Source: an uncultured Oscillospiraceae bacterium (GTDB taxonomy: Bacteria > Bacillota > Clostridia > Oscillospirales > Oscillospiraceae). Taken from it: a stretch of 64,000 nt of DNA. Shown here piece by piece: positions 1 to 64,000 of the stretch. The position numbers and the translations under genes are program-made. The stretch lies in the NCBI GenBank assembly GCA_944387285.1, contig CALXEH010000005.1, positions 1-64,000 of the forward strand, in the 5' to 3' direction. Each line of letters opens with the position of its first letter. The first letter of the stretch is position 1. The notes beneath the pieces are model-generated. The model was given only the letters and a program-made list of their open reading frames with translations, was not told the origin of the DNA and did no database searches.

Positions 1-557
1 GTGGTCATGCCTGACCACGCTTTACTTATCTCGTCCGTCAGTATCGCGTACTCGCGGCCCTTCTGCACGCCGCGCTTCTGCCACTCATCCGTCAGCTCGT
101 TCCTGATGCGTATCGCCAGCAGCCGCTGGTGCACCCACTCCTCCGAGTAGCCCTTCTTGAGATACGTCTCGAGCGCACGGTCAATGGCCTGCTCCGGGTC
201 TATCGTCTCCTCGATGCGCTCGCGGCCCACCTGCGCCAGCCAGAGCTTGAAGGGCTCGGCCTTCGGCGAGGGTATGGACTGGATGATGCGCAGCAGCTGC
301 TCCGTGTCCGCGACGTCGGTGAGGCGTTTTTTGCCATCGGTGGACTTCAATTTCAACTGTACGATATTTTCGTACAGTTCGACTGCGCCCTCGGATTTGA
401 GCTTGCGTTTCAGGTCGCTCCAATACCTGCGCGGATTCTCGGAGCCGGTCAGCGCCCCGACCACATCCACGACAGAAAAATACCACTCCTCGCGCTCGGC
501 GTCCCAGGCGGAGCGTATGGGCTGGTCCTCAAATAACTGCATCGCGTCGTTGCTCAT
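1..557 (-). CDS. BRO-N / phage antirepressor-like protein (3' end cut by window edge)
   Basis: The frame is open from an ATG at 557 to the window edge, giving 185 visible residues. The first ~110 residues have the look of a BRO-N domain: a short acidic start, then WYFSVVDVVGALT, then an RRYWSDLKRKL block and a LADTEQLLRIIQS-like stretch (here VADTEQLLRI). BRO-N proteins are DNA-binding antirepressors of phages and of DinD-like bacterial genes. The later visible part (ERIEETIDPEQAIDRAL, then a KGYSEEW segment) is typical of the bacterial, non-phage members. A near-consensus promoter lies just upstream. No phage genes are visible beside it, so it could be a domesticated regulator. The family call is by motif recognition; the exact function is unknown. 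Confidence 0.7.
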   Translation of the reverse strand, partial: MSNDAMQLFEDQPIRSAWDAEREEWYFSVVDVVGALTGSENPRRYWSDLKRKLKSEGAVELYENIVQLKLKSTDGKKRLTDVADTEQLLRIIQSIPSPKAEPFKLWLAQVGRERIEETIDPEQAIDRALETYLKKGYSEEWVHQRLLAIRIRNELTDEWQKRGVQKGREYAILTDEISKAWSGMT

Positions 558-584
558 ACTATGTACCCCCAATTAGCTGATTAA

Positions 585-613
585 ATTGTACCACATTTTG
601 CCTCAAAGCTCAA
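585..613 (-). promoter_or_regulatory. Sigma-A-type promoter for the BRO-N gene
   Basis: On the minus strand TTGAGC (613-608) and TACAAT (590-585) are separated by exactly 17 bases. It lies between the AbrB-like gene stop and the BRO-N start, so the BRO-N gene can be transcribed on its own. A GGGGG ribosome-site-like run follows, near 565-570. Confidence 0.6.
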
Positions 614-616
614 CGT

Positions 617-787
617 TTATGTAACTTTTCTGCCCACCTCCTGTATGGCGGCGCAGAAGCGTTCCCACGGGTACAATGTTTTCAATAAGGGGTCGCCCTC
701 GCGGATGCGCATGGTGCGGCGGATCTCTTTGGGGATGACTACACGGCCCAGGTCGTCTATCCGCCTGACTATGCCGGTCGCTTTCAT
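617..787 (-). CDS. Short AbrB/SpoVT-domain DNA-binding protein with atypical tail
   Basis: This is a 56-residue protein. Residues 1-34 are an almost textbook AbrB/SpoVT N-terminal swapped-hairpin domain (GIVRRIDDLGRVVIPKEIRR, then RIREGDPL). In usual relatives the sequence continues as an EIF/EIY beta strand followed by lysine-rich residues; here it changes abruptly to LLKTLYPWERFCAAIQEV and stops. A clean AGGAGG ribosome site sits 9 bases before the ATG, so it looks expressed. It may be a truncated transition-state regulator or the antitoxin-like half of a small regulatory pair with the BRO-N gene 59 bases downstream. I cannot tell decay from specialisation. Confidence 0.75.
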   Translation of the reverse strand: MKATGIVRRIDDLGRVVIPKEIRRTMRIREGDPLLKTLYPWERFCAAIQEVGRKVT

Positions 788-848
788 TTTCTTTTCCTCC
801 TGCCTTTATTTCTTTTCGCAGGAATTAGTATCCGCAGTTTCACTTTGC

Positions 849-878
849 CTATGCGCAGCCCAAAAATTGGAGTGTCAA
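849..878 (-). promoter_or_regulatory. Possible promoter for the AbrB-like gene
   Basis: Minus-strand TTGACA (878-873), an 18-base spacer, then GCATAG (854-849). The -35 is perfect and the -10 is poor. The rest of 788-981 holds nothing else that I can recognise. Confidence 0.35.
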
Positions 879-981
879 GTATGGGCTGCCGGCCGGCGGT
901 CCCTGCGACTATGTCAGCTGCCCGGGAAGCCTTTGGTGCGCACATTTTACGGTGCCACAGCGACGTTCATTCCAACCACAG

Positions 982-3915
982 CTAGGCTTCCGCCGGTCCG
1001 CCGCGGCGTATCTCGTCCGGGGTCCTGTTGCAGGTCAGCCGTGTCACGGTATAGTCTCCGGGAAAATAATCCCGCTTTTCGGCGAAGTGGAACAGCACGC
1101 GGCAGGCGCCGGCGAGGGTCGCCTCCAGCGTGAGCGTTTCGTCCAGGAGATACGCCGGTATGGCCGGGCGCAGGTCCAGCTCGAGCTGGCCGTCCCTCCA
1201 TGTGAAGGGCGCGGGGCCGAAGAACATCAGTTGCCACATCTGCAAGAACTCCGCCGTCGAACCGCTCAGCCTCGCCACGAAACCCCGGCCGTGCAGCCGC
1301 TCGTCGGGGTTCAGGCTGCTGACGATGAAGGAGACGTTCTCCGTCGTACTCCGCCCGTACACGGTCTCGTCCAGAAACGGCACGCCGCAGCTGCGGAACT
1401 CCCGGAAAAACTCCGCGTACAGCCCGCCCTTGAGCAGCTCTAGCAGGTATTTATACTCCATGTGCAGCCAGATCGAGCCGTTCTCAAGCCAGCCCGGAGT
1501 GAAAGCCGCCGCCCTGCCCAGCTCTAGCTGCGAGCGGTCGAGCGCCTCGTTCACCCTGTACATGCCCAGCCTGGCATCGTACAGGGCGCTGCTTTTGACC
1601 TTTTCATAGATCCCTAGCCGCGAGGCGGGGCCGCTTTGCAGCTTCAGGTCGTGCACCGGGCCCTCAAGAAACAGCGGGAGCGCGTTCTGCCTGAAGCTCA
1701 CAGGTTCGATGCCCTCCGCCGTCACGCGCCAGTCCTCGGCCTCGTAGCTGAAGTAGGTCGGCATCAGCCCGTCGGGCCGCCTCGACAGCTCAAGCCTGCG
1801 GGCGAGCAGCTCCGCCCAGTCCGAGAATGTCGCGGCAAGCTCCGCGGCGTCGAGCCGCACCGGCTCCATGGCCTTACCCGCATAGCTCGCCTCCCGGCAG
1901 TCCTCGAGCGCCCCGGAGGCGGCGCGCCAGAAGCCGTACTGTGCGCCCGGGGCCCCGAGGCTCTCACGGTTTTCGTCCACCGCCCGGCTCAGCCGGTCTA
2001 TGAGCCGCGCCTGGCACTCCGGCACGCTCAGCCCTCCCCCTGTGAAGGCCAGCGAGTCCGACACAAAGCGCAGCAGCCGCACGAGCTCGCAGCTCTCGGC
2101 GACGGAGGAGCCGAACAGCCCCGGCAGGCCGTTGAGCGCGTCATACCAGCCCGGCTTGCCGCCCTCCATCTCCACGCCGGCGGCGCAGGGGTCGAGCGCC
2201 GCGAACTTGAGCGCACAGAGCGCCGCCAGCTTCTCAAGGACGCTCGAGCACAGCTGGGCGCCGTCCGCGCCGCACTCCCAGTCCCCGGCCTCGCGCTCCT
2301 CGAGGTAGCGGTACTGCCTCAGCCCCTTTTCCGTCTCCACACAGCGCCGGTGGTGGGGCAGCAGCCTCGCCCTCGACGAGAACCAGCCGACGGGCGTCTC
2401 GCAGAGGAGCTCGCGCCGCCGCTCCGGCCAGATGCGCAGGAAGTCCTCTATGAGGTCGAGCGTATAGGTCCAGTGGTCGCTCCAATATCCCTCGCCGAAG
2501 ACCGCGTTCACGCGCTTCTCCGCGCCGGAGACGAGCTGCTCAAAGCGCCCGTCCCGGCCCTCGGCGGGCAGGGAATTCCAGAGCTCGCCCGGGCTCTGCT
2601 CCTTCCCGTCCACGACGAGGGTCTCTGGGTTTATCTGCAGCGGGTTGTAGCCGTCCAGCTGTATGAGCGAGCAGAAGGTCCTGACGTTGTCCTTTTCCAC
2701 GAAGGGCGAGTAGGACACGTCGCAGCGCCGGTTCTGATTCACATCCCGGAAGTTGCCGTTGCCCTGCGAGAAGGGCTCGGGCGCGAGGTAGAAGTAGTTG
2801 TAGTCCCGCTCGAGGTCGCCGTGCTTGCGCGTGAAGGGGTGGAGCACCTGAGAGCCAAGCTTCACCGGCCAGCCGCCGCGCAGGCAGTTGTCCAGGAAGC
2901 TCTGGCGGCAATAGGCGTCGAAGGCCGGGTCAGCGGTCCTGGTACCGGCCCTGTCCGTCAGTTCGAGCGCAAGCGCCTCGGCCCGCTCGAGCCTTTCTGC
3001 GAACCAGTCCGGGCCGAAGTCCGCCGTTATGAAGGCATCTAGGGCGCTGTCGCTCTCCGCGTGGCCGATGAGCGTGAAGATGCAGGCGCTCCCGCCCGGC
3101 TCAAGCCGCCTCGTCAGGCCCGAGAAGAAGCAGGGGAAGGTGTTCTGCACCGCCTGCACGGAATCGGCGAGCTCCGCCGGGCTCTTTTCGAGGAAGCCGA
3201 GCGGCCTTCTGAGCGCCGTATCGAAGCCGAACACCGTCTCGGGGTCCGCGACGGCGGGCAGCCTCTCGCCCCGGTCATCGACGGAGAGGGCGAAGGCACA
3301 GCCGGAGACCGAGGTCACGCGGGCGCTGTCCTCCATGCTGACCCGGACGCGGTAGCGCGGGACGCCGCTGCCCAGCCTCTGCGTCTCCATCCACGCCCGG
3401 CCGGTCTGCACCATGTTCTTGAGCACCCAGTCGCTGACCCCATAGGGCACCAGCGCCGGCATGCCGTCGAGCGCTTGCAGCTTCACGGCCCTGCCCGTCA
3501 TATTCGTCAGCCTCAGCCTGCGCACGAGCGCGCCGACGGGCGCGTCAGGCAGGATGAAATAGCGCGCCTGCGCCTCAAGGCCGTGGTCCAGGCAGGAGAT
3601 GCCCAGGCTGTTCAGCCCGAGGTACATTTCCATATGCTCCGAATCCGCCGAAAACAGCTCGAAGGCCTCCCCGTCCAGCTTCACAAAGCTGCGGAAGCCG
3701 CGCGTCTCGACCTGCTGGTACGAGCTGTGCGCGGGCGCGAACTCCATGATCGCGTGGTCCTTGTCGCTCGTCCCGAAGCTTGCGACGCACTGGCCCCGGT
3801 TCACAAAGAAGCACCAGGCAGGCGTGCCGTACAGCCCCGCTATCCCCGGCAGAAAGTCCGAGAACGCGGGTTTTTTGTTGTAGTCGCGTATTATCGCGGT
3901 GAAGCTGCCGTCCAT
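982..3915 (-). CDS. Large GH161/GH94-like glucan phosphorylase
   Basis: A 977-residue cytoplasmic protein with no signal peptide. It has the layout of the inverting disaccharide/oligosaccharide phosphorylase clan: an N-terminal beta-sandwich carrying WCFFVNRG and HSSYQQVETRGF, then an (alpha/alpha)6 region with RKHGDLERDYNYF, GNGNFRDVNQNRRCDV (about residues 365-405) and YWSDHWTYTLDLIEDFL (about 475). Proteins of this pattern are often labelled 'cellobiose phosphorylase'. The length and the FRDVNQNRR motif fit the GH161 beta-1,3-glucan phosphorylase family better than classical GH94, but I cannot run the profile search. It begins one base after the upstream GH94-type gene ends, so it is the last gene of the sensor-regulator-GH17-GH94 operon. 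The expected reaction is release of glucose-1-phosphate from beta-1,3-oligoglucosides. Confidence 0.75.
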   Translation of the reverse strand: MDGSFTAIIRDYNKKPAFSDFLPGIAGLYGTPAWCFFVNRGQCVASFGTSDKDHAIMEFAPAHSSYQQVETRGFRSFVKLDGEAFELFSADSEHMEMYLGLNSLGISCLDHGLEAQARYFILPDAPVGALVRRLRLTNMTGRAVKLQALDGMPALVPYGVSDWVLKNMVQTGRAWMETQRLGSGVPRYRVRVSMEDSARVTSVSGCAFALSVDDRGERLPAVADPETVFGFDTALRRPLGFLEKSPAELADSVQAVQNTFPCFFSGLTRRLEPGGSACIFTLIGHAESDSALDAFITADFGPDWFAERLERAEALALELTDRAGTRTADPAFDAYCRQSFLDNCLRGGWPVKLGSQVLHPFTRKHGDLERDYNYFYLAPEPFSQGNGNFRDVNQNRRCDVSYSPFVEKDNVRTFCSLIQLDGYNPLQINPETLVVDGKEQSPGELWNSLPAEGRDGRFEQLVSGAEKRVNAVFGEGYWSDHWTYTLDLIEDFLRIWPERRRELLCETPVGWFSSRARLLPHHRRCVETEKGLRQYRYLEEREAGDWECGADGAQLCSSVLEKLAALCALKFAALDPCAAGVEMEGGKPGWYDALNGLPGLFGSSVAESCELVRLLRFVSDSLAFTGGGLSVPECQARLIDRLSRAVDENRESLGAPGAQYGFWRAASGALEDCREASYAGKAMEPVRLDAAELAATFSDWAELLARRLELSRRPDGLMPTYFSYEAEDWRVTAEGIEPVSFRQNALPLFLEGPVHDLKLQSGPASRLGIYEKVKSSALYDARLGMYRVNEALDRSQLELGRAAAFTPGWLENGSIWLHMEYKYLLELLKGGLYAEFFREFRSCGVPFLDETVYGRSTTENVSFIVSSLNPDERLHGRGFVARLSGSTAEFLQMWQLMFFGPAPFTWRDGQLELDLRPAIPAYLLDETLTLEATLAGACRVLFHFAEKRDYFPGDYTVTRLTCNRTPDEIRRGGPAEA

Positions 3916-3916
3916 C

Positions 3917-6502
3917 TCATTTCTCCTTTAAAAATACCTCCAGCCGGTGCTCGCTGCCCGGCGCGGCCTCCTCCATGAACCTGCGCGGCACGCTGTTCCC
4001 GGGCAGGGTCGTCCCGTCCAGCACGAGCTGCGGCCTGTACTGCCCGTAGTCCAGCCCGAGCGGGTCAAAATAGCTGACGGTCCATGAGAGCCCGCCGAAG
4101 CGCAGCCTGACCGAGGCCGTCTTGTTTCTGTCGAACTGTCCCGCGAGCAGCTTCGGCTCTATGCACATCGCGCCCAGCCTGCCGCGTATGCCGTACATCT
4201 GCCCTACCACGGTGCGGAGCGTCCAGGCCCCGGCGCCGGTGAGATAGTGGTACACGCCCCGGCCGTCCGGCTCAAAATACTCCGGTATCCCGGGGTATAT
4301 CCTGCTCTTCTCAAAGTCCAGGGCCTGCCCGAAGAGCGCGGTGAGCGCCTCGAAGCCCTCGCGCACAAAGCCGCGCTCATAGAGCGCGCAGGCGTACATG
4401 ACCGCCATGTGGCTGAACACCGCCCCGTTTTCCTTGGTGCCGTAGGCAAAGGCGAACATCCGCCCGAGGCGGTTCGGCCTGTCGCCGAAGTCCGTATTCA
4501 GCCGGTAGCCGCCGCAGTCCCCGTCGAAGAGCAGCCGCCTCGCCGCGCGGACGAGCTGCGCGGCCTGCGCGTCGTCCGCGACGCCGGACATGAGCGCGAA
4601 GACCTGGCCCGTCAGCATCATCCGCTCGCGGCCGGGTCCGGCGCACTCCGCCCTCTCCCCGGCCTCGTCGTAATAGCTGTTGAACCAGCCGTCCTCCCCA
4701 GCCTGCAGCCACTCCTGAGCCCTCAGCCTCGCGCCGAGCTTCCCGGCCTCGCGCCGGAGCGCAGCGGAGATGCCGCGGGTCTGAAAGCTCTCCCGCTCCG
4801 TGCCCGCGCCGGAGGCGCAGGCGCGGCAGTAGTCCCCGAGCCGGGCGTCTTCCTCCAGCAGCATCCCGACGCGGCGCGGGAGCGCGAGGGCCGTGACGCC
4901 CCGCTCCGACAGGGCGTCCAGCATGTCTGAGAGCCGCTCAAGGCTCAGGCAGTAGGCAAAAGAAAAGGCTACGCTCTCGCCGCGCGTCGGGGCCATGTCG
5001 AGCGCGTCGTTCCAGTCCGCACCGCGCAGGCGCAGGGCCCCGTGCCCGCCCGTCTCGCGCACCGCCGCGAGCTGGCTTATGATGAGGTGCTCCGCCACGG
5101 TGCCGGGCGCCTCCTTCACCGGCTCGGGCAGCCGCCGCGTGCCGCGCATGACGAGGCCGTCCGAAAAATACGGCACTTCCTCGAGCAGGAGGGGCAGGTC
5201 GCCCGTCCTGTCTATGTACTCGCAGATCGTCAGCACCGGCCAGAAGGCGTGGTCCATCCAGACCCGGACGATGTCATTCCTGTCCGCCCGGAACTCTCCG
5301 GGGCGCTCGCCGATGATGGTGGCGTTGGTGCCGTCCGTCCGCATGCCGCCGCAGTAGGCGGCCAGCTGTGAGCGCAGGCCGTCCTCGCCCGAGAGCAGCA
5401 GGCCGAGGCTGTCCTGCCAGAGGTCGCGCCAGCCGCGGCCTCCCCTGCCGTAGTCGTGGTGGGGCAGGAAGGAGCAGCCAAAGATGCGCCGTAGCACCGG
5501 CTGCACGCCCACCCAGCGCAGGAGCAGGTCGAACTCGCGCCTGCCGCTCTCAAAGCGCAGGGGCGCCGCCTCGTTCCACCAGCGCCTCGTCTCGTCCAGC
5601 GAGCGCGAGAGCTCCTCGACAGAGGGCAGTACGGGCTCCGCCCCGTCCCGCGCCAGGCCGATGAGCAGCCAGAACTCCGCCTCCTCGCCCGGCTGCAGCG
5701 CGACCGGCGCGAACCTCAGCGCGCCCACGGTCTCGCGGCCCTCGAGCCTCGCGTCGGGGCGGTGTCCGGCGCGCTCCTTCACCACCCACTCGGGCCAGAG
5801 CAGGCTGCCGCCCTCGCCGGTATACTCGAGCCTGTCCAGGCAGAACTCCCGCGGCGGCGCGCCGGTGCCGTCCATGCCCAGGACGAAAAAGCTGTCCGAG
5901 TTCGGCCGGTGCCCGCGCTCGTCGAAGGACCAGGCCGGCCTGAGCACCACGCCGTTTTCCGTGCTCCACGCCCGGTGCAGCAGCGAGGTCACATGCCGGT
6001 GGTCGCGCAGGTTGTCCGCGCTCCTTCCGTAGAGCGGCACCGCCGCCGTCGGCGTGAAGCAGACCGGCTCCGTCCCTCTGTTCCTTATTACGAAATGCGT
6101 GATCTCCGCAAGCGGCATCGACGGCGCTATCCAGCTCGTCACCCGGCTCTCGAGCGGGAAGGCCGCGTCTGATACCCTCAGCCGGTGCCACAGCAGCCCC
6201 GCCTCGACCATCAGCTCCGCGGGCTCGGCCAGCCGCCGCGCGTCGTGGCCCGTCATGGAGCGGCAGCGCCCGTCAGCGAGCCTGCACCAGAAATTGCGGC
6301 TCTCCACGCAGTCCTCGAGGTCCTGCACGCTCGCCGGGCGCAGGACAAAGCCCTCCTGTCCCAGCTTGCAGTCCCCGCCCAGCCTCGGCGTCACGCTGGA
6401 CTTCAGCCCGCCCTCGGCGCAGAGCGGAAAATACAGGCCCGAGACGCGCTCCGCGTGCCCGAGCCTGAAATCCCCGTCGCTTCCCACAAAGCTCAAAGCC
6501 AT
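3917..6502 (-). CDS. GH94-type phosphorylase (laminaribiose/cellobiose phosphorylase-like)
   Basis: An 861-residue cytoplasmic enzyme. I place the start at the ATG at 6502, which overlaps the GH17 gene by 10 bases and follows a GAGGAA-type ribosome site. The open frame continues further upstream, but that part is out of frame inside the GH17 gene and has no protein-like character. The GH94 catalytic signature RGADWNDALD lies near residue 495, where the general-acid Asp of GH94 enzymes is expected. YGRGGRGWRDLWQDSL (about 345) and NATIIGERPGEFR are further family-type blocks. The family phosphorolyses beta-glucosidic bonds to sugar-1-phosphate. The neighbouring GH16, GH17 and GH161-like genes suggest laminaribiose or short beta-1,3-glucans as substrate, but cellobiose cannot be excluded. 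Confidence 0.82.
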   Translation of the reverse strand: MALSFVGSDGDFRLGHAERVSGLYFPLCAEGGLKSSVTPRLGGDCKLGQEGFVLRPASVQDLEDCVESRNFWCRLADGRCRSMTGHDARRLAEPAELMVEAGLLWHRLRVSDAAFPLESRVTSWIAPSMPLAEITHFVIRNRGTEPVCFTPTAAVPLYGRSADNLRDHRHVTSLLHRAWSTENGVVLRPAWSFDERGHRPNSDSFFVLGMDGTGAPPREFCLDRLEYTGEGGSLLWPEWVVKERAGHRPDARLEGRETVGALRFAPVALQPGEEAEFWLLIGLARDGAEPVLPSVEELSRSLDETRRWWNEAAPLRFESGRREFDLLLRWVGVQPVLRRIFGCSFLPHHDYGRGGRGWRDLWQDSLGLLLSGEDGLRSQLAAYCGGMRTDGTNATIIGERPGEFRADRNDIVRVWMDHAFWPVLTICEYIDRTGDLPLLLEEVPYFSDGLVMRGTRRLPEPVKEAPGTVAEHLIISQLAAVRETGGHGALRLRGADWNDALDMAPTRGESVAFSFAYCLSLERLSDMLDALSERGVTALALPRRVGMLLEEDARLGDYCRACASGAGTERESFQTRGISAALRREAGKLGARLRAQEWLQAGEDGWFNSYYDEAGERAECAGPGRERMMLTGQVFALMSGVADDAQAAQLVRAARRLLFDGDCGGYRLNTDFGDRPNRLGRMFAFAYGTKENGAVFSHMAVMYACALYERGFVREGFEALTALFGQALDFEKSRIYPGIPEYFEPDGRGVYHYLTGAGAWTLRTVVGQMYGIRGRLGAMCIEPKLLAGQFDRNKTASVRLRFGGLSWTVSYFDPLGLDYGQYRPQLVLDGTTLPGNSVPRRFMEEAAPGSEHRLEVFLKEK

Positions 6503-7410
6503 TTCCTCATCTCCCCGACAACAGTTTTCCCGCGCCTGTCCTCCCGGAACAGGCCCCAGTGCTTCTCCGGCTCGCCCGCCGACGCGCCGCCCTTCCACGG
6601 CTCGTCGAAGGCCTCGAAGATGAAGCACGGCAGGCCCGCGTTCCTCATCCAGCCCAGCGCGGCCTTCAGGTACTCCGCCTGCGAGGCCTCGGACGCCTCC
6701 TGCGTCAGCATCTGCGGGCTGTCCGACTCCGTCGCCCAGCCGAATTCGGTGACGACCAGCCTCCTGCCCGGCAGCGCCGCCGACACCCGCGCAAGGTCGC
6801 GCTCCATGTGCCCGACCGCCTCGCGCAGCGGCACCCGGTTCCACTGCGGGTAGCTGTGCACGCCCAGGAAATCCAGCTCAGAGGCCAGCTCCGCCAGCCC
6901 CGGCCACTCCCACGCGCCCTCGCAGTAGCCCACGGGCAGGCCCGAGCCGGCCTTCAGCCTGCGCGCGAAGGCGCACAGGCGCTCCCCGGCCACGAGGTCC
7001 GCGCCCCATGACGGCCTGTTCTCGTTGCCCACGGAGAGGGCCAGCATGTGCTTCTCATACTTTCGGGCCAGCTCCAACAGCCGCCCGAGCTGTGCGTCGT
7101 TCCGCCTCGCGTTTTCGGCGTACCGCTCCGCGGCCAGCGGCCCGGGCGTCCACGGGCAGCCGGGGTTGTGGTACTCCGCGGCGGGGTCGATGCCGAGCAT
7201 AACTTTGAGAGGCAGGCCCTTTGCGGCTATGAGCTCCAGCACCGTCTCCGCGTGGAGATTCGGCTCGTACATCCTCAGCCGCCGGAAGCCCAGGTCTGCA
7301 AGCAGCCCGAGGTCCTCCAGCACCTGCTCTTTTGTCGGGAACACGCCGTTTACCGGACTCTGGCCCCGCCTGAAGCCCGAGTAGCACACGCCCGGGAGGG
7401 CTTCCTTCAT
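6493..7410 (-). CDS. GH17-like glucan endo-1,3-beta-glucosidase, cytoplasmic
   Basis: A 305-residue (beta/alpha)8-barrel-type protein. VGNENRPSW near residue 128 fits the GH17 acid/base (the Glu of the GNE motif), and VTEFGWATES near residue 230 fits the nucleophile (E-x-GW). The start GVCYSGFRRGQSP resembles the first barrel strand of GH17 enzymes (GVNYG-type), and LGVHSYPQWN is a typical barrel motif. There is no signal peptide, so it should act on imported oligosaccharides. The ATG abuts the stop codon of the upstream response-regulator gene with no gap, which implies translational coupling. GH17 enzymes usually hydrolyse, or transfer, beta-1,3-glucan chains. Confidence 0.75.
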   Translation of the reverse strand: MKEALPGVCYSGFRRGQSPVNGVFPTKEQVLEDLGLLADLGFRRLRMYEPNLHAETVLELIAAKGLPLKVMLGIDPAAEYHNPGCPWTPGPLAAERYAENARRNDAQLGRLLELARKYEKHMLALSVGNENRPSWGADLVAGERLCAFARRLKAGSGLPVGYCEGAWEWPGLAELASELDFLGVHSYPQWNRVPLREAVGHMERDLARVSAALPGRRLVVTEFGWATESDSPQMLTQEASEASQAEYLKAALGWMRNAGLPCFIFEAFDEPWKGGASAGEPEKHWGLFREDRRGKTVVGEMRKWL

Positions 7411-8907
7411 CTAATCCTTCCTCCTGTACTGTTTCTGCTGGTACTCCGCCGGGGTCATGCCCGCAGAGTCCTTGAACGCCCGGTAAAAGCTCTTGTAGCT
7501 GTCGTAGCCCACGCGCTCGGCCACCTCGGAGATGCGTATATCCGGCTGGCGCAGGAGCTTTTTCGCCGCGTCGAGCCTTATGTCGCGCAGGTATTCCGAA
7601 AAGGTCCGGCCCGTCTGCTTTTTGAACAGGTTTGAAAAATAGGCGTAGTTGAGCGACACCTCGTTCGACACCACCGCGAGGGTTATGGGCCGCATGTAGT
7701 TGGCCCGTATGTAGGCCTCAGCCCGGTCTATGGCGAGGCTGTCCCGGCCCGAGCCCTGGTCCCGCGCCGCACGGTGCAGCCTCAGCAGCTGGTCGTTTGC
7801 AAACAGCAGGTATTCGCGCATCGTCTCGAACTCGAGCGGCATGTGCACCGGTTCAAGCTCCGCGCCGCTGTGCAGCTTCTTCTCCATCTTCCTCAGCACG
7901 CGGTAGAGCGTGTCGCACAGCGCCAGCGTATAGCCTATGCCGTAACCCGCGAGCTTTTTGCGCTCGAACAGCCCGGTCAGTGCCCGGCTCAGCTCGCTCT
8001 CCGAGCCTATGCCCACCATGTCCCCGAGGCGCTCGACCTCCGCGTGCGGTATGGTGAAATCCGTGGACAGCTTCGAGACGTCCTCCGCCGTCAGCAGCCG
8101 TTTGCCGGGGTAGAGCAGCCGGTGCACCAGGATATCGCTCGCCTGCCTGTAGGCCTCGCGGAGCCCTTCCGTGCCCCGGACGCCCCGGACGAGCGCCGAT
8201 GTGCACTTGAGATCGGCTATGCCCGTCAGCAGGGTCTCGATATCACAGCACCCGGCGGCCGCCAGCAGCACCAGCTCCTTCGCGCTGCCCATGAGCAGGG
8301 CATTCTCCGGCATTCGGGCCGTCAGCCTGCGCCTGAGCGTCTCGGCCTCGGCCTCGCCGCCCGGAAAGCCTATGAGCAGCAGGTCGCAGTTCCCGGCGAG
8401 GAAGGGGTACCTCCCGGCCATCAGCCGGCAGAGCTCCGCGTTCTCTCCCCCGCCCTGTATGTAGTGCAAAAAGAGCGCGCGGCGCGACTTCTCCGTCCCA
8501 GCCCGGCCGCCGCCACGCTCGGGATCCGTCAGCCTGTCCGCCCTCACCTGCTCGACCGCCCTGAAAAGCTCCGCCCTGTCGATGGGCTTGAGCAGATAGG
8601 CCCTGGCCCCGTACTCTATGGCCTTCTGGGCGTACTTGAACTCGTCGTAGCCGCTGACCACTATGACCGCTGTCTGCGGCCAGAGCCTCCGGCAGCGCTC
8701 CATGAGCGCGATGCCGTCCATGTCCGGCATGCGGATATCCGTGACGAGCAGGTCCGCCGGGGCCCGCTCCATGAGCCGCACGGCCTCCGCCCCGCTCGGT
8801 GCGGTGCGCACCTCCACCGGCTCCTCCCCGGCGGGCAGCTGCTCCAGCATGGCGCGGATGCCCTCGCGTATCATCTCCATGTCGTCCGCCACTATGACCT
8901 TCAGCAT
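7411..8907 (-). CDS. YesN-family response regulator with AraC-type output
   Basis: A 498-residue protein. The receiver domain (residues ~1-125) opens with KVIVADDMEMIREGI and has a phospho-acceptor Asp in LLVTDIRMPDMDG and a Lys in LLKPID. A variable middle region follows. The C-terminal ~100 residues are an AraC/XylS double helix-turn-helix (NEVSLNYAYFSNLFKKQTG and SEVAERVGYDSYKSFYRAFK). I choose the ATG at 8907, not the upstream in-frame ATG, because a GGAGG site lies 8 bases before it and its first residues begin the receiver fold. It starts one base after the kinase stop. It likely activates the sugar-import and glucanase genes around it in response to an extracellular beta-glucan signal. 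Confidence 0.9.
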   Translation of the reverse strand: MLKVIVADDMEMIREGIRAMLEQLPAGEEPVEVRTAPSGAEAVRLMERAPADLLVTDIRMPDMDGIALMERCRRLWPQTAVIVVSGYDEFKYAQKAIEYGARAYLLKPIDRAELFRAVEQVRADRLTDPERGGGRAGTEKSRRALFLHYIQGGGENAELCRLMAGRYPFLAGNCDLLLIGFPGGEAEAETLRRRLTARMPENALLMGSAKELVLLAAAGCCDIETLLTGIADLKCTSALVRGVRGTEGLREAYRQASDILVHRLLYPGKRLLTAEDVSKLSTDFTIPHAEVERLGDMVGIGSESELSRALTGLFERKKLAGYGIGYTLALCDTLYRVLRKMEKKLHSGAELEPVHMPLEFETMREYLLFANDQLLRLHRAARDQGSGRDSLAIDRAEAYIRANYMRPITLAVVSNEVSLNYAYFSNLFKKQTGRTFSEYLRDIRLDAAKKLLRQPDIRISEVAERVGYDSYKSFYRAFKDSAGMTPAEYQQKQYRRKD

Positions 8908-8908
8908 T

Positions 8909-10681
8909 TTACCAGCCTCCCAGCTCCGGCCCGTCGCAGGGCAGGATAACACAGGCCCTGACGCCGCCCGTCTCCACGTTCTCCAGCCTCAGCCCGGCGC
9001 TCTCACCGTAGGACATCACGAGCCGCTGGTGCACGTTCACGATGCCTATGCCGTTGCGCTCCTTCCTAAGCGGCTCCACGCTGCCCCCGTCGAGGGCCCG
9101 GTGTATCTCCGCCAGCCGCTCCGCCGGGATGCCGCAGCCGTCGTTCTCCACGCACACCCTCAGCCAGCCGCCCTCTCTCGTGCCGCTTATCCTTATCCTC
9201 AGCCGCCCCTGGCCCGAGGGCAGGCCGTGGTTTATCGCGTTTTCCACCAGAGGCTGTATGCTCAGCTTCGGTATCTCGCAGCCGAGGCAGTCGCCGGGGA
9301 CGCAGTCCTCAAACTGCAGCTGCGCCTCCCCGGTCACGCCGCAGAAGTGGACGTAGCGGTGTATGCAGTCCAGCTCCTCGCGCAGGGTCACCGTGCTGTC
9401 CTTCCAGGTCATGTGGTAGCGCAGCAGGCTGCCCAGGGACACGATGGTATCCGCTATCTCCCCCTCGCCGCGGATCTCCGCCATCATGCGGATGCTCTCC
9501 AGCGCGTTATAGAGGAAATGGCTGTTTATCTGGCTCTGCAGCGCGTTCAGCTCCGCCCTCGTGACGGCGAGGCTGCGCTCGACGTTCTCGTCCATGAGCT
9601 CCTGCGTCCTGTCCAGCATGCGGTTGAAGGTGTGGGCCAGGGTGTCCAGCTCGTCCCCGCCGCTCTCGCGCTCCGGCACGCGGACCGAGAGTTCGCCGCC
9701 CTGCACGAGCAGCATGTTCTCCTCCAGCACCGAGAGCCGCCTGAACAGCCTGCGGCACACATACTGCACCAGCAGCCACAGCAGTATGGCCGCCAGCGCG
9801 AACACGCACAGGGACGAGAGCATCGCCGCGCGCGGCCCGCTCATGAGCGTCTCCTGCCCGGTCAGCACCACCGCCCAGCTGTCCAGCAGGGGCAGATAGG
9901 CCGCCGCTCCGTAATACGCAGAGCCGCCATACTCAAAGTCCAGAACGCCGGACGGGCTCTCCGAGATCGCCAGAAGTATGTCCTCCGTGCCCGGCAGCGC
10001 CTCGTGGTCGGAGGCAAAGCAGCCGTCGCCATCCGCAGGCAGCAGCGCCACATCGTACCCGGTCTCCGGCATCGTCTGATACAGCCCGCTCAAAAACGGC
10101 TCGATATTTATCCTCAGGACGAGCATGCCTATCCTCGTCACGTCCAGGTACACGGCATAGCAGCAGGATATCTCGCCGGCCTCGGCGTCCGTCACATACG
10201 CACCGCTCTGCCCGCGCAGGTCGAGGCCCTCGAAGGCGGTGCCCTCCAGCCTGCCGGCGTCATAGATGAGCGGCCAGATCTCATACACCCCGTCGTTCTC
10301 AAAGTAGAAGCTCGCCTCGCTGATGAGCGGGTTCGACTGGAAGATATAGCGCATGTCCTGCAGCTCGTTCTGGGCGAACTTCACCAGCGCCAGGCCGTCC
10401 GCGTCCATGTCCCCGGTGCAGAACTCGAGGAAATCCCGGCGGTTGAGGGCGATGAGCGCGCTGTTGGACACCAGCTCGGCGTTGCCGGCGGTCTGGCTGC
10501 GCAGCTCGCTGAGCGCCGCGGCCGCCTCGTTGTCGAAGCGCGTATATACCTCGTCCGTCTTCCACTTGAGCCAGATCGCCGCGCCTAGCAGGCAGGGGAT
10601 CAGCAGCAGAGGAAAGAGCGTGAGCATTATTTTGGAGGAGAACCTCATCCTCCTCGCCATGATCAGCCCCTTGTTGTTCAT
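8909..10681 (-). CDS. YesM-family sensor histidine kinase
   Basis: A 590-residue membrane kinase. One transmembrane helix near residues 20-45 (MLTLFPLLLIPCLLGAAIWL) is followed by an extracellular Cache-like sensing region of about 250 residues. A second helix (LCVFALAAILLWLLVQYVC) leads to HAMP, then the His_kinase domain with SQINSHFLYNALESIR (phospho-His in HFLYN) and a HATPase_c domain with ENAINHGLPSG and GIGIVNVHQRL. The ATG at 10681 has an AGGTGG site 4-7 bases upstream; the in-frame ATG at 10660 is an alternative. It pairs with the adjacent YesN-type regulator, as in many Firmicute carbohydrate loci. Confidence 0.9.
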   Translation of the reverse strand: MNNKGLIMARRMRFSSKIMLTLFPLLLIPCLLGAAIWLKWKTDEVYTRFDNEAAAALSELRSQTAGNAELVSNSALIALNRRDFLEFCTGDMDADGLALVKFAQNELQDMRYIFQSNPLISEASFYFENDGVYEIWPLIYDAGRLEGTAFEGLDLRGQSGAYVTDAEAGEISCCYAVYLDVTRIGMLVLRINIEPFLSGLYQTMPETGYDVALLPADGDGCFASDHEALPGTEDILLAISESPSGVLDFEYGGSAYYGAAAYLPLLDSWAVVLTGQETLMSGPRAAMLSSLCVFALAAILLWLLVQYVCRRLFRRLSVLEENMLLVQGGELSVRVPERESGGDELDTLAHTFNRMLDRTQELMDENVERSLAVTRAELNALQSQINSHFLYNALESIRMMAEIRGEGEIADTIVSLGSLLRYHMTWKDSTVTLREELDCIHRYVHFCGVTGEAQLQFEDCVPGDCLGCEIPKLSIQPLVENAINHGLPSGQGRLRIRISGTREGGWLRVCVENDGCGIPAERLAEIHRALDGGSVEPLRKERNGIGIVNVHQRLVMSYGESAGLRLENVETGGVRACVILPCDGPELGGW

Positions 10682-10698
10682 AAGACCACCTCTGCCCG

Positions 10699-10728
10699 AT
10701 TTTATCACAGGTTCCGGAACAAGCACAA
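10699..10728 (-). promoter_or_regulatory. Promoter with palindromic site upstream of the sensor kinase
   Basis: Minus-strand TTGTGC (10728-10723), 18 bases, then TAAAAT (10704-10699). The spacer holds the perfect 10-bp palindrome GTTCCGGAAC (10711-10720), a good position for a repressor or autoregulator. Confidence 0.5.
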
Positions 10729-10743
10729 CGCCGCCCCCGCGTC

Positions 10744-10915
10744 TGTCGAAAAAGCCTCGCAGAGTTTCGCGGCCGCAGCCGCGAAATAAATTTCGATCAT
10801 TTTCGGCGGCGGCGTGTACGTCGCCGAAAATACTTCTCGCGGAGCGAAGTGTCGCAGCGAAGCAAGGCGCGCAGCGCTATCCCCTTTGTCGGAGAAGGCT
10901 TTGCTTTCTTCGACA
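10744..10915. repeat. Dispersed ~172-bp repeat, copy 1
   Basis: The sequence from TGTCGAAAAAGCC to CTTCGACA recurs with high similarity at 43433-43612, and its first ~30 bases recur at 15509. The two ends are imperfect inverted repeats of each other (TGTCGAAAAAGC against TGTCGAAGAAAGC). Internal blocks CGCGGCCGCAGCCGCG and TTCGGCGGCGGCGTGTACG are shared. It carries no coding frame of protein-like character. The likely nature is a MITE-like or REP-type intergenic element. Confidence 0.75.
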
Positions 10916-10951
10916 AAATAAAGGGGCGGCGGGCGTACAGCCCGCCGCCCC
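10916..10951 (-). terminator. Intrinsic terminator after the sugar-binding lipoprotein gene
   Basis: A 12-bp perfect stem (10923-10934 with 10940-10951; loop GTACA) is followed on the minus strand by TTTATTTT. It lies 20 bases after the lipoprotein stop and separates the transporter operon from the kinase operon. Confidence 0.85.
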
Positions 10952-10971
10952 GGTCTTCAGGTGTCGGTCAC

Positions 10972-12609
10972 TCAGTCAAAGAGCGCCTTGCGCGCGTCCA
11001 GCAGCTCCTGCTCGTACTCCACGACCAGGTCGTAGCCGTAGCTGTCCCTGTCCGCGAGGAAGGCCTCGAGGATGCTGTCGAACTCCTCCTCCGACTCGGC
11101 GGTGATGAGCTCGGGCACTACCTCCTGCCACCTCTGGTCTATCCTCGTCGCGGCCACCGCGGCGTCGCTGTCGCCGGTCGGCTCGAGGTTGTTGTAGATG
11201 CCGCCGTCCACATAGGCGTTCTCGTCCGCCCAGTCGCTCATCTCGGTGATGTAGTAGGGGCTCTCCGGCCTCCACTGGTCCACTATGACGCTGTTGCGGA
11301 GCATCCAGTAGGTGTCCACAAGGCCGTACTGGGTCGCAAAGGTCTCGGCGTCGTTGTTCATGAGGTCTATCATCTCGTCGGTGAGCTGAGGCACTCCGTC
11401 CACGACCTCGTAGGTCTCGCCCTCAACGCCTAGGAACATGTCCATCTGGCCCTCCTCGCTGAGCATATAGGTCAGGAAGGCGATGGCGCGCTCGGGGTTC
11501 TCGCAGTCCTTGCTGATGAAGGTGCACATCCAGCCGTCAAGGGAGCCGGGGAAGATGAGCGGCGCGTCGCCGTCGCTGTTCGCCGGGCCGTCTATGGCGA
11601 TGTAGTAGCTGTCAGGATTCTCGCTGTTGGCGAGGATGCCGTTGGCCTCCTGCATACCGCTCCACTCGCGGAGCATGCAGAAATAGCGGCCGTTGTTGCT
11701 CTTTTCAGTCACCTGGTCGTCGGAGTCGACGAGATAGTCGATGCCGATGAGGCCCTCCTCGTAGGCCTGGCGCAGGACCTTGAGCCACTCGATGTAGTCG
11801 GGGTCGGTCACACGGTCATAGATATTGCCGTCTTCGTCCTCATAGGGCACGGCGAGGAAGTTCTGGAGATAGTCGGTCAGGCCGTAGCCGCTGCCGCCCT
11901 GGGCGTAGAAGGGGGTGATGGTCTCGCCCTTGTAGGTGGAGAAGTCGCTCTTGAGCAGGCGCAGGGCCTCGAGGAAACCTTCGGGTGTGGACATATCCGG
12001 GCTGCCCATATCCTCATACAGGTCCTTGCGGACGAGGAATGTCTGGACGGCGGCGGTCATGCCGGTCTCGGCCATCTGCTCGGCGCCGTAGGCGTCGTTC
12101 GGCACGCAGTAGAGGTTGCCGTCGGACTTAGTGTGCCAAGCCACGACAGAGCTGTCGACGACGTTATAGAAATAGGGGTCGTACTGGTCGGCCAGCTCGT
12201 TGAGCGCCCAGGTATAGCCCTGCTCATAGAGGGTGCTGAAGCAGTTCTCCCAGGAGCCGAGGGTGATGAGGTCGGGCAGGGTGCCGCTTATCATCATGAG
12301 GTTCAGTTCCTCGGACACGTCGCCGGTCGGGGTGATGATCTCGATGTCGACGCCGGTCTTCTCGGTGATATTCTGCGTCGAGAGGCTGTCGCCCCAGGTA
12401 TAGGGGTACCAGCTCGCGCCCACGAACCACTCGAGCTCTATCGCTGAGGTGTCGGTCGTCCAGGCGGGCGTATTGGGGTCGAGCCCGCTGTCCGTAACGG
12501 CGGCGTCCGTCGCCTCGGGCGCGTCGCTGGTCACGGCCGGCTCGGTGCCGCAGGCCGCAAGGGACAGCAGCGAGCAGAGCACCAGCAGGATGGCAAGATA
12601 CCTTTTCAT
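10972..12609 (-). CDS. Sugar ABC transporter substrate-binding lipoprotein
   Basis: A 545-residue family-1 extracellular solute-binding protein. The signal peptide ends in a lipobox (LSLAAC, Cys about residue 20), followed by a Thr/Asp-rich tether. The mature part resembles the LplA/YtcQ-type oligosaccharide-binding proteins that accompany YesM/YesN regulators; it is longer than maltose-binding proteins. It is the third gene of the transporter operon, after two permeases. An AAGGAAGG site lies before the ATG. No ATPase gene is present in the locus, which is usual for this transporter class (a shared MsmK-type ATPase is encoded elsewhere). The ligand is inferred to be beta-1,3-gluco-oligosaccharides from the neighbouring enzymes. 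Confidence 0.88.
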   Translation of the reverse strand: MKRYLAILLVLCSLLSLAACGTEPAVTSDAPEATDAAVTDSGLDPNTPAWTTDTSAIELEWFVGASWYPYTWGDSLSTQNITEKTGVDIEIITPTGDVSEELNLMMISGTLPDLITLGSWENCFSTLYEQGYTWALNELADQYDPYFYNVVDSSVVAWHTKSDGNLYCVPNDAYGAEQMAETGMTAAVQTFLVRKDLYEDMGSPDMSTPEGFLEALRLLKSDFSTYKGETITPFYAQGGSGYGLTDYLQNFLAVPYEDEDGNIYDRVTDPDYIEWLKVLRQAYEEGLIGIDYLVDSDDQVTEKSNNGRYFCMLREWSGMQEANGILANSENPDSYYIAIDGPANSDGDAPLIFPGSLDGWMCTFISKDCENPERAIAFLTYMLSEEGQMDMFLGVEGETYEVVDGVPQLTDEMIDLMNNDAETFATQYGLVDTYWMLRNSVIVDQWRPESPYYITEMSDWADENAYVDGGIYNNLEPTGDSDAAVAATRIDQRWQEVVPELITAESEEEFDSILEAFLADRDSYGYDLVVEYEQELLDARKALFD

Positions 12610-12670
12610 CTTTTACATTCCTTCCTTTTCTTTTATGTTCACGCGGCCCTTCGCCGCGCCGGATACGGGT

Positions 12671-13546
12671 TCAGCCCTTGATGGCGCCGAGCATGACGCC
12701 CTTTACAAGGTGCTTCTGGATGAAGGGGTACAGGCATATGATGGGCAGCGAACCTACGACCATCGCCGCGAACTTGACCGTCGCCGAGGTCGTCTCGCCG
12801 CCGAGGGCCAGCATCGCCTGCTGCTGCGCCGAGGTCATGCTCGTCTCCGCCAGCAGCTTGTAGAGTATGGTCTGCAGCGGTTCCAGCGCCTTGTCCCGGA
12901 CGTAGACTATGCCCTGATAGTAGTCGTTCCAGTGGTAGACCGCCGTGAACAGCCCTATGGTCGCTATGACCGGTCTCGAGTTCGGCAGGACGATGCTCCA
13001 GTAGATGCGGAACTCCGAGGCCCCGTCCAGCCGCGCGCTCTCGATGAGCGACTCCGGTATCGTGCGGAAGAAGCTCATGAAGATGACCATGTTGTAGAAG
13101 GTGAACATGCCCGGCAGGATGTAGACCCAGAAGCTGTCGTAGAGCCCGAGCTTTATCATCAGGATGAAGTTCGGTATGAGCCCGCCGTTGAAGAACATCG
13201 TTATCATGGCGATCTTCATGTAGACCTTTTTCCCTATGAGCCCCGGACGGCTCATCGCGTAGGCCACCATGGAGGTGAACAGCACATGCGTTATCGTGGC
13301 CACCACCGTGCGCAGGATGGTTATCTTGAAGCCCGACAAGATGTACTCGTTCTCGAACACGACCTTGTATGCGTCGAGGCTGAGGGCCGAGGGCCACCAG
13401 GCCGAGGCGCCCCTGTTCGCCACCTCCGGCGCGGCGAAGGAGTTCACGCCTATGTACCACATCGGATATATGCAGGCAAAGCAGACCGCGAGCAGTATGA
13501 CTATGATGATGTAGTCGAAGGCGGTTTTTTTAGTGTGTGTCCTCAT
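12671..13546 (-). CDS. Carbohydrate ABC transporter permease (LplC/YtcP type)
   Basis: A 291-residue inner-membrane permease with about six helices, beginning with FDYIIIVILLAVCFACIYPMW. The coupling-loop (EAA-type) motif appears as ESARLDGASEFRIYWSIVLP near residue 185-205, the site that docks on the ATPase. The C-terminus KHLVKGVMLGAIKG is the signature end of MalG/LplC-type permeases. The upstream permease gene ends 12 bases before its start, and the binding-protein gene follows. Together the two permeases form the heterodimeric channel. Confidence 0.9.
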   Translation of the reverse strand: MRTHTKKTAFDYIIIVILLAVCFACIYPMWYIGVNSFAAPEVANRGASAWWPSALSLDAYKVVFENEYILSGFKITILRTVVATITHVLFTSMVAYAMSRPGLIGKKVYMKIAMITMFFNGGLIPNFILMIKLGLYDSFWVYILPGMFTFYNMVIFMSFFRTIPESLIESARLDGASEFRIYWSIVLPNSRPVIATIGLFTAVYHWNDYYQGIVYVRDKALEPLQTILYKLLAETSMTSAQQQAMLALGGETTSATVKFAAMVVGSLPIICLYPFIQKHLVKGVMLGAIKG

Positions 13547-13558
13547 GTTCCGGCCTCC

Positions 13559-14512
13559 TCAGATAATGCTCTCGCCCGTGAGTTTCACGGAGGTGAAGTT
13601 GCACAGCCTCAGCAGGGCGTAGGAGATGATGCTCCTGAAAAACAGCACCGCGGTCGAGAAGGAGAAGCGCCCGGAGACGATGCCCATGTTGTAGATGTAG
13701 AGGTCCAGCGTCTCGGAGCGGGACATGTTGGCCGAGTTGCTCAGGAAGAACACCTGGTCGAAGTTGCTGCTCAGGCAGCCGCTCACGGCCAGTATGAACA
13801 GCAGCGCGATGGTCGGCCGTATGCACTGGATGGTGATGTGCCACATCCTCTGGAACCTGCCCGCGCCGTCCAGCTCGGCCGCCTCGTACAGCTCCGGGTC
13901 GATGCTGGTTATCGCAGCCAGGTATATTATGGCGTTCCAGCCCATCTCCTTGAGCGTGTCGGAGAGGAAGGCGATCATCCAGAAGTTGTCCGGGTCGCCG
14001 TTATACAGTATCGCCTTGTCCTGGAGCCCCAGAGAGATCGCCAGCTGGTTGAAGATGCCGGACTCGGACATCCACGAGAGCAGTATGCCGCCGAATATGG
14101 CCCAGGAGATGAAGTGAGGCAGATACGACACGGTCTGCACTATCTTTTTGAACCTCTCGCAGCGCAGTTCGTTGAGCAGCAGGGCGAGGATTATGGGGAT
14201 ACAGAAGCCTATTGTTATCCTCAGCAGGCTCAGGCCCAGGGTGTTATAGACCGCCCGCCAGAACCTGTCGTCCGTGAGAAAGGCTATGAAATGCTTGAGC
14301 CCGACGAAGTCGTTTTCAAACAGCGGCACGGATATGCGGTAGTCCGTGAAGGCGATATAGAGGAAGACGAGAGGTATATAGCTGAACACCGCCATCCATA
14401 TGATGCCGGGCCACACCATCGCCTGAAGCTGCCTCTGTTTCCAGAATTCCTTCCCCGTGCGGGACAGGCGCTCAGACAGCCGCGGCTTTATCCTTGCTTC
14501 CTGAGTTCTCAT
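13559..14512 (-). CDS. Carbohydrate ABC transporter permease (LplB/YteP type)
   Basis: A 317-residue permease and first gene of the importer operon. It has an N-terminal cytoplasmic arm rich in Arg/Lys, a first helix near MVWPGIIWMAVFSYIPLVFL, and the EAA coupling motif YEAAELDGAGRFQRMWHITI near residue 215-235. FENDFVGLKHFIAFL is a typical LplB/YteP-type segment. It is transcribed divergently from the GH16 gene, with both promoters in the same 156-base gap. Confidence 0.9.
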   Translation of the reverse strand: MRTQEARIKPRLSERLSRTGKEFWKQRQLQAMVWPGIIWMAVFSYIPLVFLYIAFTDYRISVPLFENDFVGLKHFIAFLTDDRFWRAVYNTLGLSLLRITIGFCIPIILALLLNELRCERFKKIVQTVSYLPHFISWAIFGGILLSWMSESGIFNQLAISLGLQDKAILYNGDPDNFWMIAFLSDTLKEMGWNAIIYLAAITSIDPELYEAAELDGAGRFQRMWHITIQCIRPTIALLFILAVSGCLSSNFDQVFFLSNSANMSRSETLDLYIYNMGIVSGRFSFSTAVLFFRSIISYALLRLCNFTSVKLTGESII

Positions 14513-14538
14513 TTTTCCGTCACACCCCCTGCGACTTT

Positions 14539-14567
14539 AGGATAACAAAGCGAACTGGCGGAAACAA
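14539..14567 (-). promoter_or_regulatory. Promoter for the sugar importer operon
   Basis: Minus-strand TTGTTT (14567-14562), a 17-base spacer, and TATCCT (14544-14539). The transcript would start about 25 bases before the first permease gene. Confidence 0.5.
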
Positions 14568-14577
14568 CGCCTCGATT

Positions 14578-14593
14578 TTGGGTCATATCCCAA
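14578..14593. promoter_or_regulatory. Candidate operator between divergent glucan promoters
   Basis: TTGGGTCATATCCCAA is an inverted repeat with 5-bp arms, placed between the importer promoter and the GH16 promoter. The AraC-type regulator encoded downstream is the obvious candidate to bind here, but that is inference. Confidence 0.35.
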
Positions 14594-14607
14594 TATTTTA
14601 GGTGCTG

Positions 14608-14636
14608 TTGACAGAGCACTTTGTGCCGATTACACT
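14608..14636 (+). promoter_or_regulatory. Promoter for the GH16 gene
   Basis: A perfect TTGACA (14608-14613), a 17-base spacer, and TACACT (14631-14636). GGAGG follows at 14656-14660, 8 bases before the chosen ATG. Confidence 0.7.
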
Positions 14637-14668
14637 AAAGCCGGAACAAAGCGTTGGAGGGCCGGAGC

Positions 14669-15454
14669 ATGGAGATGTACAACAGGCTGATCTGGGAAGA
14701 CGATTTTGACGGCCCGGAGCTGGATATGACCAAGTGGAGCTTCAGGACCGGGAACTGGCAGGTGGCGCCGGACGGCACGCCGGTCGTGCCCGGCTGGGGC
14801 AACCGTGAGCTGCAATACTACACGGAGGGCGGCGGGAACGTCAGCCTCGGCGGCAGCCGCCTGAGCCTCATTGCCAGGATGGAGGACTCCCCTGAGCAGT
14901 TCGGCCGGACCTGCAGCTACACCTCGGCCCGCATCGACACGAGGGGCAAGTTTTCGTTCACATACGGGCGCATAGAGTTCCGCGCGAGCTGCCCCCTGGG
15001 CACGGGCCTGTGGCCGGCGGTATGGATGCTGCCCGAAGGCGAGGAGTACGGCCCCTGGGCGGCCTCGGGCGAGCTGGACCTGCTGGAGGCGAAGGGCCGT
15101 CTGCCCGACAGGGTGTTCGGCACCATACACTACGGCGGGGCATATCCCCTGAACACGCACCAGGAATACACGGCCGCCCTGCCTGAAGGCGCGGGCATAG
15201 ACAGCTTCCACACCTACGAGGTCATCTGGGAACCGGGCAGCATAAGCTGGCTGGTGGACGGCCGGACCTATGCCGAGACGCGCGCCTGGGCGTCCAAAGC
15301 CCCGGGCATTGAGCACCCCGCGCCCTTCGACCGCCCCTTCTACCTGCTCATAAACCTCGCCGTCGGCGGCACCTTCGACGAGCAGTCGATGGGCCGCGTC
15401 ACCACGGCCCTGCCCGCCGAGTTCCGGCTGGAGTATATCAGGGTCTTCCAGTAG
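14669..15454 (+). CDS. GH16 endo-beta-1,3(4)-glucanase, cytoplasmic
   Basis: A 261-residue single-domain GH16 enzyme. The catalytic signature is GELDLLEAKG: E135 (nucleophile), D137 and E140 (acid/base) in the E-x-D-x-x-E arrangement with the extra residue typical of laminarinases. Other family blocks are YNRLIWEDDFDG at the start, YGRIEFRASCPLGTGLWPAVWMLP and WEPGSISWLVDG, with FYLLINLAVGG near the end. The frame opens at a TTG at 14654, but that codon lies in the ribosome site, so I use the ATG at 14669. There is no signal peptide, no carbohydrate-binding module and no SLH domain, which is uncommon for GH16 laminarinases and implies action on imported glucan fragments. Confidence 0.92.
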   Translation: MEMYNRLIWEDDFDGPELDMTKWSFRTGNWQVAPDGTPVVPGWGNRELQYYTEGGGNVSLGGSRLSLIARMEDSPEQFGRTCSYTSARIDTRGKFSFTYGRIEFRASCPLGTGLWPAVWMLPEGEEYGPWAASGELDLLEAKGRLPDRVFGTIHYGGAYPLNTHQEYTAALPEGAGIDSFHTYEVIWEPGSISWLVDGRTYAETRAWASKAPGIEHPAPFDRPFYLLINLAVGGTFDEQSMGRVTTALPAEFRLEYIRVFQ

Positions 15455-15465
15455 CGGCGCTATAT

Positions 15466-15508
15466 AAAGGACTGAGGCGAGGCTGTAGAGCCTCGCCTCA
15501 GTCCTTTT
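15466..15508 (+). terminator. Intrinsic terminator after GH16
   Basis: A 19-bp perfect stem (15466-15484 with 15489-15507, loop GTAG) ending in TTTT. It is immediately followed by a fragment of the dispersed repeat. Confidence 0.85.
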
Positions 15509-15538
15509 AAAAAGCCTCGCGAAGTTTCGCGGCCGCAG
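15509..15538. repeat. Dispersed repeat, fragment (copy 3)
   Basis: AAAAAGCCTCGC, then a one-base-varied GAAGTTTCGCGGCCGCAG, matches the first ~30 bases of the copies at 10744 and 43433. The rest of the element is missing. Confidence 0.6.
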
Positions 15539-15585
15539 GTCTCGTCTTCAGGGAACAGACCGTCCCGCTGCTGGTTCGTCAGGGA

Positions 15586-15702
15586 TCAGCCTAGCACATA
15601 GGGATCGCAGCCGATGTCGTCGAGGTCATTTCTATCCACATACCCCGTGAGGGATATGACAGCCATGTACAACTTAAGGCTCGCTTCAGGCGCCAATATC
15701 AC
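15586..15702 (-). CDS. Possible small protein or gene remnant
   Basis: A 38-codon frame starting with a GTG that overlaps the stop codon of the peptidase gene (GTGA) and ending at 15586. The translation has a hydrophobic middle (LKLYMAVISLTGYV) and an acidic end (DRNDLDDIGCDPYVLG) that reads like genuine protein rather than GC noise. I do not recognise it. It could be a translationally coupled small protein, or the tail of a lost gene. Confidence 0.3.
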   Translation of the reverse strand: MILAPEASLKLYMAVISLTGYVDRNDLDDIGCDPYVLG

Positions 15703-16346
15703 CGCTGCGTGGAGGCTGGCTTTGCCAGTTCGGCCAGGATGAGCTGGATGCCTTTGAGCATCTCCGGAAAGGGCAGGCTGTATTTGCCGTCCTCGCCGTT
15801 CGGGCCGGGGAGCTGTTCCGGCAGGAAGGGGACGTGCACAAAACCGGAGCTCATGCCGCCGTACCGTTCCGCCAGGCGGCAGCCGAGGTACATGACGTGG
15901 TTGCAGACATATGTGCCCGCGGAGTATGAGACGCGCGCGGGGATGCCGGCGGCATCCAGCGCCTCCACGAGCGCCCTCGCCGGCAGCTGCGAGAAATATG
16001 CCGCAGGGCCTTCAGGGCATATCGGCTCGTCCACGGGCGCAAAGCCGCTGTTGTCGGCAAGCAGCGTCCTGCCGTCGGCGCTAAGCGAGCTGTCCAGGTT
16101 CACGGCCACCCGCTCGACGGCAAGGCAGGGCGCATTGCCCGCCTGGCCGATGGACAGAAGGACGTCCGGGTGCAGGGCCCCGGCCGCTTCCTCAAGCGCC
16201 ATCCCGGCGCCGCGGAATTCGACGGGCAGGATGAGCCTCTCGAGCTCTGCGCCCTCGGGCGGTTCCAGGGCCTTTACCAGCAGCTCCGAGGGGTTCACTG
16301 CCTGGCCGTTGAAGGGGACGAAGCCGGTGACGAGTATCTTTTTCAT
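15699..16346 (-). CDS. pcp: Pyroglutamyl-peptidase I
   Basis: A 215-residue peptidase of family C15, the normal length. It removes N-terminal pyroglutamate from peptides in the cytoplasm. The fold start MKKILVTGFVPFNGQAVNPS is typical. The catalytic triad is visible: Glu78 in LAVERVAVN, Cys148 in AGTYVCNHVMY and His171 in GFVHVPFLPEQ. I choose the ATG at 16346 (a GGAGG site lies just before it), not the longer open frame. Confidence 0.95.
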   Translation of the reverse strand: MKKILVTGFVPFNGQAVNPSELLVKALEPPEGAELERLILPVEFRGAGMALEEAAGALHPDVLLSIGQAGNAPCLAVERVAVNLDSSLSADGRTLLADNSGFAPVDEPICPEGPAAYFSQLPARALVEALDAAGIPARVSYSAGTYVCNHVMYLGCRLAERYGGMSSGFVHVPFLPEQLPGPNGEDGKYSLPFPEMLKGIQLILAELAKPASTQR

Positions 16347-16368
16347 AATTCCCTCCTGAAATAAAAGA

Positions 16369-16396
16369 CTGCCGCAGGTCACAGCCCCTGCGGCAG
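16369..16396 (-). terminator. Terminator after the small lipoprotein gene
   Basis: A 10-bp perfect stem (CTGCCGCAGG, 16369-16378 with 16387-16396) is followed on the minus strand by TCTTTTAT. It closes the ABC/foldase/thioredoxin/lipoprotein operon; the peptidase gene starts 23 bases beyond. Confidence 0.7.
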
Positions 16397-16413
16397 CTTT
16401 CGGCTTTGCCTGC

Positions 16414-16956
16414 TCAGCCCTCCGGCAGATAGTCGGGTTCCACGCCGTACTGCGCGCCGAGCCCCGTTATCGCCTGGGTGAAGGCCGAAATGTGGGCGTC
16501 GTCCGTGCCGCCCGTGTATGAAAAGGCAAACTGGCCCAGGACAGCGTCCATCTGCGCTACCGGGTTCCCATCGAGCATGATCGACTTGGCCTCTATAATG
16601 CTGTCGAGCGCGGCCTGCGAATCCGCGTCAGATGCGTCGAAGGCGTATACGATATCCACCACGGACGCGGCCTCGGCGTCCATGTACATGAAGCCGCCGG
16701 AGGCGTTGATCACGTCCACATCCCCGGAGCTCAGGGGCATGAGCAGGAACTTCTCGTTGCCGAGCAGGCCGCAGTCGGTCAGGTAGGTCTGGACGTCGTT
16801 GATCGTCCAGCTGTCGAACTCGGCGGGGTAGGCGGAGAAATCGGGGCCGGCCTCCGCGCCGTCTCCGGGCGCGTCAGTGCTGCCGCAGGCGGCAAGGGAC
16901 GTTATCATTATGGCAGCCAGGGCAAAAATTGCAAGGGTTTTGATGAACTTTTTCAT
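16414..16956 (-). CDS. Lipoprotein of unknown function
   Basis: A 180-residue lipoprotein: signal peptide FIKTLAIFALAAIMITS with lipobox LAAC, then an Asp/Ala/Gly-rich tether. The mature domain of ~140 residues is acidic and has a WTINDVQTYLTDCGLL segment and a FMYMDAEAASVVDIVYAFD segment. I do not recognise a family. It is the last gene of the operon, 34 bases after the thioredoxin gene, so it may be the surface partner (receptor, chaperone or immunity-like protein) of the encoded exporter. Confidence 0.8.
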   Translation of the reverse strand: MKKFIKTLAIFALAAIMITSLAACGSTDAPGDGAEAGPDFSAYPAEFDSWTINDVQTYLTDCGLLGNEKFLLMPLSSGDVDVINASGGFMYMDAEAASVVDIVYAFDASDADSQAALDSIIEAKSIMLDGNPVAQMDAVLGQFAFSYTGGTDDAHISAFTQAITGLGAQYGVEPDYLPEG

Positions 16957-16990
16957 AACTTTTCCTCCGTATTCTTTATTCCGGACGGCC

Positions 16991-17305
16991 TCAGCCGTAC
17001 ATGGACTGGGATATCTTTTCCTCGAGCACCTCGCGGGGCTGGGCGCCGCTGAGACGCCCCTTTACTTCACCGTCGAGCAGGAAGAGCAGCGTGGGCGTGC
17101 CGCTGATGCCGAAGCGCTCGACATACGCGGGGCTTTTTTCTATGTCGCATTTGGCGAGGTTTATCTCGGGATCGTCGTAGATGAGCTCCGAGAGCACCAT
17201 GTCCAGCAGCTTGCAGGGTCCGCAGTGGTCGGTCATGAAGTCGGCTATCCAGAAGCCCTCCCTGGTGACCGCGTCGAAATCCTTTTCCTCAACGAACAGC
17301 GTCAT
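16991..17305 (-). CDS. Thioredoxin-family protein
   Basis: 104 residues, normal for a thioredoxin. The active site is DHCGPCK (Cys28, Cys31) with the conserved cis-Pro in ISGTPTLLFLLDG. It has no signal peptide, so it is cytoplasmic. It starts 3 bases after the trigger-factor-like gene, inside a five-gene operon with two ABC half-transporters and a lipoprotein. That context suggests redox control or disulfide maintenance of a dedicated substrate rather than general thioredoxin duty. Confidence 0.9.
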   Translation of the reverse strand: MTLFVEEKDFDAVTREGFWIADFMTDHCGPCKLLDMVLSELIYDDPEINLAKCDIEKSPAYVERFGISGTPTLLFLLDGEVKGRLSGAQPREVLEEKISQSMYG

Positions 17306-17308
17306 GTC

Positions 17309-18190
17309 TTATCTCCTTTCGAGCCGGGACCTGATGAGGTCGAATATTTTGAGCTGCAGCTCCTGGAGCACCTCGTAGTGGTCGAGCGGGTCGGTGCCGC
17401 CCTCACAGGGCAGGCCGAGGATGTCCAGGAATATCAGGCACTGCTTTATCTTGAGGATGTACCAGTCCCGCCGGGCGCGGATGAAGTCGTCGAGCGTGCG
17501 GATGCCGTCCTGCTTCCAGGCTTCGGGTATGCCCTCGCGGATGTCGATGTGCTCGGTCTCGAGGAAGAGCTTCACGAAGTAGTCCCGCTCCAACTCGCCG
17601 AGCACGCGGATGTCCTCCTCGTCGCAGTCCATGGGCGGCAGGGCCTCCAGGATCATGGAGGTGACGTAATAATTGACCTCCGCCAACATGCTCATGGTCT
17701 TCTCCTGACGGATGTAGTCCTCGTATTCCCTGACGGTGCGCAGCTGCCTGCCGTCGGCGGTACTGGCCTGCAGGGCCTGGACCATCTCGTCCGTGGGCTC
17801 GGGCGCCTGCCTGCGCCTGAGCTCCAGTATCGTCGCCGTGACCGGCCCGCCATCTATGTCCACGGACAGCGTATCGCCGCGGCGGCAGCCGGTGAGCGCC
17901 TCCTCCAGCCTGCGGTTGTAGAGCCCGCGGCCCAGGGTGACGGTCACCCTCTCCTTGTTGTAGCGCGGCGCGGCGCCGGACACCCTGAGCACGGCGGTGT
18001 CGCCGGCAGCGGCGGGCGTAGCCTCGGGCAGAGGGGCTAGCACGAGCTGCTCGCGCACGATGGCCTTGTGCGCCAGGGCGATAAGCTCCTCCTCCGAGGG
18101 CAGGGCGTGCACTGCTTCGGGGCGCTCGAGGTATTCGCCTAAATACTCGTCAAAGTCGATGCTGAACGATTCGGGCAGTTTTGTGCGCAT
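17309..18190 (-). CDS. Trigger-factor-like peptidyl-prolyl isomerase
   Basis: A 293-residue protein. Residues ~60-125 resemble the FKBP/trigger-factor isomerase domain: GDTAVLRVSGA, then VTVTLGRGLYNRRLEEALTG (compare the GSGxFIPGFEEQLxG motif), then a VTATILEL end strand. The rest is a helical, charged C-terminal part like the trigger-factor arm region. It lacks the ribosome-binding N-terminal domain of true trigger factor (which carries GFRxGKxP), so it is unlikely to be the housekeeping chaperone. It sits between an ABC exporter pair and a thioredoxin gene, which suggests folding or delivery of the transporter's protein or peptide substrate. Confidence 0.65.
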   Translation of the reverse strand: MRTKLPESFSIDFDEYLGEYLERPEAVHALPSEEELIALAHKAIVREQLVLAPLPEATPAAAGDTAVLRVSGAAPRYNKERVTVTLGRGLYNRRLEEALTGCRRGDTLSVDIDGGPVTATILELRRRQAPEPTDEMVQALQASTADGRQLRTVREYEDYIRQEKTMSMLAEVNYYVTSMILEALPPMDCDEEDIRVLGELERDYFVKLFLETEHIDIREGIPEAWKQDGIRTLDDFIRARRDWYILKIKQCLIFLDILGLPCEGGTDPLDHYEVLQELQLKIFDLIRSRLERR

Positions 18191-18211
18191 GACCGGGCCT
18201 CCCTCCTTTCC

Positions 18212-19960
18212 TTACAATTCGCACTTGAACGCGCGGTTTGCAACTTTCCTGAGATAGCTGTCCGCGCCCTGCATGACCTGCGCAGGCGCGCCGCTGCTCT
18301 CGACCTCGCCGTCGCGGAGGATGATGACGTGGTCCGCGTTGCGGATGGCGGCGAGGGAGTGGGCGATGATGACGGTCGTACGGCCCTTCATGAGCTCGTT
18401 GAGCGCCTCTATGACGTCGCGCTCGCTGTGGGCGTCGAGGTTGCTCGTGGCCTCGTCCAGCAGCAGGTAGTCGGGGTTATTCAGTATGGCCCGGGCGATT
18501 GCGAGGCACTGGCGCTGGCCGCCGGAGAAGTTGGCCCCGCCGAGCGCGACCTTGGTGTCGAAGCCCTCGGGCAGGCGGGTCACGAAATCGTATATGCGCG
18601 CCTGCTTTGCGGCCTTTTCGAGCTCCTCCGTGCTGATGGCGCGCTCGCAGCCGTAGCAGATGTTCTCGCGGATCGTGCCCTCGATGAGCGGGCTGTCCTG
18701 AGCCACGAGGCAGAAGGCCTTGCGCCACTCGAAGAGGTCGTAGTCGGCGGCGGGCCGGCTGCCGAATCTGAGCTGCCCTGCATCTGGCTCTGCAAGGCGG
18801 TCGATGAGCTTGAAGAGCGTGCTCTTGCCGGAGCCGTTGGAGCCGATGAGCGCGGTTATCTTGTTCTTGGGTATGGTGCAGGAGATGTTTTTGAGCGCGG
18901 GCTTGCCGCCGTAGGAGAAGCTGAGCTCCTCGATGGTGATGTCCTGATCCGGCACATCCATGCTCAGCCCGGCCTCGCCGCGCTCGTCGGGCAGGCGCAG
19001 CACGCTGATGACGCGGGAGAGCGCGCCGTTGGCCTGGCGGATGGTGCCGACATAGCTTATGAAGGTCGTGGCGACGGTACCGACGCTTGTGGCTATTGAG
19101 TAAAACGCGATGACGACGCCGACGCGGATGACGTTGTCGTTCACGAGCTGGGCGCCGATAATAAAGGGGATGAGCAGGCTGAGTATGCTGAAGAGGTGCT
19201 GCATGGCGTTGTAGGCGAGCGTCATGAGCCCTGTCTTTATCTGCGTTGAGTACTGCTTGTCGAAGTGCTCGAGGCCCCTTTCCGTCTCCTCGGCCTGGGT
19301 GCCGGAGATCTTGATGAGGTTCAGGCTGCCGGTGTGTTCGACAAGATAGGTGGTGGTGCCGGAGAGCATGGCCTGCGTCTTCTGCGCGATGATGAAGTTG
19401 AGTTTCGCATAGACCCAGCCGAACAGGATGCTCACGGGGACGAGCCAGAGCATGGCGACAGCCAGGGTCTTGTTGAGCCGGAACATCCTTTCGATGTACA
19501 GCCCGAGGGTCACGCAGGTGGCGAGCATCTGCACGACGGTGGTGATGAGCTTGCTGGCGAAGTCGCAGTCGGAGGTGACGCGGCTGACGAGGGACTCGCC
19601 GGAATCCTTGTCATAGCAGCTCAGCTTGGTGTACATTATCTTCCGCCAGAGCTTGACGCGCAGGCCGAGGTTTATCTTCTCGGAGGCGAAGGCGGAGAAG
19701 ATGACCGTCCCGGCTGCGGCGGCGCCGACCAGCAGGTAGGTAATGGCGAAGCTCACAAGCTGCCTTGTGGGCACGTCGCCGTTCGCGTCTACCATGCTGC
19801 CCGTGAAGAGGCTGATGTTCATCGAGGCGTAGGCGGAGAGCATCGCCATGGCAAAGATCAAAAGCAGGGGCAGGACGGGCATCCGTGTACCTTTGAGGGC
19901 CCAGAGGTTGTCCCGGACGGACGATTTTTCCAAAACGAAGCTGTCTTTTTGCTCTTTCAT
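18212..19960 (-). CDS. ABC transporter half-unit B (membrane + ATPase)
   Basis: A 582-residue type-IV ABC exporter. The N-terminal ~310 residues hold six helices; the ATPase has Walker A IGSNGSGKST, signature FSGGQRQ, Walker B YLLLDEATSNLD and an H-loop His in IIAHSL. Its ATG overlaps the stop of the upstream half-transporter by 4 bases (ATGA), indicating a heterodimer made in fixed ratio. There is no N-terminal C39 peptidase domain. Substrate unknown; it may be a drug, lipid or peptide exporter. Confidence 0.9.
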   Translation of the reverse strand: MKEQKDSFVLEKSSVRDNLWALKGTRMPVLPLLLIFAMAMLSAYASMNISLFTGSMVDANGDVPTRQLVSFAITYLLVGAAAAGTVIFSAFASEKINLGLRVKLWRKIMYTKLSCYDKDSGESLVSRVTSDCDFASKLITTVVQMLATCVTLGLYIERMFRLNKTLAVAMLWLVPVSILFGWVYAKLNFIIAQKTQAMLSGTTTYLVEHTGSLNLIKISGTQAEETERGLEHFDKQYSTQIKTGLMTLAYNAMQHLFSILSLLIPFIIGAQLVNDNVIRVGVVIAFYSIATSVGTVATTFISYVGTIRQANGALSRVISVLRLPDERGEAGLSMDVPDQDITIEELSFSYGGKPALKNISCTIPKNKITALIGSNGSGKSTLFKLIDRLAEPDAGQLRFGSRPAADYDLFEWRKAFCLVAQDSPLIEGTIRENICYGCERAISTEELEKAAKQARIYDFVTRLPEGFDTKVALGGANFSGGQRQCLAIARAILNNPDYLLLDEATSNLDAHSERDVIEALNELMKGRTTVIIAHSLAAIRNADHVIILRDGEVESSGAPAQVMQGADSYLRKVANRAFKCEL

Positions 19961-21717
19961 TTTGCAAACACCTCCTGATAGGACTGCTCCTCGACCAGCT
20001 CGCGGTACAGTGGGCAGCTCTGCATGAGTTCCTCATGCCTGCCGGCGGCGCTGACCCGCCCGCCGCTGAGCACGATGATATGGTCGGCGTGGGTGATGAA
20101 GCCCAGCTCATGCGTCACGGCGACGACGGTCTTCCCGGTGAAGCTGCAGAAGAGGGTCTCGCAGATGTTGGCGGCGGATTCGCTGTCGAGCGCGCTGGTG
20201 GGCTCGTCCAGGAGGAGGACGTCGGTGTCCTTGAGCAGCTCGCGGGCGATCACCATGCGCTGGCGCTGCCCGCCGGACATCGTGCTGCCCCAGAGCGCGA
20301 GCTGGGAGTCGTAGCCCTCCGGCGTCGAGGCGATGAAACCGTGTATGCCGGCGGCCCTCGCTGCCTCCTCGAGCTCGGCGTCGCTGACGGGCCGGTGCAC
20401 GCCGTAGGTCAGGGCCTCGCGTATCGTGCCGCTGAACATCTCGGCGTCCTGGTTGACGTAGGACAGGCGCCTGCGCCAGGCCTTCAAATCGAGCCCCTCG
20501 AGCGAGGCGCCGCCGACGCTTATCGCTCCGCCCTGGGGCGAATAGAGCTTCTCGATAAGGCGCAGGACGGTGGTTTTGCCGCTGCCGGAGAGGCCGACTA
20601 TCGCGGTGGTCTTCCCTGCCGGCAGGGTAAAGCTGAGCCCGTCGAGGACGGGAGCGCCCTCGCGGTAGGCGAAACTCACGCAGTCGAAGCTGATATCGCC
20701 CGCCGGGGCGTCTTCCGCGCCTTCGTTCATGGCCTCCTGCGGCGCGACCATCATGGCGCTCAGCCTTGCGGCGCGGCCCTGGACGTCCTTCAGGTTGGAC
20801 CAGATGTTCGTCAGCTGCCTGAGTACCGTGTTGATGGTGGGCACGAACAGATAGAAGGCGAGCCAGGACTCGAGGTCTATCTCTCCACCGCGCAGCAGCA
20901 GGCAGCCCCAGAGCACCGCAATGACGATGCCCACGATCTCGGCAAGTATCGTGTACGCGACGATGACGCTGTTGGCGTAGGCGTAGTTGATGTTGGCCTT
21001 GTACAGCTCCTTCGAGGCGCCGACGCCCCTCTCCTCCTCCGCCTGCTCGGTGACGAAGGATTTTATCATCGTGAGGTTGCGTATCCTGTCGGTGAGGTAG
21101 CCGGTGAGCCCGCCGATGCGCAGCTGTATGCGGCTGCTGACCTTGTACTGCCAGCGCCCGATGAAAACGGCGTAGATGATGTAGAACGGTATGAGCACCA
21201 GCACGGACCAGAGCAGCCTGGGGCTGAAGCTGTTTATCTGGGGCAGGGCCTGCGAGAGGTACATGATGAGGCCGGGCGCGGTAGTGATGACCTGCACGAG
21301 CTGCTTTACGGTGATCTCGGCGTCGCTGGTCACGGCGCTGAGCAGGCCGGAGGCGCTGTGCTCGTCGTAGTAGTCCGAGCGTATGCCCATCATCCGCGTC
21401 CACACCGCCCGGCGGACCGAGCGCACAGAGCGCGCCTCGGCGAGCAGCGACACCACGCCCACGAGCAGCAGCATCACCATCAGCGAGGAGTAGTTGATGA
21501 TGACGTCGGTTATGGCCTTCTGCGAGAAGTTGCCGGAAAACAGCGCCGCAGTGGAGCCGGGCAGTTTCGTGACCGTGAGATAATAGACCACGGTCACGAA
21601 GCCCGCTGCTATTATCCAGCCCCAGCTGAGATGCGCGTATTTGAAGAACGCCCCGAATTCCCTCCACTTGTCCCCGGCCCCGCTGTCCGGGCGCTTGCTG
21701 CCGGTATCTTTTGTCAT
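19957..21717 (-). CDS. ABC transporter half-unit A (membrane + ATPase)
   Basis: A 586-residue partner of the next gene. The membrane domain is followed by an ATPase with Walker A VGLSGSGKTT, signature MSGGQRQR, Walker B VLLLDEPTSALD and the H-loop in VAVTHEL. The chosen ATG at 21717 begins MTKDTGSKRP; the frame is open further upstream to 21861, but that stretch overlaps the promoter at 21778-21806 and is not protein-like. The ribosome site is weak (GGCAGG). First gene of the operon that also encodes the foldase, thioredoxin and lipoprotein. Confidence 0.9.
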   Translation of the reverse strand: MTKDTGSKRPDSGAGDKWREFGAFFKYAHLSWGWIIAAGFVTVVYYLTVTKLPGSTAALFSGNFSQKAITDVIINYSSLMVMLLLVGVVSLLAEARSVRSVRRAVWTRMMGIRSDYYDEHSASGLLSAVTSDAEITVKQLVQVITTAPGLIMYLSQALPQINSFSPRLLWSVLVLIPFYIIYAVFIGRWQYKVSSRIQLRIGGLTGYLTDRIRNLTMIKSFVTEQAEEERGVGASKELYKANINYAYANSVIVAYTILAEIVGIVIAVLWGCLLLRGGEIDLESWLAFYLFVPTINTVLRQLTNIWSNLKDVQGRAARLSAMMVAPQEAMNEGAEDAPAGDISFDCVSFAYREGAPVLDGLSFTLPAGKTTAIVGLSGSGKTTVLRLIEKLYSPQGGAISVGGASLEGLDLKAWRRRLSYVNQDAEMFSGTIREALTYGVHRPVSDAELEEAARAAGIHGFIASTPEGYDSQLALWGSTMSGGQRQRMVIARELLKDTDVLLLDEPTSALDSESAANICETLFCSFTGKTVVAVTHELGFITHADHIIVLSGGRVSAAGRHEELMQSCPLYRELVEEQSYQEVFAK

Positions 21718-21777
21718 GAGCTGTACGACCTGCCTTTCGTCCTGGGATCGTGTGCGGCGATGCAATAATTTAAAGCG

Positions 21778-21806
21778 ATTGTAGCCCTTTTGGCGGCGTG
21801 TTTCAA
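21778..21806 (-). promoter_or_regulatory. Promoter of the ABC/foldase/thioredoxin/lipoprotein operon
   Basis: Minus-strand TTGAAA (21806-21801), a 17-base spacer, TACAAT (21783-21778). The start would give a leader of about 55 bases before the ATG at 21717 and argues against the longer reading frame. Confidence 0.7.
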
Positions 21807-21882
21807 TGCCGGAGGTCCATTCCGGCATATGGCTGCCTGAGTGGTCGGATATGCTGCGCATTTGGTCCGCGCGCTTTGGCTA

Positions 21883-21911
21883 TTGAAGAGAGCCGGGAAA
21901 AAGGTTAAAAT
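21883..21911 (+). promoter_or_regulatory. Promoter for the GHKL kinase gene
   Basis: TTGAAG (21883-21888), 17 bases, TAAAAT (21906-21911). It is divergent from the ABC operon promoter about 75 bases away, so one regulator could control both. Confidence 0.6.
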
Positions 21912-21940
21912 AAAGCAGTAAACTGATGAGACGGGGAGAA

Positions 21941-23242
21941 ATGAGCCTCATGCTGTCCCTAGTGCTGACCGGGGCGGCCGCGTTCCTGGCCTGGATGCTC
22001 GGCGCGTCGTTCATACAAGTGAAAACGGGCGCCGCGCTGTTCAGCGCCGCCGTGTGCGCCCTGCTGTCCGCGCTCGCGGCCTGGCTCATGTGCCGGGCGG
22101 GGCTGCGGGACGTCCTGCCCGCGGCGTTTTTGGGCCTTTTCCTGCTCGGGGCGCTCTCGCTCCAGCTGCAGGGCCGCGCCGGCCCGGGCGGCTGCACTCT
22201 GGCCTTTTGCCTGGCGCTCGGGGCCTTTTTCGCCTTCGTGCCGCTCATACGCGCGGCGGAGGCGGAGGCCTCGGCGGGCGCCCTCGCTGTGGGCGCGGGC
22301 TTCTGCGCGGTATTCGCCGCCGTCTGGGCCGCCCTGCGCGGGCGTTTTCCCGGCGCGGGCTGGCAGGAGTATTTCGGCCCCGGCAAGGGCGAGCAGAACC
22401 GCCTGGACCTCAGGAAGCCGCATGTTTACGCCGCGGCCGCGGCGCTCTGCGCAGGGAACGCGCTGCTACTCAGCATAGACGCCCGGGAACTGCCCCGGGC
22501 TGCGGCGCTGTCGGCCTGCGGTTTCCTGATGCTCTGGGGCGGCGTGCTGCTCATAATACTGATGACCCACTATAAAAAGGAGCGGCTCACCGTGCTGCTC
22601 GAGCAGCAGTACCGCGAGGAGACCCAGGCCTTCATGAACGTCATCCGCTCGCAGAGGCACGACTATAACTTCCATGTGCAGACGATAGCCGGGCTCATCG
22701 CCGGCAACAGGATAGAGGAATGCCGCGCCTACGTCAGGGCCCTCGAAAAGGACTCGGCGGAGATGAACGCGCTCATGCCCATAAAGGACCCCGCCATTTC
22801 CGCGACCATCTTTTCCTTCCGCTCCCTGGCCGTGCGGGAGGGCATAGCGCTGCGCATAGACATAGAGTACGATCTTTCGCAGATAGCGACGAACGTCTAC
22901 GAGACGAACAAGATACTGTCCAACCTGCTGCGCAACGCCCTGGACGAGGTCTCGACCCACGCGGACAAATCCTACGGCATCGGGCTCACCATACTCAAGC
23001 GCGGGGAATACTGCGTGATACGGGTCTCCAACAAGGTGCGCGACATACCCACGGCGGAGCAGCTCGGCAGGCTCTATGAGCAGGGCTACACCACCAAAAC
23101 GGGGCATGAGGGCGTGGGCCTCAGCAGCATCCGCCTGCTGGCCGCGCGCTACCGGGGCATAGTTTTCGCCCAGATGGAGGGCGACGTCATCCACTTCATC
23201 GCCAGGATACCGATAAACACCTCAAAGCGGGAGGAGTGTTGA
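21941..23242 (+). CDS. GHKL-type (AgrC-like) membrane sensor kinase
   Basis: About 433 residues. The N-terminal ~205 residues are five to six hydrophobic helices, rich in Ala/Leu. The kinase part has the H-box SQRHDYNFHVQTIAGLI (His of RHDYN) and an ATP-binding GHKL region with NILSNLLRNALDE-like sequence (ILSNLLRNALDEV), YGIGLTIL and GHEGVGLSSIRLL. This is the AgrC/ComD/BlpH class, which usually senses secreted peptides. The start is uncertain: ATG at 21926 would leave an 8-base leader, ATG at 21941 follows GGGGAGAA very closely, and 21950 is also possible. Its partner regulator overlaps or follows directly. Confidence 0.85.
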   Translation: MSLMLSLVLTGAAAFLAWMLGASFIQVKTGAALFSAAVCALLSALAAWLMCRAGLRDVLPAAFLGLFLLGALSLQLQGRAGPGGCTLAFCLALGAFFAFVPLIRAAEAEASAGALAVGAGFCAVFAAVWAALRGRFPGAGWQEYFGPGKGEQNRLDLRKPHVYAAAAALCAGNALLLSIDARELPRAAALSACGFLMLWGGVLLIILMTHYKKERLTVLLEQQYREETQAFMNVIRSQRHDYNFHVQTIAGLIAGNRIEECRAYVRALEKDSAEMNALMPIKDPAISATIFSFRSLAVREGIALRIDIEYDLSQIATNVYETNKILSNLLRNALDEVSTHADKSYGIGLTILKRGEYCVIRVSNKVRDIPTAEQLGRLYEQGYTTKTGHEGVGLSSIRLLAARYRGIVFAQMEGDVIHFIARIPINTSKREEC

Positions 23243-23244
23243 GC

Positions 23245-23982
23245 TTGAACCTGAAGAAGCTGAAAGTCCTGCTTATAGACGACGAGCCGGGTTCGCTGGA
23301 AGCCAGCCGCGGGAAGCTGTCCCTGTACGTCCCGGAGGAGAATATCCACACGGCGTCGAACGCCGTCGAGGTCATGCGCGTGATGAACAGCCTGCCCATA
23401 GACCTCGCCTTCGTGGACGTGGAGATGCCGGAGACGGACGGCTTCACCATCACGGATTATATCCGGCGCTCGCAGCCCTCGGCGCAGGTGGTGTTCCTGA
23501 CGGGGCATGTCGAGCTGGGCGCCAAGAGCTATGACTATGAGCCGCTGGACTTCCTTTCAAAGCCGCTGGACGTGCTGCGCCTCAAGCGCACCTTTGAAAA
23601 GTACGAGCGCAGCAAGGGCGTGAGGGACGAGACGCGCGCCCAGCTCGCCCTCGAGGGCTCGAGCGGCTTCATGCTCATCTCGCCCGCCGAGATACTGTAT
23701 ATCGCGCACGAGGGCCGCAAAAACGTCCTGCACCTGGCAAGCGGCCTGCGCGAGGTGCGCGCTTCGCTCGACGAGCTGGAGCTGATGCTGGGCGAGTACG
23801 GCTTCTTCCGCTGCCATCAGTCTTTTATAGTCCCGCTCCGGCAGATACGCAGCGTGTCCCAGTCCGACTTCGGCCGGACCTTCACCGCGCACCTGCTGTG
23901 CGGGGAGAGCCTGCCCGTCAGCCGGGGCAAATTCCCGCTGCTGCGCGGCGAACTCAGCCGCCTGGGCGTCCGCTTTTTGTGA
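23245..23982 (+). CDS. LytTR-family response regulator (AgrA-like)
   Basis: About 245 residues. The receiver domain has DDEPG at the start, an acceptor Asp in LAFVDVEMPETDG and a Lys in FLSKPLD. The C-terminal LytTR DNA-binding domain has ISPAEILYIAHEGRKNVLHL and FFRCHQSFIVPLRQI. The kinase stop lies at 23240-23242. A GGGAGGAG site at 23229-23236 fits a TTG start at 23245 best; GTG at 23236 and TTG at 23239 are alternatives. It pairs with the GHKL kinase and, by position, is the likely regulator of the divergent ABC/foldase operon. Confidence 0.88.
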   Translation: MNLKKLKVLLIDDEPGSLEASRGKLSLYVPEENIHTASNAVEVMRVMNSLPIDLAFVDVEMPETDGFTITDYIRRSQPSAQVVFLTGHVELGAKSYDYEPLDFLSKPLDVLRLKRTFEKYERSKGVRDETRAQLALEGSSGFMLISPAEILYIAHEGRKNVLHLASGLREVRASLDELELMLGEYGFFRCHQSFIVPLRQIRSVSQSDFGRTFTAHLLCGESLPVSRGKFPLLRGELSRLGVRFL

Positions 23983-24026
23983 AGCCCGCCGGCCCATGCC
24001 GGGCGGCCTTTGAACGGAATATGCGT

Positions 24027-24073
24027 AAAACAGCCCGAATGAGCAGCCTGTGTTGAGCCTCGGGCTGTTTTGT
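24027..24073 (+). terminator. Terminator after the LytTR regulator
   Basis: A 12-bp perfect stem, AAAACAGCCCGA (24027-24038) with TCGGGCTGTTTT (24060-24071), with a 21-base loop. The next promoter's -35 lies in the loop. Confidence 0.6.
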
Positions 24074-24080
24074 CTATAAT
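24053..24080 (+). promoter_or_regulatory. Promoter for the M16C peptidase gene
   Basis: TTGAGC (24053-24058), a 16-base spacer, and a perfect TATAAT (24075-24080). The terminator hairpin of the preceding gene overlaps it. Confidence 0.6.
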
Positions 24081-24111
24081 ATTATCAAATCATGCGAAAA
24101 GGAGCGTAAAT

Positions 24112-26982
24112 ATGAGAAGCGGAGAGACTGTCGGAGGATTTGAGCTCGTCAGGACAACGCCCGTAGAGGATATCGGGGCGAGGGCACATCTGTTCCGCCA
24201 CCTCGGGACCGGGGCAGAGCTCCTGTGGCTCGAGCGGAAGGACCGGAACAAGACCTTTGCCGCAGCCTTCCGGACGATACCGGAGGACGACACGGGCGTC
24301 TTCCACATACTCGAGCACTCCGTGCTCTGCGGCTCGGCGCGCTATCCTGTCAAGGAGCCCTTCGTCGAGCTGCTCAAGGGCTCCTTGAGCACCTTCCTGA
24401 ACGCCATGACCTTCCCGGACAAGACCGTCTATCCCGTCGCCAGCCGGAACGATACGGATTTCCGCAGCCTCATGCGGGTCTACCTGGACGCGGTCTTCTG
24501 CCCGGCCATATACGAAAACGAGAACATCTTCCTCCAGGAGGGCTGGCACTATGAGTGGGACGAGAGCGGGCAGCCTCGCCGCGTGGGCGTGGTCTACGGT
24601 GAGATGACCGGCGCCTTTTCGTCCGTGGACGAGGTGATCGGCACCGGCATCACCCGGCTGCTGTTCCCGGATACCTGCTACGGCCGAGTCAGCGGCGGGG
24701 ACCCGGAGCACATACCCGAGCTGACGTATGAGGCCTTCCTCGCCGCGCACCGGCGCTTTTATCACCCCTCAAACGCCCTGTTTTTCCTGGACGGCGAGCT
24801 GGACGCCGCGGATATCCTAGCGGAGCTCGACCGGGAATACCTCTCGAAATACGGGCGCCGGGCGCAGGAGCCCGGGCCCGGCCGGCAGAGGCTGCTGCCT
24901 TATCGCGAGGCGCAGCTGAAATACGCCGTCACGCCCGGGGAAGAAAACGGGCAGCGCGCGCACTTTGCCCTGGGCAGCATCGCCGGGGACTGGCGCGACG
25001 TTGTGCGGAACCTGGCCCTGCTGGTGCTCCGGGACTGCCTGTGCGGCTCGAACAGCGCCCCGCTCAAGCGCGCCGTGCTGGAAAGCGGGCTCTGCCAGGA
25101 CCTCAGCTTTGACGTCGAGAGCGACATGGCGCAGAGCCTGGTGCTGCTGCAGCTGCGCAACACCTCCGAGGACAAGCTGCCGGGCCTGAAGCTCCGGCTG
25201 CAGCAGCTGATCGCTGAGATCGCAGAGCGCGGCCTCGACAGGGACGAGCTCGCCGCCTCGCTCAACCGGCTGGAATTCCTGAGCGGCGAGCGCCGGGAGC
25301 CCTACGGCGTGCAGCTGGCGCTGCTCGCTTACCGCGCCTGGATGTACGGCGGAGAGCCGGAGCTGTACCTCAACACCTCCGCCGCGTTCAAAGCCCTGCG
25401 CGAGAAGCTGGATACGCCGTATTTTGAAGACCTGCTCAAGGAGCTGTTCCTGAGCGGCGAGGGCCTTGCCGCGCTGCATGTACTGCCCTCCGTGACGCTG
25501 GAGGCGGAAGACACCGGGCGGCGGCAGAGCCGGCTGCTCGCGGAGCTCTCCAAGCTCGGCGAGGAGGGCAGGGCCCGGCTGCGGGAAAAGGCCGAGGCCC
25601 TGTCGCTGTGGCACAGGACGCCCGACAGCGCAAAGGCTCTGGCCTCCATCCCGCACCTCTCGCCGGACGAGCTGCCCTCGGAGCCGCTGCTCACGCGGGT
25701 AGGCGAGGAGAGCCTGCTGGGCGTGCGCGTGCTGCGGCCGGAGGTGGACGCGCCCAGGACGGCCTACCTGGACCTTTACTTTGCTCTGCCCGGCGCGGGG
25801 CCCGGGACCCTGTCCGCCGCGGCCCTGCTGGCAGAGCTGCTCACGGAGCTGCCCACGGCCCGGCACACGGCTCCGGAGCTGCAAAGGGCCGTGAAGGCCG
25901 AGCTCGGCGAGCTGAGCTTTGCCGTCGATGTGTACAGCCGCCCCGGTGAGCCGGAGGTGTGCACGCCCTATTTCCGGGCGTCGGTCAGCGTGCTCGGGCA
26001 GAAGCTGGACGCCGCGGCGGAGCTTGCGGCCGAGGTGCTGCTCGAGACCGAGTTTGACCATCCGGACAAGGTGGGCGAGGTGCTCCGGCAGGCCCTCACG
26101 CGGCAGCAGCAGAACATCATCCTGGCCGGGCACAGCTGCGCCATGCGCCGAGCGCTGTCGGGGCTGACCGCCGAGGGCGCGGCGCTGGAGCGGACGGACG
26201 GCTACGCCTATTACGACTGGCTGCGCGGCCTCTGCGCACAGCCGGACGCGGCCATCCCCGGCCTGCTGCAGGAGCTCGCGCAGCTGCGCGCCGCCTTCAC
26301 CAGGGCGAATCTGACGCTCAGTGCGGCGGGCGACGTGAGCGCATCGCGGATAGAGCGGCTGCTTGAACGCTTCCCTGAAGGGGTAAAAAAGGACGCCGGC
26401 CTGAGCTTTGGGACGCTCAGGCCGGTGCGGGACGCCATCGTCATACCTGCGGGGATAGGCTATGCGGTAAAGGCGGCGGAGCTGTACCGGGCAGGCGGCA
26501 GGGTGAGCGGAAGCATGGACCTGGCGGGCAAGCTCCTGTCGCTCGATTACCTGTGGAACGAGGTGCGCGTGAAGGGCGGCGCGTATGGTGCAGGGCTGAA
26601 CGTCACGCCCAACGGCAGCGTTTTTGCCTACTCCTACCGCGACCCTGACCCGGCGCGGACGCTGGCGGTGTTTGATGGCGCGGCTGAATATCTGCGGCGC
26701 TGCTGTGCGGAGAAGAGGGACCTGGGGCAGCTGATCATCGGGGCCGTCTCCGACAGCGAGCCGCTCCGGTCGGCCCACGACGAGGCCCTTGCCGCCGCTG
26801 CGCGGGTGCTGCGCGGCATCAGCGAGGAGGACAAGCGCAAGCAGCGGCAGGAACTGCTTGGGACGACGCACGAGGAGCTGCTGGAATGCAGCCGCGTGCT
26901 TGAGGCGGCTGCAAGCAGCTGCGTAACAGCCGGCGAAACGCTGGCGGAGGCCTGCCAAATGGAGAGAACGCTCCTGCTGTAA
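24112..26982 (+). CDS. M16C-family zinc metallopeptidase (presequence-protease-like)
   Basis: A 956-residue two-half pitrilysin-type peptidase. The inverted zinc motif HILEH (His65, Glu68, His69) is followed by SVLCGSARYP and LLKGSLSTFLNAMTFPDKTVYPV, which is characteristic of the M16C/PreP subgroup. The third zinc ligand is probably the Glu in VVYGEMTGAFS. There is no signal peptide, so it should degrade peptides in the cytoplasm. The ATG at 24112 follows an AAGGAGCG site; the open frame extends 14 codons upstream into the promoter. It stands alone, without the M16B pair partner. It lies next to a peptide-sensing-type system, but a direct link is not shown. Confidence 0.92.
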   Translation: MRSGETVGGFELVRTTPVEDIGARAHLFRHLGTGAELLWLERKDRNKTFAAAFRTIPEDDTGVFHILEHSVLCGSARYPVKEPFVELLKGSLSTFLNAMTFPDKTVYPVASRNDTDFRSLMRVYLDAVFCPAIYENENIFLQEGWHYEWDESGQPRRVGVVYGEMTGAFSSVDEVIGTGITRLLFPDTCYGRVSGGDPEHIPELTYEAFLAAHRRFYHPSNALFFLDGELDAADILAELDREYLSKYGRRAQEPGPGRQRLLPYREAQLKYAVTPGEENGQRAHFALGSIAGDWRDVVRNLALLVLRDCLCGSNSAPLKRAVLESGLCQDLSFDVESDMAQSLVLLQLRNTSEDKLPGLKLRLQQLIAEIAERGLDRDELAASLNRLEFLSGERREPYGVQLALLAYRAWMYGGEPELYLNTSAAFKALREKLDTPYFEDLLKELFLSGEGLAALHVLPSVTLEAEDTGRRQSRLLAELSKLGEEGRARLREKAEALSLWHRTPDSAKALASIPHLSPDELPSEPLLTRVGEESLLGVRVLRPEVDAPRTAYLDLYFALPGAGPGTLSAAALLAELLTELPTARHTAPELQRAVKAELGELSFAVDVYSRPGEPEVCTPYFRASVSVLGQKLDAAAELAAEVLLETEFDHPDKVGEVLRQALTRQQQNIILAGHSCAMRRALSGLTAEGAALERTDGYAYYDWLRGLCAQPDAAIPGLLQELAQLRAAFTRANLTLSAAGDVSASRIERLLERFPEGVKKDAGLSFGTLRPVRDAIVIPAGIGYAVKAAELYRAGGRVSGSMDLAGKLLSLDYLWNEVRVKGGAYGAGLNVTPNGSVFAYSYRDPDPARTLAVFDGAAEYLRRCCAEKRDLGQLIIGAVSDSEPLRSAHDEALAAAARVLRGISEEDKRKQRQELLGTTHEELLECSRVLEAAASSCVTAGETLAEACQMERTLLL

Positions 26983-27138
26983 GCCGCACCCCGCGACGAC
27001 AGAAGGAAGCAGCCGGCAAGAGCCCCAGCCAGCACAGTTAAGCGTCCCAGCAAAACGGACAACACATGAAAACCCTAATACAGGTAATAAAGATGCGTCA
27101 TTAATACTGCAGTTTTCAGGTTCTAATGTTAGTTGCTT

Positions 27139-27174
27139 TACGAGGTCTGGAGTTGATTAGTGCCAGACCTCGTA
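27139..27174. repeat. Perfect 12-bp inverted repeat (hairpin 1)
   Basis: TACGAGGTCTGG (27139-27150), a 12-base loop, CCAGACCTCGTA (27163-27174). No T-run follows, so it is not an obvious terminator. Confidence 0.8.
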
Positions 27175-27333
27175 TCTATGTTAAAGCATCTGACAGGAGA
27201 AATCAGCGGGAGTTGTTCAGCCAGCTGTTTACGGCCTCATTAATATTCCCTATAGCTTTATTCCAACATCAGAAAAAGCCGCGTCAGATATACTCGAGTC
27301 GCACGTCGGACATTAACCGATCCTGTGCAAAGC

Positions 27334-27379
27334 ATATCGGGCACATGGCAATTGCCGCGAATTGCCATGTGCCCGATAT
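27334..27379. repeat. Perfect 20-bp inverted repeat (hairpin 2)
   Basis: The arm at 27334-27353 (ATATCGGGCACATGGCAATT) is exactly complementary to the arm at 27360-27379, with loop GCCGCG. Only TTTAG follows, so termination would be weak. It may be a structured RNA, a binding site or a mobile-element end. Confidence 0.85.
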
Positions 27380-27603
27380 TTAGTCAAATCTACAATTTGC
27401 ATCATCCCCTGCCATTCCAGGCGCGATATATGATATATATTTATATGTGGTATTTTCACCGACAATGTGATCTTCCCTCCCATTTTCTCTTCAAGCTCTC
27501 TTTGTCTCTCCAGATGTGCGGCCTTTTCTCCAGCATCAGTGAATTATTCCTTATTTTGGGCATTATTTGCCCGGCAGGTGAGAACATATCTGTAATTTAA
27601 CGC

Positions 27604-27631
27604 TTGCAATACGCATAGGCGCAGCTATAAT
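27604..27631 (+). promoter_or_regulatory. Promoter for the SLH surface-protein gene
   Basis: TTGCAA (27604-27609), 16 bases, TATAAT (27626-27631). AGGAGG at 27653-27658 precedes the GTG start. Confidence 0.65.
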
Positions 27632-27668
27632 AAAACAGTAGTGAGTTATATGAGGAGGAGCGATCTTC

Positions 27669-30600
27669 GTGCTTCGTAAGCTTTTATCCGGCGTTCTGTG
27701 CGCCGCGCTGCTTTTTGGCCTCTGCGGTTATGCCGCCCTGGCCGAAGGCCCCGACGATCTGCCTGCAAACGACAGCAAGGCCGTCCACATCCAGGACTAT
27801 ATCATCGGTTTCGTGTCTGACGACGGCAGCGGCGGGCATGTCTCCGTCTTCGACAGCGGCTCAGGCATCAACGGCATGGCCTCCGGCGAGCCCCTGCCCG
27901 ACGAGACCTGGCAGCCATGGGTCGATCTCAAGCTCGGCGCGTACACCCACGATGAGCCGTCAAACGTCTACACGCCCGCCGGGAACGTGAGCATCTCGGT
28001 AAAAAGCATGGGCATACAGACGCTCTCAGGCAGCAGCGACGCTCTCAGTTTCGCCTCCGACGAGCTTATCACGTCGAGCTCCGCGCAGATGGAAAGGCTC
28101 TATCTGAAAAGTGGCTGCGCCGCCGAGGCCCTCGTCAGCGCCGAGCTTGAGATAAGCGTCAGCGGCCAAACGCCCGTGACAGGCACTGTCAGTCTGGGCG
28201 TAACCATCATCGACCCTGGCCCGGCCCAGTTTGCCCTGTACACCACCGAGGCCGAAGGCGACCTCCTCGCAGAGTGGTCCACGGTCTGCTATTACGAGCT
28301 CAATGACGGCTCAGTGTGGCTCCGGCCCGAGGCCGGACTCTCCGATGCCGACAAGGACCAGCTCGAAGTGTGGGCAAACAGCACTGAACTTGACCTCGCT
28401 TGGAACAATGATAAAAGCGCCGCCAAAATAACCCTGCCTGAACCTGAAGTAAACAGCATTTACACGCTCTCGGTCAGTATGGGGCCTCAGCAATACATAC
28501 TCCGCGTTACGTCGTCGCCGGTGTCCAGTGCCGCGCACATCGAGCTGGGCGGCCAGGACTGCGTCGTCGGTTTTTACGACAGCGGCAGCCTCATCTTCGA
28601 CGAGGGCAGCTCGCTCAGCTTCTCGACCGGCTCTGCGGCCTCGTCTGAGGCGCCGCGCAAAATGCTGTTCGGCCTGGACTTTGCCGCCGGAACCTATACG
28701 CCTGATTTTGAGCTCGTCGAGGGCGTAGATATTGCAGTAAAGAGCATGGAGATAATCACCGTCGCCGGCAGCAGCGGCGCCTTCAGCTTCTCGGCCGAGG
28801 ATGACGTTTTCACGTTCAGCGGCGCGGCCGAGGCGCTCTACTGCCGCGAGGGCGTGAAAGCGATAGCCCGCGTCACGGCCGAACTCGAGATAAGCGCTGA
28901 GGGAATGGATGCCGTGACCGCGACCGTCAGCCTGGGCGTGAGCGTGAATCCCTCGGGCCTGAGCCTCTACACTTCCGAAGCGATGGACGAGGCCTCGCGC
29001 GTCGCGGCGGACTCGACGGTGGACTATTTCTCGCTCACGGACGGCTGCCTGTGGCTGCATTCGGCGAGCGGCTTTGAGCCGAACTTCAAGGTCGAGAGCG
29101 ACTATGGTGAAGCCGTTTGGACGGAGTCTCAGAACAACACCGTCAAAATACAGCTGCCCGAACCCGATGCCAGTGCGAACAGCTACGGCCTGCACATATC
29201 CAACGGCCCGGATCACATGAGCGTGATCATAAGCTGCTTCCCTGAGGGCAGCTGCATACGCATACAAAACGGCAGCAACGAGTACATCGTCGGCTTTGCC
29301 TTCGGCGAGGGCGAGGACGGCGTCACGATCATAAGCGAGGGCAACTGGAGCTACGGCAACACAACGACCGAGGCGGCGGACCCGGACAACCCGCGCATAC
29401 TGTTCCGCGAGATGGCCGTGGACGTCGGCCTGCGGAAGGAGGACGCCCAGGGCAGCGCCTACTACGAGCTGGACAAGACCGGCCCCGTGAGCGTCAGGGT
29501 GCTCAGCATGGAGGTGCAGCACTTCTACGGCGAGTGCGAGGGCTTTGACGAGACCTTCAGCTTTGCTGAAAGCGGGCAGCAGGTCACGCGCGTTGAGTCG
29601 CCGGAGGGCAACAGCGCGGATATCTATGTGAAACGCGGCTACGACGCGACGGCGCTCGTCACCGCCGAGGTGGAGGTCACCGTCGGCGGCAGCACTCAGA
29701 CCGGCAGCGTCAGCATGCAGCTGCACATAGACCGCGGCACACAGCAGACTATGACGCGCCCTGAGAATGACACCGTCGGCGCGCTCAACGCCGCGTTGGA
29801 GGAGATGGCGCAGGAGCTTCCCGAGGGCGGCACGGGTTTCGTGGATGTGTACCTGACCGCGGACAGCTACGAGGGCACCATCGTTATCCCCGAGGAGTTC
29901 ATCACTCGAGGCAGCTATGAACTGACCCTGATGTCCATAATGCCCACTGACCGCACGGCCATTATCGGCGGCATAGACCTCAACAACTCCCGCGCCAGCG
30001 TGCGCGACCTGGACTTCATCGCGCCTGACAGCGGCTCTGAGACCAAAGCCATCTGGAACGGCTGCAGCACCACGGTGCAGAACAGCAGCTTCCAGGGCTA
30101 CGACGTGGCAATAGACGCTAGCGTGAACACGATAAACCCGCGCTACTGCGTGTTCGTGGACAACGTCGTCGCCGCGCGCATCGACCTGCCCGAGAGCACG
30201 AACTATTCCGCCCGCAACGACTGGTACAACAACGTCTTTATCAACAACGGCACGGCGGTGCAGGTGCTGGGGCTCAACGAATTCGTCAGCCCCTACTATT
30301 TCCGCGTCACCGGCAGCAACTTCGTGGGCAACAGCGTGGCCTTCGACGTGCGCTGCGAGGGCACGGTGTATTTCTACCGCAACTACTACGGCGAGGTGAA
30401 AAACAACGCCCAGGGCATGACGGCCTCCCAGATCCTTGAGGCCCTGCGCGACGGCGGCTCGAAGGATATCCAGAAGCAGCCGCCCGTGGTCAGCATCGCC
30501 GACCACAGCAGCACCAAGGTCGTGACGAACCCTCGCTGGAACGAGCCCGTGAAGTTCGATCCCGGCATACCCTCGCTGCCTGCCGCCGTACAGACGCTTT

Positions 30601-31694
30601 CGGCTCGCGCGTCGCTCATGGCCTTCACGCTCGCGGCGCCCGCGCAGGAGAGCACGAACTACCTCACCGCCGACTGGGAGCTGCCCACCGAGATAGTGAT
30701 CGGCGAGGACGGCCTTGAACTCAACGCCGCCGCCTTCGCGGAGGCCTCCGGGGAAGAGCGCATCATCAGCGTCGTTGACCAGAATGGCAAGCTGCTGGGC
30801 GTCTGGAACTTCGGCACAGAGGCGCACGAGGGGCTCAGCGGCAGCTTTGACGCCGCGTTCGGGCTGACCGAGCGCGAGGACGGCTCGCTCGGCATCACCA
30901 TAAACGACGAGGACGGCCTGCTCGAGGCGCTGAAGCCCACGCTCACGATACCGAACGCCTCCGGCGGGGTCGAGCACGAGGGCGGCGCCGTGGACTCCGA
31001 GCCCGCCGAGGGCGGCCTGAGCTTCACCGTGGCAGGCGGCGGCAGCTACGAGATATCCGAAGAAGTCAGCGAGCCGGAAGAGCCGGACGAGCCGGAAGAG
31101 CCGGACGAACCGGACGTGCCGGGCGAGCCGGACGTGCCCGATACTCCGGTGCAGCCCGGCGTGCCTGTAGTGCCGTCAGAGCCTGCGGAGCCAGACGTGG
31201 CCGTGCCGGACTTTGACGATGTGGACGAGGGCGCGTGGTACTATGACAGCGTGGCCTGGGTCTGCGGCGCGGGGCTCATGGAGGGCAGCTCGGAGAGCGC
31301 CTTTGAGCCCGAGGCGACGATGACCCGCGCCATGGTCTGGGCGATACTGGCGCGCGCGGACGGCGAGACGGTGACTGGCGCGGTCTGGGCCGATGCCGCC
31401 CGCGAGTGGGCGATGGCCGAGGGCGTGAGCGACGGCACGGACCTGTACGGCTTTGTGACCCGCGAGCAGTTTGTGACCATGCTCTGGCGCTATGCCGGAG
31501 AGCCCGCCTCCGAGGCCGGGCTCGGCGCATATACCGACGCGGGCAGCGTCAGCGCCTGGGCCGCGGCGGCGATGGCCTGGGCCGTGGAGCAGGGCATCAT
31601 AAGCGGCGTGACCGAGACCGCCATAGCGCCCCGGGCCACCGCCACCCGGGCGCAGGCGGCGGTCATGCTGACGCGCTTCATGAAGGCCCAGTAA
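27669..31694 (+). CDS. SLH-domain surface protein with duplicated beta modules and a beta-helix
   Basis: A 1341-residue secreted protein starting at GTG. A signal peptide (LLSGVLCAALLFGLCGYAALA) is followed by about two and a half copies of a ~245-residue unit. Each unit starts with an I-x-G-F-type strand (YIIGFVSDDG, CVVGFYDSG, YIVGFAFGEG at ~45, ~298, ~536), then a VKSM/VLSM-type strand and a repeated A-E-x-E-I/V-S/T-V strand; the linking subdomain begins LYTTEAEGD or LYTSEAMDE. Residues ~727-917 look like a right-handed parallel beta-helix (STTVQNSSFQGYDVAI, NVFINNGTAVQVLG, SNFVGNSVAFDV). A Pro/Glu/Asp-rich spacer (~1130-1178) leads to three SLH motifs that bind pyruvylated cell-wall polymer. 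Function unknown; adhesin or polysaccharide-binding role possible. Confidence 0.88.
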   Translation: MLRKLLSGVLCAALLFGLCGYAALAEGPDDLPANDSKAVHIQDYIIGFVSDDGSGGHVSVFDSGSGINGMASGEPLPDETWQPWVDLKLGAYTHDEPSNVYTPAGNVSISVKSMGIQTLSGSSDALSFASDELITSSSAQMERLYLKSGCAAEALVSAELEISVSGQTPVTGTVSLGVTIIDPGPAQFALYTTEAEGDLLAEWSTVCYYELNDGSVWLRPEAGLSDADKDQLEVWANSTELDLAWNNDKSAAKITLPEPEVNSIYTLSVSMGPQQYILRVTSSPVSSAAHIELGGQDCVVGFYDSGSLIFDEGSSLSFSTGSAASSEAPRKMLFGLDFAAGTYTPDFELVEGVDIAVKSMEIITVAGSSGAFSFSAEDDVFTFSGAAEALYCREGVKAIARVTAELEISAEGMDAVTATVSLGVSVNPSGLSLYTSEAMDEASRVAADSTVDYFSLTDGCLWLHSASGFEPNFKVESDYGEAVWTESQNNTVKIQLPEPDASANSYGLHISNGPDHMSVIISCFPEGSCIRIQNGSNEYIVGFAFGEGEDGVTIISEGNWSYGNTTTEAADPDNPRILFREMAVDVGLRKEDAQGSAYYELDKTGPVSVRVLSMEVQHFYGECEGFDETFSFAESGQQVTRVESPEGNSADIYVKRGYDATALVTAEVEVTVGGSTQTGSVSMQLHIDRGTQQTMTRPENDTVGALNAALEEMAQELPEGGTGFVDVYLTADSYEGTIVIPEEFITRGSYELTLMSIMPTDRTAIIGGIDLNNSRASVRDLDFIAPDSGSETKAIWNGCSTTVQNSSFQGYDVAIDASVNTINPRYCVFVDNVVAARIDLPESTNYSARNDWYNNVFINNGTAVQVLGLNEFVSPYYFRVTGSNFVGNSVAFDVRCEGTVYFYRNYYGEVKNNAQGMTASQILEALRDGGSKDIQKQPPVVSIADHSSTKVVTNPRWNEPVKFDPGIPSLPAAVQTLSARASLMAFTLAAPAQESTNYLTADWELPTEIVIGEDGLELNAAAFAEASGEERIISVVDQNGKLLGVWNFGTEAHEGLSGSFDAAFGLTEREDGSLGITINDEDGLLEALKPTLTIPNASGGVEHEGGAVDSEPAEGGLSFTVAGGGSYEISEEVSEPEEPDEPEEPDEPDVPGEPDVPDTPVQPGVPVVPSEPAEPDVAVPDFDDVDEGAWYYDSVAWVCGAGLMEGSSESAFEPEATMTRAMVWAILARADGETVTGAVWADAAREWAMAEGVSDGTDLYGFVTREQFVTMLWRYAGEPASEAGLGAYTDAGSVSAWAAAAMAWAVEQGIISGVTETAIAPRATATRAQAAVMLTRFMKAQ

Positions 31695-31733
31695 ACGCTC
31701 CCCTGCGGCAGCGCACCTGCCCCATGATACAGC

Positions 31734-31782
31734 ACTTCCCCTGGCACAGGGCATCCAGCTCCTGAGCCAGGGGAAGTTTTTT
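31734..31782 (+). terminator. Terminator after the SLH gene
   Basis: A 12-bp perfect stem (ACTTCCCCTGGC 31734-31745 with 31766-31777) followed by six T's. Confidence 0.85.
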
Positions 31783-31899
31783 ACGCCTCAATATTGCCTG
31801 CGGTTGTTTTTATACAGCTGAAGATGCCCTCCGGCCGAAAGATCGCGCTCGCCGCCGGCATCGGCGCGCACGAGTATGGCCGGAACTTGGGGCAATGAC

Positions 31900-33813
31900 T
31901 CAAAAGCGCCTTCTGAGTTTGCCGGGTTTGTCTAGGATGTAGCCGCCCAGGGTGGTCAAGCGGCTTTTGAATTCTGGTGAGGCCAGCACCTCCAGCAGAC
32001 GCCGGACGGCTGGGCTGTCCCAGGCGCTGTCGGCGATGAGCAGGTCGTACTGCTCCGTGCAGACGGGCAGGAAATCCAGGCCGTACAGCCTCGCCGCCGA
32101 CCAAATGCCCATGCCCGCGTCCGCAGAGCCGGCGGCGATCTGCGCCGCCACAGAGGTGTGGGTCAGCTCCTCGCGCCCGTAGCCGTACACCTTCGAAGCA
32201 TCCACGCCGCATTTCCGGCAGAGGTAGTCCGCCAGGATGCGCGTACCGGAGCCCTTCTGCCGGTTCACATAGCGCAGGCCGGGCCGGGCTATGTCCGCAA
32301 AGCCGCCAAGGCCCAGGGGATTGCCCGGCGCAAGCATCAGGCCCTGGGTCCTGCCCACACATTCCACCAGCCTCACCCCGCCCTGCGGGAAAAAGCGCTC
32401 CACACAGCTCTCATTATAGCTGCCGCTGGCCTCGTCCAGCAGGTGGATGCCCGCCGCGTGGGCCTCGCCTCGGCGTATGGCCATGATGCCGCCCATGGAG
32501 CCGACGTGGCTGGAGGACATCCTCACCGCCGGCTCGGTGCGGCGCAGCAGGTCGGAAACCTCGTCGAGCAGCGGGTCGTGGCTGCCTATGACGACGAGCC
32601 CGCCGTGCAGCTCGCTCTCGGGCCGCAGCAGCCTCACCCCGACCTGCGCGCCGGCCTCCAGGCCCTCGCAGCCCTGGGGCAGGCTCAGGATGCCGTCCGC
32701 GCGCATGAAGGAGCTCACCACGCCCGCGCCCCGGTCCAGAGGCGAGGCCACGAGCCCCTCCGGGCCCTCGCCCAGGCGCACCCGCACGAATTCGCGGTAC
32801 TTGAGCCCGGAGACCAGGCCCCGGCCCAGCTTTGCGCTGACGGTCTTCTCCTCGCCGCCGGGCGCCGTGCCCGTATATAGCCCCAGCACCGGCCTCAGCA
32901 GCTCCTCGAGCACCAGGATGCCCGAGACGGGGTAGCCCGGCACGCCCAGGATGGGCTTTTTGCCCGCATAGCCCAGGATGGCGGGTTTGCCGGGCTTTAT
33001 CGCGAGGCCGTGGCAGAGCACCTCGCCAACACGCTCTATAGCCGCGCAGCTGAGGTCCTCGCGCCCGGCGGAGGAGCCGGCGTTGAGCAGCACGGCGTCG
33101 CAGGCGGAGAGCGCCTCGCGCAGCGCCGACTCTATGGCCCCGGCCTCGTCGCGCACGATGGGCCAGACCTTCGGCTCTGCGCCCCAGTCCCTGAGCATGG
33201 CGGAAAAGATGGCGGAGTTGAACTCGATGATATCGCCCTCGCCGGGGTCCTCGCGCGGCTCGACGAGCTCGTCGCCCGTGGGTATGATGCCCACGACGGG
33301 CCTTTTGCAGACCTCGCACTCGAGCACGCCCGCGGCGAGCATCGCGCCCACGGCGGCGGGGCCTATGCGCGTGTACGAGGGCAGCAGCATCTCGCCGGCG
33401 CAGATGTCCTCGCCTATCTGCCGCACATGCTGCCAGGGCGCGGCGGCGGCGCGCAGGCGGATGCCGCCGTCCTCCAGCGGCTCAATGTCCTCGGCCATGA
33501 CCACGGCGTCGCAGCCCGCAGGCAGGGGATCGCCCGTGTCCACGGGGACGTATTCGCCGGCCGCCAGCGTCACCGGCGTGGTCTCCGTAGCACCGAAGCT
33601 GAGCGAGGCCGCTATCGCCGCGCCGTCCATGGCGCAGGCGTGGTAGTGCGGCGCGCAGATCCTGGCGTACACCGCCCGGAAGCTCACGCGGCCCGCCGCG
33701 TCCTGCGCCCTCACCGTCTCCGGCATGGGCTCAAGGCCGTTTTTGCGCAGTATATTTATATAGTCCTCCCGCGCCCTCTCAAGGGGCGTGTTGGTCAGAT
33801 AGCGGAAGCCCAT
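31900..33813 (-). CDS. MoeA-type molybdopterin protein fused to a PBP-like domain
   Basis: 637 residues. Residues 1-~405 are MoeA (molybdopterin molybdotransferase): the family blocks HYHACAMDGAAIA, PVDTGDPLPAGCDAVVMAEDI, GIIPTGDELVE and NAGSSAGREDLS, LAIKPGKPAILG are all present. Residues ~410-637 form a PBP-like (LysR-substrate-domain-like) module: VVIGSHDPLLD, SSHVGSMGGIMAIRRGEAH, HLLDEASGSYNE, RYVNRQKGSGTRILADYL. This fusion is known in clostridia and archaea; the added domain probably binds molybdate, tungstate or an intermediate. Its ATG overlaps the stop of the upstream stand-alone moeA by one base. It should insert the metal into molybdopterin, or a different metal from its partner. 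Confidence 0.9.
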   Translation of the reverse strand: MGFRYLTNTPLERAREDYINILRKNGLEPMPETVRAQDAAGRVSFRAVYARICAPHYHACAMDGAAIAASLSFGATETTPVTLAAGEYVPVDTGDPLPAGCDAVVMAEDIEPLEDGGIRLRAAAAPWQHVRQIGEDICAGEMLLPSYTRIGPAAVGAMLAAGVLECEVCKRPVVGIIPTGDELVEPREDPGEGDIIEFNSAIFSAMLRDWGAEPKVWPIVRDEAGAIESALREALSACDAVLLNAGSSAGREDLSCAAIERVGEVLCHGLAIKPGKPAILGYAGKKPILGVPGYPVSGILVLEELLRPVLGLYTGTAPGGEEKTVSAKLGRGLVSGLKYREFVRVRLGEGPEGLVASPLDRGAGVVSSFMRADGILSLPQGCEGLEAGAQVGVRLLRPESELHGGLVVIGSHDPLLDEVSDLLRRTEPAVRMSSSHVGSMGGIMAIRRGEAHAAGIHLLDEASGSYNESCVERFFPQGGVRLVECVGRTQGLMLAPGNPLGLGGFADIARPGLRYVNRQKGSGTRILADYLCRKCGVDASKVYGYGREELTHTSVAAQIAAGSADAGMGIWSAARLYGLDFLPVCTEQYDLLIADSAWDSPAVRRLLEVLASPEFKSRLTTLGGYILDKPGKLRRRF

Positions 33814-35036
33814 CAGCCCTCCACCTCCAGCTCTATGTCCACCTCGGCGCCCCGGTGCAGGCCCTCGCAGTCACGGGGCACGCGCAGGATGCCGTCGGAG
33901 GCCGCCAGAGCCCGGATGAGCCCGGATTTCGTCCGCACGGGCTCGGCGACGTACTCCCCGCCGGAGCGCGAGAGCTTCACGCCGCAGAAGAGCTCGCGCC
34001 CGTCGTTTGCGGGCAGCTCGGCCCCCAGCCGGGCCTTCATCCGGTACGGCCCCTCCTGCCTGCCCAGCAGCGAGCTTATGTGCGCGCCCATTAGCAGCTT
34101 GCCCGTGAAGTACGCCGCCGCGGGGTGGCCCGGCAGGCCGAAGACGGGCTTGCCGGCTATCTCGCCCAGCATGGCGGGCTTGCCGGGGCGCATGGCGAGG
34201 CCGTGGAAGAGCAGCCGGCCCCGGCGCGCTATTATCCGGCTCACGGCGTCGCGGGCCCCGGCGGAGCTGCCGCCGCTGACGGCCACGAGGTCGAAATCCG
34301 CCGCCGCGCGCAGGAGCGCCGCGTCCAGCAGCTCCTCCTCGTCCTGGACTATGCCCAGAAACTCCGCCTCGGCCCCGAGGCCCTCCAGCAGGGCGCAGAG
34401 CATGGGCCCGTTCACGTCCCGAACCTCGCCCGGACCGGGCCCGGCTTCCGGCGGCACCAGCTCATCGCCTGTGCTGAGCACGGCGGCGCGGGGCCTGAAC
34501 CTAACGGACGGCTCGGTAACGCCCAGGGCGGCGAGGGCGCCTATGTCCATGGCTCGGAGCCTGCGCCCGGCCGGGAAGACCAGCGCGCCCGGCTCCACGT
34601 CGTCGCCTTTGAAGACCAGACCCTGGCCGGGCGCGGCGCTTTTCGTGAGCCCGATGAGCCCCGCGCCGTAGTCCTCGGCGTACTCGAGCATGACCACGGC
34701 GTCGGCCCCTTCGGGCAGGGCCCCGCCCGTGGGTATGGCGGCGCAGTCGCCGGGCCCCAGCCTGAAACCGGGCGCCTTGCCCATCTCGACCACACCCGCC
34801 AGGCGCAGGAGCGCCGGGACGGCGTCGCCGCAGCCGAAGGTGTCCGAGGCGCGCACGGCGTAGCCGTCCACGGCCGAGCGGTCAAAGCCCGGCACATGCT
34901 CCGAGGCCCTGATGTCCTCCGCCAGCACCCGGCCCAGGGCAGAGCCGAGCGGGCAGGGCCCGGCGGCGGTGCGCAGTGCGCCGAAATTCTCCCTCAATAT
35001 GTGCAGCGCCTCGTCGGGCGTCACGACGTTCAGCAT
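33813..35036 (-). CDS. moeA: Molybdopterin molybdenumtransferase MoeA
   Basis: 407 residues, the normal MoeA length. Blocks FDRSAVDGYAVRASDTFG, PTGGALPEGADAVVMLEY, AVLSTGDELV, VSGGSSAGARDAVS and LAMRPGKPAMLG are typical; the Asp in SAVDGYA and the SGGSS loop line the active site. It catalyses molybdenum insertion into adenylated molybdopterin. It is followed by the MoeA-PBP fusion, so two MoeA paralogues are made together, which in other organisms separates molybdenum from tungsten use. GGAGG precedes the ATG. Confidence 0.92.
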   Translation of the reverse strand: MLNVVTPDEALHILRENFGALRTAAGPCPLGSALGRVLAEDIRASEHVPGFDRSAVDGYAVRASDTFGCGDAVPALLRLAGVVEMGKAPGFRLGPGDCAAIPTGGALPEGADAVVMLEYAEDYGAGLIGLTKSAAPGQGLVFKGDDVEPGALVFPAGRRLRAMDIGALAALGVTEPSVRFRPRAAVLSTGDELVPPEAGPGPGEVRDVNGPMLCALLEGLGAEAEFLGIVQDEEELLDAALLRAAADFDLVAVSGGSSAGARDAVSRIIARRGRLLFHGLAMRPGKPAMLGEIAGKPVFGLPGHPAAAYFTGKLLMGAHISSLLGRQEGPYRMKARLGAELPANDGRELFCGVKLSRSGGEYVAEPVRTKSGLIRALAASDGILRVPRDCEGLHRGAEVDIELEVEG

Positions 35037-35095
35037 ATCCCAGCCTCCTTTTACTCGAGTTTAAACCCCGGCCGGGCCTTTTGCAAGCCCGGGCC

Positions 35096-35124
35096 TTGCG
35101 CCGGGTCGGCTTCCGGGTTAAACT
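35096..35124 (+). promoter_or_regulatory. Possible promoter for the ThiF-like gene
   Basis: TTGCGC (35096-35101), 17 bases, TAAACT (35119-35124), in the gap divergent from moeA. Confidence 0.4.
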
Positions 35125-35144
35125 GTGGGAAAGGAGGCGTTTAC

Positions 35145-35774
35145 ATGGGTCTGAGTGACGGCGGCGTATTCATAGCCGGTCTGGGCGGGCTGGGCGGCTA
35201 CCTGCTCGAGCACATGCTCCGGCTGGGCCCGGCTTTCATCCGCGCGGCGGACGGCGACGTGTTCGACGAGTCGAATTTAAACCGCCAGCTGCTCTCCGCG
35301 CCCTCGCTGCTGGGCCGGGGCAAGGCGGAGCTCGCCGCCGAACGCGCGCGGCTGGTGGCGCCGGGGCTGAGCTTTGAGGCCGTGTCGGAGTTTTTGACAG
35401 AGGAAAACTGTGACAGGCTGCTCTCCGGCTGCGTCGTGGCGCTCGACGGGCTGGACAACGTGCGCTCGCGCCTTGTGCTCGAGGCCGGCTGCGCGAGGCT
35501 GGGCATCGCCCTCGTCCACGGCGCCATAGGCGGGCCCTTCCTGGAGGCCGGGACCGTGCCGCCGGGCAGCGGCATGCTCTCCAGGCTCTACCCCGGCGGG
35601 AAAGAGCCGAAAAAACTGCCGGGCCTTAGCCCCACAGCCGCCGTATGCGCCGGCATCCAGGCCGCCGAGGCCGAAAAGCTCCTGCGCGGAGAAAGGCCGC
35701 CGCTTTGGGGCAGGCTGCTCATGGCAAACCTTGACATCATGGAGTTTAATACGACAGTATTTGTGCGGGATTGA
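35145..35774 (+). CDS. ThiF/MoeB/HesA-family adenylyltransferase (E1-like)
   Basis: 209 residues. The nucleotide-binding start is IAGLGGLGGYLLEHMLRLG (Gly-rich loop) and the Mg/ATP motif continues with DGDVFDESNLNRQLL, the classic E1 block (D-x-D-x-V-x-x-S-N-L-N-R-Q). ALDGLDNVRSRL and the C-terminal TAAVCAGIQAAEAEKLL are also family features. The CxxC zinc motif usual in MoeB/ThiF (around the LYPGG segment) is not present, so it is a shortened, zinc-less form. It probably adenylates a small sulfur-carrier protein (MoaD- or ThiS-like), and the MoeA neighbours suggest molybdopterin synthesis. AAAGGAGG lies 7 bases before the ATG. Confidence 0.85.
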   Translation: MGLSDGGVFIAGLGGLGGYLLEHMLRLGPAFIRAADGDVFDESNLNRQLLSAPSLLGRGKAELAAERARLVAPGLSFEAVSEFLTEENCDRLLSGCVVALDGLDNVRSRLVLEAGCARLGIALVHGAIGGPFLEAGTVPPGSGMLSRLYPGGKEPKKLPGLSPTAAVCAGIQAAEAEKLLRGERPPLWGRLLMANLDIMEFNTTVFVRD

Positions 35775-35785
35775 AAGTTCTATCT

Positions 35786-35814
35786 TTACAGGAGGATTAA
35801 AATCCGATATAGTA
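35786..35814 (+). promoter_or_regulatory. Promoter for the flavin electron-transfer cluster
   Basis: TTTACA (35786-35791), a 17-base spacer, TATAGT (35809-35814). Transcription from here would give a leader of roughly 185 bases before the lipoprotein ATG. Confidence 0.6.
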
Positions 35815-35857
35815 TAGGGGTAAATTGTAGTCTTATTAACAATGCATCCGGCGTCCA

Positions 35858-35898
35858 GGCGCGGCATACCGCTTTTTTATGGCCTGTTTATCCGCGCC
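35858..35898 (+). promoter_or_regulatory. Possible attenuator in the leader of the flavin cluster
   Basis: GCGG-CATA-CCGC (35861-35872) followed by six T's resembles a small terminator. The overlapping GGCGCGG (35858-35864) can pair instead with CCGCGCC (35892-35898), so two exclusive structures are possible. The stem is short; treat as a hint only. Confidence 0.25.
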
Positions 35899-36006
35899 GG
35901 TATTGTTTTCCCCTGAATTGTTATTTCTTTGACATGGCTGTTGACGTCCCGCGCTGTCTGCGGGGCGAACAGATATAAAAACCATCCACATTCAGGAGGT
36001 AGGAAA

Positions 36007-37122
36007 ATGAAGAAACTGTTTGCGATTCTCCTTGCCGCGATACTCTGCCTGGGCCTGCTGGCAGGCTGCGGCCAGACGACCATCATAGTCAACATGGGTG
36101 ATGAAGATGACGCCGCCGACGCCACCCCGACCCCCGAGGTCGTAGAGACTGAGCCGCCCGCCGACGACACTGCGGCTCCCGTGGTTGACGACACTCCGCT
36201 GCCCGAGGGTCAGCTGAAAACCGGCCTCGCGCTTGTCTCCGTCGTGTCCAGCAGCTCCAAGGCCGCCACTGCCGATGCCGACGGCAATGCCCAGGCCGAC
36301 ACCACCTTCGTGGCCGTGCTCGTGGACGGCGACGGTGTCATCCAGGACTGCCTCATCGACTGCGTGCAGACCAAGATAGCTTTCAACGCCGCCGGCGAGA
36401 TCGTCACCGCGGCGAACACCGCGTTTGACTCCAAGATCGTGCTCGACGACGCCTACGACATGCGCAAGGCCAGCCCGATAGGCGCCGAGTGGGATGAGCA
36501 GGCGAACTTCCTTGCCGATTATGTCGTTGGCAAGACCATCGATGAGGTCAAGGGCATCGCTCTTGACGACGGCGGCAAGCCCACCGACGCCGACATCACC
36601 ACCGGCTGCACCATGAACATAGCTGAGATCGTCACCGGCATTGAAAACGCCGTCGCGAACGCGAAGGTCCTCGGCGCGAATGTTGGCGACACCCTGTACA
36701 TGAACTGCAACGCCATTGTCTCCGACAGCTCCAAGGCTGCCTCCGCGGACGGCGACGGCAACGCGCAGGCCGACGTGACCGTGGGCGCCTACACGCTCGA
36801 TGCCTCCGGCGTTATCACCAGCTGCTACCTCGACTGCGTGCAGGCCAAGATAGCCATCACCGCGGCGGGCGAGGTCGCCTCCGAGGTCGGCGCCTCCTAC
36901 GACTCCAAGCTCGTGCTCGACGACGCCTACGACATGCGCAAGGCCAGCCCGATAGGCGCCGAGTGGGATGAGCAGGCCTGGTTCTTCGCCGAGTACGTCA
37001 CCGGCAAGACTCCGGCCGATGTTGCCGGCATAGCCCTTGACGAGAGCACCCACCCGACCGATGCCGACATGACCACCGGCTGCACCATGGCCGTCGGCGC
37101 TTTCATCGCGGTCATAAAGTAA
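36007..37122 (+). CDS. Lipoprotein with two FMN-binding-like repeats
   Basis: 371 residues. The signal peptide ends in a lipobox (LLAGC), followed by an acidic Thr/Pro/Asp tether (to ~75) and two ~140-residue repeats (about 79-225 and 240-371). Both contain SSKAA-x-ADG/ADADGNAQAD, a DSK-I/L-VLDDAYDMRKASPIGAEWDEQ block and end in DxxTTGCT (near 197 and 358). That ending matches the ApbE flavinylation motif Dxx(S/T)G(A)T with Cys in place of Ala, so each repeat may carry FMN on the Thr. The ApbE gene is 6 bases downstream. GGAGGT precedes the ATG. The likely role is an outer-face flavin electron carrier tethered to the membrane. Confidence 0.8.
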   Translation: MKKLFAILLAAILCLGLLAGCGQTTIIVNMGDEDDAADATPTPEVVETEPPADDTAAPVVDDTPLPEGQLKTGLALVSVVSSSSKAATADADGNAQADTTFVAVLVDGDGVIQDCLIDCVQTKIAFNAAGEIVTAANTAFDSKIVLDDAYDMRKASPIGAEWDEQANFLADYVVGKTIDEVKGIALDDGGKPTDADITTGCTMNIAEIVTGIENAVANAKVLGANVGDTLYMNCNAIVSDSSKAASADGDGNAQADVTVGAYTLDASGVITSCYLDCVQAKIAITAAGEVASEVGASYDSKLVLDDAYDMRKASPIGAEWDEQAWFFAEYVTGKTPADVAGIALDESTHPTDADMTTGCTMAVGAFIAVIK

Positions 37123-37128
37123 GTATAC

Positions 37129-38226
37129 ATGCCTAAGCTGAGAAGTCCGCGGGCGCGGCGCTGGAAAGCCCTGCTGCGCCTCGCGGCGCTCTCGCTGGCT
37201 CTGCTGACACTCACCGGCTGCTCCACGACGCAGATAATAGACGTGGGGCAGTCGTCTGAGACGGTGGGGCCGGAGCTCACGAGATACCAGGCGAGCTTCC
37301 TCGAGCTCTTCGACACCGTGACCACGATCATAGGCTACGCGGAGTCGGAGGAGGAGTTCCGGGCCGTCGCCGAGGAGATCAAGGCGGGGCTGGAGGAGTA
37401 TCACGAGCTCTACGACATCTACAATGAGTACGAGGGCATAAACAACATCAAGACGATAAACGACGCGGCGGGCGGAGAGCCCGTTGCCGTCAATGGGAAG
37501 ATCATAGAGCTGCTGCTCTTCTGCCGGGAGATGTACGAGGCGACGGGCGGCAAGCTCGATGCGGCCATGGGCTCCGTGCTGAAGCTCTGGCACGACGCGC
37601 GCGAGGCCGGGGAGTATTCCGAGGACGGGCAGCTGCCCGACCAGGCGGCGCTCGAGGCTGCGGCGGAGCACTGCGATTTTGATGCGATAATAATAGACGC
37701 CGAGGCCGGCACCGTACAGATAACAGACCCGGAGACGAGGCTGGATGTCGGGGCCGTGGCCAAGGGCTATGCGACGGAGCAGGTCTGCAAGGACCTGCCC
37801 TCAGGCTATCTTGTGAGCGTCGGCGGCAACGTCCGGGCCAGCGGCATGAAGCCGGACGGCACGGACTGGGTGGTCGGCATACAGGACCCCGACGGCGGCA
37901 CGGAGGACTATCTGCTGACGGTCTTCGCCAAGGGCGGCTCCGTCGTCACGAGCGGGGATTATCAGCGTTACTACTATGTCGACGGGGTGAAGTATCACCA
38001 CATCATAGACCCCGAGACGCTGTATCCGGCGTCGCTCTGGCGCTCGGTATCGGTGGTCTGCGGCAACTCCGGCCTGGCGGACGCGCTCTCGACGAGCCTG
38101 TTCACCATGACGCAGGACGAAGGCCTTGCGCTGCTGGAGGAATTCGGGGCCGAGGCCCTCTGGGTCGCGGCCGACGGGGAAATATCGTACAGTCCGGGGT
38201 TTCCCGAGTATATAAAAGAGCAGTGA
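37129..38226 (+). CDS. apbE: FAD:protein FMN transferase ApbE (lipoprotein)
   Basis: 365 residues. An Arg-rich start and helix lead to a lipobox (LTGC). The domain has FDTVTTIIGY, then NINTINDAAG-like NIKTINDAAGGEPV, and the ApbE core LDVGAVAKGYATEQV followed by GYLVSVGGNVRASG and a DYQRYYYVDGVKYHHIIDPET block, where substrate and Mg/FAD contacts lie. ApbE moves FMN from FAD to a Thr of target proteins outside the membrane. It sits between the two-repeat lipoprotein and rnfC, among proteins with eight candidate target motifs, so those are its likely substrates. Confidence 0.95.
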   Translation: MPKLRSPRARRWKALLRLAALSLALLTLTGCSTTQIIDVGQSSETVGPELTRYQASFLELFDTVTTIIGYAESEEEFRAVAEEIKAGLEEYHELYDIYNEYEGINNIKTINDAAGGEPVAVNGKIIELLLFCREMYEATGGKLDAAMGSVLKLWHDAREAGEYSEDGQLPDQAALEAAAEHCDFDAIIIDAEAGTVQITDPETRLDVGAVAKGYATEQVCKDLPSGYLVSVGGNVRASGMKPDGTDWVVGIQDPDGGTEDYLLTVFAKGGSVVTSGDYQRYYYVDGVKYHHIIDPETLYPASLWRSVSVVCGNSGLADALSTSLFTMTQDEGLALLEEFGAEALWVAADGEISYSPGFPEYIKEQ

Positions 38227-38256
38227 AAACGCGAAAAAGAGTAGAGAGGTGAAAGT

Positions 38257-39549
38257 ATGAAGCAGCTTTTCAGGGGCGGCATCCATCCCAACGACGGCAA
38301 GGCGCTGTCGAGGGGCGGAACGCCCGTCCCGATGCCGGCGCCTTCTAGGGTAATCATACCCATGTCCCAGCACATCGGCGCACCCTGCAGCCCTCTGGTC
38401 AAGGTGGGCGACACGGTGAAGCTGGGTCAGAAGATAGGCGACGGCGAGGGCGTCTGTTCGCCCGTGCACGCCTCGGTATCCGGCACCGTGGCGGCGGTGG
38501 AGCAGATGCCTATCCCCGGCGGCCGGAAGGCCGTGTGCGTCGTCATTGAGAACGACGGCAAGGACACGCCCGACACCGCCATCCAGCCCCGCAAGTCGCA
38601 CAAGGAGCTCAGCCCGGCGGAGCTCGCGGGCATAGTCCGCGAGGCGGGCATCTGCGGCATGGGCGGCGCGGCCTACCCCACGAACTCCAAGATACTTTCG
38701 ACCGCGGGCAAGACCGAGACCCTGCTCATCAACGCCTGCGAGTGCGAGCCCTACATCACCTCCGACGACATGGTGATGTGCACCTGGCCCGAGAAGGTCA
38801 TCATGGGCGCGAGGATCGTGGCCGACGTCATCGGCGCGAAGCACACCGTCATCGCCGTGGAGGACAACAAGCCCGAGGCCATCGAGGCGCTCAAGGCCAA
38901 GGCCGAGGGGCAGGAGGACATCGAGATCCGCGCGCTGCCGACCCGGTATCCGCAGGGCGCGAAGAAGCAGCTCATCCTGGCGGTCACCGGGCGTGAGGTC
39001 GCCCCTGGCGCGAGGACGGGTGCGCTCTTCAACGTCACGACGATATACTCGATATACCGCGCGGTGTACGAGGGCCTGCCGATAACGGAGAAGGTCGTGA
39101 CGGTGACGGGCGAGGGCGCGAACGCGCCGAAGAACGTCATCGTGCGCATCGGCACACCGCTGGAGGAAGTGCTGAACTTTGCCGGCGGCGTGAAGGAGGA
39201 GACCTGCAAGGTCGTCTGCGGCGGCCCCATGATGGGCGTGGCGCAGGGCGACCTGTCCGTGCCGGTAGTCAAGGGCACGAACGCGCTGCTCTGCCTCGTG
39301 AACCCGAACCCGCCCGCCGCGGACCCGACCTGCATCCGCTGCGGCAAGTGCATGGAGGCCTGCCCCATGGGGCTCCAGCCTCTGAACCTGTACAGGTATG
39401 TGAACTCCGGCAACAAGGAGGAGCTGCAGAGGCTCAACATGGAAGACTGCATGGAATGCGGCTGCTGCGCCTACGTCTGTCCCGGACACCTGCCCCTGGT
39501 CGAGACCTTCAAGGCGGGTAAGAAACTGCTCAAGGAGGTAAAGAGGTAA
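38257..39549 (+). CDS. rnfC: Rnf-type electron transport protein RnfC
   Basis: 430 residues. It begins with GGIHPNDGKALSRG and the biotinyl-like strand region VHASVSGTV, then GICGMGGAAYPTNSKI (the NADH/FMN-binding G-x-GGAxxPT block), LLINACECEPYIT, and two [4Fe-4S] motifs CIRCGKCMEACP and CMECGCCAYVCP. RnfC is the cytoplasmic-side subunit that exchanges electrons with NADH. Its stop overlaps the rnfD start by one base (TAATG). It is encoded directly after apbE. Confidence 0.95.
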   Translation: MKQLFRGGIHPNDGKALSRGGTPVPMPAPSRVIIPMSQHIGAPCSPLVKVGDTVKLGQKIGDGEGVCSPVHASVSGTVAAVEQMPIPGGRKAVCVVIENDGKDTPDTAIQPRKSHKELSPAELAGIVREAGICGMGGAAYPTNSKILSTAGKTETLLINACECEPYITSDDMVMCTWPEKVIMGARIVADVIGAKHTVIAVEDNKPEAIEALKAKAEGQEDIEIRALPTRYPQGAKKQLILAVTGREVAPGARTGALFNVTTIYSIYRAVYEGLPITEKVVTVTGEGANAPKNVIVRIGTPLEEVLNFAGGVKEETCKVVCGGPMMGVAQGDLSVPVVKGTNALLCLVNPNPPAADPTCIRCGKCMEACPMGLQPLNLYRYVNSGNKEELQRLNMEDCMECGCCAYVCPGHLPLVETFKAGKKLLKEVKR

Positions 39550-40520
39550 TGAACCTGACTGTGACCTCCGCACCCCACATCCGCAGCGGCGACTCGACGC
39601 AGCGGACCATGCTGGACGTGCTCATAGCTCTCATCCCCGCGCTCATCGCCGGGGTCGTGCTCTTCGGCATGAGGGCGCTGGTGCTGACCGTCATCTCGGC
39701 GGCGGGCTGCGTCGTGGCCGAACTGCTCGTGAATCTCGTCATGAGGAAAAAGCCCACCGTCGGCGACCTTTCCGCGGTAGTCACCGGCGTGCTGCTGGCC
39801 TTCTCCCTGCCCGCCAGCTGCCCCTACTGGGTGGTGCTCGTGGGCGACGCCTTTGCGATCATCGTGGTCAAGGGCCTCATGGGCGGCCTGGGCCAGAACG
39901 TCTTCAACCCCGCGCTGGGCGGCAGGGCCATCATCATGCTCTTCTGGCCCGCGACCATCACGAGGTACACCACCGAGGCGGTGCCCGCCTTCAACTTCGG
40001 CGCGGTGGATATCGTCTCCTCCAGCACCCCGCTCCAGACCATGGCCCGGCCCGCGCTGCCTGATGCGAGCCTGCTCGACATGTTCCTCGGCAAGATCGGC
40101 GGCTGCATCGGCGAGGTCTGCACCCTCGCGCTGCTCATCGGCCTTGTCTACCTGCTCTGGCGCAAGGTCATCAGCTGGCGCATACCCGTGGCCTACATAG
40201 GCGCGGTCGCCGTGCTGACGCTCATCTTCAACAAGGGCGACGACGCCTTCGTCTGGATGCTCTACAGCGTCATGGGCGGCGGCGTGATGCTCGGCGCCAT
40301 CTTCATGGCCACCGACTACGTCACGAGCCCCGCGATGCCCGCGGCCCAGCTCGTCTACGGCCTCGGCTGCGGCGTGCTGACCGTCATCATCCGCTACTTC
40401 GGCATCTTCCCGGAGGGCGTGACCTACGCTATTCTCATCATGAACGCCTTTGCCTGGGCGCTTGACAAGGCCGTGCCTGTGAAGCGCTTCGGTGTGGCGA
40501 AAGGAGGTGCCGGGAAATGA
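39549..40520 (+). CDS. rnfD: Rnf-type membrane subunit RnfD
   Basis: 323 residues, with about nine to ten helices (NqrB/RnfD family). Blocks SGDSTQRTMLDVLIALIPA, QNVFNPALGGRAI, and ATDYVTSPAMPAAQL are typical. The covalent FMN site is visible as DIVSSSTPL (Thr near residue 160), an Sx(A/S)T variant of the ApbE motif. It conducts electrons between the faces of the membrane, coupled to ion movement in complete Rnf complexes. The gene overlaps the next one by 4 bases (ATGA). Confidence 0.93.
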   Translation: MNLTVTSAPHIRSGDSTQRTMLDVLIALIPALIAGVVLFGMRALVLTVISAAGCVVAELLVNLVMRKKPTVGDLSAVVTGVLLAFSLPASCPYWVVLVGDAFAIIVVKGLMGGLGQNVFNPALGGRAIIMLFWPATITRYTTEAVPAFNFGAVDIVSSSTPLQTMARPALPDASLLDMFLGKIGGCIGEVCTLALLIGLVYLLWRKVISWRIPVAYIGAVAVLTLIFNKGDDAFVWMLYSVMGGGVMLGAIFMATDYVTSPAMPAAQLVYGLGCGVLTVIIRYFGIFPEGVTYAILIMNAFAWALDKAVPVKRFGVAKGGAGK

Positions 40521-42901
40521 ACGAGAGCATGAAAAAGCTGCTTATCCCCGTCGCCGTCATACTGGTCTGTGCGATCATCCTCGCGGCGGCAGGCGCCGGT
40601 CTGGCCGGCACCGCGGCGGCTAACGCCGAAAAAGAGCTCAATGACATGATCGCCTACCTCATGCCCGGCGGCGGCGAGTTCGAGGAAGTCGAATACACCG
40701 GCTCCGACGCCAAGATCACCAACATCTATAAGGGCGAGGGCGGCTATGTCCTGGCCATGACCACGAATGGCTTCGTGGACGAGATAAAGCTCCTCGTCGC
40801 CGTAGACAACGACGGCGTGGTCAAGGGCTACACTGTCAGGGACATCCACGACACCTACGGCCTCGGCCTTGGCGTACAGGATGACCTGTTCTTCCTCGTT
40901 GGTCTCATGAACTCCCAGGGCGACCTCGCCGTGAACAGCAACATCGACGCCGTAACCGGCGCGACCATCAGCTCCTCCGCCGTCGTCGCCTGCGTGAACG
41001 CCGCGAGCAAGTTCGTGCAGGAGGCCGGCGCGGCCGGCGTGCTCACCGGCACCGCCGACGGCTTCATGGGCCCCATCACCGTCTCCGTCACCATGGACGG
41101 CGACACCATCACCGCCGTTGAGGTCGTCTCCAACAGCGAGACGCCCGAGATAGCGGGAGGCGCCCTTGAGCAGATACCCGCCGCCATCGTCGCGGCCAAT
41201 TCCGCCGACGTCGATATCGTAGCGGGCGCGACCTACACCAGCAACGGCATAATCAACGCCGTCAAGAACGCGCTCGAGAGCGCGGGCGGCGCGGGCGGCG
41301 CCCTCACCGGCACTGCCGACGGCTTCATGGGCCCCATCACCGTCTCCGTCACCATGGACGGCGACACCATCGCTGCGGTCGAGGTCGTCTCCAACAGCGA
41401 GACTCCCGAGATCGCCGGCAATGCGCTCGAGCAGATCCCGGCCGCCATCGTCGCGGCGAATTCTGCGGATGTTGACATCGTCGCGGGCGCTACTTACACC
41501 AGCAACGGCATAATCAACGCCGTGAAGAACGCGCTCTCCGGCGGCAGCTCCGAGCCTGAGCCGGAGCCCACGCCCGAGCCGACCCAGGCCCCGCAGACGG
41601 CGGCTGAGGCCTACCAGGGCTTCGGCCTGTCGAACACCGTGCGCATGGGCCCGGGCTCCGACGACACGGGCACGCCGGTCTACAGCATCAACCAGGTCTT
41701 TGCCAACGTCGTATTCGACGGCGACGGCAAGATACTCGCCATCTACGTCGACCAGCTCGAGTACGCCACGCCGAACTACGACGGCGCGTCCATGCCGCAC
41801 TTCAGCGGCTGGCCCGGACAGGGCGGCTACAACAACGACTCCAACCACGACGCCGTGGTGGACGGCACCACGCCCGACACCGAGGAGCAGTTCACCGAGG
41901 AGGTCGCGGGCTGGCTCACAAAGCGCGACAGGGGCGAGGACTACGTCATGGGCACCGGCACCTGGCACGAGCAGATGGACGCCTTCCAGCGCCTTTTCAT
42001 CGGAATGACCGTCGATGAGGTCGAGGAATGGTTCGCGAAGTACTGCTCCGACGCCAACGGCCGCCCGCTCACCGAGAACAGCTCCGGCGAGGGCGACGCC
42101 GAAAAGTACGCGGCGCTGACCGACGACGAGAAGGCCATGCTGGCCGACGTCACAAGCTCCGCCACCATGAGCCTGAACGACAGCCATGGCGACATCCTCT
42201 CTGCCATCCGCAAGGCCTACGAGAACCGCGTGCCGCTCGGTGCGATGAGCGCGACGGGCATGGGCCTCGGACTTTCCAGCACCGTGCGCATGGGCCCCGG
42301 CTCCGACGACACGGGCACGCCGGTCTACAGCATTAACCAGGTCTTTGCCAACACGCTGTTCGACAGCGAGGGCAGGATCGTTGCCATCTACGTCGACCAG
42401 CTCGAGTACGCCACACCGAACTATGACGGCGCGTCCATGCCGCACTTCAGCGGCTGGCCCGGACAGGGCGGCTACAACAACGACTCCAACCACGACGCCG
42501 TGGTGGACGGCACCACGCCCGACACCGAGGAGCAGTTCACCGAGGAGGTCGCGGGCTGGATCACCAAGCGCGACCGGGGCGATGACTACATCATGGGCAC
42601 CGGCACCTGGCACGAGCAGATGGACGCCTTCCAGGAGCTCTTCGTCGGCATGACGGTGGACGAGGTCGAGGAGTGGTTTGCGAAGTACTGCTCCGACGCC
42701 AACGGCCGCCCGCTCAAGGAGTCGAGCTCGGGCGAGGGCGACGCCGAGAAATACGCGGCGCTGACCGATGACGAGAAGGCCATGCTGGCTGATGTGACGA
42801 GCTCCGCCACGATGAGCCTGAACGACAGCCATGGCGACATCCTCTCTGCCATCCGGGCTTCCTTCGACAACATGGTCACCGTGGACCTGACGCTGGGCTG
42901 A
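40517..42901 (+). CDS. rnfG: RnfG-like multi-flavin protein with five attachment-like motifs
   Basis: 794 residues, against ~190-220 for normal RnfG. An N-terminal helix (~8-32) is followed by an RnfG-like FMN_bind domain ending in DAVTGAT (near 150). Two nearly identical 78-residue FMN_bind units follow (176-253, 263-340), each with DIVAGAT. A Pro/Glu-rich linker (~345-366) leads to two nearly identical ~200-residue units (about 369-568 and 584-783), each ending DVTSSAT. All five motifs keep Asp six residues before the Thr that ApbE modifies. The last two units share the W-x-EQ...G-x-T-x-DEV layout of the upstream lipoprotein's repeats. It likely extends a chain of flavins away from RnfD. 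The gene order C-D-G is normal; the size is not. Confidence 0.88.
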   Translation: MNESMKKLLIPVAVILVCAIILAAAGAGLAGTAAANAEKELNDMIAYLMPGGGEFEEVEYTGSDAKITNIYKGEGGYVLAMTTNGFVDEIKLLVAVDNDGVVKGYTVRDIHDTYGLGLGVQDDLFFLVGLMNSQGDLAVNSNIDAVTGATISSSAVVACVNAASKFVQEAGAAGVLTGTADGFMGPITVSVTMDGDTITAVEVVSNSETPEIAGGALEQIPAAIVAANSADVDIVAGATYTSNGIINAVKNALESAGGAGGALTGTADGFMGPITVSVTMDGDTIAAVEVVSNSETPEIAGNALEQIPAAIVAANSADVDIVAGATYTSNGIINAVKNALSGGSSEPEPEPTPEPTQAPQTAAEAYQGFGLSNTVRMGPGSDDTGTPVYSINQVFANVVFDGDGKILAIYVDQLEYATPNYDGASMPHFSGWPGQGGYNNDSNHDAVVDGTTPDTEEQFTEEVAGWLTKRDRGEDYVMGTGTWHEQMDAFQRLFIGMTVDEVEEWFAKYCSDANGRPLTENSSGEGDAEKYAALTDDEKAMLADVTSSATMSLNDSHGDILSAIRKAYENRVPLGAMSATGMGLGLSSTVRMGPGSDDTGTPVYSINQVFANTLFDSEGRIVAIYVDQLEYATPNYDGASMPHFSGWPGQGGYNNDSNHDAVVDGTTPDTEEQFTEEVAGWITKRDRGDDYIMGTGTWHEQMDAFQELFVGMTVDEVEEWFAKYCSDANGRPLKESSSGEGDAEKYAALTDDEKAMLADVTSSATMSLNDSHGDILSAIRASFDNMVTVDLTLG
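41042..41536. repeat. Tandem repeat inside the rnfG-like gene, unit type A (two copies)
   Basis: 41042-41275 and 41303-41536 encode almost identical 78-residue FMN_bind units at a 261-base spacing. DNA identity is very high, including synonymous sites, which suggests recent duplication or conversion. Confidence 0.85.
41621..42864. repeat. Tandem repeat inside the rnfG-like gene, unit type B (two copies)
   Basis: About 41621-42219 and 42266-42864 are near-identical at a 645-base spacing. Long blocks, for example around GCCGCACTTCAGCGGCTGG, are the same in both. Confidence 0.85.
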
Positions 42902-42921
42902 ACGGCTGAAAGGAGAAGAGT

Positions 42922-43368
42922 ATGAAAGCTGTAACTTATAAGCTCAATACTGTACTGGCCGGGGTCGTGGGGCTCATCTGCCTCGTGCTCATGCTCGTGC
43001 GCACCTTCATGCCGCAGGCCATACTGCCTCTGGCCGACATCCCGAATCTGGCGGCGGTCTGCGCGGCGGCGCTGGTCATCGACTGCTATCTGGAGTGGAA
43101 GCGCGTGCCGAAGCGCGACTGGGTGCTGACGGCCGTGCTGTCCGTGCTGACCTTCTGGCTGCTGCCCTGGGCGGCGGGCGTGACGAGCGGCATAGGCGAG
43201 GCCCTGAGGCTGGGCGTCATCGCCGGCGCGCTGTTCACGATCATGGCCTTCCTGTTCAACGCGATACAGGACCGCATGGTCTCGGGCAAGTTCTGCCTCC
43301 TCGCCCCTGTCTGCGTGGGCCTGGGCATGTATCTCGCCTGCCAGTGCTTTGCGGGCATCCTGCTGTAA
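42922..43368 (+). CDS. Small membrane protein of unknown function
   Basis: 148 residues with about five helices (for example LAGVVGLICLVLMLVRTF, WVLTAVLSVLTFWLLPWAAG, VIAGALFTIMAFLFNAI). It starts 20 bases after the rnfG-like gene with an AAAGGAG site, in the place where rnfE would be expected. It is too short for RnfE/RnfA (about 190-200 residues, six helices) and lacks their motifs. Two Cys lie in the last helix (LACQCF). I do not recognise it. Position suggests a structural or electron-passing partner of this reduced Rnf-like complex. Confidence 0.8.
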   Translation: MKAVTYKLNTVLAGVVGLICLVLMLVRTFMPQAILPLADIPNLAAVCAAALVIDCYLEWKRVPKRDWVLTAVLSVLTFWLLPWAAGVTSGIGEALRLGVIAGALFTIMAFLFNAIQDRMVSGKFCLLAPVCVGLGMYLACQCFAGILL

Positions 43369-43399
43369 GCCGGACAGGAAAAAATAAAGCAAAAAACGA

Positions 43400-43427
43400 G
43401 GCCGGGAACCGTTTGGTTCCCGGCCTT
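43400..43427. terminator. Terminator between the flavin cluster and pta
   Basis: A 12-bp perfect stem (GGCCGGGAACC core, 43401-43411 with 43416-43426). T-rich sequence follows on the minus strand (CGTTTTTTGC), so it terminates pta best; on the plus strand it is followed only by TTAG. Confidence 0.75.
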
Positions 43428-43432
43428 AGTCT

Positions 43433-43612
43433 ATCGAAAAAGCCTCGCAGAGTTTCGCGGCCGCAGCCGCGAAATAGATTCTGATCATTTTCGGCGGCGG
43501 CGTGTACGTCGCCAAAAATACTTTACGCGGAGCGGAGTGTCGAATCGTCCGCCTTGGCGGACGACCGAGGCGCGCAGCGCAGCGCGAGCTCCTTTGTCTA
43601 AGAAGGCTTTGC
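43433..43612. repeat. Dispersed ~180-bp repeat, copy 2
   Basis: Nearly the same as 10744-10915 over its first ~120 bases, with a diverged, slightly longer second half (contains GTCCGCCTTGGCGGAC). It starts TATCGAAAAAGCC and ends next to the pta stop codon. Confidence 0.75.
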
Positions 43613-43618
43613 CGCTGC

Positions 43619-44617
43619 TTACGCGAGGGCGGCGGTGATGATGGACATCTGGTAGACCTCCTCGGCGTTGCAGCCGCGGGAGAGGTCGTTGATGGGCGCG
43701 TTCAGGCCCTGCAGGATGGGGCCGTAGGCGTCGAAGCCGCCGAGGCGCTGGGCGATCTTGTAGCCGATGTTGCCGGACTGGATCTCGGGGAAGATGAAGG
43801 TGTTGGCGTAGCCCGCGACCTTGGAGCCGGGGAACTTCAGCTGGCCGACCGTCGGGGAGACCGCGGCGTCGAACTGCATCTCGCCGTCTATGTCGAACTC
43901 CGGCGCGAGGGCCTTGGCCTTGGCGCAGGCCTCGCGGGCGAGGTCGACGTTCGGGCCCTTGCCGCTGCCCTTGGTCGAGTAGCTCAGGAAGGCGACCTTC
44001 GGCTCCACGCCGAAGACCTTGGCCGTGCGGGCGCACTCCACGCCGGTCTCAGCCAGCTTGTCCGCGGCGGAGAAGACCACGTTGCCCTCCTTATCGAGGG
44101 TGTCGGTGTAATCGATGTTGATGGCGCAGTCGCCCATGACGAGGGTCTCGTCGCCGCGCACCATGACGAAGCTGGAGGACACGAGGTGGGCGCCGGGCTT
44201 GGTCTTGACGAGCTGGAGGGCGGGCCTGACGGTGTCGGCGGTGGAGTAGGTCGCGCCGCCCAGCAGGGCGTCGGCCTTGCCCATCTTCACTAGCATGGTG
44301 CCGAAGTAGTTGGACTTCTTCAGGGCGGCGGCGCAGTCCTCGGCGCTCATCTTGCCCTTGCGCAGGGCGACCATGGTCTCGACCATCTCGTCAAAGCCCT
44401 CGTAAGTCTCGGGGTCGATGATCTCCAGGCCCTCAATGTCGAAGCCGCCCTTCGCGGCCGCGGCCTTGACCTCATCGACGTTGCCGATGAGCACAGGGGT
44501 CAGGAAGCCGCCGGCCTTCAGCCTCGCGGCGCTCTCGAGGATGCGGGCGTCCGTGCCCTCGGGATAGACTATCTTGCGCGGGTTCTTCTTGAGTATCTCA
44601 ATCAGGTTCTCAAACAT
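43619..44617 (-). CDS. pta: Phosphate acetyltransferase
   Basis: 332 residues, normal for the single-domain bacterial enzyme. It converts acetyl-CoA and phosphate to acetyl phosphate for ATP generation by acetate kinase. Motifs: RKIVYPEGTDARIL at the start, LLGGATYSTADTVRPALQLV, SSSFVMVRGDETLVMGDCAIN, and SYSTKGSGKGPNVD and KVAGYANTFIFPEIQSGNIGYKIAQRLGG near the end. GGAGG precedes the ATG. No ackA gene is adjacent. Confidence 0.97.
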   Translation of the reverse strand: MFENLIEILKKNPRKIVYPEGTDARILESAARLKAGGFLTPVLIGNVDEVKAAAAKGGFDIEGLEIIDPETYEGFDEMVETMVALRKGKMSAEDCAAALKKSNYFGTMLVKMGKADALLGGATYSTADTVRPALQLVKTKPGAHLVSSSFVMVRGDETLVMGDCAINIDYTDTLDKEGNVVFSAADKLAETGVECARTAKVFGVEPKVAFLSYSTKGSGKGPNVDLAREACAKAKALAPEFDIDGEMQFDAAVSPTVGQLKFPGSKVAGYANTFIFPEIQSGNIGYKIAQRLGGFDAYGPILQGLNAPINDLSRGCNAEEVYQMSIITAALA

Positions 44618-44670
44618 TGTGCAACAGCCTCCAAATAGTATTGGCGGACGCTCCGCCCTTTATCTTATTA

Positions 44671-44699
44671 ATTTTAACACCCCTCGGCGCGCTTTTCAA
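44671..44699 (-). promoter_or_regulatory. Promoter for pta
   Basis: Minus-strand TTGAAA (44699-44694), 17 bases, TAAAAT (44676-44671). It stands back to back with the promoter for the XRE-lepA pair. Confidence 0.7.
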
Positions 44700-44713
44700 G
44701 TCCCGCCAGGGGC

Positions 44714-44742
44714 TTTACAAGGCGCTTTGGGAAAGTTATAAT
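44714..44742 (+). promoter_or_regulatory. Promoter for the XRE regulator and lepA
   Basis: TTTACA (44714-44719), a 17-base spacer, and a perfect TATAAT (44737-44742). The -35 boxes of this and the pta promoter are 14 bases apart, so a bound regulator could affect both. Confidence 0.7.
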
Positions 44743-44782
44743 ACTATTTGTAATCAAAGCAGATCGCGGGGAGGTCGGAGCC

Positions 44783-45091
44783 ATGTCAAGGACATTCGGC
44801 ACTGCTATGGGCGAGCTCAGGAGGGCGCACGGGCTCAGCCAGAGGACGGCCTCGGCGGAGCTGGGCATCAGCCAGGCGCTGCTGAGCCACTATGAAAAGG
44901 GCGCCAGGGAGCCGGGCCTGGACTTTGTCGTCAGGGCCTGCAACTACTACGGCGTTACAGCCGACTACCTGCTCGGCCGCTCTGACCGGAAGGACGGCAG
45001 CGACATGAGCGCACGGCTGCGCGAGCTCGCCGGCAGGCTCAGGGAGATCGCGGAGGGGCTGGAAAACCTTGCGGAGGAAAATGTAAAATGA
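44783..45091 (+). CDS. XRE-family helix-turn-helix regulator
   Basis: 102 residues. Residues ~8-65 are a Cro/C1-type HTH ([20 protein letters not shown], then [20 protein letters not shown]), followed by a [14 protein letters not shown] connector and a helical C-terminus rich in Arg/Glu/Leu that may dimerise. Its last 4 bases overlap the lepA start, so translation is coupled. It may autoregulate this promoter and possibly the adjacent pta promoter; that is inference. Confidence 0.88.
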
Positions 45092-46890
45092 GACAGGACC
45101 ATATCAGGAATTTTTCGATAATAGCGCACATCGACCACGGCAAGAGCACGCTTTCCGACCGGCTCATAGAGCTCTGCGGCGCGGTTGAGAGCCGCGAGAT
45201 GGAGAGCCAGATCCTGGACAACATGGAGCTGGAGAAGGAGCGCGGCATCACGATAAAGGCCCGGGCCGTGGGCCTCTCATACAAGGCGGAGGACGGGGAG
45301 GAATACACCCTGAACCTCATCGACACGCCGGGGCATGTGGACTTCAACTACGAGGTCAGCCGCTCGCTGGCTGCCTGCGAGGGCGCGCTGCTGGTCGTGG
45401 ACGCCTCACAGGGCGTCGAGGCCCAGACCCTGGCGAACACCTACCTCGCCATGAACCACGACCTGGAGATCCTGCCCGTCATCAACAAGATAGACCTGCC
45501 CGCCGCGGACCCGGAGCGGACGAAGACGGAGATAGAGGACATCATCGGCATCCCGGCGATGGAGGCCCCGGAGATCTCGGCGAAGAACGGCATCAACATC
45601 CCGGCGGTGCTCGAGGAGATTGTAAAGGGCGTGCCCGCGCCCCAGGGCGACCCGGACGCGCCGCTCAAGGCCCTGGTCTTCGACAGCCAGTACGATTCCT
45701 TCCGCGGGGTCATCGTACTCATGCGCATCGTGGACGGCAGGGTCAAAAAGGACATGGAGATAAAGCTCATGGCCACGGGCGCGGTGTACAAGGTCGTGGA
45801 GGTGGGGCATCTGCGTCCCACGCGGCTCGAGCCCTGCGCGGAGCTGTCCGCCGGCGACGTCGGCTACCTCACGGCCAGCATCAAGAACGTGGCGGACACG
45901 CAGGTGGGCGACACGGTGACGGAGGCGGCGCGGGCCGCCGCCGAGCCCCTGCCGGGCTACGCGCCCGCGCGGCCCATGGTCTACTGCGGCATCTACACCG
46001 AGGACGGCTCCAAGTACCCTGACCTGCGCGACGCGCTCGACAAGCTCAAGCTCAACGACGCCTCGCTCTCCTATGAGCCGGAGAGCTCCGTGGCCCTGGG
46101 CTTCGGCTTCCGCTGCGGTTTTTTGGGCATGCTGCACATGGAGGTCATACAGGAGCGGCTCGAGCGCGAGTTCGACCTCGACCTCGTCACCACCCTGCCC
46201 TCGGTCATCTACGAGGTGAAGAAGACCGACGGCACGCTCGTGCGGGTGGACAACCCGCACAACTACCCCGACCCGGCCTCCATCGAGGAGGCGAGCGAGC
46301 CCTATGTGAACGTGACCATCATCACGCCGCAGGAGTTCGTCGGCAACATCATGCCGCTGTGCCAGGACAGGCGCGGCGAGTACAAGAACATGCAGTACCT
46401 GGACGCCAGGCTCGTGGAGCTGCACTATCTCATGCCGCTAAATGAGATAATCTACGACTTTTTCGACACGCTCAAGGCCCGGACGAAGGGCTACGCCTCG
46501 CTGGACTACGAGCTGGCCGAGTACAAGCCCTCGGAGCTCGTGAAGGTGGACATGCTCCTAAACGGCGAGCAGGTGGACGCGCTCAGCTTCATCGCGCACA
46601 AGGACAAGGCCTATCCGCGGGCGCGCAAACTCTGCGAGAAGCTCAAGGAGAACATCCCGCGCCAGCTCTTCGAGGTGCCGGTACAGGCCGCGATAGGCGG
46701 CAAGATCATCGCGCGCGAGACGGTCAAGGCCCTGCGCAAGGATGTGCTCGCCAAGTGCTACGGCGGCGATATCACGAGAAAGAAAAAGCTGCTCGAGAAG
46801 CAGAAGGAGGGCAAGAAGAAGATGCGCCAGCTCGGCACGGTGCAGATACCCACGGAGGCGTTTTTGGCCGTGCTCAAGCTGGACGAGTGA
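45088..46890 (+). CDS. lepA: Elongation factor 4 (LepA), ribosome back-translocase GTPase
   Basis: 600 residues, full length. GTPase motifs: G1 [10 protein letters not shown]2-region ERGITIKA, G3 DTPGHVDF, G4 NKIDLP. The C-terminal LepA-specific part is complete ([19 protein letters not shown], with the [10 protein letters not shown] end). It binds ribosomes and aids translation or assembly under stress. GGAGGAAA precedes the ATG, inside the end of the XRE gene. Confidence 0.98.
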
Positions 46891-46905
46891 GAAGGGAGGC
46901 ACAAC

Positions 46906-48513
46906 TTGAAGATAACGTTCCTGGGCGCGGCGCATGAGGTCACGGGCAGCTGCACCCTGGTAGAGGTGGGCTCCACGCGCTTCATAGTCGACTGCGGCAT
47001 GGAGCAGGGCCGGGACATGTTCGAGAACCAACAGCTGCCGGTCTCGCCGTCCGAGGTGGACTTCGCGCTGCTGACGCACGCGCACATCGACCACTCGGGC
47101 AACCTGCCGCTTTTGGCGAAGAACGGCTTCGCCGGGCCGGTGTACGCCACGGCGGCGACCTGCTCGCTGGTGGACATCATGCTGCGCGACTCGGCGCACA
47201 TCCAGATGAGCGAGGCCGAGTACAGGACGCGCAAGGCCAAGCGCGCGGGCGAGCCGCCGGTAGAGCCAATTTACGACATCGGCGACGTGGAGACGCTGGT
47301 GAAGCACCTGCGCCCCTGCGCCTACGGCGAGCCCATACATGTGGCCGAGGGCGTGGCGGTGAGGTTCACGGACATCGGCCACCTGCTGGGCTCCGCCTGC
47401 ATCGAGGTCTGGATGACCGAGGAGGGCGTGACGAAGAAGCTGGTCTTCTCCGGCGACGTGGGCAACATAAACCAGCCCATCCTGCGCGACCCGGGCCGGG
47501 TGTCCGAGGCGGACTATGTGGTCATCGAGTCCACCTACGGCAACCGCACGCACGGCGAGGGCAGGCCGGACTATATCGGCGCGCTCTCGAAGATGATACA
47601 GCGCACGCTCGACCGCGGCGGCAACGTCGTCATCCCGGCGTTTGCCGTGGGCCGGACGCAGGAGATGCTGTATTTCATCCGCGAAATAAAGGAAAAGGGC
47701 CTGGTGCACGGGCACGACGGCTTCAAGGTCTATGTGGACAGCCCGCTGGCTATCGAGGCGACGAACGTGTTTTTGCAGTGCGACACAAGCTTTCTCGACG
47801 ACGAGGCGCGGGCACTGCTGAACCGGGGCATAAACCCGCTGGTCTTCGACGGGCTGGAGGTCTCGGTGAGCTCGGAGGAGTCGAAGCGGATAAACGAGGA
47901 CCCCGAGCCGAAGGTCATCATCTCGGCCTCGGGCATGTGCGATGCGGGCCGCATCCGGCACCATCTGAAGCACAACCTCTGGCGGGCCGAGAGCCTGGTG
48001 CTCTTCGTCGGCTACCAGTCCGAGGGCACGCTGGGCCGGATGCTCTACGACGGCGAGAAGGAAGTGAAGCTCTTCGGCGAGACGATAGCGGTGCGGGCGG
48101 AGATAAGCTGGCTGCCGGGCGTCTCGGGCCACGCGGACAAGAACGGGCTGCTCGCCTGGATACAGGGCTTTGAAAAGAAGCCGCAGAAGGTCTTCGTGAA
48201 CCACGGCGACGACGACGCCTGCACGGACTTCACCCGCTGCCTGACGCAGGAGCTGGGCTACGACGCCTATGCGCCGTACAGCGGCACGGCCTACGACCTG
48301 GCCCGTGGCGAGTTCGTGTACGAGGCCGCGGGCGTGCCGGTAAAACCGAAGGCCGAGCCGGCGAAGAAGCCCATGAACAAGTACTTCGGCATCCTCGTCT
48401 CCGCCGCCGAGCGGCTGCTGCGTGCGGCAAAGGCCGCCGAGGGCAGGCCGAACAAGGAGCTCAAGCGCTGGACGGAGAAGATCGAGGAGCTCATCCGGGA
48501 TATGGCAAACTGA
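46906..48513 (+). CDS. Metallo-beta-lactamase-fold RNA hydrolase (beta-CASP type)
   Basis: 535 residues. Metal-binding motif LTHAHIDHSG near residue 60, then FSGDVG and the beta-CASP motifs: ESTYGNR, PAFAVGRTQEMLY, ISASGMCDAGRI and PGVSGHADK, then a conserved His in VFVNHGDDDA. This is the RNA-specific CPSF73-like group, which cleaves RNA as endo- or 5' exonuclease. The TTG start at 46906 follows GGGAGG. It is 15 bases after lepA and likely co-transcribed. The C-terminal ~70 residues are a Lys/Ala-rich extension of unclear role. Confidence 0.92.
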   Translation: MKITFLGAAHEVTGSCTLVEVGSTRFIVDCGMEQGRDMFENQQLPVSPSEVDFALLTHAHIDHSGNLPLLAKNGFAGPVYATAATCSLVDIMLRDSAHIQMSEAEYRTRKAKRAGEPPVEPIYDIGDVETLVKHLRPCAYGEPIHVAEGVAVRFTDIGHLLGSACIEVWMTEEGVTKKLVFSGDVGNINQPILRDPGRVSEADYVVIESTYGNRTHGEGRPDYIGALSKMIQRTLDRGGNVVIPAFAVGRTQEMLYFIREIKEKGLVHGHDGFKVYVDSPLAIEATNVFLQCDTSFLDDEARALLNRGINPLVFDGLEVSVSSEESKRINEDPEPKVIISASGMCDAGRIRHHLKHNLWRAESLVLFVGYQSEGTLGRMLYDGEKEVKLFGETIAVRAEISWLPGVSGHADKNGLLAWIQGFEKKPQKVFVNHGDDDACTDFTRCLTQELGYDAYAPYSGTAYDLARGEFVYEAAGVPVKPKAEPAKKPMNKYFGILVSAAERLLRAAKAAEGRPNKELKRWTEKIEELIRDMAN

Positions 48514-48527
48514 AATGGATAGCGTTA

Positions 48528-48559
48528 CGGCGCGGCTGAATGGAGCCGCGCCGTTTTTT
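48528..48559 (+). terminator. Terminator after the beta-CASP gene
   Basis: A 10-bp perfect stem (CGGCGCGGCT 48528-48537 with 48544-48553; loop GAATGG) followed by six T's. Confidence 0.9.
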
Positions 48560-48563
48560 GTCC

Positions 48564-48592
48564 TTGTGCCGCAGCGCAATGTGTGCTAAAAT
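48564..48592 (+). promoter_or_regulatory. Promoter for the small membrane protein and PrsW-like genes
   Basis: TTGTGC (48564-48569), 17 bases, TAAAAT (48587-48592), just after the terminator. Confidence 0.55.
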
Positions 48593-48636
48593 AATTTGGA
48601 TTTTGCTTTCATTTCAGGACTTGGAGGAACTTCTGC

Positions 48637-48810
48637 ATGAAAAATGCTCTTTTTCTCATCATCGCCGCCTGCCTGCTCTGCGCCTGCCTGGGCAGCGCGA
48701 CGATGCTCGGCGGCGGCGGGGCCGGAATGACGGTCACGGCGCTGATCCTGGGCCTCGTGCTGGGCGCCGCGGCGGCGGCGCTCGTGCTGAAGGGCAAGAA
48801 GAAGGCATGA
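48637..48810 (+). CDS. 57-residue membrane protein
   Basis: A small gene with a GGAGG site 9 bases before its ATG. The product has two hydrophobic stretches (NALFLIIAACLLCACLG and TVTALILGLVLGAAAAALVL) joined by a Gly-rich turn, and a basic tail KGKKKA. The first stretch could be a lipoprotein-like signal (LLCAC). Its stop overlaps the next ATG by 4 bases (ATGA), so it is translationally coupled to the PrsW-like protein. Unknown function. Confidence 0.7.
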   Translation: MKNALFLIIAACLLCACLGSATMLGGGGAGMTVTALILGLVLGAAAAALVLKGKKKA

Positions 48811-49437
48811 GCTGGCTGCGATTCGCCGGGGCTGCGGCGGCGCTGGCCTTCGGCCTGTGCACGGCCTTCAGGCCGAAGACCCCGCTCTATTACAAGATCA
48901 TTTTCTTCGGCATGGCCTCGGGCTTTTTGGGCAGCTGCTACGAGGCCCTGGCGGGCTTCATCGAGCCTTCGGCGGCGGAGGGCTTCCACGTCGGCTGGCT
49001 CGGGCATATCGGCCTGTTTTTCTTCCTGTATTCGTCGTACTACGGGGCGATAAACAGCCTGGCCGACGGCGGCGGGAAGGAGTTTCGCGCCTACAGGCTC
49101 GCGGCGGGCGCGGGCGCGGCGCTCGTGTGCGCCGTGGGGCTTTGCGGGGCCTGGCTGGGCCCGGGTCAGCCGGTGCTCGCGGCGCCGTTCACCTTCCCGG
49201 CGGCCATGGCCGCCTACTTTGCCGGGAAGCTGCTCATAATGCCGGACGTGGAGCTGGGCATCACGGCCGCCATGCGGCCCTTCAACGCCCTGGTGCTGCT
49301 GCTGTGCCTGGTGAGAGTGACGGAGTTCTGCTGGGACATCGGCGGCGCCGCAGGCTGGACCCTCGCCGCCGTGGACGCCCTGCTGCTCGCGGCCGCCCTT
49401 CCGGCGGCAAGGATGGGGGTGCGCAAGTGGTTTTCTG
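48807..49437 (+). CDS. N-terminal membrane part of a PrsW-like protein (frame-shifted)
   Basis: From the ATG at 48807 this frame encodes ~209 residues with six to seven likely helices (YYKIIFFGMASGFLGSCYEAL, GHIGLFFFLYSSYYGAINSL, LVLLLCLVRVTEFCWDIGG). It has no stop near 49440 but loses protein-like character there, while the frame one base on (+1) continues smoothly into the PrsW domain: KWF then LILICFAVP. The join lies in 49415-49434, which holds a run of five G and a run of four T. So this and the next entry are best read as one ~413-residue gene with a +1 shift. Confidence 0.65.
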
Positions 49438-49455
49438 ATCCTCATCTGCTTTGCC

Positions 49456-50049
49456 GTGCCCATACTGCTGCTCATGACCCTGCTGGAGCGCCGCTCCAGG
49501 CTGCTGCTCGGCTTCATGCTCGCGGGCATGTTCGTGGCGGTGAGCTCCTACGAGATAAACAGCTCGGTGCAGCTCATGCTGTGGATGAGCGGACAGGAGA
49601 TATCGGTCAAGGTCGCGCCCGTGGTCGAGGAGCTGCTCAAGGCCCTGCCCGTGCTGTTCTACGCCGCTTTCGTCTACGACGAGCGCAAGCTCCTGCTGTC
49701 CCTGGGCATGTCCGTGGGCATAGGCTTCGCCGTGCTCGAAAACGCCTACCTGCTCATCAGCTATATCGACCAGGTGAGCCTCGGCCGGGCCGTGGTGCGC
49801 GGCTTTTCCACCAGCCTCTCGCACGGCATGTGCACGCTCATGGTGGGCTACGGCATGCAGTTCCTCAGGCGGCAGAAGAAGCTCTTTTACACCGGCATTT
49901 TTGGCCTGCTGGCCCTGGCCATGACCTTCCACGCCATCTTCAACCTGCTGATCCAGTCCGAATACGACTGGGCCGGCATGCTGCTGCCCATCGCCGCCTA
50001 TCTCGGCTTCCGCCTGGCAACGTGGAAGAAGCAGCGCGCCGTTTTGTGA
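49456..50049 (+). CDS. PrsW-family intramembrane protease domain (C-terminal part)
   Basis: 197 residues as an isolated frame from GTG at 49456. It has helices carrying the PrsW-type motif VVEELLKALPV (E-E-x-x-K) near residue 55, ENAYL (E-N-x-x-Y) in a helix, and TSLSHGMCTLMVGYGMQF and FHAIFNLLI with the conserved His residues. PrsW (site-1 type) proteases cut anti-sigma factors in B. subtilis, and sigma/anti-sigma genes lie 7 kb away. The isolated frame has no ribosome site. It most likely continues the preceding frame. Confidence 0.75.
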   Translation: MPILLLMTLLERRSRLLLGFMLAGMFVAVSSYEINSSVQLMLWMSGQEISVKVAPVVEELLKALPVLFYAAFVYDERKLLLSLGMSVGIGFAVLENAYLLISYIDQVSLGRAVVRGFSTSLSHGMCTLMVGYGMQFLRRQKKLFYTGIFGLLALAMTFHAIFNLLIQSEYDWAGMLLPIAAYLGFRLATWKKQRAVL

Positions 50050-50109
50050 TTTTCTCCAGCATTTGCGCCTCTACTGCTGAATCTTTTGGCGAATTTACAC
50101 ATTACCTTG

Positions 50110-50138
50110 TTGACGCAGGGCGTCGAAAAGGATATAAT
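50110..50138 (+). promoter_or_regulatory. Promoter for the cysteine desulfidase gene
   Basis: TTGACG (50110-50115), a 17-base spacer, perfect TATAAT (50133-50138). Confidence 0.75.
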
Positions 50139-50182
50139 TGTGTATAAAGAGCAAGGCAGAGTCGCAAATGCTGGAGGTGCTT

Positions 50183-51448
50183 ATGGACAAGTTTAGCTGT
50201 TACCGGGACATACTCAGGCACGAGCTCGTACTTGCCACCGGCTGTACGGAGCCGATAGCCATAGCCTATGCCGCCGCGCTGGCGCGCGAGACACTTGGCC
50301 GCAGGGCCGAGCGTCTGCTCGTCCGGTGCAGCGGCAATATTGTTAAAAACGTCAAGAGCGTCATCGTGCCCGGCACGGGCGGGCTGCGCGGCATAGAGGC
50401 CGCGGCCATCATCGGCGCCGTGGGCGGCGACCCGGAGGGCGGGCTGAACGTCCTGGGCTGGGTGACGGAGGAACACCGGGCGCGGACGCTGGAGCTGCTG
50501 GGCGAGGGCATCTGCGAGGTCGGGCTGCTGGACTCGAGGGAGACGCTGCACATCGTGGTCGAGGCCGAGGGCGCGGGCCATACTGCCTCGGTGGAGATAA
50601 AAGGCTCTCACACCAACGTGGTGAGCCGGAAGCTGGACGGTGCGGAGCTGGCGCCCCGCCGGCAGGCCGGCGCAGAGGCGGACGAGACGGGGCCGGACTA
50701 CGGGGCGTTGAGCCTCGATGGCATCCTGGACTTTGCGCGGGGCACGGAGCTTTTGGAGGAGCGCGAGCTGCTGGAGCGGCAGATAAGCTGCAACCGCGCC
50801 ATAGCCGAGGAGGGCCTGCGCGGCGAATGGGGCATGAATGTGGGCCGGATGCTGCTGGAGCACGGCGGTGCTGGTGAGTACAGCCGCGCGGCGGCGCTGG
50901 CGGCGGCGGGCAGCGACGCGAGGATGGGCGGCTGCCTCATGCCCGTGGTGATAAATTCCGGCAGCGGCAACCAGGGCCTGACGGTCTGCCTTCCCCTGGT
51001 GGCGCTGGCCGAGGCCTGGGGCTGCGGCGAGGAACGGCTGCTCAGGGCGCTCATCATAAGCAACCTCGTCTCCGTGCATGTGAAGCGGCACATAGGCCGG
51101 CTGTCGGCCTACTGCGGCGCGACGAGCGCCTCGAGCGGGGTCGCGGCGGCGGCCACCTGGCTGCGCGGCGGCTCGGACGAGCAGGTCTGCGCCTCGGTGG
51201 TGAACGCCCTGGCGGCGGTGTCGGGCATGATCTGCGACGGGGCCAAGGCCTCTTGCGCGGCAAAGATAGCCGCGGCCCTGGACTCGGCCCTGCTGGGCCA
51301 CAGGCTGGCCATGGCGGGCCGGCGCTACGGCGGAGGCGAGGGCATAGTGGCCGCGGACGCCGAGGAGACGATACGGAAGGTCGGCTCCCTGGCCTCAAGG
51401 GGCATGGCGGAGACGGACAGGGAGATACTCAGGCTCATGCTCATGTAG
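50183..51448 (+). CDS. L-cysteine desulfidase / UPF0597 family (serine dehydratase-like)
   Basis: 421 residues. It opens with LATGCTEPIAIAYAAALA (the Cys of GCTEP is an iron-sulfur ligand), then NVKSVIVPGTGGLRGIEAAA, MPVVINSGSGNQGLTVCLP, and CGATSASSGVAAAATWL and SGMICDGAKASCAAKIAAAL with further cluster Cys. These are CyuA/CdsB-type [4Fe-4S] enzymes that break cysteine to pyruvate, sulfide and ammonia. I choose the ATG at 50183, 6 bases after GGAGG; the frame extends upstream. It is a single-gene unit with its own promoter and terminator. Confidence 0.92.
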   Translation: MDKFSCYRDILRHELVLATGCTEPIAIAYAAALARETLGRRAERLLVRCSGNIVKNVKSVIVPGTGGLRGIEAAAIIGAVGGDPEGGLNVLGWVTEEHRARTLELLGEGICEVGLLDSRETLHIVVEAEGAGHTASVEIKGSHTNVVSRKLDGAELAPRRQAGAEADETGPDYGALSLDGILDFARGTELLEERELLERQISCNRAIAEEGLRGEWGMNVGRMLLEHGGAGEYSRAAALAAAGSDARMGGCLMPVVINSGSGNQGLTVCLPLVALAEAWGCGEERLLRALIISNLVSVHVKRHIGRLSAYCGATSASSGVAAAATWLRGGSDEQVCASVVNALAAVSGMICDGAKASCAAKIAAALDSALLGHRLAMAGRRYGGGEGIVAADAEETIRKVGSLASRGMAETDREILRLMLM

Positions 51449-51465
51449 CCGCGCGACGGAAAGGC

Positions 51466-51505
51466 CGCCCGGCACGGACGCAAGGCGTCCCGCGCCGGGC
51501 GTTTT
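51466..51505 (+). terminator. Terminator after the cysteine desulfidase gene
   Basis: An outer stem CGCCCGGC (51466-51473) with GCCGGGCG (51494-51501) encloses an inner GGACGC/GCGTCC stem; TTTT follows. Confidence 0.7.
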
Positions 51506-51508
51506 CTG

Positions 51509-51537
51509 TTGCCAGGGGCCGGCGGCTGGTGTAAAAT
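51509..51537 (+). promoter_or_regulatory. Promoter for the dihydrouridine synthase gene
   Basis: TTGCCA (51509-51514), 17 bases, TAAAAT (51532-51537). GGAGGTGG lies before the ATG at 51556. Confidence 0.6.
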
Positions 51538-51555
51538 CCAGCTGGAGGTGGCAGG

Positions 51556-52524
51556 ATGCTTTACAGTTTCGCGCCCATGGAGGGCGTCACGGGCTATGCC
51601 TTCAGGCTGGCGCACATTAAGTATTTCACGCCGGCGGACAGGTACTACGCACCCTTTTACTCGCCCACGCGCGAGCATGTGATACCGCCCCGGGTGCTGC
51701 GCGAGCTCGACCCGGAGCACAACCGGGGCGTGCCGCTGGTGCCCCAGCTGCTCTGCCGCTCGCCGGAGGACTTTGTCTGGGCTGCCCGCGCCCTTGCGGA
51801 GATGGGCTATGCCGAGCTGAACTTCAATCTGGGCTGCCCCTCGGGCACCGTGGCGGCGAAGGGCAAGGGCTCGGGTTTTCTGGCCTTCCCGGAGGAGCTG
51901 GAGCGCTTTTTCGAGCGCGTCTTCACGGAGCCTGGGCTGCCGCGCATCTCGGTGAAGACCCGGCTCGGCGTGGAGTCGCCGGAGGAATTTGAGAGGCTCA
52001 TGGGGATATACTCGCGCTTTCCCATCTCGGAGCTCATCGTCCACGCGCGCGTGCGGCGGGATATGTACAAGCTGCCGGCGCGGCCGGAGCATTTTGCCGG
52101 GGCGCTGGTATTTCCAGGGCCTCTCAGCTACAACGGCGACCTGTTCTCGGCCGCCGACGTGCGTGACATACAGGCCCGGTACCCGCAGCTCGGCGGGGTG
52201 ATGCTCGGCCGGGGCGCGGCGGCGAACCCCGGGCTCTTCGGCCTGCTCAGGGGCGGCGCCGGCTTCGGGCGCGAGGCGCTTTTGGGCTTTCACGACGAGA
52301 TATACGAGCGCTGCTGCAGCGACTTCGGCTCGAAGGGCTCGGCTGTGCTGAGGATGAAGGAACTCTGGGGCTACCTGCGCTGCCTCTTCCCGGGCGCGGA
52401 AAAGGAGCTCAAGCGCCTGGGCAAGACCCGAAGGCCCGAGGACTACGAGCAGGCGGCGCGGGAAATACTGAGATACTCGCCCCTGGACACCGGGGCGGCA
52501 TATGAGGGAGGCGGCTGCCTGTGA
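51556..52524 (+). CDS. tRNA-dihydrouridine synthase
   Basis: 322 residues, FMN-dependent TIM barrel. SFAPMEGVTGYAFRLAH is the usual start, NFNLGCPSGTV holds the catalytic Cys (near residue 98), and RISVKTRLGVESP and LIVHARVRRDMYK hold FMN/tRNA contacts; GGVMLGRGAAANPGLF is the phosphate-binding end of the barrel. It reduces uridine in tRNA D-loops. It overlaps the next gene by 4 bases. Confidence 0.95.
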   Translation: MLYSFAPMEGVTGYAFRLAHIKYFTPADRYYAPFYSPTREHVIPPRVLRELDPEHNRGVPLVPQLLCRSPEDFVWAARALAEMGYAELNFNLGCPSGTVAAKGKGSGFLAFPEELERFFERVFTEPGLPRISVKTRLGVESPEEFERLMGIYSRFPISELIVHARVRRDMYKLPARPEHFAGALVFPGPLSYNGDLFSAADVRDIQARYPQLGGVMLGRGAAANPGLFGLLRGGAGFGREALLGFHDEIYERCCSDFGSKGSAVLRMKELWGYLRCLFPGAEKELKRLGKTRRPEDYEQAAREILRYSPLDTGAAYEGGGCL

Positions 52525-53054
52525 GGCTGTTCATAGCGATAAACTTCGGCGAGGAGGAGCTCGACAGCTTTGAGGCGGCGCGGGAGCGCCTGCGCGCCCA
52601 GGCGGGCCGGGCGAACTACTCGCGCCGTGAGAACCTGCATCTGACGCTGGCTTTCCTGGGCGAACAGCCGGGCTCACGGGTTACGGAACTCGAAGCCGCC
52701 ATGCTAGCAGCCTCAGAGGGGACGGAGGAGTTCACGCTCCGTTTCGAGCGTGCAGGCAGGTTCCGGCGCGAGGACGGGGACATCTGCTGGCTGGGCGCTT
52801 CGCGCTCGCGGCCGCTGCTGGAGCTGCAGGCCCGGCTGGCGGCCGAGCTGAAGGCCAGGGGCTTCGGGCTTGAGGCGCGCAGGTTCTCTCCGCACATTAC
52901 GCTGGCACGGCGGGTCTTCGGCAGGGACGACCCGGCCCTAACGCTGCCTGAGCCGGTGGAGGCCCCGGCCCGGGGCATGAGCCTCATGCTCTCGGAGCGA
53001 CCCGGCGGCCTGCTCACCTACACGGAGCTCTTCTACGCGGGCTTTGCGCGTTGA
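52521..53054 (+). CDS. thpR: RNA 2',3'-cyclic phosphodiesterase (ThpR/LigT family)
   Basis: 177 residues. The two H-x-T/S-x motifs of the 2H phosphodiesterase fold are HLTLAFLG (about residue 40) and HITLARRV (about 125), the catalytic pair. It opens with MRLFIAINF at a GTG that overlaps the dihydrouridine synthase stop (GTGA). Family members open 2',3'-cyclic phosphate RNA ends or cut/join 2'-5' bonds. Confidence 0.95.
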   Translation: MRLFIAINFGEEELDSFEAARERLRAQAGRANYSRRENLHLTLAFLGEQPGSRVTELEAAMLAASEGTEEFTLRFERAGRFRREDGDICWLGASRSRPLLELQARLAAELKARGFGLEARRFSPHITLARRVFGRDDPALTLPEPVEAPARGMSLMLSERPGGLLTYTELFYAGFAR

Positions 53055-53079
53055 CGAGGCCGGCGGGGCGTGATATTAT
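53051..53079 (+). promoter_or_regulatory. Promoter for the cyclase gene
   Basis: TTGACG (53051-53056), 17 bases, TATTAT (53074-53079). It lies over the stop of the preceding gene and supports the late TTG start at 53114. Confidence 0.65.
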
Positions 53080-53113
53080 GATGGTTACTGATGTCTGGAG
53101 AGGAGGTATTTTC

Positions 53114-53749
53114 TTGATATTCCACGATCTTACGCACACAATAACGGAGGATATACTCGTCTGGCCTGGCACGGAGCCGCCGGAGCTCTCCGAGGGCAGT
53201 ACATTTGAGAGGGACGGCTTCAGGGAGACAAGGCTGGAGCTCTTCTCGCACGTCGGTACGCACATGGACGCGCCGGCGCACATGCGCCGGGACAGGCCGG
53301 AGCTCGACGAGCTGCCTGTAGGCAGCTTCGCGGGCAGCGCCTGGGTGCTCGATGCCAGGGGCCTCCCCGAGGGCGGCGAGATAGGTCCTGAGGCCGTGGA
53401 GCCCATCGCGGGCTCAGACTTTCTGCTCGTCTGCACGGGCTGGGACGAGAACTGGAACACGGAAAGGTATTTCGGAAACTACCCGGTGCTCTCCAAGGCG
53501 GCGGTGCGGCGCGCGGCGGAGCTCGGCGTGAAGGGCATCGGACTCGACACCATGGGCATAGACCCTATGGATGCGCTCGACTTCCCGAGGCACCATATCA
53601 TGTTCGAGCGGAGCCTCGTCATAATAGAAAACCTCTGCGGCCTGGGCGAAATAGCCGGAAAGCGCCTGTTTTTCGCGGCGCTGCCCATAAAGTATAAAAA
53701 TGCCGACGGGGCTCCGGTGCGGGCCGTCGGCATTGAGGGCTTAATTTAG
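53114..53749 (+). CDS. Cyclase / kynurenine-formamidase-like metal hydrolase
   Basis: 211 residues. The PF04199-type zinc motif HVGTHMDAPAH is present near residue 52, with FHDLTHTITEDILVWPG at the start and GIGLDTMGIDPMD and FPRHHIMFERSLVIIENLCGL as family blocks. I choose the TTG at 53114, 7 bases after AGGAGG; the longer open frame begins within the promoter. Substrate unknown (formamide or cyclic amide). Its end overlaps the GntR gene by 9 bases tail to tail. Confidence 0.88.
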   Translation: MIFHDLTHTITEDILVWPGTEPPELSEGSTFERDGFRETRLELFSHVGTHMDAPAHMRRDRPELDELPVGSFAGSAWVLDARGLPEGGEIGPEAVEPIAGSDFLLVCTGWDENWNTERYFGNYPVLSKAAVRRAAELGVKGIGLDTMGIDPMDALDFPRHHIMFERSLVIIENLCGLGEIAGKRLFFAALPIKYKNADGAPVRAVGIEGLI

Positions 53750-54475
53750 GTTCCCGGCTATCGTGTGATAGCGCATACAGAGGTTGTAGCAGGTGTCGAG
53801 ATGGGTCTTGGAGGCCGTCTCGGCAAGTTCCGGCATGCCGAGGGCGATGGCGCGGTAGATTGCCATGTGCTGGCTTGAGAGCACAGAAAAGCTCGGGTCG
53901 TTGCCGAGGGAGGACATGTATTCCTGCGAGCGGATGGAGTAGTAGGAGATGAAGCGCTCCATCGCGGAGTACATCTTGAGGATGTATGGGTTGCGGCAGG
54001 ACTGGATTATCTGGTTGTGGAAGTCCTGGTCGAGCTCGGAGAAGTTGGTGAATTCGCGCTTTTCAAAGGTGCGCTGGAATTTGATTGCGAGGCTGCGCAG
54101 TCTTGGCATGTCTATGGCGCTGCTCTGCCTTGCGCAGATGTAGGCTGCTGTGCCCTCGAGGGCCTTGCGGGCCATGAAGAGCTGCTCGAGCGAGGCGTGG
54201 GAGATGTCAAAAACGTAATGCCCCTTGCGCGAGGACGGGGTCACGACCAGGCCCTCCTTCTGCAGCTGCTCGAGCGCGTCCGAGACGGGCGTGCGGCTGA
54301 CGTTCAGGAGGTTCGCGATCTTCACGATGCTGAGCCTTGTCCCGGGCGGCAGTCTGCCGTAGATGATGGCCTTTTCGATTATGGAGTAGACGAGATCGTT
54401 CAGGCGCAGGAAGGGGTTTTGCTTCTGGGCCTCCTCTATGAGTTCGGGCCGGAAGTATTTTTCGAGGGCGTCCAT
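53741..54475 (-). CDS. GntR-family transcriptional regulator (FadR-type)
   Basis: 244 residues. A winged helix (residues ~25-90) with LPPGTRLSIVKIANLLNVSRTPVSDALEQLQKEGLV, and a FCD-type all-helical effector domain with ARKALEGTAAYICA, LDQDFHNQIIQSCRNPYI and a final H-x-x-T-C motif. It converges on the cyclase gene, sharing 9 bases. Target genes unknown; the cyclase or the ZIP transporter are nearest. Confidence 0.9.
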   Translation of the reverse strand: MDALEKYFRPELIEEAQKQNPFLRLNDLVYSIIEKAIIYGRLPPGTRLSIVKIANLLNVSRTPVSDALEQLQKEGLVVTPSSRKGHYVFDISHASLEQLFMARKALEGTAAYICARQSSAIDMPRLRSLAIKFQRTFEKREFTNFSELDQDFHNQIIQSCRNPYILKMYSAMERFISYYSIRSQEYMSSLGNDPSFSVLSSQHMAIYRAIALGMPELAETASKTHLDTCYNLCMRYHTIAGNLN

Positions 54476-54503
54476 GTGTTGCAGCCTCCTTTCAGATCGC
54501 GGC

Positions 54504-55292
54504 TCAGCCGAGCGCGACGTCGAGAATCATCATGAGCACGAAGCCGAGCGCGGCGCCGATGGTGCCGACGTTGGAGTGCTCGCCGGCCTGCGCCTCGGGT
54601 ATCAGCTCTTCCACGACGACGTAGATCATGGCGCCGGCGGCGAAGGAGAGTATGTAGGGAAGCGCCGGGCTGATGAGGCCCGTGAGCAGGATGGTCAGCA
54701 GCGCGCCGACGGGCTCGACCACGCCGGAGAGCACGCCCATGCCGAAGGCTCTGCCCCGGCTCATGCCCTGACCTAGCAGGGGCATGGAGATGACGGCGCC
54801 CTCGGGCACATTCTGCAGGGCGATGCCGGCGGCGAGCGCGAAGGCCGCGGCGGCGGAGATCATCGTCTCGCCGGAGAGCGCCCCGGCGAAGACCACGCCC
54901 ACGGCCATGCCCTCGGGCAGGTTGTGCAGCGTGACGGCCAGCACCAGCATCGTGGACTTGCCGAGCCCGCAGCTCTTGCCTTCTGGGCAGTCGGAGCCGA
55001 GGTGCAGGTGGGGTATGACGGTGTCGAGCAGCAGCAGGAAGCCTATGCCGAGCATGAAGCCCGCCGCGGCGGGCAGCCAGCCGGGCACGCCCTGTTCCTC
55101 CGCCATTTCTATTGCGGGCATGATGAGCGACCAGACCGAGGCCGCGATCATGACGCCGGAGGCGAAGCCCAGCAGCAGCTTCTGCAGGCCCGGCTTCACT
55201 TCGCCCTTTAAAAAGAACACCAGGCAGGAGCCGAGCGCCGTGCCGAGGAAGGGTATGAGTATTCCGATCGCGGTCTTGAGAGTCTCGTTCAC
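54504..55292 (-). CDS. ZIP-family divalent metal transporter
   Basis: 262 residues with about eight helices. Metal-site motifs HNLPEGMAVGVVF and LQNVPEGAVISMPL (in helices 4 and 5) are the ZIP signature, and the loop HLHLGSDCPEG has His/Cys residues. I choose the GTG at 55292 because GGAGG lies just before it. Substrate: zinc, iron or manganese uptake. Confidence 0.93.
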   Translation of the reverse strand: MNETLKTAIGILIPFLGTALGSCLVFFLKGEVKPGLQKLLLGFASGVMIAASVWSLIMPAIEMAEEQGVPGWLPAAAGFMLGIGFLLLLDTVIPHLHLGSDCPEGKSCGLGKSTMLVLAVTLHNLPEGMAVGVVFAGALSGETMISAAAAFALAAGIALQNVPEGAVISMPLLGQGMSRGRAFGMGVLSGVVEPVGALLTILLTGLISPALPYILSFAAGAMIYVVVEELIPEAQAGEHSNVGTIGAALGFVLMMILDVALG

Positions 55293-55314
55293 GTCACCGC
55301 CTCCTTCAACTCGG

Positions 55315-55342
55315 ATTATAACATATAAAGTTTTCTTTTCAA
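55315..55342 (-). promoter_or_regulatory. Promoter for the ZIP transporter gene
   Basis: Minus-strand TTGAAA (55342-55337), 16 bases, TATAAT (55320-55315). Confidence 0.65.
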
Positions 55343-55405
55343 TCAACTTTTCCCGCAGGCGCTGCGTCATAATATATGTAGAGAAAGACAGACAGGTGAT
55401 GAACG

Positions 55406-56314
55406 ATGGTGACTAGAAACAGATCAAGGCAGAGGCGCCGGGAGCTGCGCTTCAGGCGCGGGCTGAAGACGGTGCTGGCGGTAGCGGCGGTAGTCGCGCT
55501 GATGGTAATAACCAGCTCTGGCTTTTTCATGGGTCACAGGGGCGCGGCGGACACGCCGGGCACGGACGTGACCTGGCGTCCGGTGAACAGCAGCCAGCCC
55601 GTATCGGACGACGATGCCGTGGAGAGCGGCGCGCCCGACGCGAGCGTCCCGCCCACGTCCGGCCAGGACGCGAAGGAGGACCTCCGGCCCTCGCCGAGCC
55701 CGAACGACTGCAAGATGCTCGTGCCGGAGAGCGAGCCCGTGGACGACAGTTATTTTGACGACGCCGTGTTCATAGGCGACTCGCGCACAGAGGGCTTCAA
55801 GCTGCACTCCGGGCTGACGAAGCCGGTCTTCATAACCGAGGTGGGCATGACGGTGGAGAACATCTTCACCGACTACTGCAACATCTCGGGCGGCTACAAG
55901 AACCTCTGCTTCACCGAGCTGGCCAGCCGGGAGTTCAACAAGGTCTATATAATGCTGGGCATAAACGAGCTCGGCTGGGTGTACGAGAGCGTGTTCAAGG
56001 ACGATTACGGCAAGATCATCGACAAGATCCGCGAGATAAACCCGGACGCGATCATCTATATCCAGTCGATAATGCCGGTGAGCAAGTGGAAGGACTCGAA
56101 CGACACGACGTTCACGATAGCCAATGTGGACCGGCTGAACACCCAGCTGCGTGCCCTGGCCGACGAGAAGGAGGTCCACTATGTGGACGTGGCCGAAGGC
56201 ATCATGGACGCGGAGGGCTACCTGCCCTATGAGGCGACGCTGGACGGCGTACACCTTGTGCCGGAGTACTGCGTCAAGTGGCTCGATTACCTGAAGACGC
56301 ACACCGCGCAATAG
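55406..56314 (+). CDS. Membrane-anchored SGNH/GDSL hydrolase-like protein
   Basis: 302 residues. An Arg-rich start and one helix (VLAVAAVVALMVITSSGFFMG) give an outer-face anchor, then an acidic Pro/Ser linker (~45-110), then an SGNH domain: block I FIGDSRTEG (catalytic Ser), block III-like MLGINELG (Gly, with Asn in place of the usual GxND), and block V DGVHL (Asp-x-x-His). OatA-type enzymes use this fold to modify peptidoglycan. It is 23 bases before the DUF4358-like lipoprotein gene and upstream of an ECF sigma pair, so an envelope role is likely. Confidence 0.85.
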   Translation: MVTRNRSRQRRRELRFRRGLKTVLAVAAVVALMVITSSGFFMGHRGAADTPGTDVTWRPVNSSQPVSDDDAVESGAPDASVPPTSGQDAKEDLRPSPSPNDCKMLVPESEPVDDSYFDDAVFIGDSRTEGFKLHSGLTKPVFITEVGMTVENIFTDYCNISGGYKNLCFTELASREFNKVYIMLGINELGWVYESVFKDDYGKIIDKIREINPDAIIYIQSIMPVSKWKDSNDTTFTIANVDRLNTQLRALADEKEVHYVDVAEGIMDAEGYLPYEATLDGVHLVPEYCVKWLDYLKTHTAQ

Positions 56315-56337
56315 ATAAACAGAAAGAGGACGAGGAT

Positions 56338-56799
56338 ATGAAAAAGAAAATCACCGCCGCCGCGCTTGCCCTGGCGCTCATCCTGGCGCTCACGGCCTGC
56401 GGCCAGCCCAAGGAGCCCGAATTGAATATCGACGAGTTCGGCGAACAGCTCTACGCCGCCGGCACCTTCGGCGAGCAGCTCTACTCGCTCGACGAGGCCG
56501 TGGCCCAGGGCCTCTACGGCGTGGACGCCGACACCCGCTGCTGGGTCAGGGCCGGCTCCGGCGCCACGGCCGAGGAACTGGCGGTATTCGAGGCCAAGGA
56601 CGCCGCGGCCGCGGCCTCCCTGGCGGAAAAGCTGCAGGCCCGCAACAGCGAGCGGCTTGCCGACTACGCTGACTATCTGCCGGCCGAGGTGCCGAAGCTC
56701 GAAAACGCCGTCATAATCTCCGGCGGGCGTTACGTCGTGCTCTGCGTGGCGACGGACGCCTCCGCGGTGAAAGAGCTGGCGGAGAAGACGCTCGGGTAA
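56338..56799 (+). CDS. DUF4358-like lipoprotein
   Basis: 153 residues. Signal peptide with lipobox LTAC, then a small domain with ELAVFEAKDAAAAASLAEKL and NAVIISGGRYVVLCVATD, the layout of DUF4358 proteins. Function unknown. It lies between the SGNH gene and the ECF sigma gene, spacing 23 and 1 bases, so all are probably one operon. Confidence 0.8.
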   Translation: MKKKITAAALALALILALTACGQPKEPELNIDEFGEQLYAAGTFGEQLYSLDEAVAQGLYGVDADTRCWVRAGSGATAEELAVFEAKDAAAAASLAEKLQARNSERLADYADYLPAEVPKLENAVIISGGRYVVLCVATDASAVKELAEKTLG

Positions 56800-56800
56800 T

Positions 56801-57283
56801 ATGCGCGGCGAGGGATTCGCCGACTTTGTGAGACAGAACGAGGCGAGCTTTTACAGGATAGCTTTCAGCTATGTGCGCAGCCGCGAGGACGCGCTGGATA
56901 TCGTGCAGGATTCGATCGAGAAGGCCCTGCGCAAGCTGCCGGGGCTTCGCGACGATTCGCGGATAAAGCCCTGGTTTTGCCGCATACTTGTGAACGAGAG
57001 CATAGACTGCCTGCGCCGGAGACGCGGGACGGAGCCTGTGGACGAGAGCCTGCCCGCAGCTGACGAGACCGGCCGGAGGGCCGAAGCCCTGGCGCTGTAC
57101 GACGCCGTGTCGAAGCTGCCGCCCAAGTACAAGACGGTGATCGTACTGAGGTTTTTTGAGGATATGAAGCTGCAGGAGGTGGCGCAGGCCGCCGGCTGCA
57201 ATCTGAGCACGGCTAAATCCAGGCTGTACAAGGCGCTGGAGCTGCTGCGCGTCGAGCTGAAGGACTGGGAGGTGGGGCTTTGA
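56801..57283 (+). CDS. ECF RNA polymerase sigma factor (SigV-like)
   Basis: 160 residues. Region 2 is FYRIAFSYVRSREDALDIVQDSIEKAL; region 4 is LPPKYKTVIVLRFFEDMKLQEVAQ then STAKSRLYKAL, an HTH. The next gene overlaps its stop by 4 bases and encodes an RsiV-like protein, which points to the SigV subgroup of envelope-stress (lysozyme-response) factors. Confidence 0.92.
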   Translation: MRGEGFADFVRQNEASFYRIAFSYVRSREDALDIVQDSIEKALRKLPGLRDDSRIKPWFCRILVNESIDCLRRRRGTEPVDESLPAADETGRRAEALALYDAVSKLPPKYKTVIVLRFFEDMKLQEVAQAAGCNLSTAKSRLYKALELLRVELKDWEVGL

Positions 57284-58113
57284 AGGACGAGCTTAAAGAC
57301 ATCTACAACGCGACGGAGCTGCCCGAGGAGCTGCCCGGGGTGGTCGAGGCCGCGCTCAGGCGCGGCGAGCGTCGGGCCCGGTCGAGAAGGCGCAGCCTGC
57401 GCATACTCTCGCCCATGGCGGCCGCCCTGGCAGCGTTCGTGCTGGTACTGAACACCGTGCCCACCTTCGCCGCCGCAATGTACGAGGTCCCGGTGCTGGG
57501 CGAGGTCTGCCGCGTGCTCACCGTGCGCAGCAGCCACTACGCCGACAACACCAAGAACGTGGACATCGAGGTCCCGGCCATAGACGTTGAGCTCGGCGAG
57601 GCCGGCTGGGCGGAGAGCGTCAACCGCCTCATCGAGGCCACCATAGACTACGAAGTCGCGCAGTCCGAGGCGCGCGCCGAGGAATACTACCAGGCCTATA
57701 TCTCCACGGGCGGCGACCCGGAGGACTACCGGCCCATCGACATAGGGGTGGACTACGAGGTCTACTACGCCTCAGACAGCGTGCTGTCCTTCGCCGTTAT
57801 CAAGACGGAGACCCTGGCCTCCGCCTACGAGACCTTCCACTACTACAACTACGACCTCACCACGGGCGAGGAGCTGCAAATCTCCGAGCTGGCCGGCGAG
57901 GGCTGGCGCGAGAGGGCCAAGGCGCAGCTCGTGGAGCTGATCTCCGGCCCCGACGCGGACGGGACTTACTGGCAGCTGGACGAGGCCGGGCTGGAAGAGG
58001 CCCTGGACGCCGCGCAGCTGCGCCTGGACGGCGCGGGCCGGCCCGTGCTCGTCTTCCAGAAATACAGCCTCGGCCCCGGCTCCACAGGCCGGCCGGAGCT
58101 GGTATTGGACTGA
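57280..58113 (+). CDS. RsiV-like anti-sigma factor (DUF3298/DUF4163)
   Basis: 277 residues. Short N-terminal cytosolic part (sigma-binding), one helix near residues 45-65 (MAAALAAFVLVLNTVPTFAA), and an extracellular domain with SYETFHYYNYDLTTGEEL-like sequence (AYETFHYYNYDLTTGEELQ) typical of RsiV. In B. subtilis RsiV binds lysozyme and is then cleaved to free SigV. TTG start (57280) overlapping the sigma stop. Confidence 0.87.
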   Translation: MKDELKDIYNATELPEELPGVVEAALRRGERRARSRRRSLRILSPMAAALAAFVLVLNTVPTFAAAMYEVPVLGEVCRVLTVRSSHYADNTKNVDIEVPAIDVELGEAGWAESVNRLIEATIDYEVAQSEARAEEYYQAYISTGGDPEDYRPIDIGVDYEVYYASDSVLSFAVIKTETLASAYETFHYYNYDLTTGEELQISELAGEGWRERAKAQLVELISGPDADGTYWQLDEAGLEEALDAAQLRLDGAGRPVLVFQKYSLGPGSTGRPELVLD

Positions 58114-58123
58114 AATTGATACG

Positions 58124-58160
58124 AAAACGGCGCCCGCCTTTGAGCGGGCGCCGTTTTTTT
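58124..58160. terminator. Bidirectional terminator
   Basis: A 14-bp perfect stem (58124-58137 with 58144-58157) with AAAA/TTTT ends, between the convergent RsiV-like and aspartokinase genes. Confidence 0.92.
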
Positions 58161-58175
58161 GCCGTCTTCCCCGGT

Positions 58176-59381
58176 TCAGCCGAAGAATTTGTTGTGTATG
58201 GCCTGGACGGCCTGGTCGGCGTAGCACTTTTCTATGAGGACGGAGACCTTTATCTCGGAGGTCGAGATCATCTGGATGTTGATCTTGGCGTCGTAGAGGG
58301 CCTCGAACATGAGGGCCGCGATGCCGGAGGCGCTCATCATGCCGGCGCCCACGATGCTGACCTTGCAGACGTTCGTGTCCACGCTCAGGTGGTCGTAGCC
58401 TATGGACTCCTGCAGCTCGGAGAGGGCGTCCGCCGCCGCGTCCGCGTCCGGCAGCGGCACGGTGAAGCTGATGTCGTTCGTGCCCTTCTTGCCGTAGGAC
58501 TGCAGTATGATATCCACGTTTATCTTCGCCCGGGCCATGGTGTTGAACACCCTGAAGGCTATGCCGGGCTCGTCGGGCACGCCCACGACCGCTATGCGCG
58601 CCACGTCATTGTCCTTCGCTATGCCGCTTATCTTCATCTCTTCCATCTTCTTTGCGACCTCCTTAACTTTAGTACCGGGCTTCCGCACATAGCTCGAAAG
58701 CACCTCTATCACAACGCCGTAGCGTTTGGCCAGCTCCACCGAGCGGTTCATGAGCACCTGCGCGCCGAGGCTTGCGAGCTCGAGCATCTCGTCGTAGGTG
58801 ATCTCGTCGAGCTTTTTGGCCTCCTTGATCTTCCTGGGGTCGGCGGTATATACGCCCTCGACGTCCGTGTATATCTGGCACTTATCCGCGTGCAGCACTG
58901 CCGCTATGGCCACCGCCGTGGTATCCGAGCCGCCGCGGCCCAGAGTGGTTATGTCCTCGTTGCGGTCTATGCCCTGGAAGCCCGCGATGACGACTATTCT
59001 GCGCTTGTCGAGCTCGCGGCGGATGCGCTCCGTCGAGACCCGCACTATCCTCGCCGAGCCGTAGGAGGTGTTCGTCTCGAGCCCTACCTGCCAGCCCGTC
59101 AGCGACACCACCGGCAGGCCTATGGCCTCCAGCGCCATCGACATAAGCGCCACAGACTGCTGCTCGCCCGTCGAGAGCAGGACGTCCATCTCCCGCTTGG
59201 ACGGGCGGGGATTTAGCTCCCTCGCCTTCTCTATGAGATCGTCCGTCGTGTCCCCTTGGGCGGAGAGCACGACTACCACGTCGTGGCCCTCGGAATAGGT
59301 GTCGGCTATTATCCCTGCGACCCTTTTGACCTTTGCGGCGTCCGCCACCGAGCTTCCGCCGAATTTCTGTACTATGAGCAT
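58176..59381 (-). CDS. lysC: Aspartate kinase
   Basis: 401 residues. KFGGSSVADAAKVKRV is the nucleotide-binding start, then VVLSAQGDTTDDLI, GFQGIDRNEDITTLGRGGSD (substrate loop), and two C-terminal ACT domains (VGVPDEPGIAFRVFNTMARAKI and SIVGAGMMSASGIAALMFEAL). First step of the aspartate pathway (Lys, Met, Thr). Probably feedback controlled. Third gene of the ACT-hom-ask group. Confidence 0.96.
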   Translation of the reverse strand: MLIVQKFGGSSVADAAKVKRVAGIIADTYSEGHDVVVVLSAQGDTTDDLIEKARELNPRPSKREMDVLLSTGEQQSVALMSMALEAIGLPVVSLTGWQVGLETNTSYGSARIVRVSTERIRRELDKRRIVVIAGFQGIDRNEDITTLGRGGSDTTAVAIAAVLHADKCQIYTDVEGVYTADPRKIKEAKKLDEITYDEMLELASLGAQVLMNRSVELAKRYGVVIEVLSSYVRKPGTKVKEVAKKMEEMKISGIAKDNDVARIAVVGVPDEPGIAFRVFNTMARAKINVDIILQSYGKKGTNDISFTVPLPDADAAADALSELQESIGYDHLSVDTNVCKVSIVGAGMMSASGIAALMFEALYDAKINIQMISTSEIKVSVLIEKCYADQAVQAIHNKFFG

Positions 59382-59440
59382 GGGGTATGTCCCTCCAAAT
59401 GCAGCTTAATGGGCTATTGCGCCCGTATTCAGTATATGCC

Positions 59441-60652
59441 TCAGTCCAGCACGCGGTATCTCGCCCGCACGTCCATACCCTTTGTCCTGGCGCTGAGTTC
59501 CTCGCCGGGCATGTAGGGCGTGACGAAGGCGTACTCGTCCGGCTCGGCGTTGGGCGCGGGGATGAAGCGCACGCCCTGGAAGGCCGCGCCTATCTGCGCG
59601 AGCGGGGCCACGACGCGCACCATCCACTTGCAGGAGAGCTTCTCGGGGCCCGTGACGTAGCCCGGCTCCGAGGGCCACCAGCCCATGTAGGTCCTGGTGG
59701 AGGGGTCGCGCACGCAGTCGATGATATCGCCCGCCACGGCGCTGGCCGTGGGGTGCGCGCCCGCGCCGGGGCCGAAGAACATGGCCTCGCCCACCGCGTC
59801 GCCCTTGACCGAGATGCCGTTCGTGACGCCGTCCACGTTCGCCAGCGGGTTCGACTTGGAGATGAGGTGAGGCGCGACGAAGGCCGAGACGGAGTTGGGG
59901 CCCGTCCGCATCGCGCGGCCCAGGAGCTTTATCTTGTAGCCGAGCAGCCTTGCGCACTCGATGTCCGCCGGGGTGATGTGCGTTATGCCCTCCGTCGTTA
60001 TCGAGGACGGCGGCACGTTCTTGCCGAAGCAGAGGTCGGCCAGGATGCAGATCTTGCGCCCGGCGTCTATGCCCTCGACGTCCGCCGTGGGGTCGGCCTC
60101 GGCGTAGCCCTTCTGCTGCGCCTCGCGCAGGGCCTGGGCGAAGCTCTTGCCGCACTGGATCATCTCCGTGAGGATATAGTTCGTCGTGCCGTTCAAAATG
60201 CCGCAGACGGAGCTTATCTCGTTGGCCGCGAGGCACTGGCAGATGGGGCGGAGTATCGGTATGCCGCCGCCCACGCTGGCCTCAAAGAGGAAGTTCACGC
60301 CCTTGCGCCGTGCGAGCGCCGTGAGCTCAAGGCCCTTTTCCGCCACCAGCTCCTTGTTGGAGGTGACAACGTTCTTGCCGGCCTCGAGGCAGCGGCGGTC
60401 GTATTCATAGGCCAGGGTGGCGCCGCCTATGCACTCGGCCACGACGCCTATCTCCGGGTCGTTCACGATGGTGTCGATATCGTGAACGATGAGGTGCGCG
60501 AAGGGGTGGTCCGGCCTCGCGCGGCGGCAGAGGATGTATTTGAGCTCTATCTCCTGCCCGGCCCTTCTCGCAATCAATTCCCTGTTTTTCGTCAGCACCT
60601 CGGCCGTGCCGCCGCCGACCGTGCCGATACCCAGTATTGCTGCCTTTACCAT
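59441..60652 (-). CDS. hom: Homoserine dehydrogenase
   Basis: 403 residues, the form without a C-terminal ACT domain in part: Rossmann start AAILGIGTVGGGTAEVL, then TSNKELVAEKGLEL, FLFEASVGGGIPILRPI, NGTTNYILTEM (catalytic Lys/Asp nearby), and GYAEADPTADVEGIDA. Residues ~310-403 are an ACT-like end. Converts aspartate semialdehyde to homoserine. GAGGGAGAGAT precedes the ATG. Confidence 0.96.
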   Translation of the reverse strand: MVKAAILGIGTVGGGTAEVLTKNRELIARRAGQEIELKYILCRRARPDHPFAHLIVHDIDTIVNDPEIGVVAECIGGATLAYEYDRRCLEAGKNVVTSNKELVAEKGLELTALARRKGVNFLFEASVGGGIPILRPICQCLAANEISSVCGILNGTTNYILTEMIQCGKSFAQALREAQQKGYAEADPTADVEGIDAGRKICILADLCFGKNVPPSSITTEGITHITPADIECARLLGYKIKLLGRAMRTGPNSVSAFVAPHLISKSNPLANVDGVTNGISVKGDAVGEAMFFGPGAGAHPTASAVAGDIIDCVRDPSTRTYMGWWPSEPGYVTGPEKLSCKWMVRVVAPLAQIGAAFQGVRFIPAPNAEPDEYAFVTPYMPGEELSARTKGMDVRARYRVLD

Positions 60653-60673
60653 TTATCTCTCTCCCTCGTGATC

Positions 60674-61120
60674 TCAGCCTGCCAGCGCGTCGAAGCGTAT
60701 GACCCCGTCCAGCCCGCGCACCTTCGCTATCAGCTCGTCCACCCCGACCGGCATGTTCTCCGTCGTGGCCGAAATGGTCACCACCGCCGCACCGTTCGTG
60801 GGTATGCTCTGATTTATTGTCAGTATATTCGCGCCCGTATCGGCAAAAATAGCTAGCAGCGCGCTGAGGACTCCCTTCCTGTCCCGCAGCAGCGCGTTGA
60901 AGGTGACGATGCCGCCCTGCTTCATGTCCCTGAAGGGGCGAACGGAATCCTTGTACTTGTAAAATGCGCTGCGGCTCAGGCCGACCTTGTCAACGGCCTC
61001 GGCCACCGTCTTGACTTCTCCCGTCTCCAGCAGCTCCTGCACCTGCGTGACCTTCACGAACACCTCCGGCAGCACGCCGGCTTCGACCAGCAGATATTTC
61101 GGAACGGCCTTTTCATTCAT
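60674..61120 (-). CDS. ACT-domain protein, UPF0735 family
   Basis: 148 residues. N-terminal helix-turn-helix-like part (KTVAEAVDKVGLSRSAFYKYKDSV) and C-terminal ACT domain (RDRKGVLSALLAIFADTGANILTINQSIP). I use the ATG at 61120, after a GGGAGGCGC site. The family sits next to hom in many Firmicutes and probably senses an amino acid to control it. Confidence 0.92.
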   Translation of the reverse strand: MNEKAVPKYLLVEAGVLPEVFVKVTQVQELLETGEVKTVAEAVDKVGLSRSAFYKYKDSVRPFRDMKQGGIVTFNALLRDRKGVLSALLAIFADTGANILTINQSIPTNGAAVVTISATTENMPVGVDELIAKVRGLDGVIRFDALAG

Positions 61121-61189
61121 GCTCAAGCGCCTCCCTTGCGGCTCCCCTGTAGTTCGGGAACGGCCGAATGTATTTGTCTGATGCACACA

Positions 61190-61218
61190 GTTATAACATA
61201 TCCACGCCTCGCGCACAA
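61190..61218 (-). promoter_or_regulatory. Promoter for the ACT-hom-ask operon
   Basis: Minus-strand TTGTGC (61218-61213), 17 bases, TATAAC (61195-61190). Confidence 0.6.
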
Positions 61219-61293
61219 GTGGTATTTTCCCGAAAACAGCGCCCGGCTGTGGAAAGCTATTCATCGTTTTGACGAAAGGCGGAGAAAACCGAC

Positions 61294-61719
61294 ATGTTGG
61301 GCTTTATTTTCTGCATAATAGCGGGCGCTGCCATGAGCGTCCAGGGCGTTATGAACACGCGGCTCGGCGAGGGCATAGGCACGATGGAGGCCAACGTCCT
61401 CGTGCAGTGTACAGCGGCGGTGCTGTCCGTGCTGGCAGTGCTTATCCACAGGACGGGCAGCTTTTCCGAGCTGGGCGGGGTGCCATGGTATTACATGCTC
61501 GGCGGCGTGCTGGGGCTCGTCATCACGGTGACGGTGATGCTGGGCATAGGCTCGCTCTCGCCCACGGTGGCGATAAGCGTCATCCTCATCAGCCAGCTGG
61601 CGGTGGCGGCGCTCATAGACGCGCTCGGGCTCATGGGCGCGGAGAAGGCCGCGCTCGACTGGCAGAAGGGCCTCGGCCTCGCGCTCATGATAGGCGGCGT
61701 GCTGCTTTTCAAAAGATAG
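61294..61719 (+). CDS. DMT-family (YdcZ-type) small transporter
   Basis: 141 residues with four to five helices: FIFCIIAGAAMSVQGVMNTRLGE is the DUF606/YdcZ-type start, followed by WYYMLGGVLGLVITVTVMLG and ISVILISQLAVAALIDALGLMG. Half-size members work as dimers. Substrate unknown. Confidence 0.88.
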   Translation: MLGFIFCIIAGAAMSVQGVMNTRLGEGIGTMEANVLVQCTAAVLSVLAVLIHRTGSFSELGGVPWYYMLGGVLGLVITVTVMLGIGSLSPTVAISVILISQLAVAALIDALGLMGAEKAALDWQKGLGLALMIGGVLLFKR

Positions 61720-61784
61720 GGCTGTTGCGGGGACGAGTTCTGTGTTAAAATGGGTCTGAAAATATTATTCCGCGAGGTAAAGCA

Positions 61785-62765
61785 ATGTACACACACATCG
61801 AAGGCAACATTTACAGCATTTTCGTCCCGCTGCCGGAAAACCCGCTGAAGAACCTGAACGCCTATTTTATAATGGGCGAGGGCGGGCGGAACCTGCTCAT
61901 CGACACGGGCTTCCGCCGGGACGAGTGCCGCGAGGCCCTGCTGGAGGGGATAGCCGAGCTGGGCGCCTCCATGGAGGATACGGACATCTGCCTCACCCAC
62001 CTGCACTCGGACCACACGGGGCTGGCGGCGGAGCTCGCCGCGCCGGGCGCGAAGATCTACATAAGCCGCGAGGACGGCACGAGGCTCGAGCAGTTCCGTC
62101 AGGCCTCGAACTCGCACAGGATGGACGAGTATTCAAGGCTCGGCTTCTCCGAGGCGGAGATAGCCTTCCTGCGCGACTCGCCCATGCGCAAGTACAACGC
62201 CGTGCAGAAGGCGGACTTCAGCTTCATAGGCGAGGGCGACGCGCTCGAGTACGGCGGCCGGCGGCTGCGGGTGATCTCGACCCCGGGCCACACGCCGGGG
62301 CACATCTGCCTCTACGACCGGGAAGACAAGGTCATGTTCCTGGGCGACCATGTGCTCTTTGACATCACGCCCAACATCACCACCTGGCCCGGCTTTGAGG
62401 ACCCGCTGGGCAAATACGTCCACAGCCTCATGGACGTGAGCATCTTTGACGTGCGCCTGCCCCTGCCCGCCCACCGGGGCGTCAAGGGCAGCATGTCCGA
62501 GCGCATAGGCGCGATAATCGAGCACCACGGCGTGCGCATACGCGAGATGCTGGACATTTTGACGGCAGAACCGGGCCTGACTGCCTATGAGCTCTCGGGC
62601 AAGATGACCTGGCGCGTGCGCGGCAAGAGCCCGAGCTGGGCGGACTTCCCGCTGCAGCAGAAGTGGTTTGCCGTGGGCGAGACCGCGGCGCACCTGGAGT
62701 ATCTGACCGTCCGCGGCCGGGCCTACCGCAAGCCCGAGGGCGGCGTCTGGCGCTACTATACCTGA
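61785..62765 (+). CDS. Metallo-beta-lactamase-fold hydrolase
   Basis: 326 residues. Metal motif LTHLHSDHTGLA near residue 75, GHTPGHICLYD, FLGDHVLFDITPNI, and LPAHRG. The C-terminal ~80 residues are a helical winged-like region (ILTAEPGLTAYELSGKMTW), as in the glyoxalase-II-like/LACTB2 group. Substrate unknown. Confidence 0.92.
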   Translation: MYTHIEGNIYSIFVPLPENPLKNLNAYFIMGEGGRNLLIDTGFRRDECREALLEGIAELGASMEDTDICLTHLHSDHTGLAAELAAPGAKIYISREDGTRLEQFRQASNSHRMDEYSRLGFSEAEIAFLRDSPMRKYNAVQKADFSFIGEGDALEYGGRRLRVISTPGHTPGHICLYDREDKVMFLGDHVLFDITPNITTWPGFEDPLGKYVHSLMDVSIFDVRLPLPAHRGVKGSMSERIGAIIEHHGVRIREMLDILTAEPGLTAYELSGKMTWRVRGKSPSWADFPLQQKWFAVGETAAHLEYLTVRGRAYRKPEGGVWRYYT

Positions 62766-62786
62766 GTGTAAACGGAGGCGGGAGCA

Positions 62787-63848
62787 TTGAAAAAGCTGCT
62801 GAAGGTACTGCTCATCATAGTCCTGGTGATAGTGCTCGCGGCCGGCGGCTTCGTGGGCTTTCTGAGCTTTACGGAGTACAGGCCGGAGGACGTGGAGTAC
62901 ATAACGGCGGGCCTGCTGGGCGAGCCCGAGACGGTGGGCGAAACTGTGAGGCTCGTGAGCTGGAACCTGGGCTACTGCGGCCTCGGCGAGCACGAGGACT
63001 TCGTCATGGACGGCGGCACGGGCGCGGGCAAACCCGAACTCGCCGATTTCGACTACTATTTCAACGGCGCGCTCGCCGCGCTCGACGAGCTGGACGCGGA
63101 CATCTATCTGCTGCAGGAGCTGGACGAGGACTCCGCCCGCAGCTATGGCACGAACGAGGTCAAATCCTTCTCCGAGGGCCGGAACGCGCACAGCTGGGCC
63201 TATGCGCAGAACTACCTGTGCCCCTTCGTGCCCTTCCCCTGGCCGCCGATGGGCCGGATGAACAGCGGCATAATGACGACGGCGGACTACGCCGTCGAGG
63301 GCGGTACGGCGGAGCGCATCGCCCTGCCCTGCCCGTTTTCGTGGCCGGTGCGCACGGCGAACCTCAAGCGCTGCCTGCTCGTGACCCGCTACGCCGTCCC
63401 GGAACTGGACAGCGAGCTGGTGGTGGTGAACCTGCACCTGGAGGCCTATGACGACGGCGAGGGCAAGGCCGCGCAGACGGCCATGCTGTTCGAGGTGCTG
63501 GAGGAGGAGTACGCAAAGGGCAATTACGTCATAGCCGGCGGCGACTTCAACCAGACCTTCCCCGGCACGCTGGAGAAGTGGCCCATGCTCGACGAGGGGT
63601 ACTGGACGCCCGGCGTGCTCGACGAGTCCGCCCTGCCCGAGGGCTGGAGCTTCGTCTTTGACGACAGCGTGCCGACCTGCCGGCTCAACAACGCGCCCTA
63701 TGACGCGGAGACGAGCCAGCACTATGTGCTCGACGGCTTTATCGTCTCTCCGAATATAGAGGTCCTGAGCGTGGAGACTCAGGACCTGGGCTTCAAATAT
63801 TCCGACCACAACCCGGTGGCAGTCGAGATAAGCTTTAAGGAGGCATAA
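62787..63848 (+). CDS. Membrane-anchored endonuclease/exonuclease/phosphatase-family protein
   Basis: 353 residues from a TTG after GGAGG. One N-terminal helix (VLLIIVLVIVLAAGGFVGFL) puts the domain outside. The DNase-I-like fold is shown by VSWNLGYCG, LQELDEDSARSYG, VVNLHLEAYDDGEG, GGDFNQTFPG and SDHNPVAVEI (Asp/His catalytic). The substrate may be a phospholipid, sugar phosphate or nucleic acid. Confidence 0.9.
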   Translation: MKKLLKVLLIIVLVIVLAAGGFVGFLSFTEYRPEDVEYITAGLLGEPETVGETVRLVSWNLGYCGLGEHEDFVMDGGTGAGKPELADFDYYFNGALAALDELDADIYLLQELDEDSARSYGTNEVKSFSEGRNAHSWAYAQNYLCPFVPFPWPPMGRMNSGIMTTADYAVEGGTAERIALPCPFSWPVRTANLKRCLLVTRYAVPELDSELVVVNLHLEAYDDGEGKAAQTAMLFEVLEEEYAKGNYVIAGGDFNQTFPGTLEKWPMLDEGYWTPGVLDESALPEGWSFVFDDSVPTCRLNNAPYDAETSQHYVLDGFIVSPNIEVLSVETQDLGFKYSDHNPVAVEISFKEA

Positions 63849-63850
63849 GC

Positions 63851-64000
63851 ATGAAGGTACTGATGATAAGCGGCAGCCCGCACAGGGCCGGCAGCTCCAG
63901 GCTGGCGCTGGAGGAGATGGCCAAGGCCTTCGCGGCCGAGGGCGTGGAGACCGAGCTCATAGAGGTCGGCGCGGGGCCCGTCTCGGGCTGCACCGCCTGC
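63851..64000 (+). CDS. Flavodoxin-like / NADPH-dependent FMN reductase family protein (cut by window edge)
   Basis: Only the first 50 residues are in the window: KVLMISGSPHRAGSSRLALEEM is the FMN-phosphate loop (S-x-S/H-R-x-G-S/N-S), and GPVSGCTAC holds the start of a Cys pair as in iron-sulfur flavoproteins. It begins 2 bases after the preceding stop, so it is co-transcribed. Confidence 0.85.
   Translation, partial: MKVLMISGSPHRAGSSRLALEEMAKAFAAEGVETELIEVGAGPVSGCTAC

Follow-up and report, generated by a model that had tools for sequence, protein, structure and literature searches.

A six-gene operon on the forward strand of the window, by which we mean the whole 64,000-nucleotide stretch of DNA from an uncultured Oscillospiraceae bacterium analyzed here, probably encodes a non-pumping half-Rnf. 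Electrons from NADH would pass via RnfC, RnfD, and RnfG to a flavin chain or lipoprotein and on to an external acceptor; we infer the flavinylation, the direction, and the acceptor. The gene order is lipoprotein–ApbE–RnfC–RnfD–RnfG–M148 (36007–43368). RnfG proteins with multiple flavinylation have been reported before; more surprising is the gene content of the operon, which encodes only three of the six Rnf subunits, with RnfA, RnfE, and RnfB missing.

Gene products of the operon

All features described below lie on the forward strand. The first gene (36007–37122) encodes a 371-aa lipoprotein with two FMN-bind2-like units, whose candidate sites are DITTGCT (aa 196–202, nt 36592–36612) and DMTTGCT (aa 354–360, nt 37066–37086); its orthologs occupy the same place in nine other clusters. 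The apbE gene (37129–38226) starts 6 bases after it and encodes a predicted lipoprotein FAD:protein FMN transferase (Pfam ApbE, E 2e-66). The RnfC-type NADH/FMN subunit (38257–39549; TIGR01945, 473 bits, above cut-off) preserves both 4Fe-4S motifs, CIRCGKCMEACP and CMECGCCAYVCP. Its C161 and C175 are specific to window-type clusters with RnfC–RnfD–RnfG but without RnfA/E/B, hereafter CDG clusters. The length of the RnfC C-terminal tail was considered as an indicator that contact with RnfB has been lost but was not used, since the CDG (21–23 aa) and canonical (21–50 aa) ranges overlap. The RnfD-type membrane subunit (39549–40520, 323 aa; TIGR01946, 300.6 bits, above cut-off) has no NAD domain and carries the candidate FMN-Thr169 in DIVSSSTPL (nt 40035–40055). 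T169, N126/N129, and D265 are invariant across CDG and canonical RnfD. The rnfG gene is followed by that of M148 (42922–43368), a small membrane protein conserved directly 3' of rnfG in the cluster, in the position of RnfE/A in the canonical order. M148 matches no Pfam family and has no conserved Cys, its C-terminal part resembles RnfA, and it is scarcely found outside the bacterial family of the window genome. It is present in nine of the 11 CDG clusters, and the contigs of the other two end within rnfG. No terminal reductase is encoded in the operon, and no Rfam element was found in the 64-kb window.

Domain organization of the long RnfG protein

The long RnfG (40517–42901) comprises 794 aa, compared with 185 aa for the standard RnfG encoded at another site of this genome, in agreement with the roughly fourfold excess stated in the preliminary description. 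It consists of an RnfG domain and four additional domains with five candidate ApbE-type sites, all exactly as named beforehand. The RnfG domain (40517–41032), composed of a TM helix and the first FMN_bind unit, contains DAVTGAT (aa 144, Thr150, nt 40946–40966). DIVAGAT occurs in both the second FMN_bind unit (41039–41281; aa 233, Thr239, nt 41213–41233) and the third (41300–41542; aa 320, Thr326, nt 41474–41494), and DVTSSAT in two FMN-bind2-like C-units of ~205 aa each, C-unit 1 (41615–42229; aa 544, Thr550, nt 42146–42166) and C-unit 2 (42260–42874; aa 759, Thr765, nt 42791–42811). Together with DIVSSST in RnfD and the two lipoprotein motifs, the eight candidate sites previously counted in the cluster are present, and the operon indeed pairs ApbE with a protein of the RnfG type that has several probable target sites for it.

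Chance occurrence of the motifs was rejected: the relaxed pattern Dxx[ST/A]xAT was found five times, whereas composition shuffles yielded 0.05 on average and never more than 2, and the strict ApbE form Dxx[ST]GA[ST] occurs once. The motifs sit in tandem repeats (units 2 and 3 are 94% identical, and units 4 and 5 are 90% identical), so the sites cannot be counted as independent of one another. It is conservation in homologs that raises them above chance: D and AT are invariant in 12/12 complete C-terminal-type units examined, and the Sedimentibacter units have the canonical SGAT.

Pfam FMN_bind (PF04205) matched three stretches of the protein (E 1.1e-51); units 1–3 scored 53.3, 74.8, and 73.8 bits, all above the gathering cut-off of 22. 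The HMM check proposed earlier matched these units and gave no match for units 4 and 5. TIGR01947 scored 94.6 bits, below its cut-off of 102. The model of the RnfG domain aligned with Acetobacterium woodii RnfG (9eri_G; Z 9.2, 154 residues, 5.3 Å), and that of the second unit with domain 2 of SaFMN3 (8p2a; Z 11.2, 82 residues, 2.2 Å). The fold-search alignments of the full model covered residues 1–343. In most relatives of the window cluster RnfG has the ordinary length, and the basic function therefore needs no long flavin chain. Most of the shorter relatives carry a conserved second motif at the C-terminus, GAD[VI]xxxATxWG, which is absent from canonical RnfG.

Relationship of the C-units and the lipoprotein units

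The RnfG C-units and both units of the neighboring lipoprotein are homologs (hhalign E 1.7e-17). The relation of the extra units to flavin-domain proteins, as in the preliminary description, is supported; of its three unit types two families remain, because units 4 and 5 and the lipoprotein units belong together. Among published domains, the two kinds of unit in RnfG and the lipoprotein come closest to FMN-bind1 and FMN-bind2. Huang et al. 2024 (PMC11334425) describe FMN-bind2 as ~160 aa or more, in even copy numbers, with an FMN_bind fold whose inserts extend the sheet face. The present units may resemble the published ones in size (~150–205 aa), extended beta face, occurrence mostly in twos or fours, and ApbE-like motif, but the window-type family also has single-unit members (L021, L027, and L029). 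Each full-length cluster lipoprotein examined has two or four units of 150–205 aa, and RnfG has two. The unit mixture, previously judged unusual, is also found elsewhere, as FMN_bind and paired C-units occur together in stand-alone lipoproteins. One of these is the Sedimentibacter homolog, rejected as a second RnfG, with FMN_bind, two C-units, and no Rnf nearby.

Neither RnfG units 4 and 5 nor the lipoprotein units match any Pfam family, FMN_bind included, and a PDB sequence search with the C-units and the lipoprotein gave nothing significant. Profile comparison with FMN_bind/RnfG was weak (E 0.001–0.003 for the lipoprotein units and 0.09 for the C-units). The structure models were built from 4 and 2 sequences (pLDDT 66 and 52). 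The C-unit model has the order bbb-a-motif-a, with long b1-b2-b3 followed by helices, the motif, and a helix (pLDDT mostly 70–92). The lipoprotein unit model aligned with 3o6u (Z 5.8, 104 residues, 4.0 Å) at a pLDDT of 52, and IscU-like folds scored alike. The motifs of both kinds of unit depart from Dxx[ST]GA[ST]; in a test protein, G-to-A or A-to-V motif changes approximately halved flavinylation (PMC12052999).

Conservation of the cluster and absence of RnfA, RnfE, and RnfB

The cluster without RnfA/E/B was found in 11 of 200 genomes of the family, in six genera. E/A are absent downstream of RnfG in all 11 loci within the sequence available for each, whereas all canonical comparison loci with downstream flank sequence run on into RnfE. 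A fragmented canonical Rnf with A/E/B just downstream was rejected from these loci and from the window, read to pta at 43619. In the RnfD tree, the CDG RnfDs form a single clade (support 100/100). Seven other genomes have an additional, divergent RnfD, but these loci were rejected as CDG, being canonical or accompanied by E/A. Besides the half-set operon, the window genome encodes a full Rnf at another location, and PF02508 (RnfA/E) was found in this genome only at C51, with the canonical CDGEAB cluster. The absence of RnfA/RnfE/RnfB beside this complete Rnf, and the membership of M148, lie outside the claims of the preliminary description.

Links to extracellular electron transfer

The same lipoprotein family is found between EetB and ApbE in extracellular electron transfer (EET) loci of three other families, in the order Ndh2–polyprenyl synthase–UbiA–NusG_II (EetA-like)–EetB (PF07456)–lipoprotein–ApbE. 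An eetB-family gene, a marker of FAD export (PMC9973259), adjoins 6/11 CDG clusters, and the window genome has an EetB homolog on another contig. These gene neighborhoods suggest that the products of the operon deliver NADH electrons to some extracellular target, and the earlier proposal of export to an external acceptor gains a link to EET from the place of the lipoprotein. The FLEET locus (Ndh2, DmkA/B, EetA/B, PplA, and FmnB) is similar in having a two-flavin-unit lipoprotein and ApbE, the only elements of its gene set in the window operon, and the lipoprotein family takes the position of PplA in such loci of other families. The window operon differs in having no Ndh2 or quinone genes, and RnfC–D–G would be the electron source.

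Proposed mechanism and alternatives

Here, we propose that the six genes are a single operon encoding an electron exporter built on half of Rnf. In this mechanism, NADH would be oxidized by RnfC (FMN and two 4Fe-4S), and RnfD (riboflavin and FMN on Thr169) would carry the electrons across the membrane to the FMN of the outer RnfG domain. The NAD half of Rnf would thus run outwards, with the ferredoxin/pump half (RnfB and RnfA/E) missing. From RnfG, the electrons may pass along the C-terminally fused flavin units to the two-unit lipoprotein, a putative carrier in the PplA position that would deliver them to an extracellular acceptor. The FMN would be attached by ApbE, and the membrane docking of RnfG, otherwise a task of RnfA/E, probably falls to M148. 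The outcome would be NAD+ regeneration (a redox valve) rather than ion pumping. In A. woodii, the chain is RnfA/E–FMN(G)–FMN(D)/RBF–RnfC–NAD, with RnfD given a role in electron transfer but none in Na+ transport (PMC11889175).

The proposal is supported by the retained cofactor ligands of RnfC and RnfD, the conservation of the CDG cluster, the single RnfD clade, a genome with the CDG cluster and no RnfA/E, the A. woodii chain, the homology of the C-units to the lipoprotein units, the place of the lipoprotein family in Ndh2/Eet loci, and the adjoining eetB-family genes. The proposal is weakened by the escape of the last two RnfG units and the lipoprotein units from Pfam and their departing motifs, by structure models resting on so few sequences, by the lack of a terminal reductase in the operon, by the ordinary length of RnfG in most relatives, and by possible sharing of A/E/B where a complete Rnf is present.

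Compared with the Rnf complex (RnfABCDGE; A. woodii 9eri and Clostridium tetanomorphum 7zc6), RnfC, RnfD, and RnfG are homologous, are encoded in the same order C-D-G, and have cofactor ligands and FMN-Thr sites in common. The window operon differs in lacking RnfA, RnfE, and RnfB, in the four more domains of RnfG, and in adding M148, ApbE, and the flavin lipoprotein. Several FMN-binding domains on RnfG are reported in Meheust et al. 2021 (PMC8238504), consistent with the earlier remark that multi-flavin proteins are known; those cases are described there as RNF complexes, whereas the window system has no A/E/B half and ends in FMN-bind2-like domains. NQR/RNF-like systems, as described in PMC8238504 and PMC11334425, are similar in being partial, single-path forms of Rnf/Nqr through which NAD(P)H electrons are proposed to travel outwards. 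They have an NqrB/RnfD-like domain fused to an NqrF-like NAD domain and no RnfD flavin site; in the window system RnfC is a separate subunit, without such a fusion, and RnfD keeps the Thr in DIVSSST.

The window-type RnfC/D/G might instead be alternative subunits that join chromosomal RnfA/E/B, so that ferredoxin would feed a complex from which electrons have a second way out to external acceptors. RnfA/E are also present in 10/11 CDG genomes (the window genome and nine relatives), and PMC8238504 contains both multi-flavinylated RnfG within full RNF clusters and a proposed bifurcated multi-flavin Rnf. At locus L094, moreover, lipoprotein–ApbE–RnfC–RnfD–double RnfG are followed by RnfE and RnfA. 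Nevertheless, this arrangement is unlikely: the CDG RnfDs are a separate clade, the dedicated M148 sits in the gene position of RnfE/A, and one genome with the CDG cluster (G135), 99% complete, has no RnfA/E, which indicates that the half complex can stand alone. Rather doubtful is a role of the extra units as flavin stores or scaffolds, not a wire, with FMN confined to the RnfG domain plus the pair of FMN_bind units and with C-units that bind a partner or the cell wall. It would fit the missing Pfam matches and variable motifs of the C-units and lipoprotein units, and purified SaFMN3, which shows one potential for three flavins and no directionality and is oxidized by O2 (PMC10339131). The invariant D and AT of the C-units, the SGAT of Sedimentibacter, and the homologous two-unit lipoproteins adjoining ApbE in EET loci speak against it. 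Inward operation, in which an outside donor reduces the flavin lipoprotein or RnfG and RnfD–RnfC produce NADH, follows the canonical forward direction RnfG → RnfD → RnfC → NAD+ (PMC11889175). It is most improbable here, as flavin potentials (~−184 mV in SaFMN3, PMC10339131) are too high for ready NAD+ reduction without a driving force, and the neighbors of the lipoprotein in other families include an Ndh2-like NADH oxidase.

Beyond the half-Rnf exporter itself, the clusters may tentatively be viewed as a distinct exporter family, which is possible rather than likely. Rnf would have been cut to its NAD half and RnfA would have degenerated into the cluster-free dock M148; the C-terminal "flavin tag" of RnfG in most genera, GAD[VI]xxxATxWG, would have been replaced in the Scatomorpha lineage by whole flavin domains, some of them of the EET lipoprotein family.

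If the proposed mechanism is true, half of the Rnf pump can function by itself purely as an electron carrier, and a natural complex without RnfA/E bears on the current question of which subunits do the ion pumping. One shared lipoprotein family would connect Rnf with flavin-based extracellular electron transfer, and gut Clostridia would have a route for disposing of NADH electrons externally that needs neither Ndh2 nor quinones.

Gene organization and conservation of the cluster

The long RnfG is encoded in an operon (36,007–43,368, forward strand) comprising a lipoprotein, ApbE, RnfC, RnfD, RnfG, and, as the last gene, a 148-aa membrane protein (M148; 42,922–43,368, forward strand). Neighboring genes lie 6, 30, and 20 bases apart at three junctions and overlap slightly at the other two. 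The RnfA/E genes of this genome were found only on another contig (C51), where they belong to a full canonical rnfCDGEAB cluster with an RnfG of 185 aa. Judged by gene content, the operon is a putative half-Rnf. A search of 200 genomes of the family with its RnfD gave close RnfDs in 11 genomes, including the present one, and, as far as their contigs reach, the relatives share the order lipoprotein–ApbE–RnfC–RnfD–RnfG–M148. No RnfE, RnfA, or RnfB was found in these neighborhoods where the contig allows, two of the 11 contigs ending within rnfG and one (G198) starting just before rnfC. At canonical loci with enough flank, RnfG is followed by RnfE(–RnfA). The two kinds are separated in the RnfD tree with 100/100 support. 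RnfA/E occur elsewhere in the genome in nine of the ten relatives, and none was found in G135 (99% complete). The half-Rnf RnfC proteins keep both 4Fe–4S motifs, and the RnfD proteins keep the FMN-Thr along with N and D positions that are taken to match the riboflavin ligands of canonical Rnf.

Cys161 and Cys175 in the NADH/FMN domain of RnfC (38,257–39,549) are present in all nine half-Rnf RnfCs versus 0 and 1 of 21 canonical ones, and are a possible disulfide or metal site. The Candidatus Scatomorpha intestinavium locus (L019) has a gene for a 111-aa membrane protein (5358–5693) between ApbE and RnfC, which the window lacks. A further unusual Rnf locus that includes a member of the same lipoprotein family (L094, G109:C9, 3800–10,788, minus strand) reads lipoprotein–ApbE–RnfC–RnfD–double RnfG (438 aa)–RnfE–RnfA and then a small gene, with no recognizable RnfB in that interval.

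Domain architecture of the long RnfG

All five flavin-attachment-like motifs of the preliminary description are present exactly as noted in the 794-aa protein (40,517–42,901); shuffled versions contain 0.05 on average. The proposed match to FMN_bind held for three stretches (E = 1.1e-51; 53–75 bits each versus a cut-off of 22). The remaining ~430 aa consist of two ~205-aa repeats, 90% identical (C-units; 41,615–42,229 and 42,260–42,874), which matched no Pfam family.

Candidatus Scatomorpha intestinavium, of the same genus, encodes C-unit homologs in the same architecture, on a contig that ends within the gene; further homologs come from Sedimentibacter hydroxybenzoicus, a Bacillota MAG, and several more Clostridia. 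The Sedimentibacter, G160, and G536 proteins carry a single FMN_bind and a pair of C-units in addition to a signal sequence, and no Rnf genes surround them where the neighborhood was read. Every complete unit keeps the motif with invariant D and AT, in some units as canonical SGAT or AGAT (DVTSGAT, DVVSGAT, and DVVAGAT).

In profile–profile comparison, the C-units matched the lipoprotein units with motif aligned on motif (E = 1.7e-17, 98.9% probability; unrelated control pairs, E = 0.09 or worse). The lipoprotein units matched FMN_bind/RnfG weakly (E = 0.0014–0.0031), also with aligned motifs. Because the C-units align with the lipoprotein units and the link of the latter to FMN_bind is weak, there are two domain families instead of the three unit types first described: FMN_bind (FMN-bind1), present three times, and a second family, present twice each in RnfG and the lipoprotein. 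The C-unit has a predicted βββ–helices–motif–helix topology, and the full-length cluster lipoproteins examined carry two units each, except those of G196 and G051, which have four. The size, pairing, and predicted topology of the second family fit the published description of FMN-bind2 (PMC11334425), which makes it a candidate member of that family.

RnfG length varies among the relatives. It is 177–178 aa in G135, G053, and G198 and about the same in G118, G022, G074, and G157; G196 has a 347-aa protein made up of RnfG and two FMN_bind units, versus 794 aa here. In the seven genomes with the short form, from five genera (L080–L087), RnfG ends in GAD[VI]xxxATxWG, ~30 residues past the normal motif, e.g., GADVDSGATQWGG (G135) and GADVSSSATEWGG (G053); the tail is absent from all canonical RnfG C-termini examined. 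Since ApbE requires just seven residues and artificial flavin tags perform best at a terminus (PMC12052999), the tail is plausibly a second ApbE-like site, a natural flavin tag. The canonical RnfG (5330–5887) and RnfD (5871–6911) of the window genome (L009) carry the nonstandard motifs DSITAAT and DAATMAT; thus, ApbE in this lineage may accept a less strict motif.

M148 and the lipoprotein family

M148 matched no Pfam family and lies where rnfE would begin. Its last 55 residues resemble the C-terminal two helices of RnfA (55 columns, E = 3.6e-5, score 36.8; best of 150 block-shuffles, 22.3; versus RnfE, 20.7), and its profile has no conserved Cys. We tentatively regard M148 as a possible RnfA remnant that lacks the 2Fe–2S ligands and keeps a docking role.

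Full-length members of the lipoprotein family are present in at least seven further families of this class. At four loci in three of these families (L099, L101, L102, and L106), the lipoprotein gene stands immediately between an EetB-family gene and ApbE. The gene order there is Ndh2-like NADH oxidase (assigned from Pfam Pyr_redox_2 alone), polyprenyl synthase, DHNA prenyltransferase, NusG_II (EetA-like), EetB (PF07456), lipoprotein, and ApbE. Pfam and NCBIfam assignments were made on L102, whose lipoprotein no model of either recognizes; the others were matched by eye via N-termini, and the gene list of L106 has no separate polyprenyl synthase. This is the order of the flavin-based extracellular electron transfer (EET) locus of Listeria, except that the place of PplA is occupied by a two-unit FMN-bind2-like lipoprotein. 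PF07456 genes lie beside six of the 11 half-Rnf clusters. PF07456 served as the FAD-exporter marker in PMC9973259, where eetB is also reported to adjoin Rnf in 572 Clostridia genomes; therefore, eetB alone is no indication of EET.

Proposed electron transfer

Proteins flavinylated at as many as 13 sites are already published, as is multiflavinylated RnfG, and the available text of PMC8238504 gives partial RNF systems as RnfD–NqrF fusions only. No report of a stand-alone RnfC–D–G was found in the literature searched, which covered main texts of nonsubscription papers. What may be new is the putative half-Rnf, not the number of flavin sites. In canonical Rnf, electrons pass from ferredoxin through RnfB, RnfA/E, FMN (RnfG), FMN (RnfD)/riboflavin, and RnfC to NAD; the Na+ pump is assigned to RnfA/E, and RnfD is said to carry electrons only (PMC11889175; PMC12174285). 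Without RnfA/E/B, the remaining path would run outward from NADH to RnfG, as PMC8238504 and PMC11334425 propose for NQR/RNF-like systems. Electrons would then be carried farther through the wall by the extra flavin units and the lipoprotein. The flavin potential measured in a related protein (−184 mV; PMC10339131) suits acceptance from NADH.
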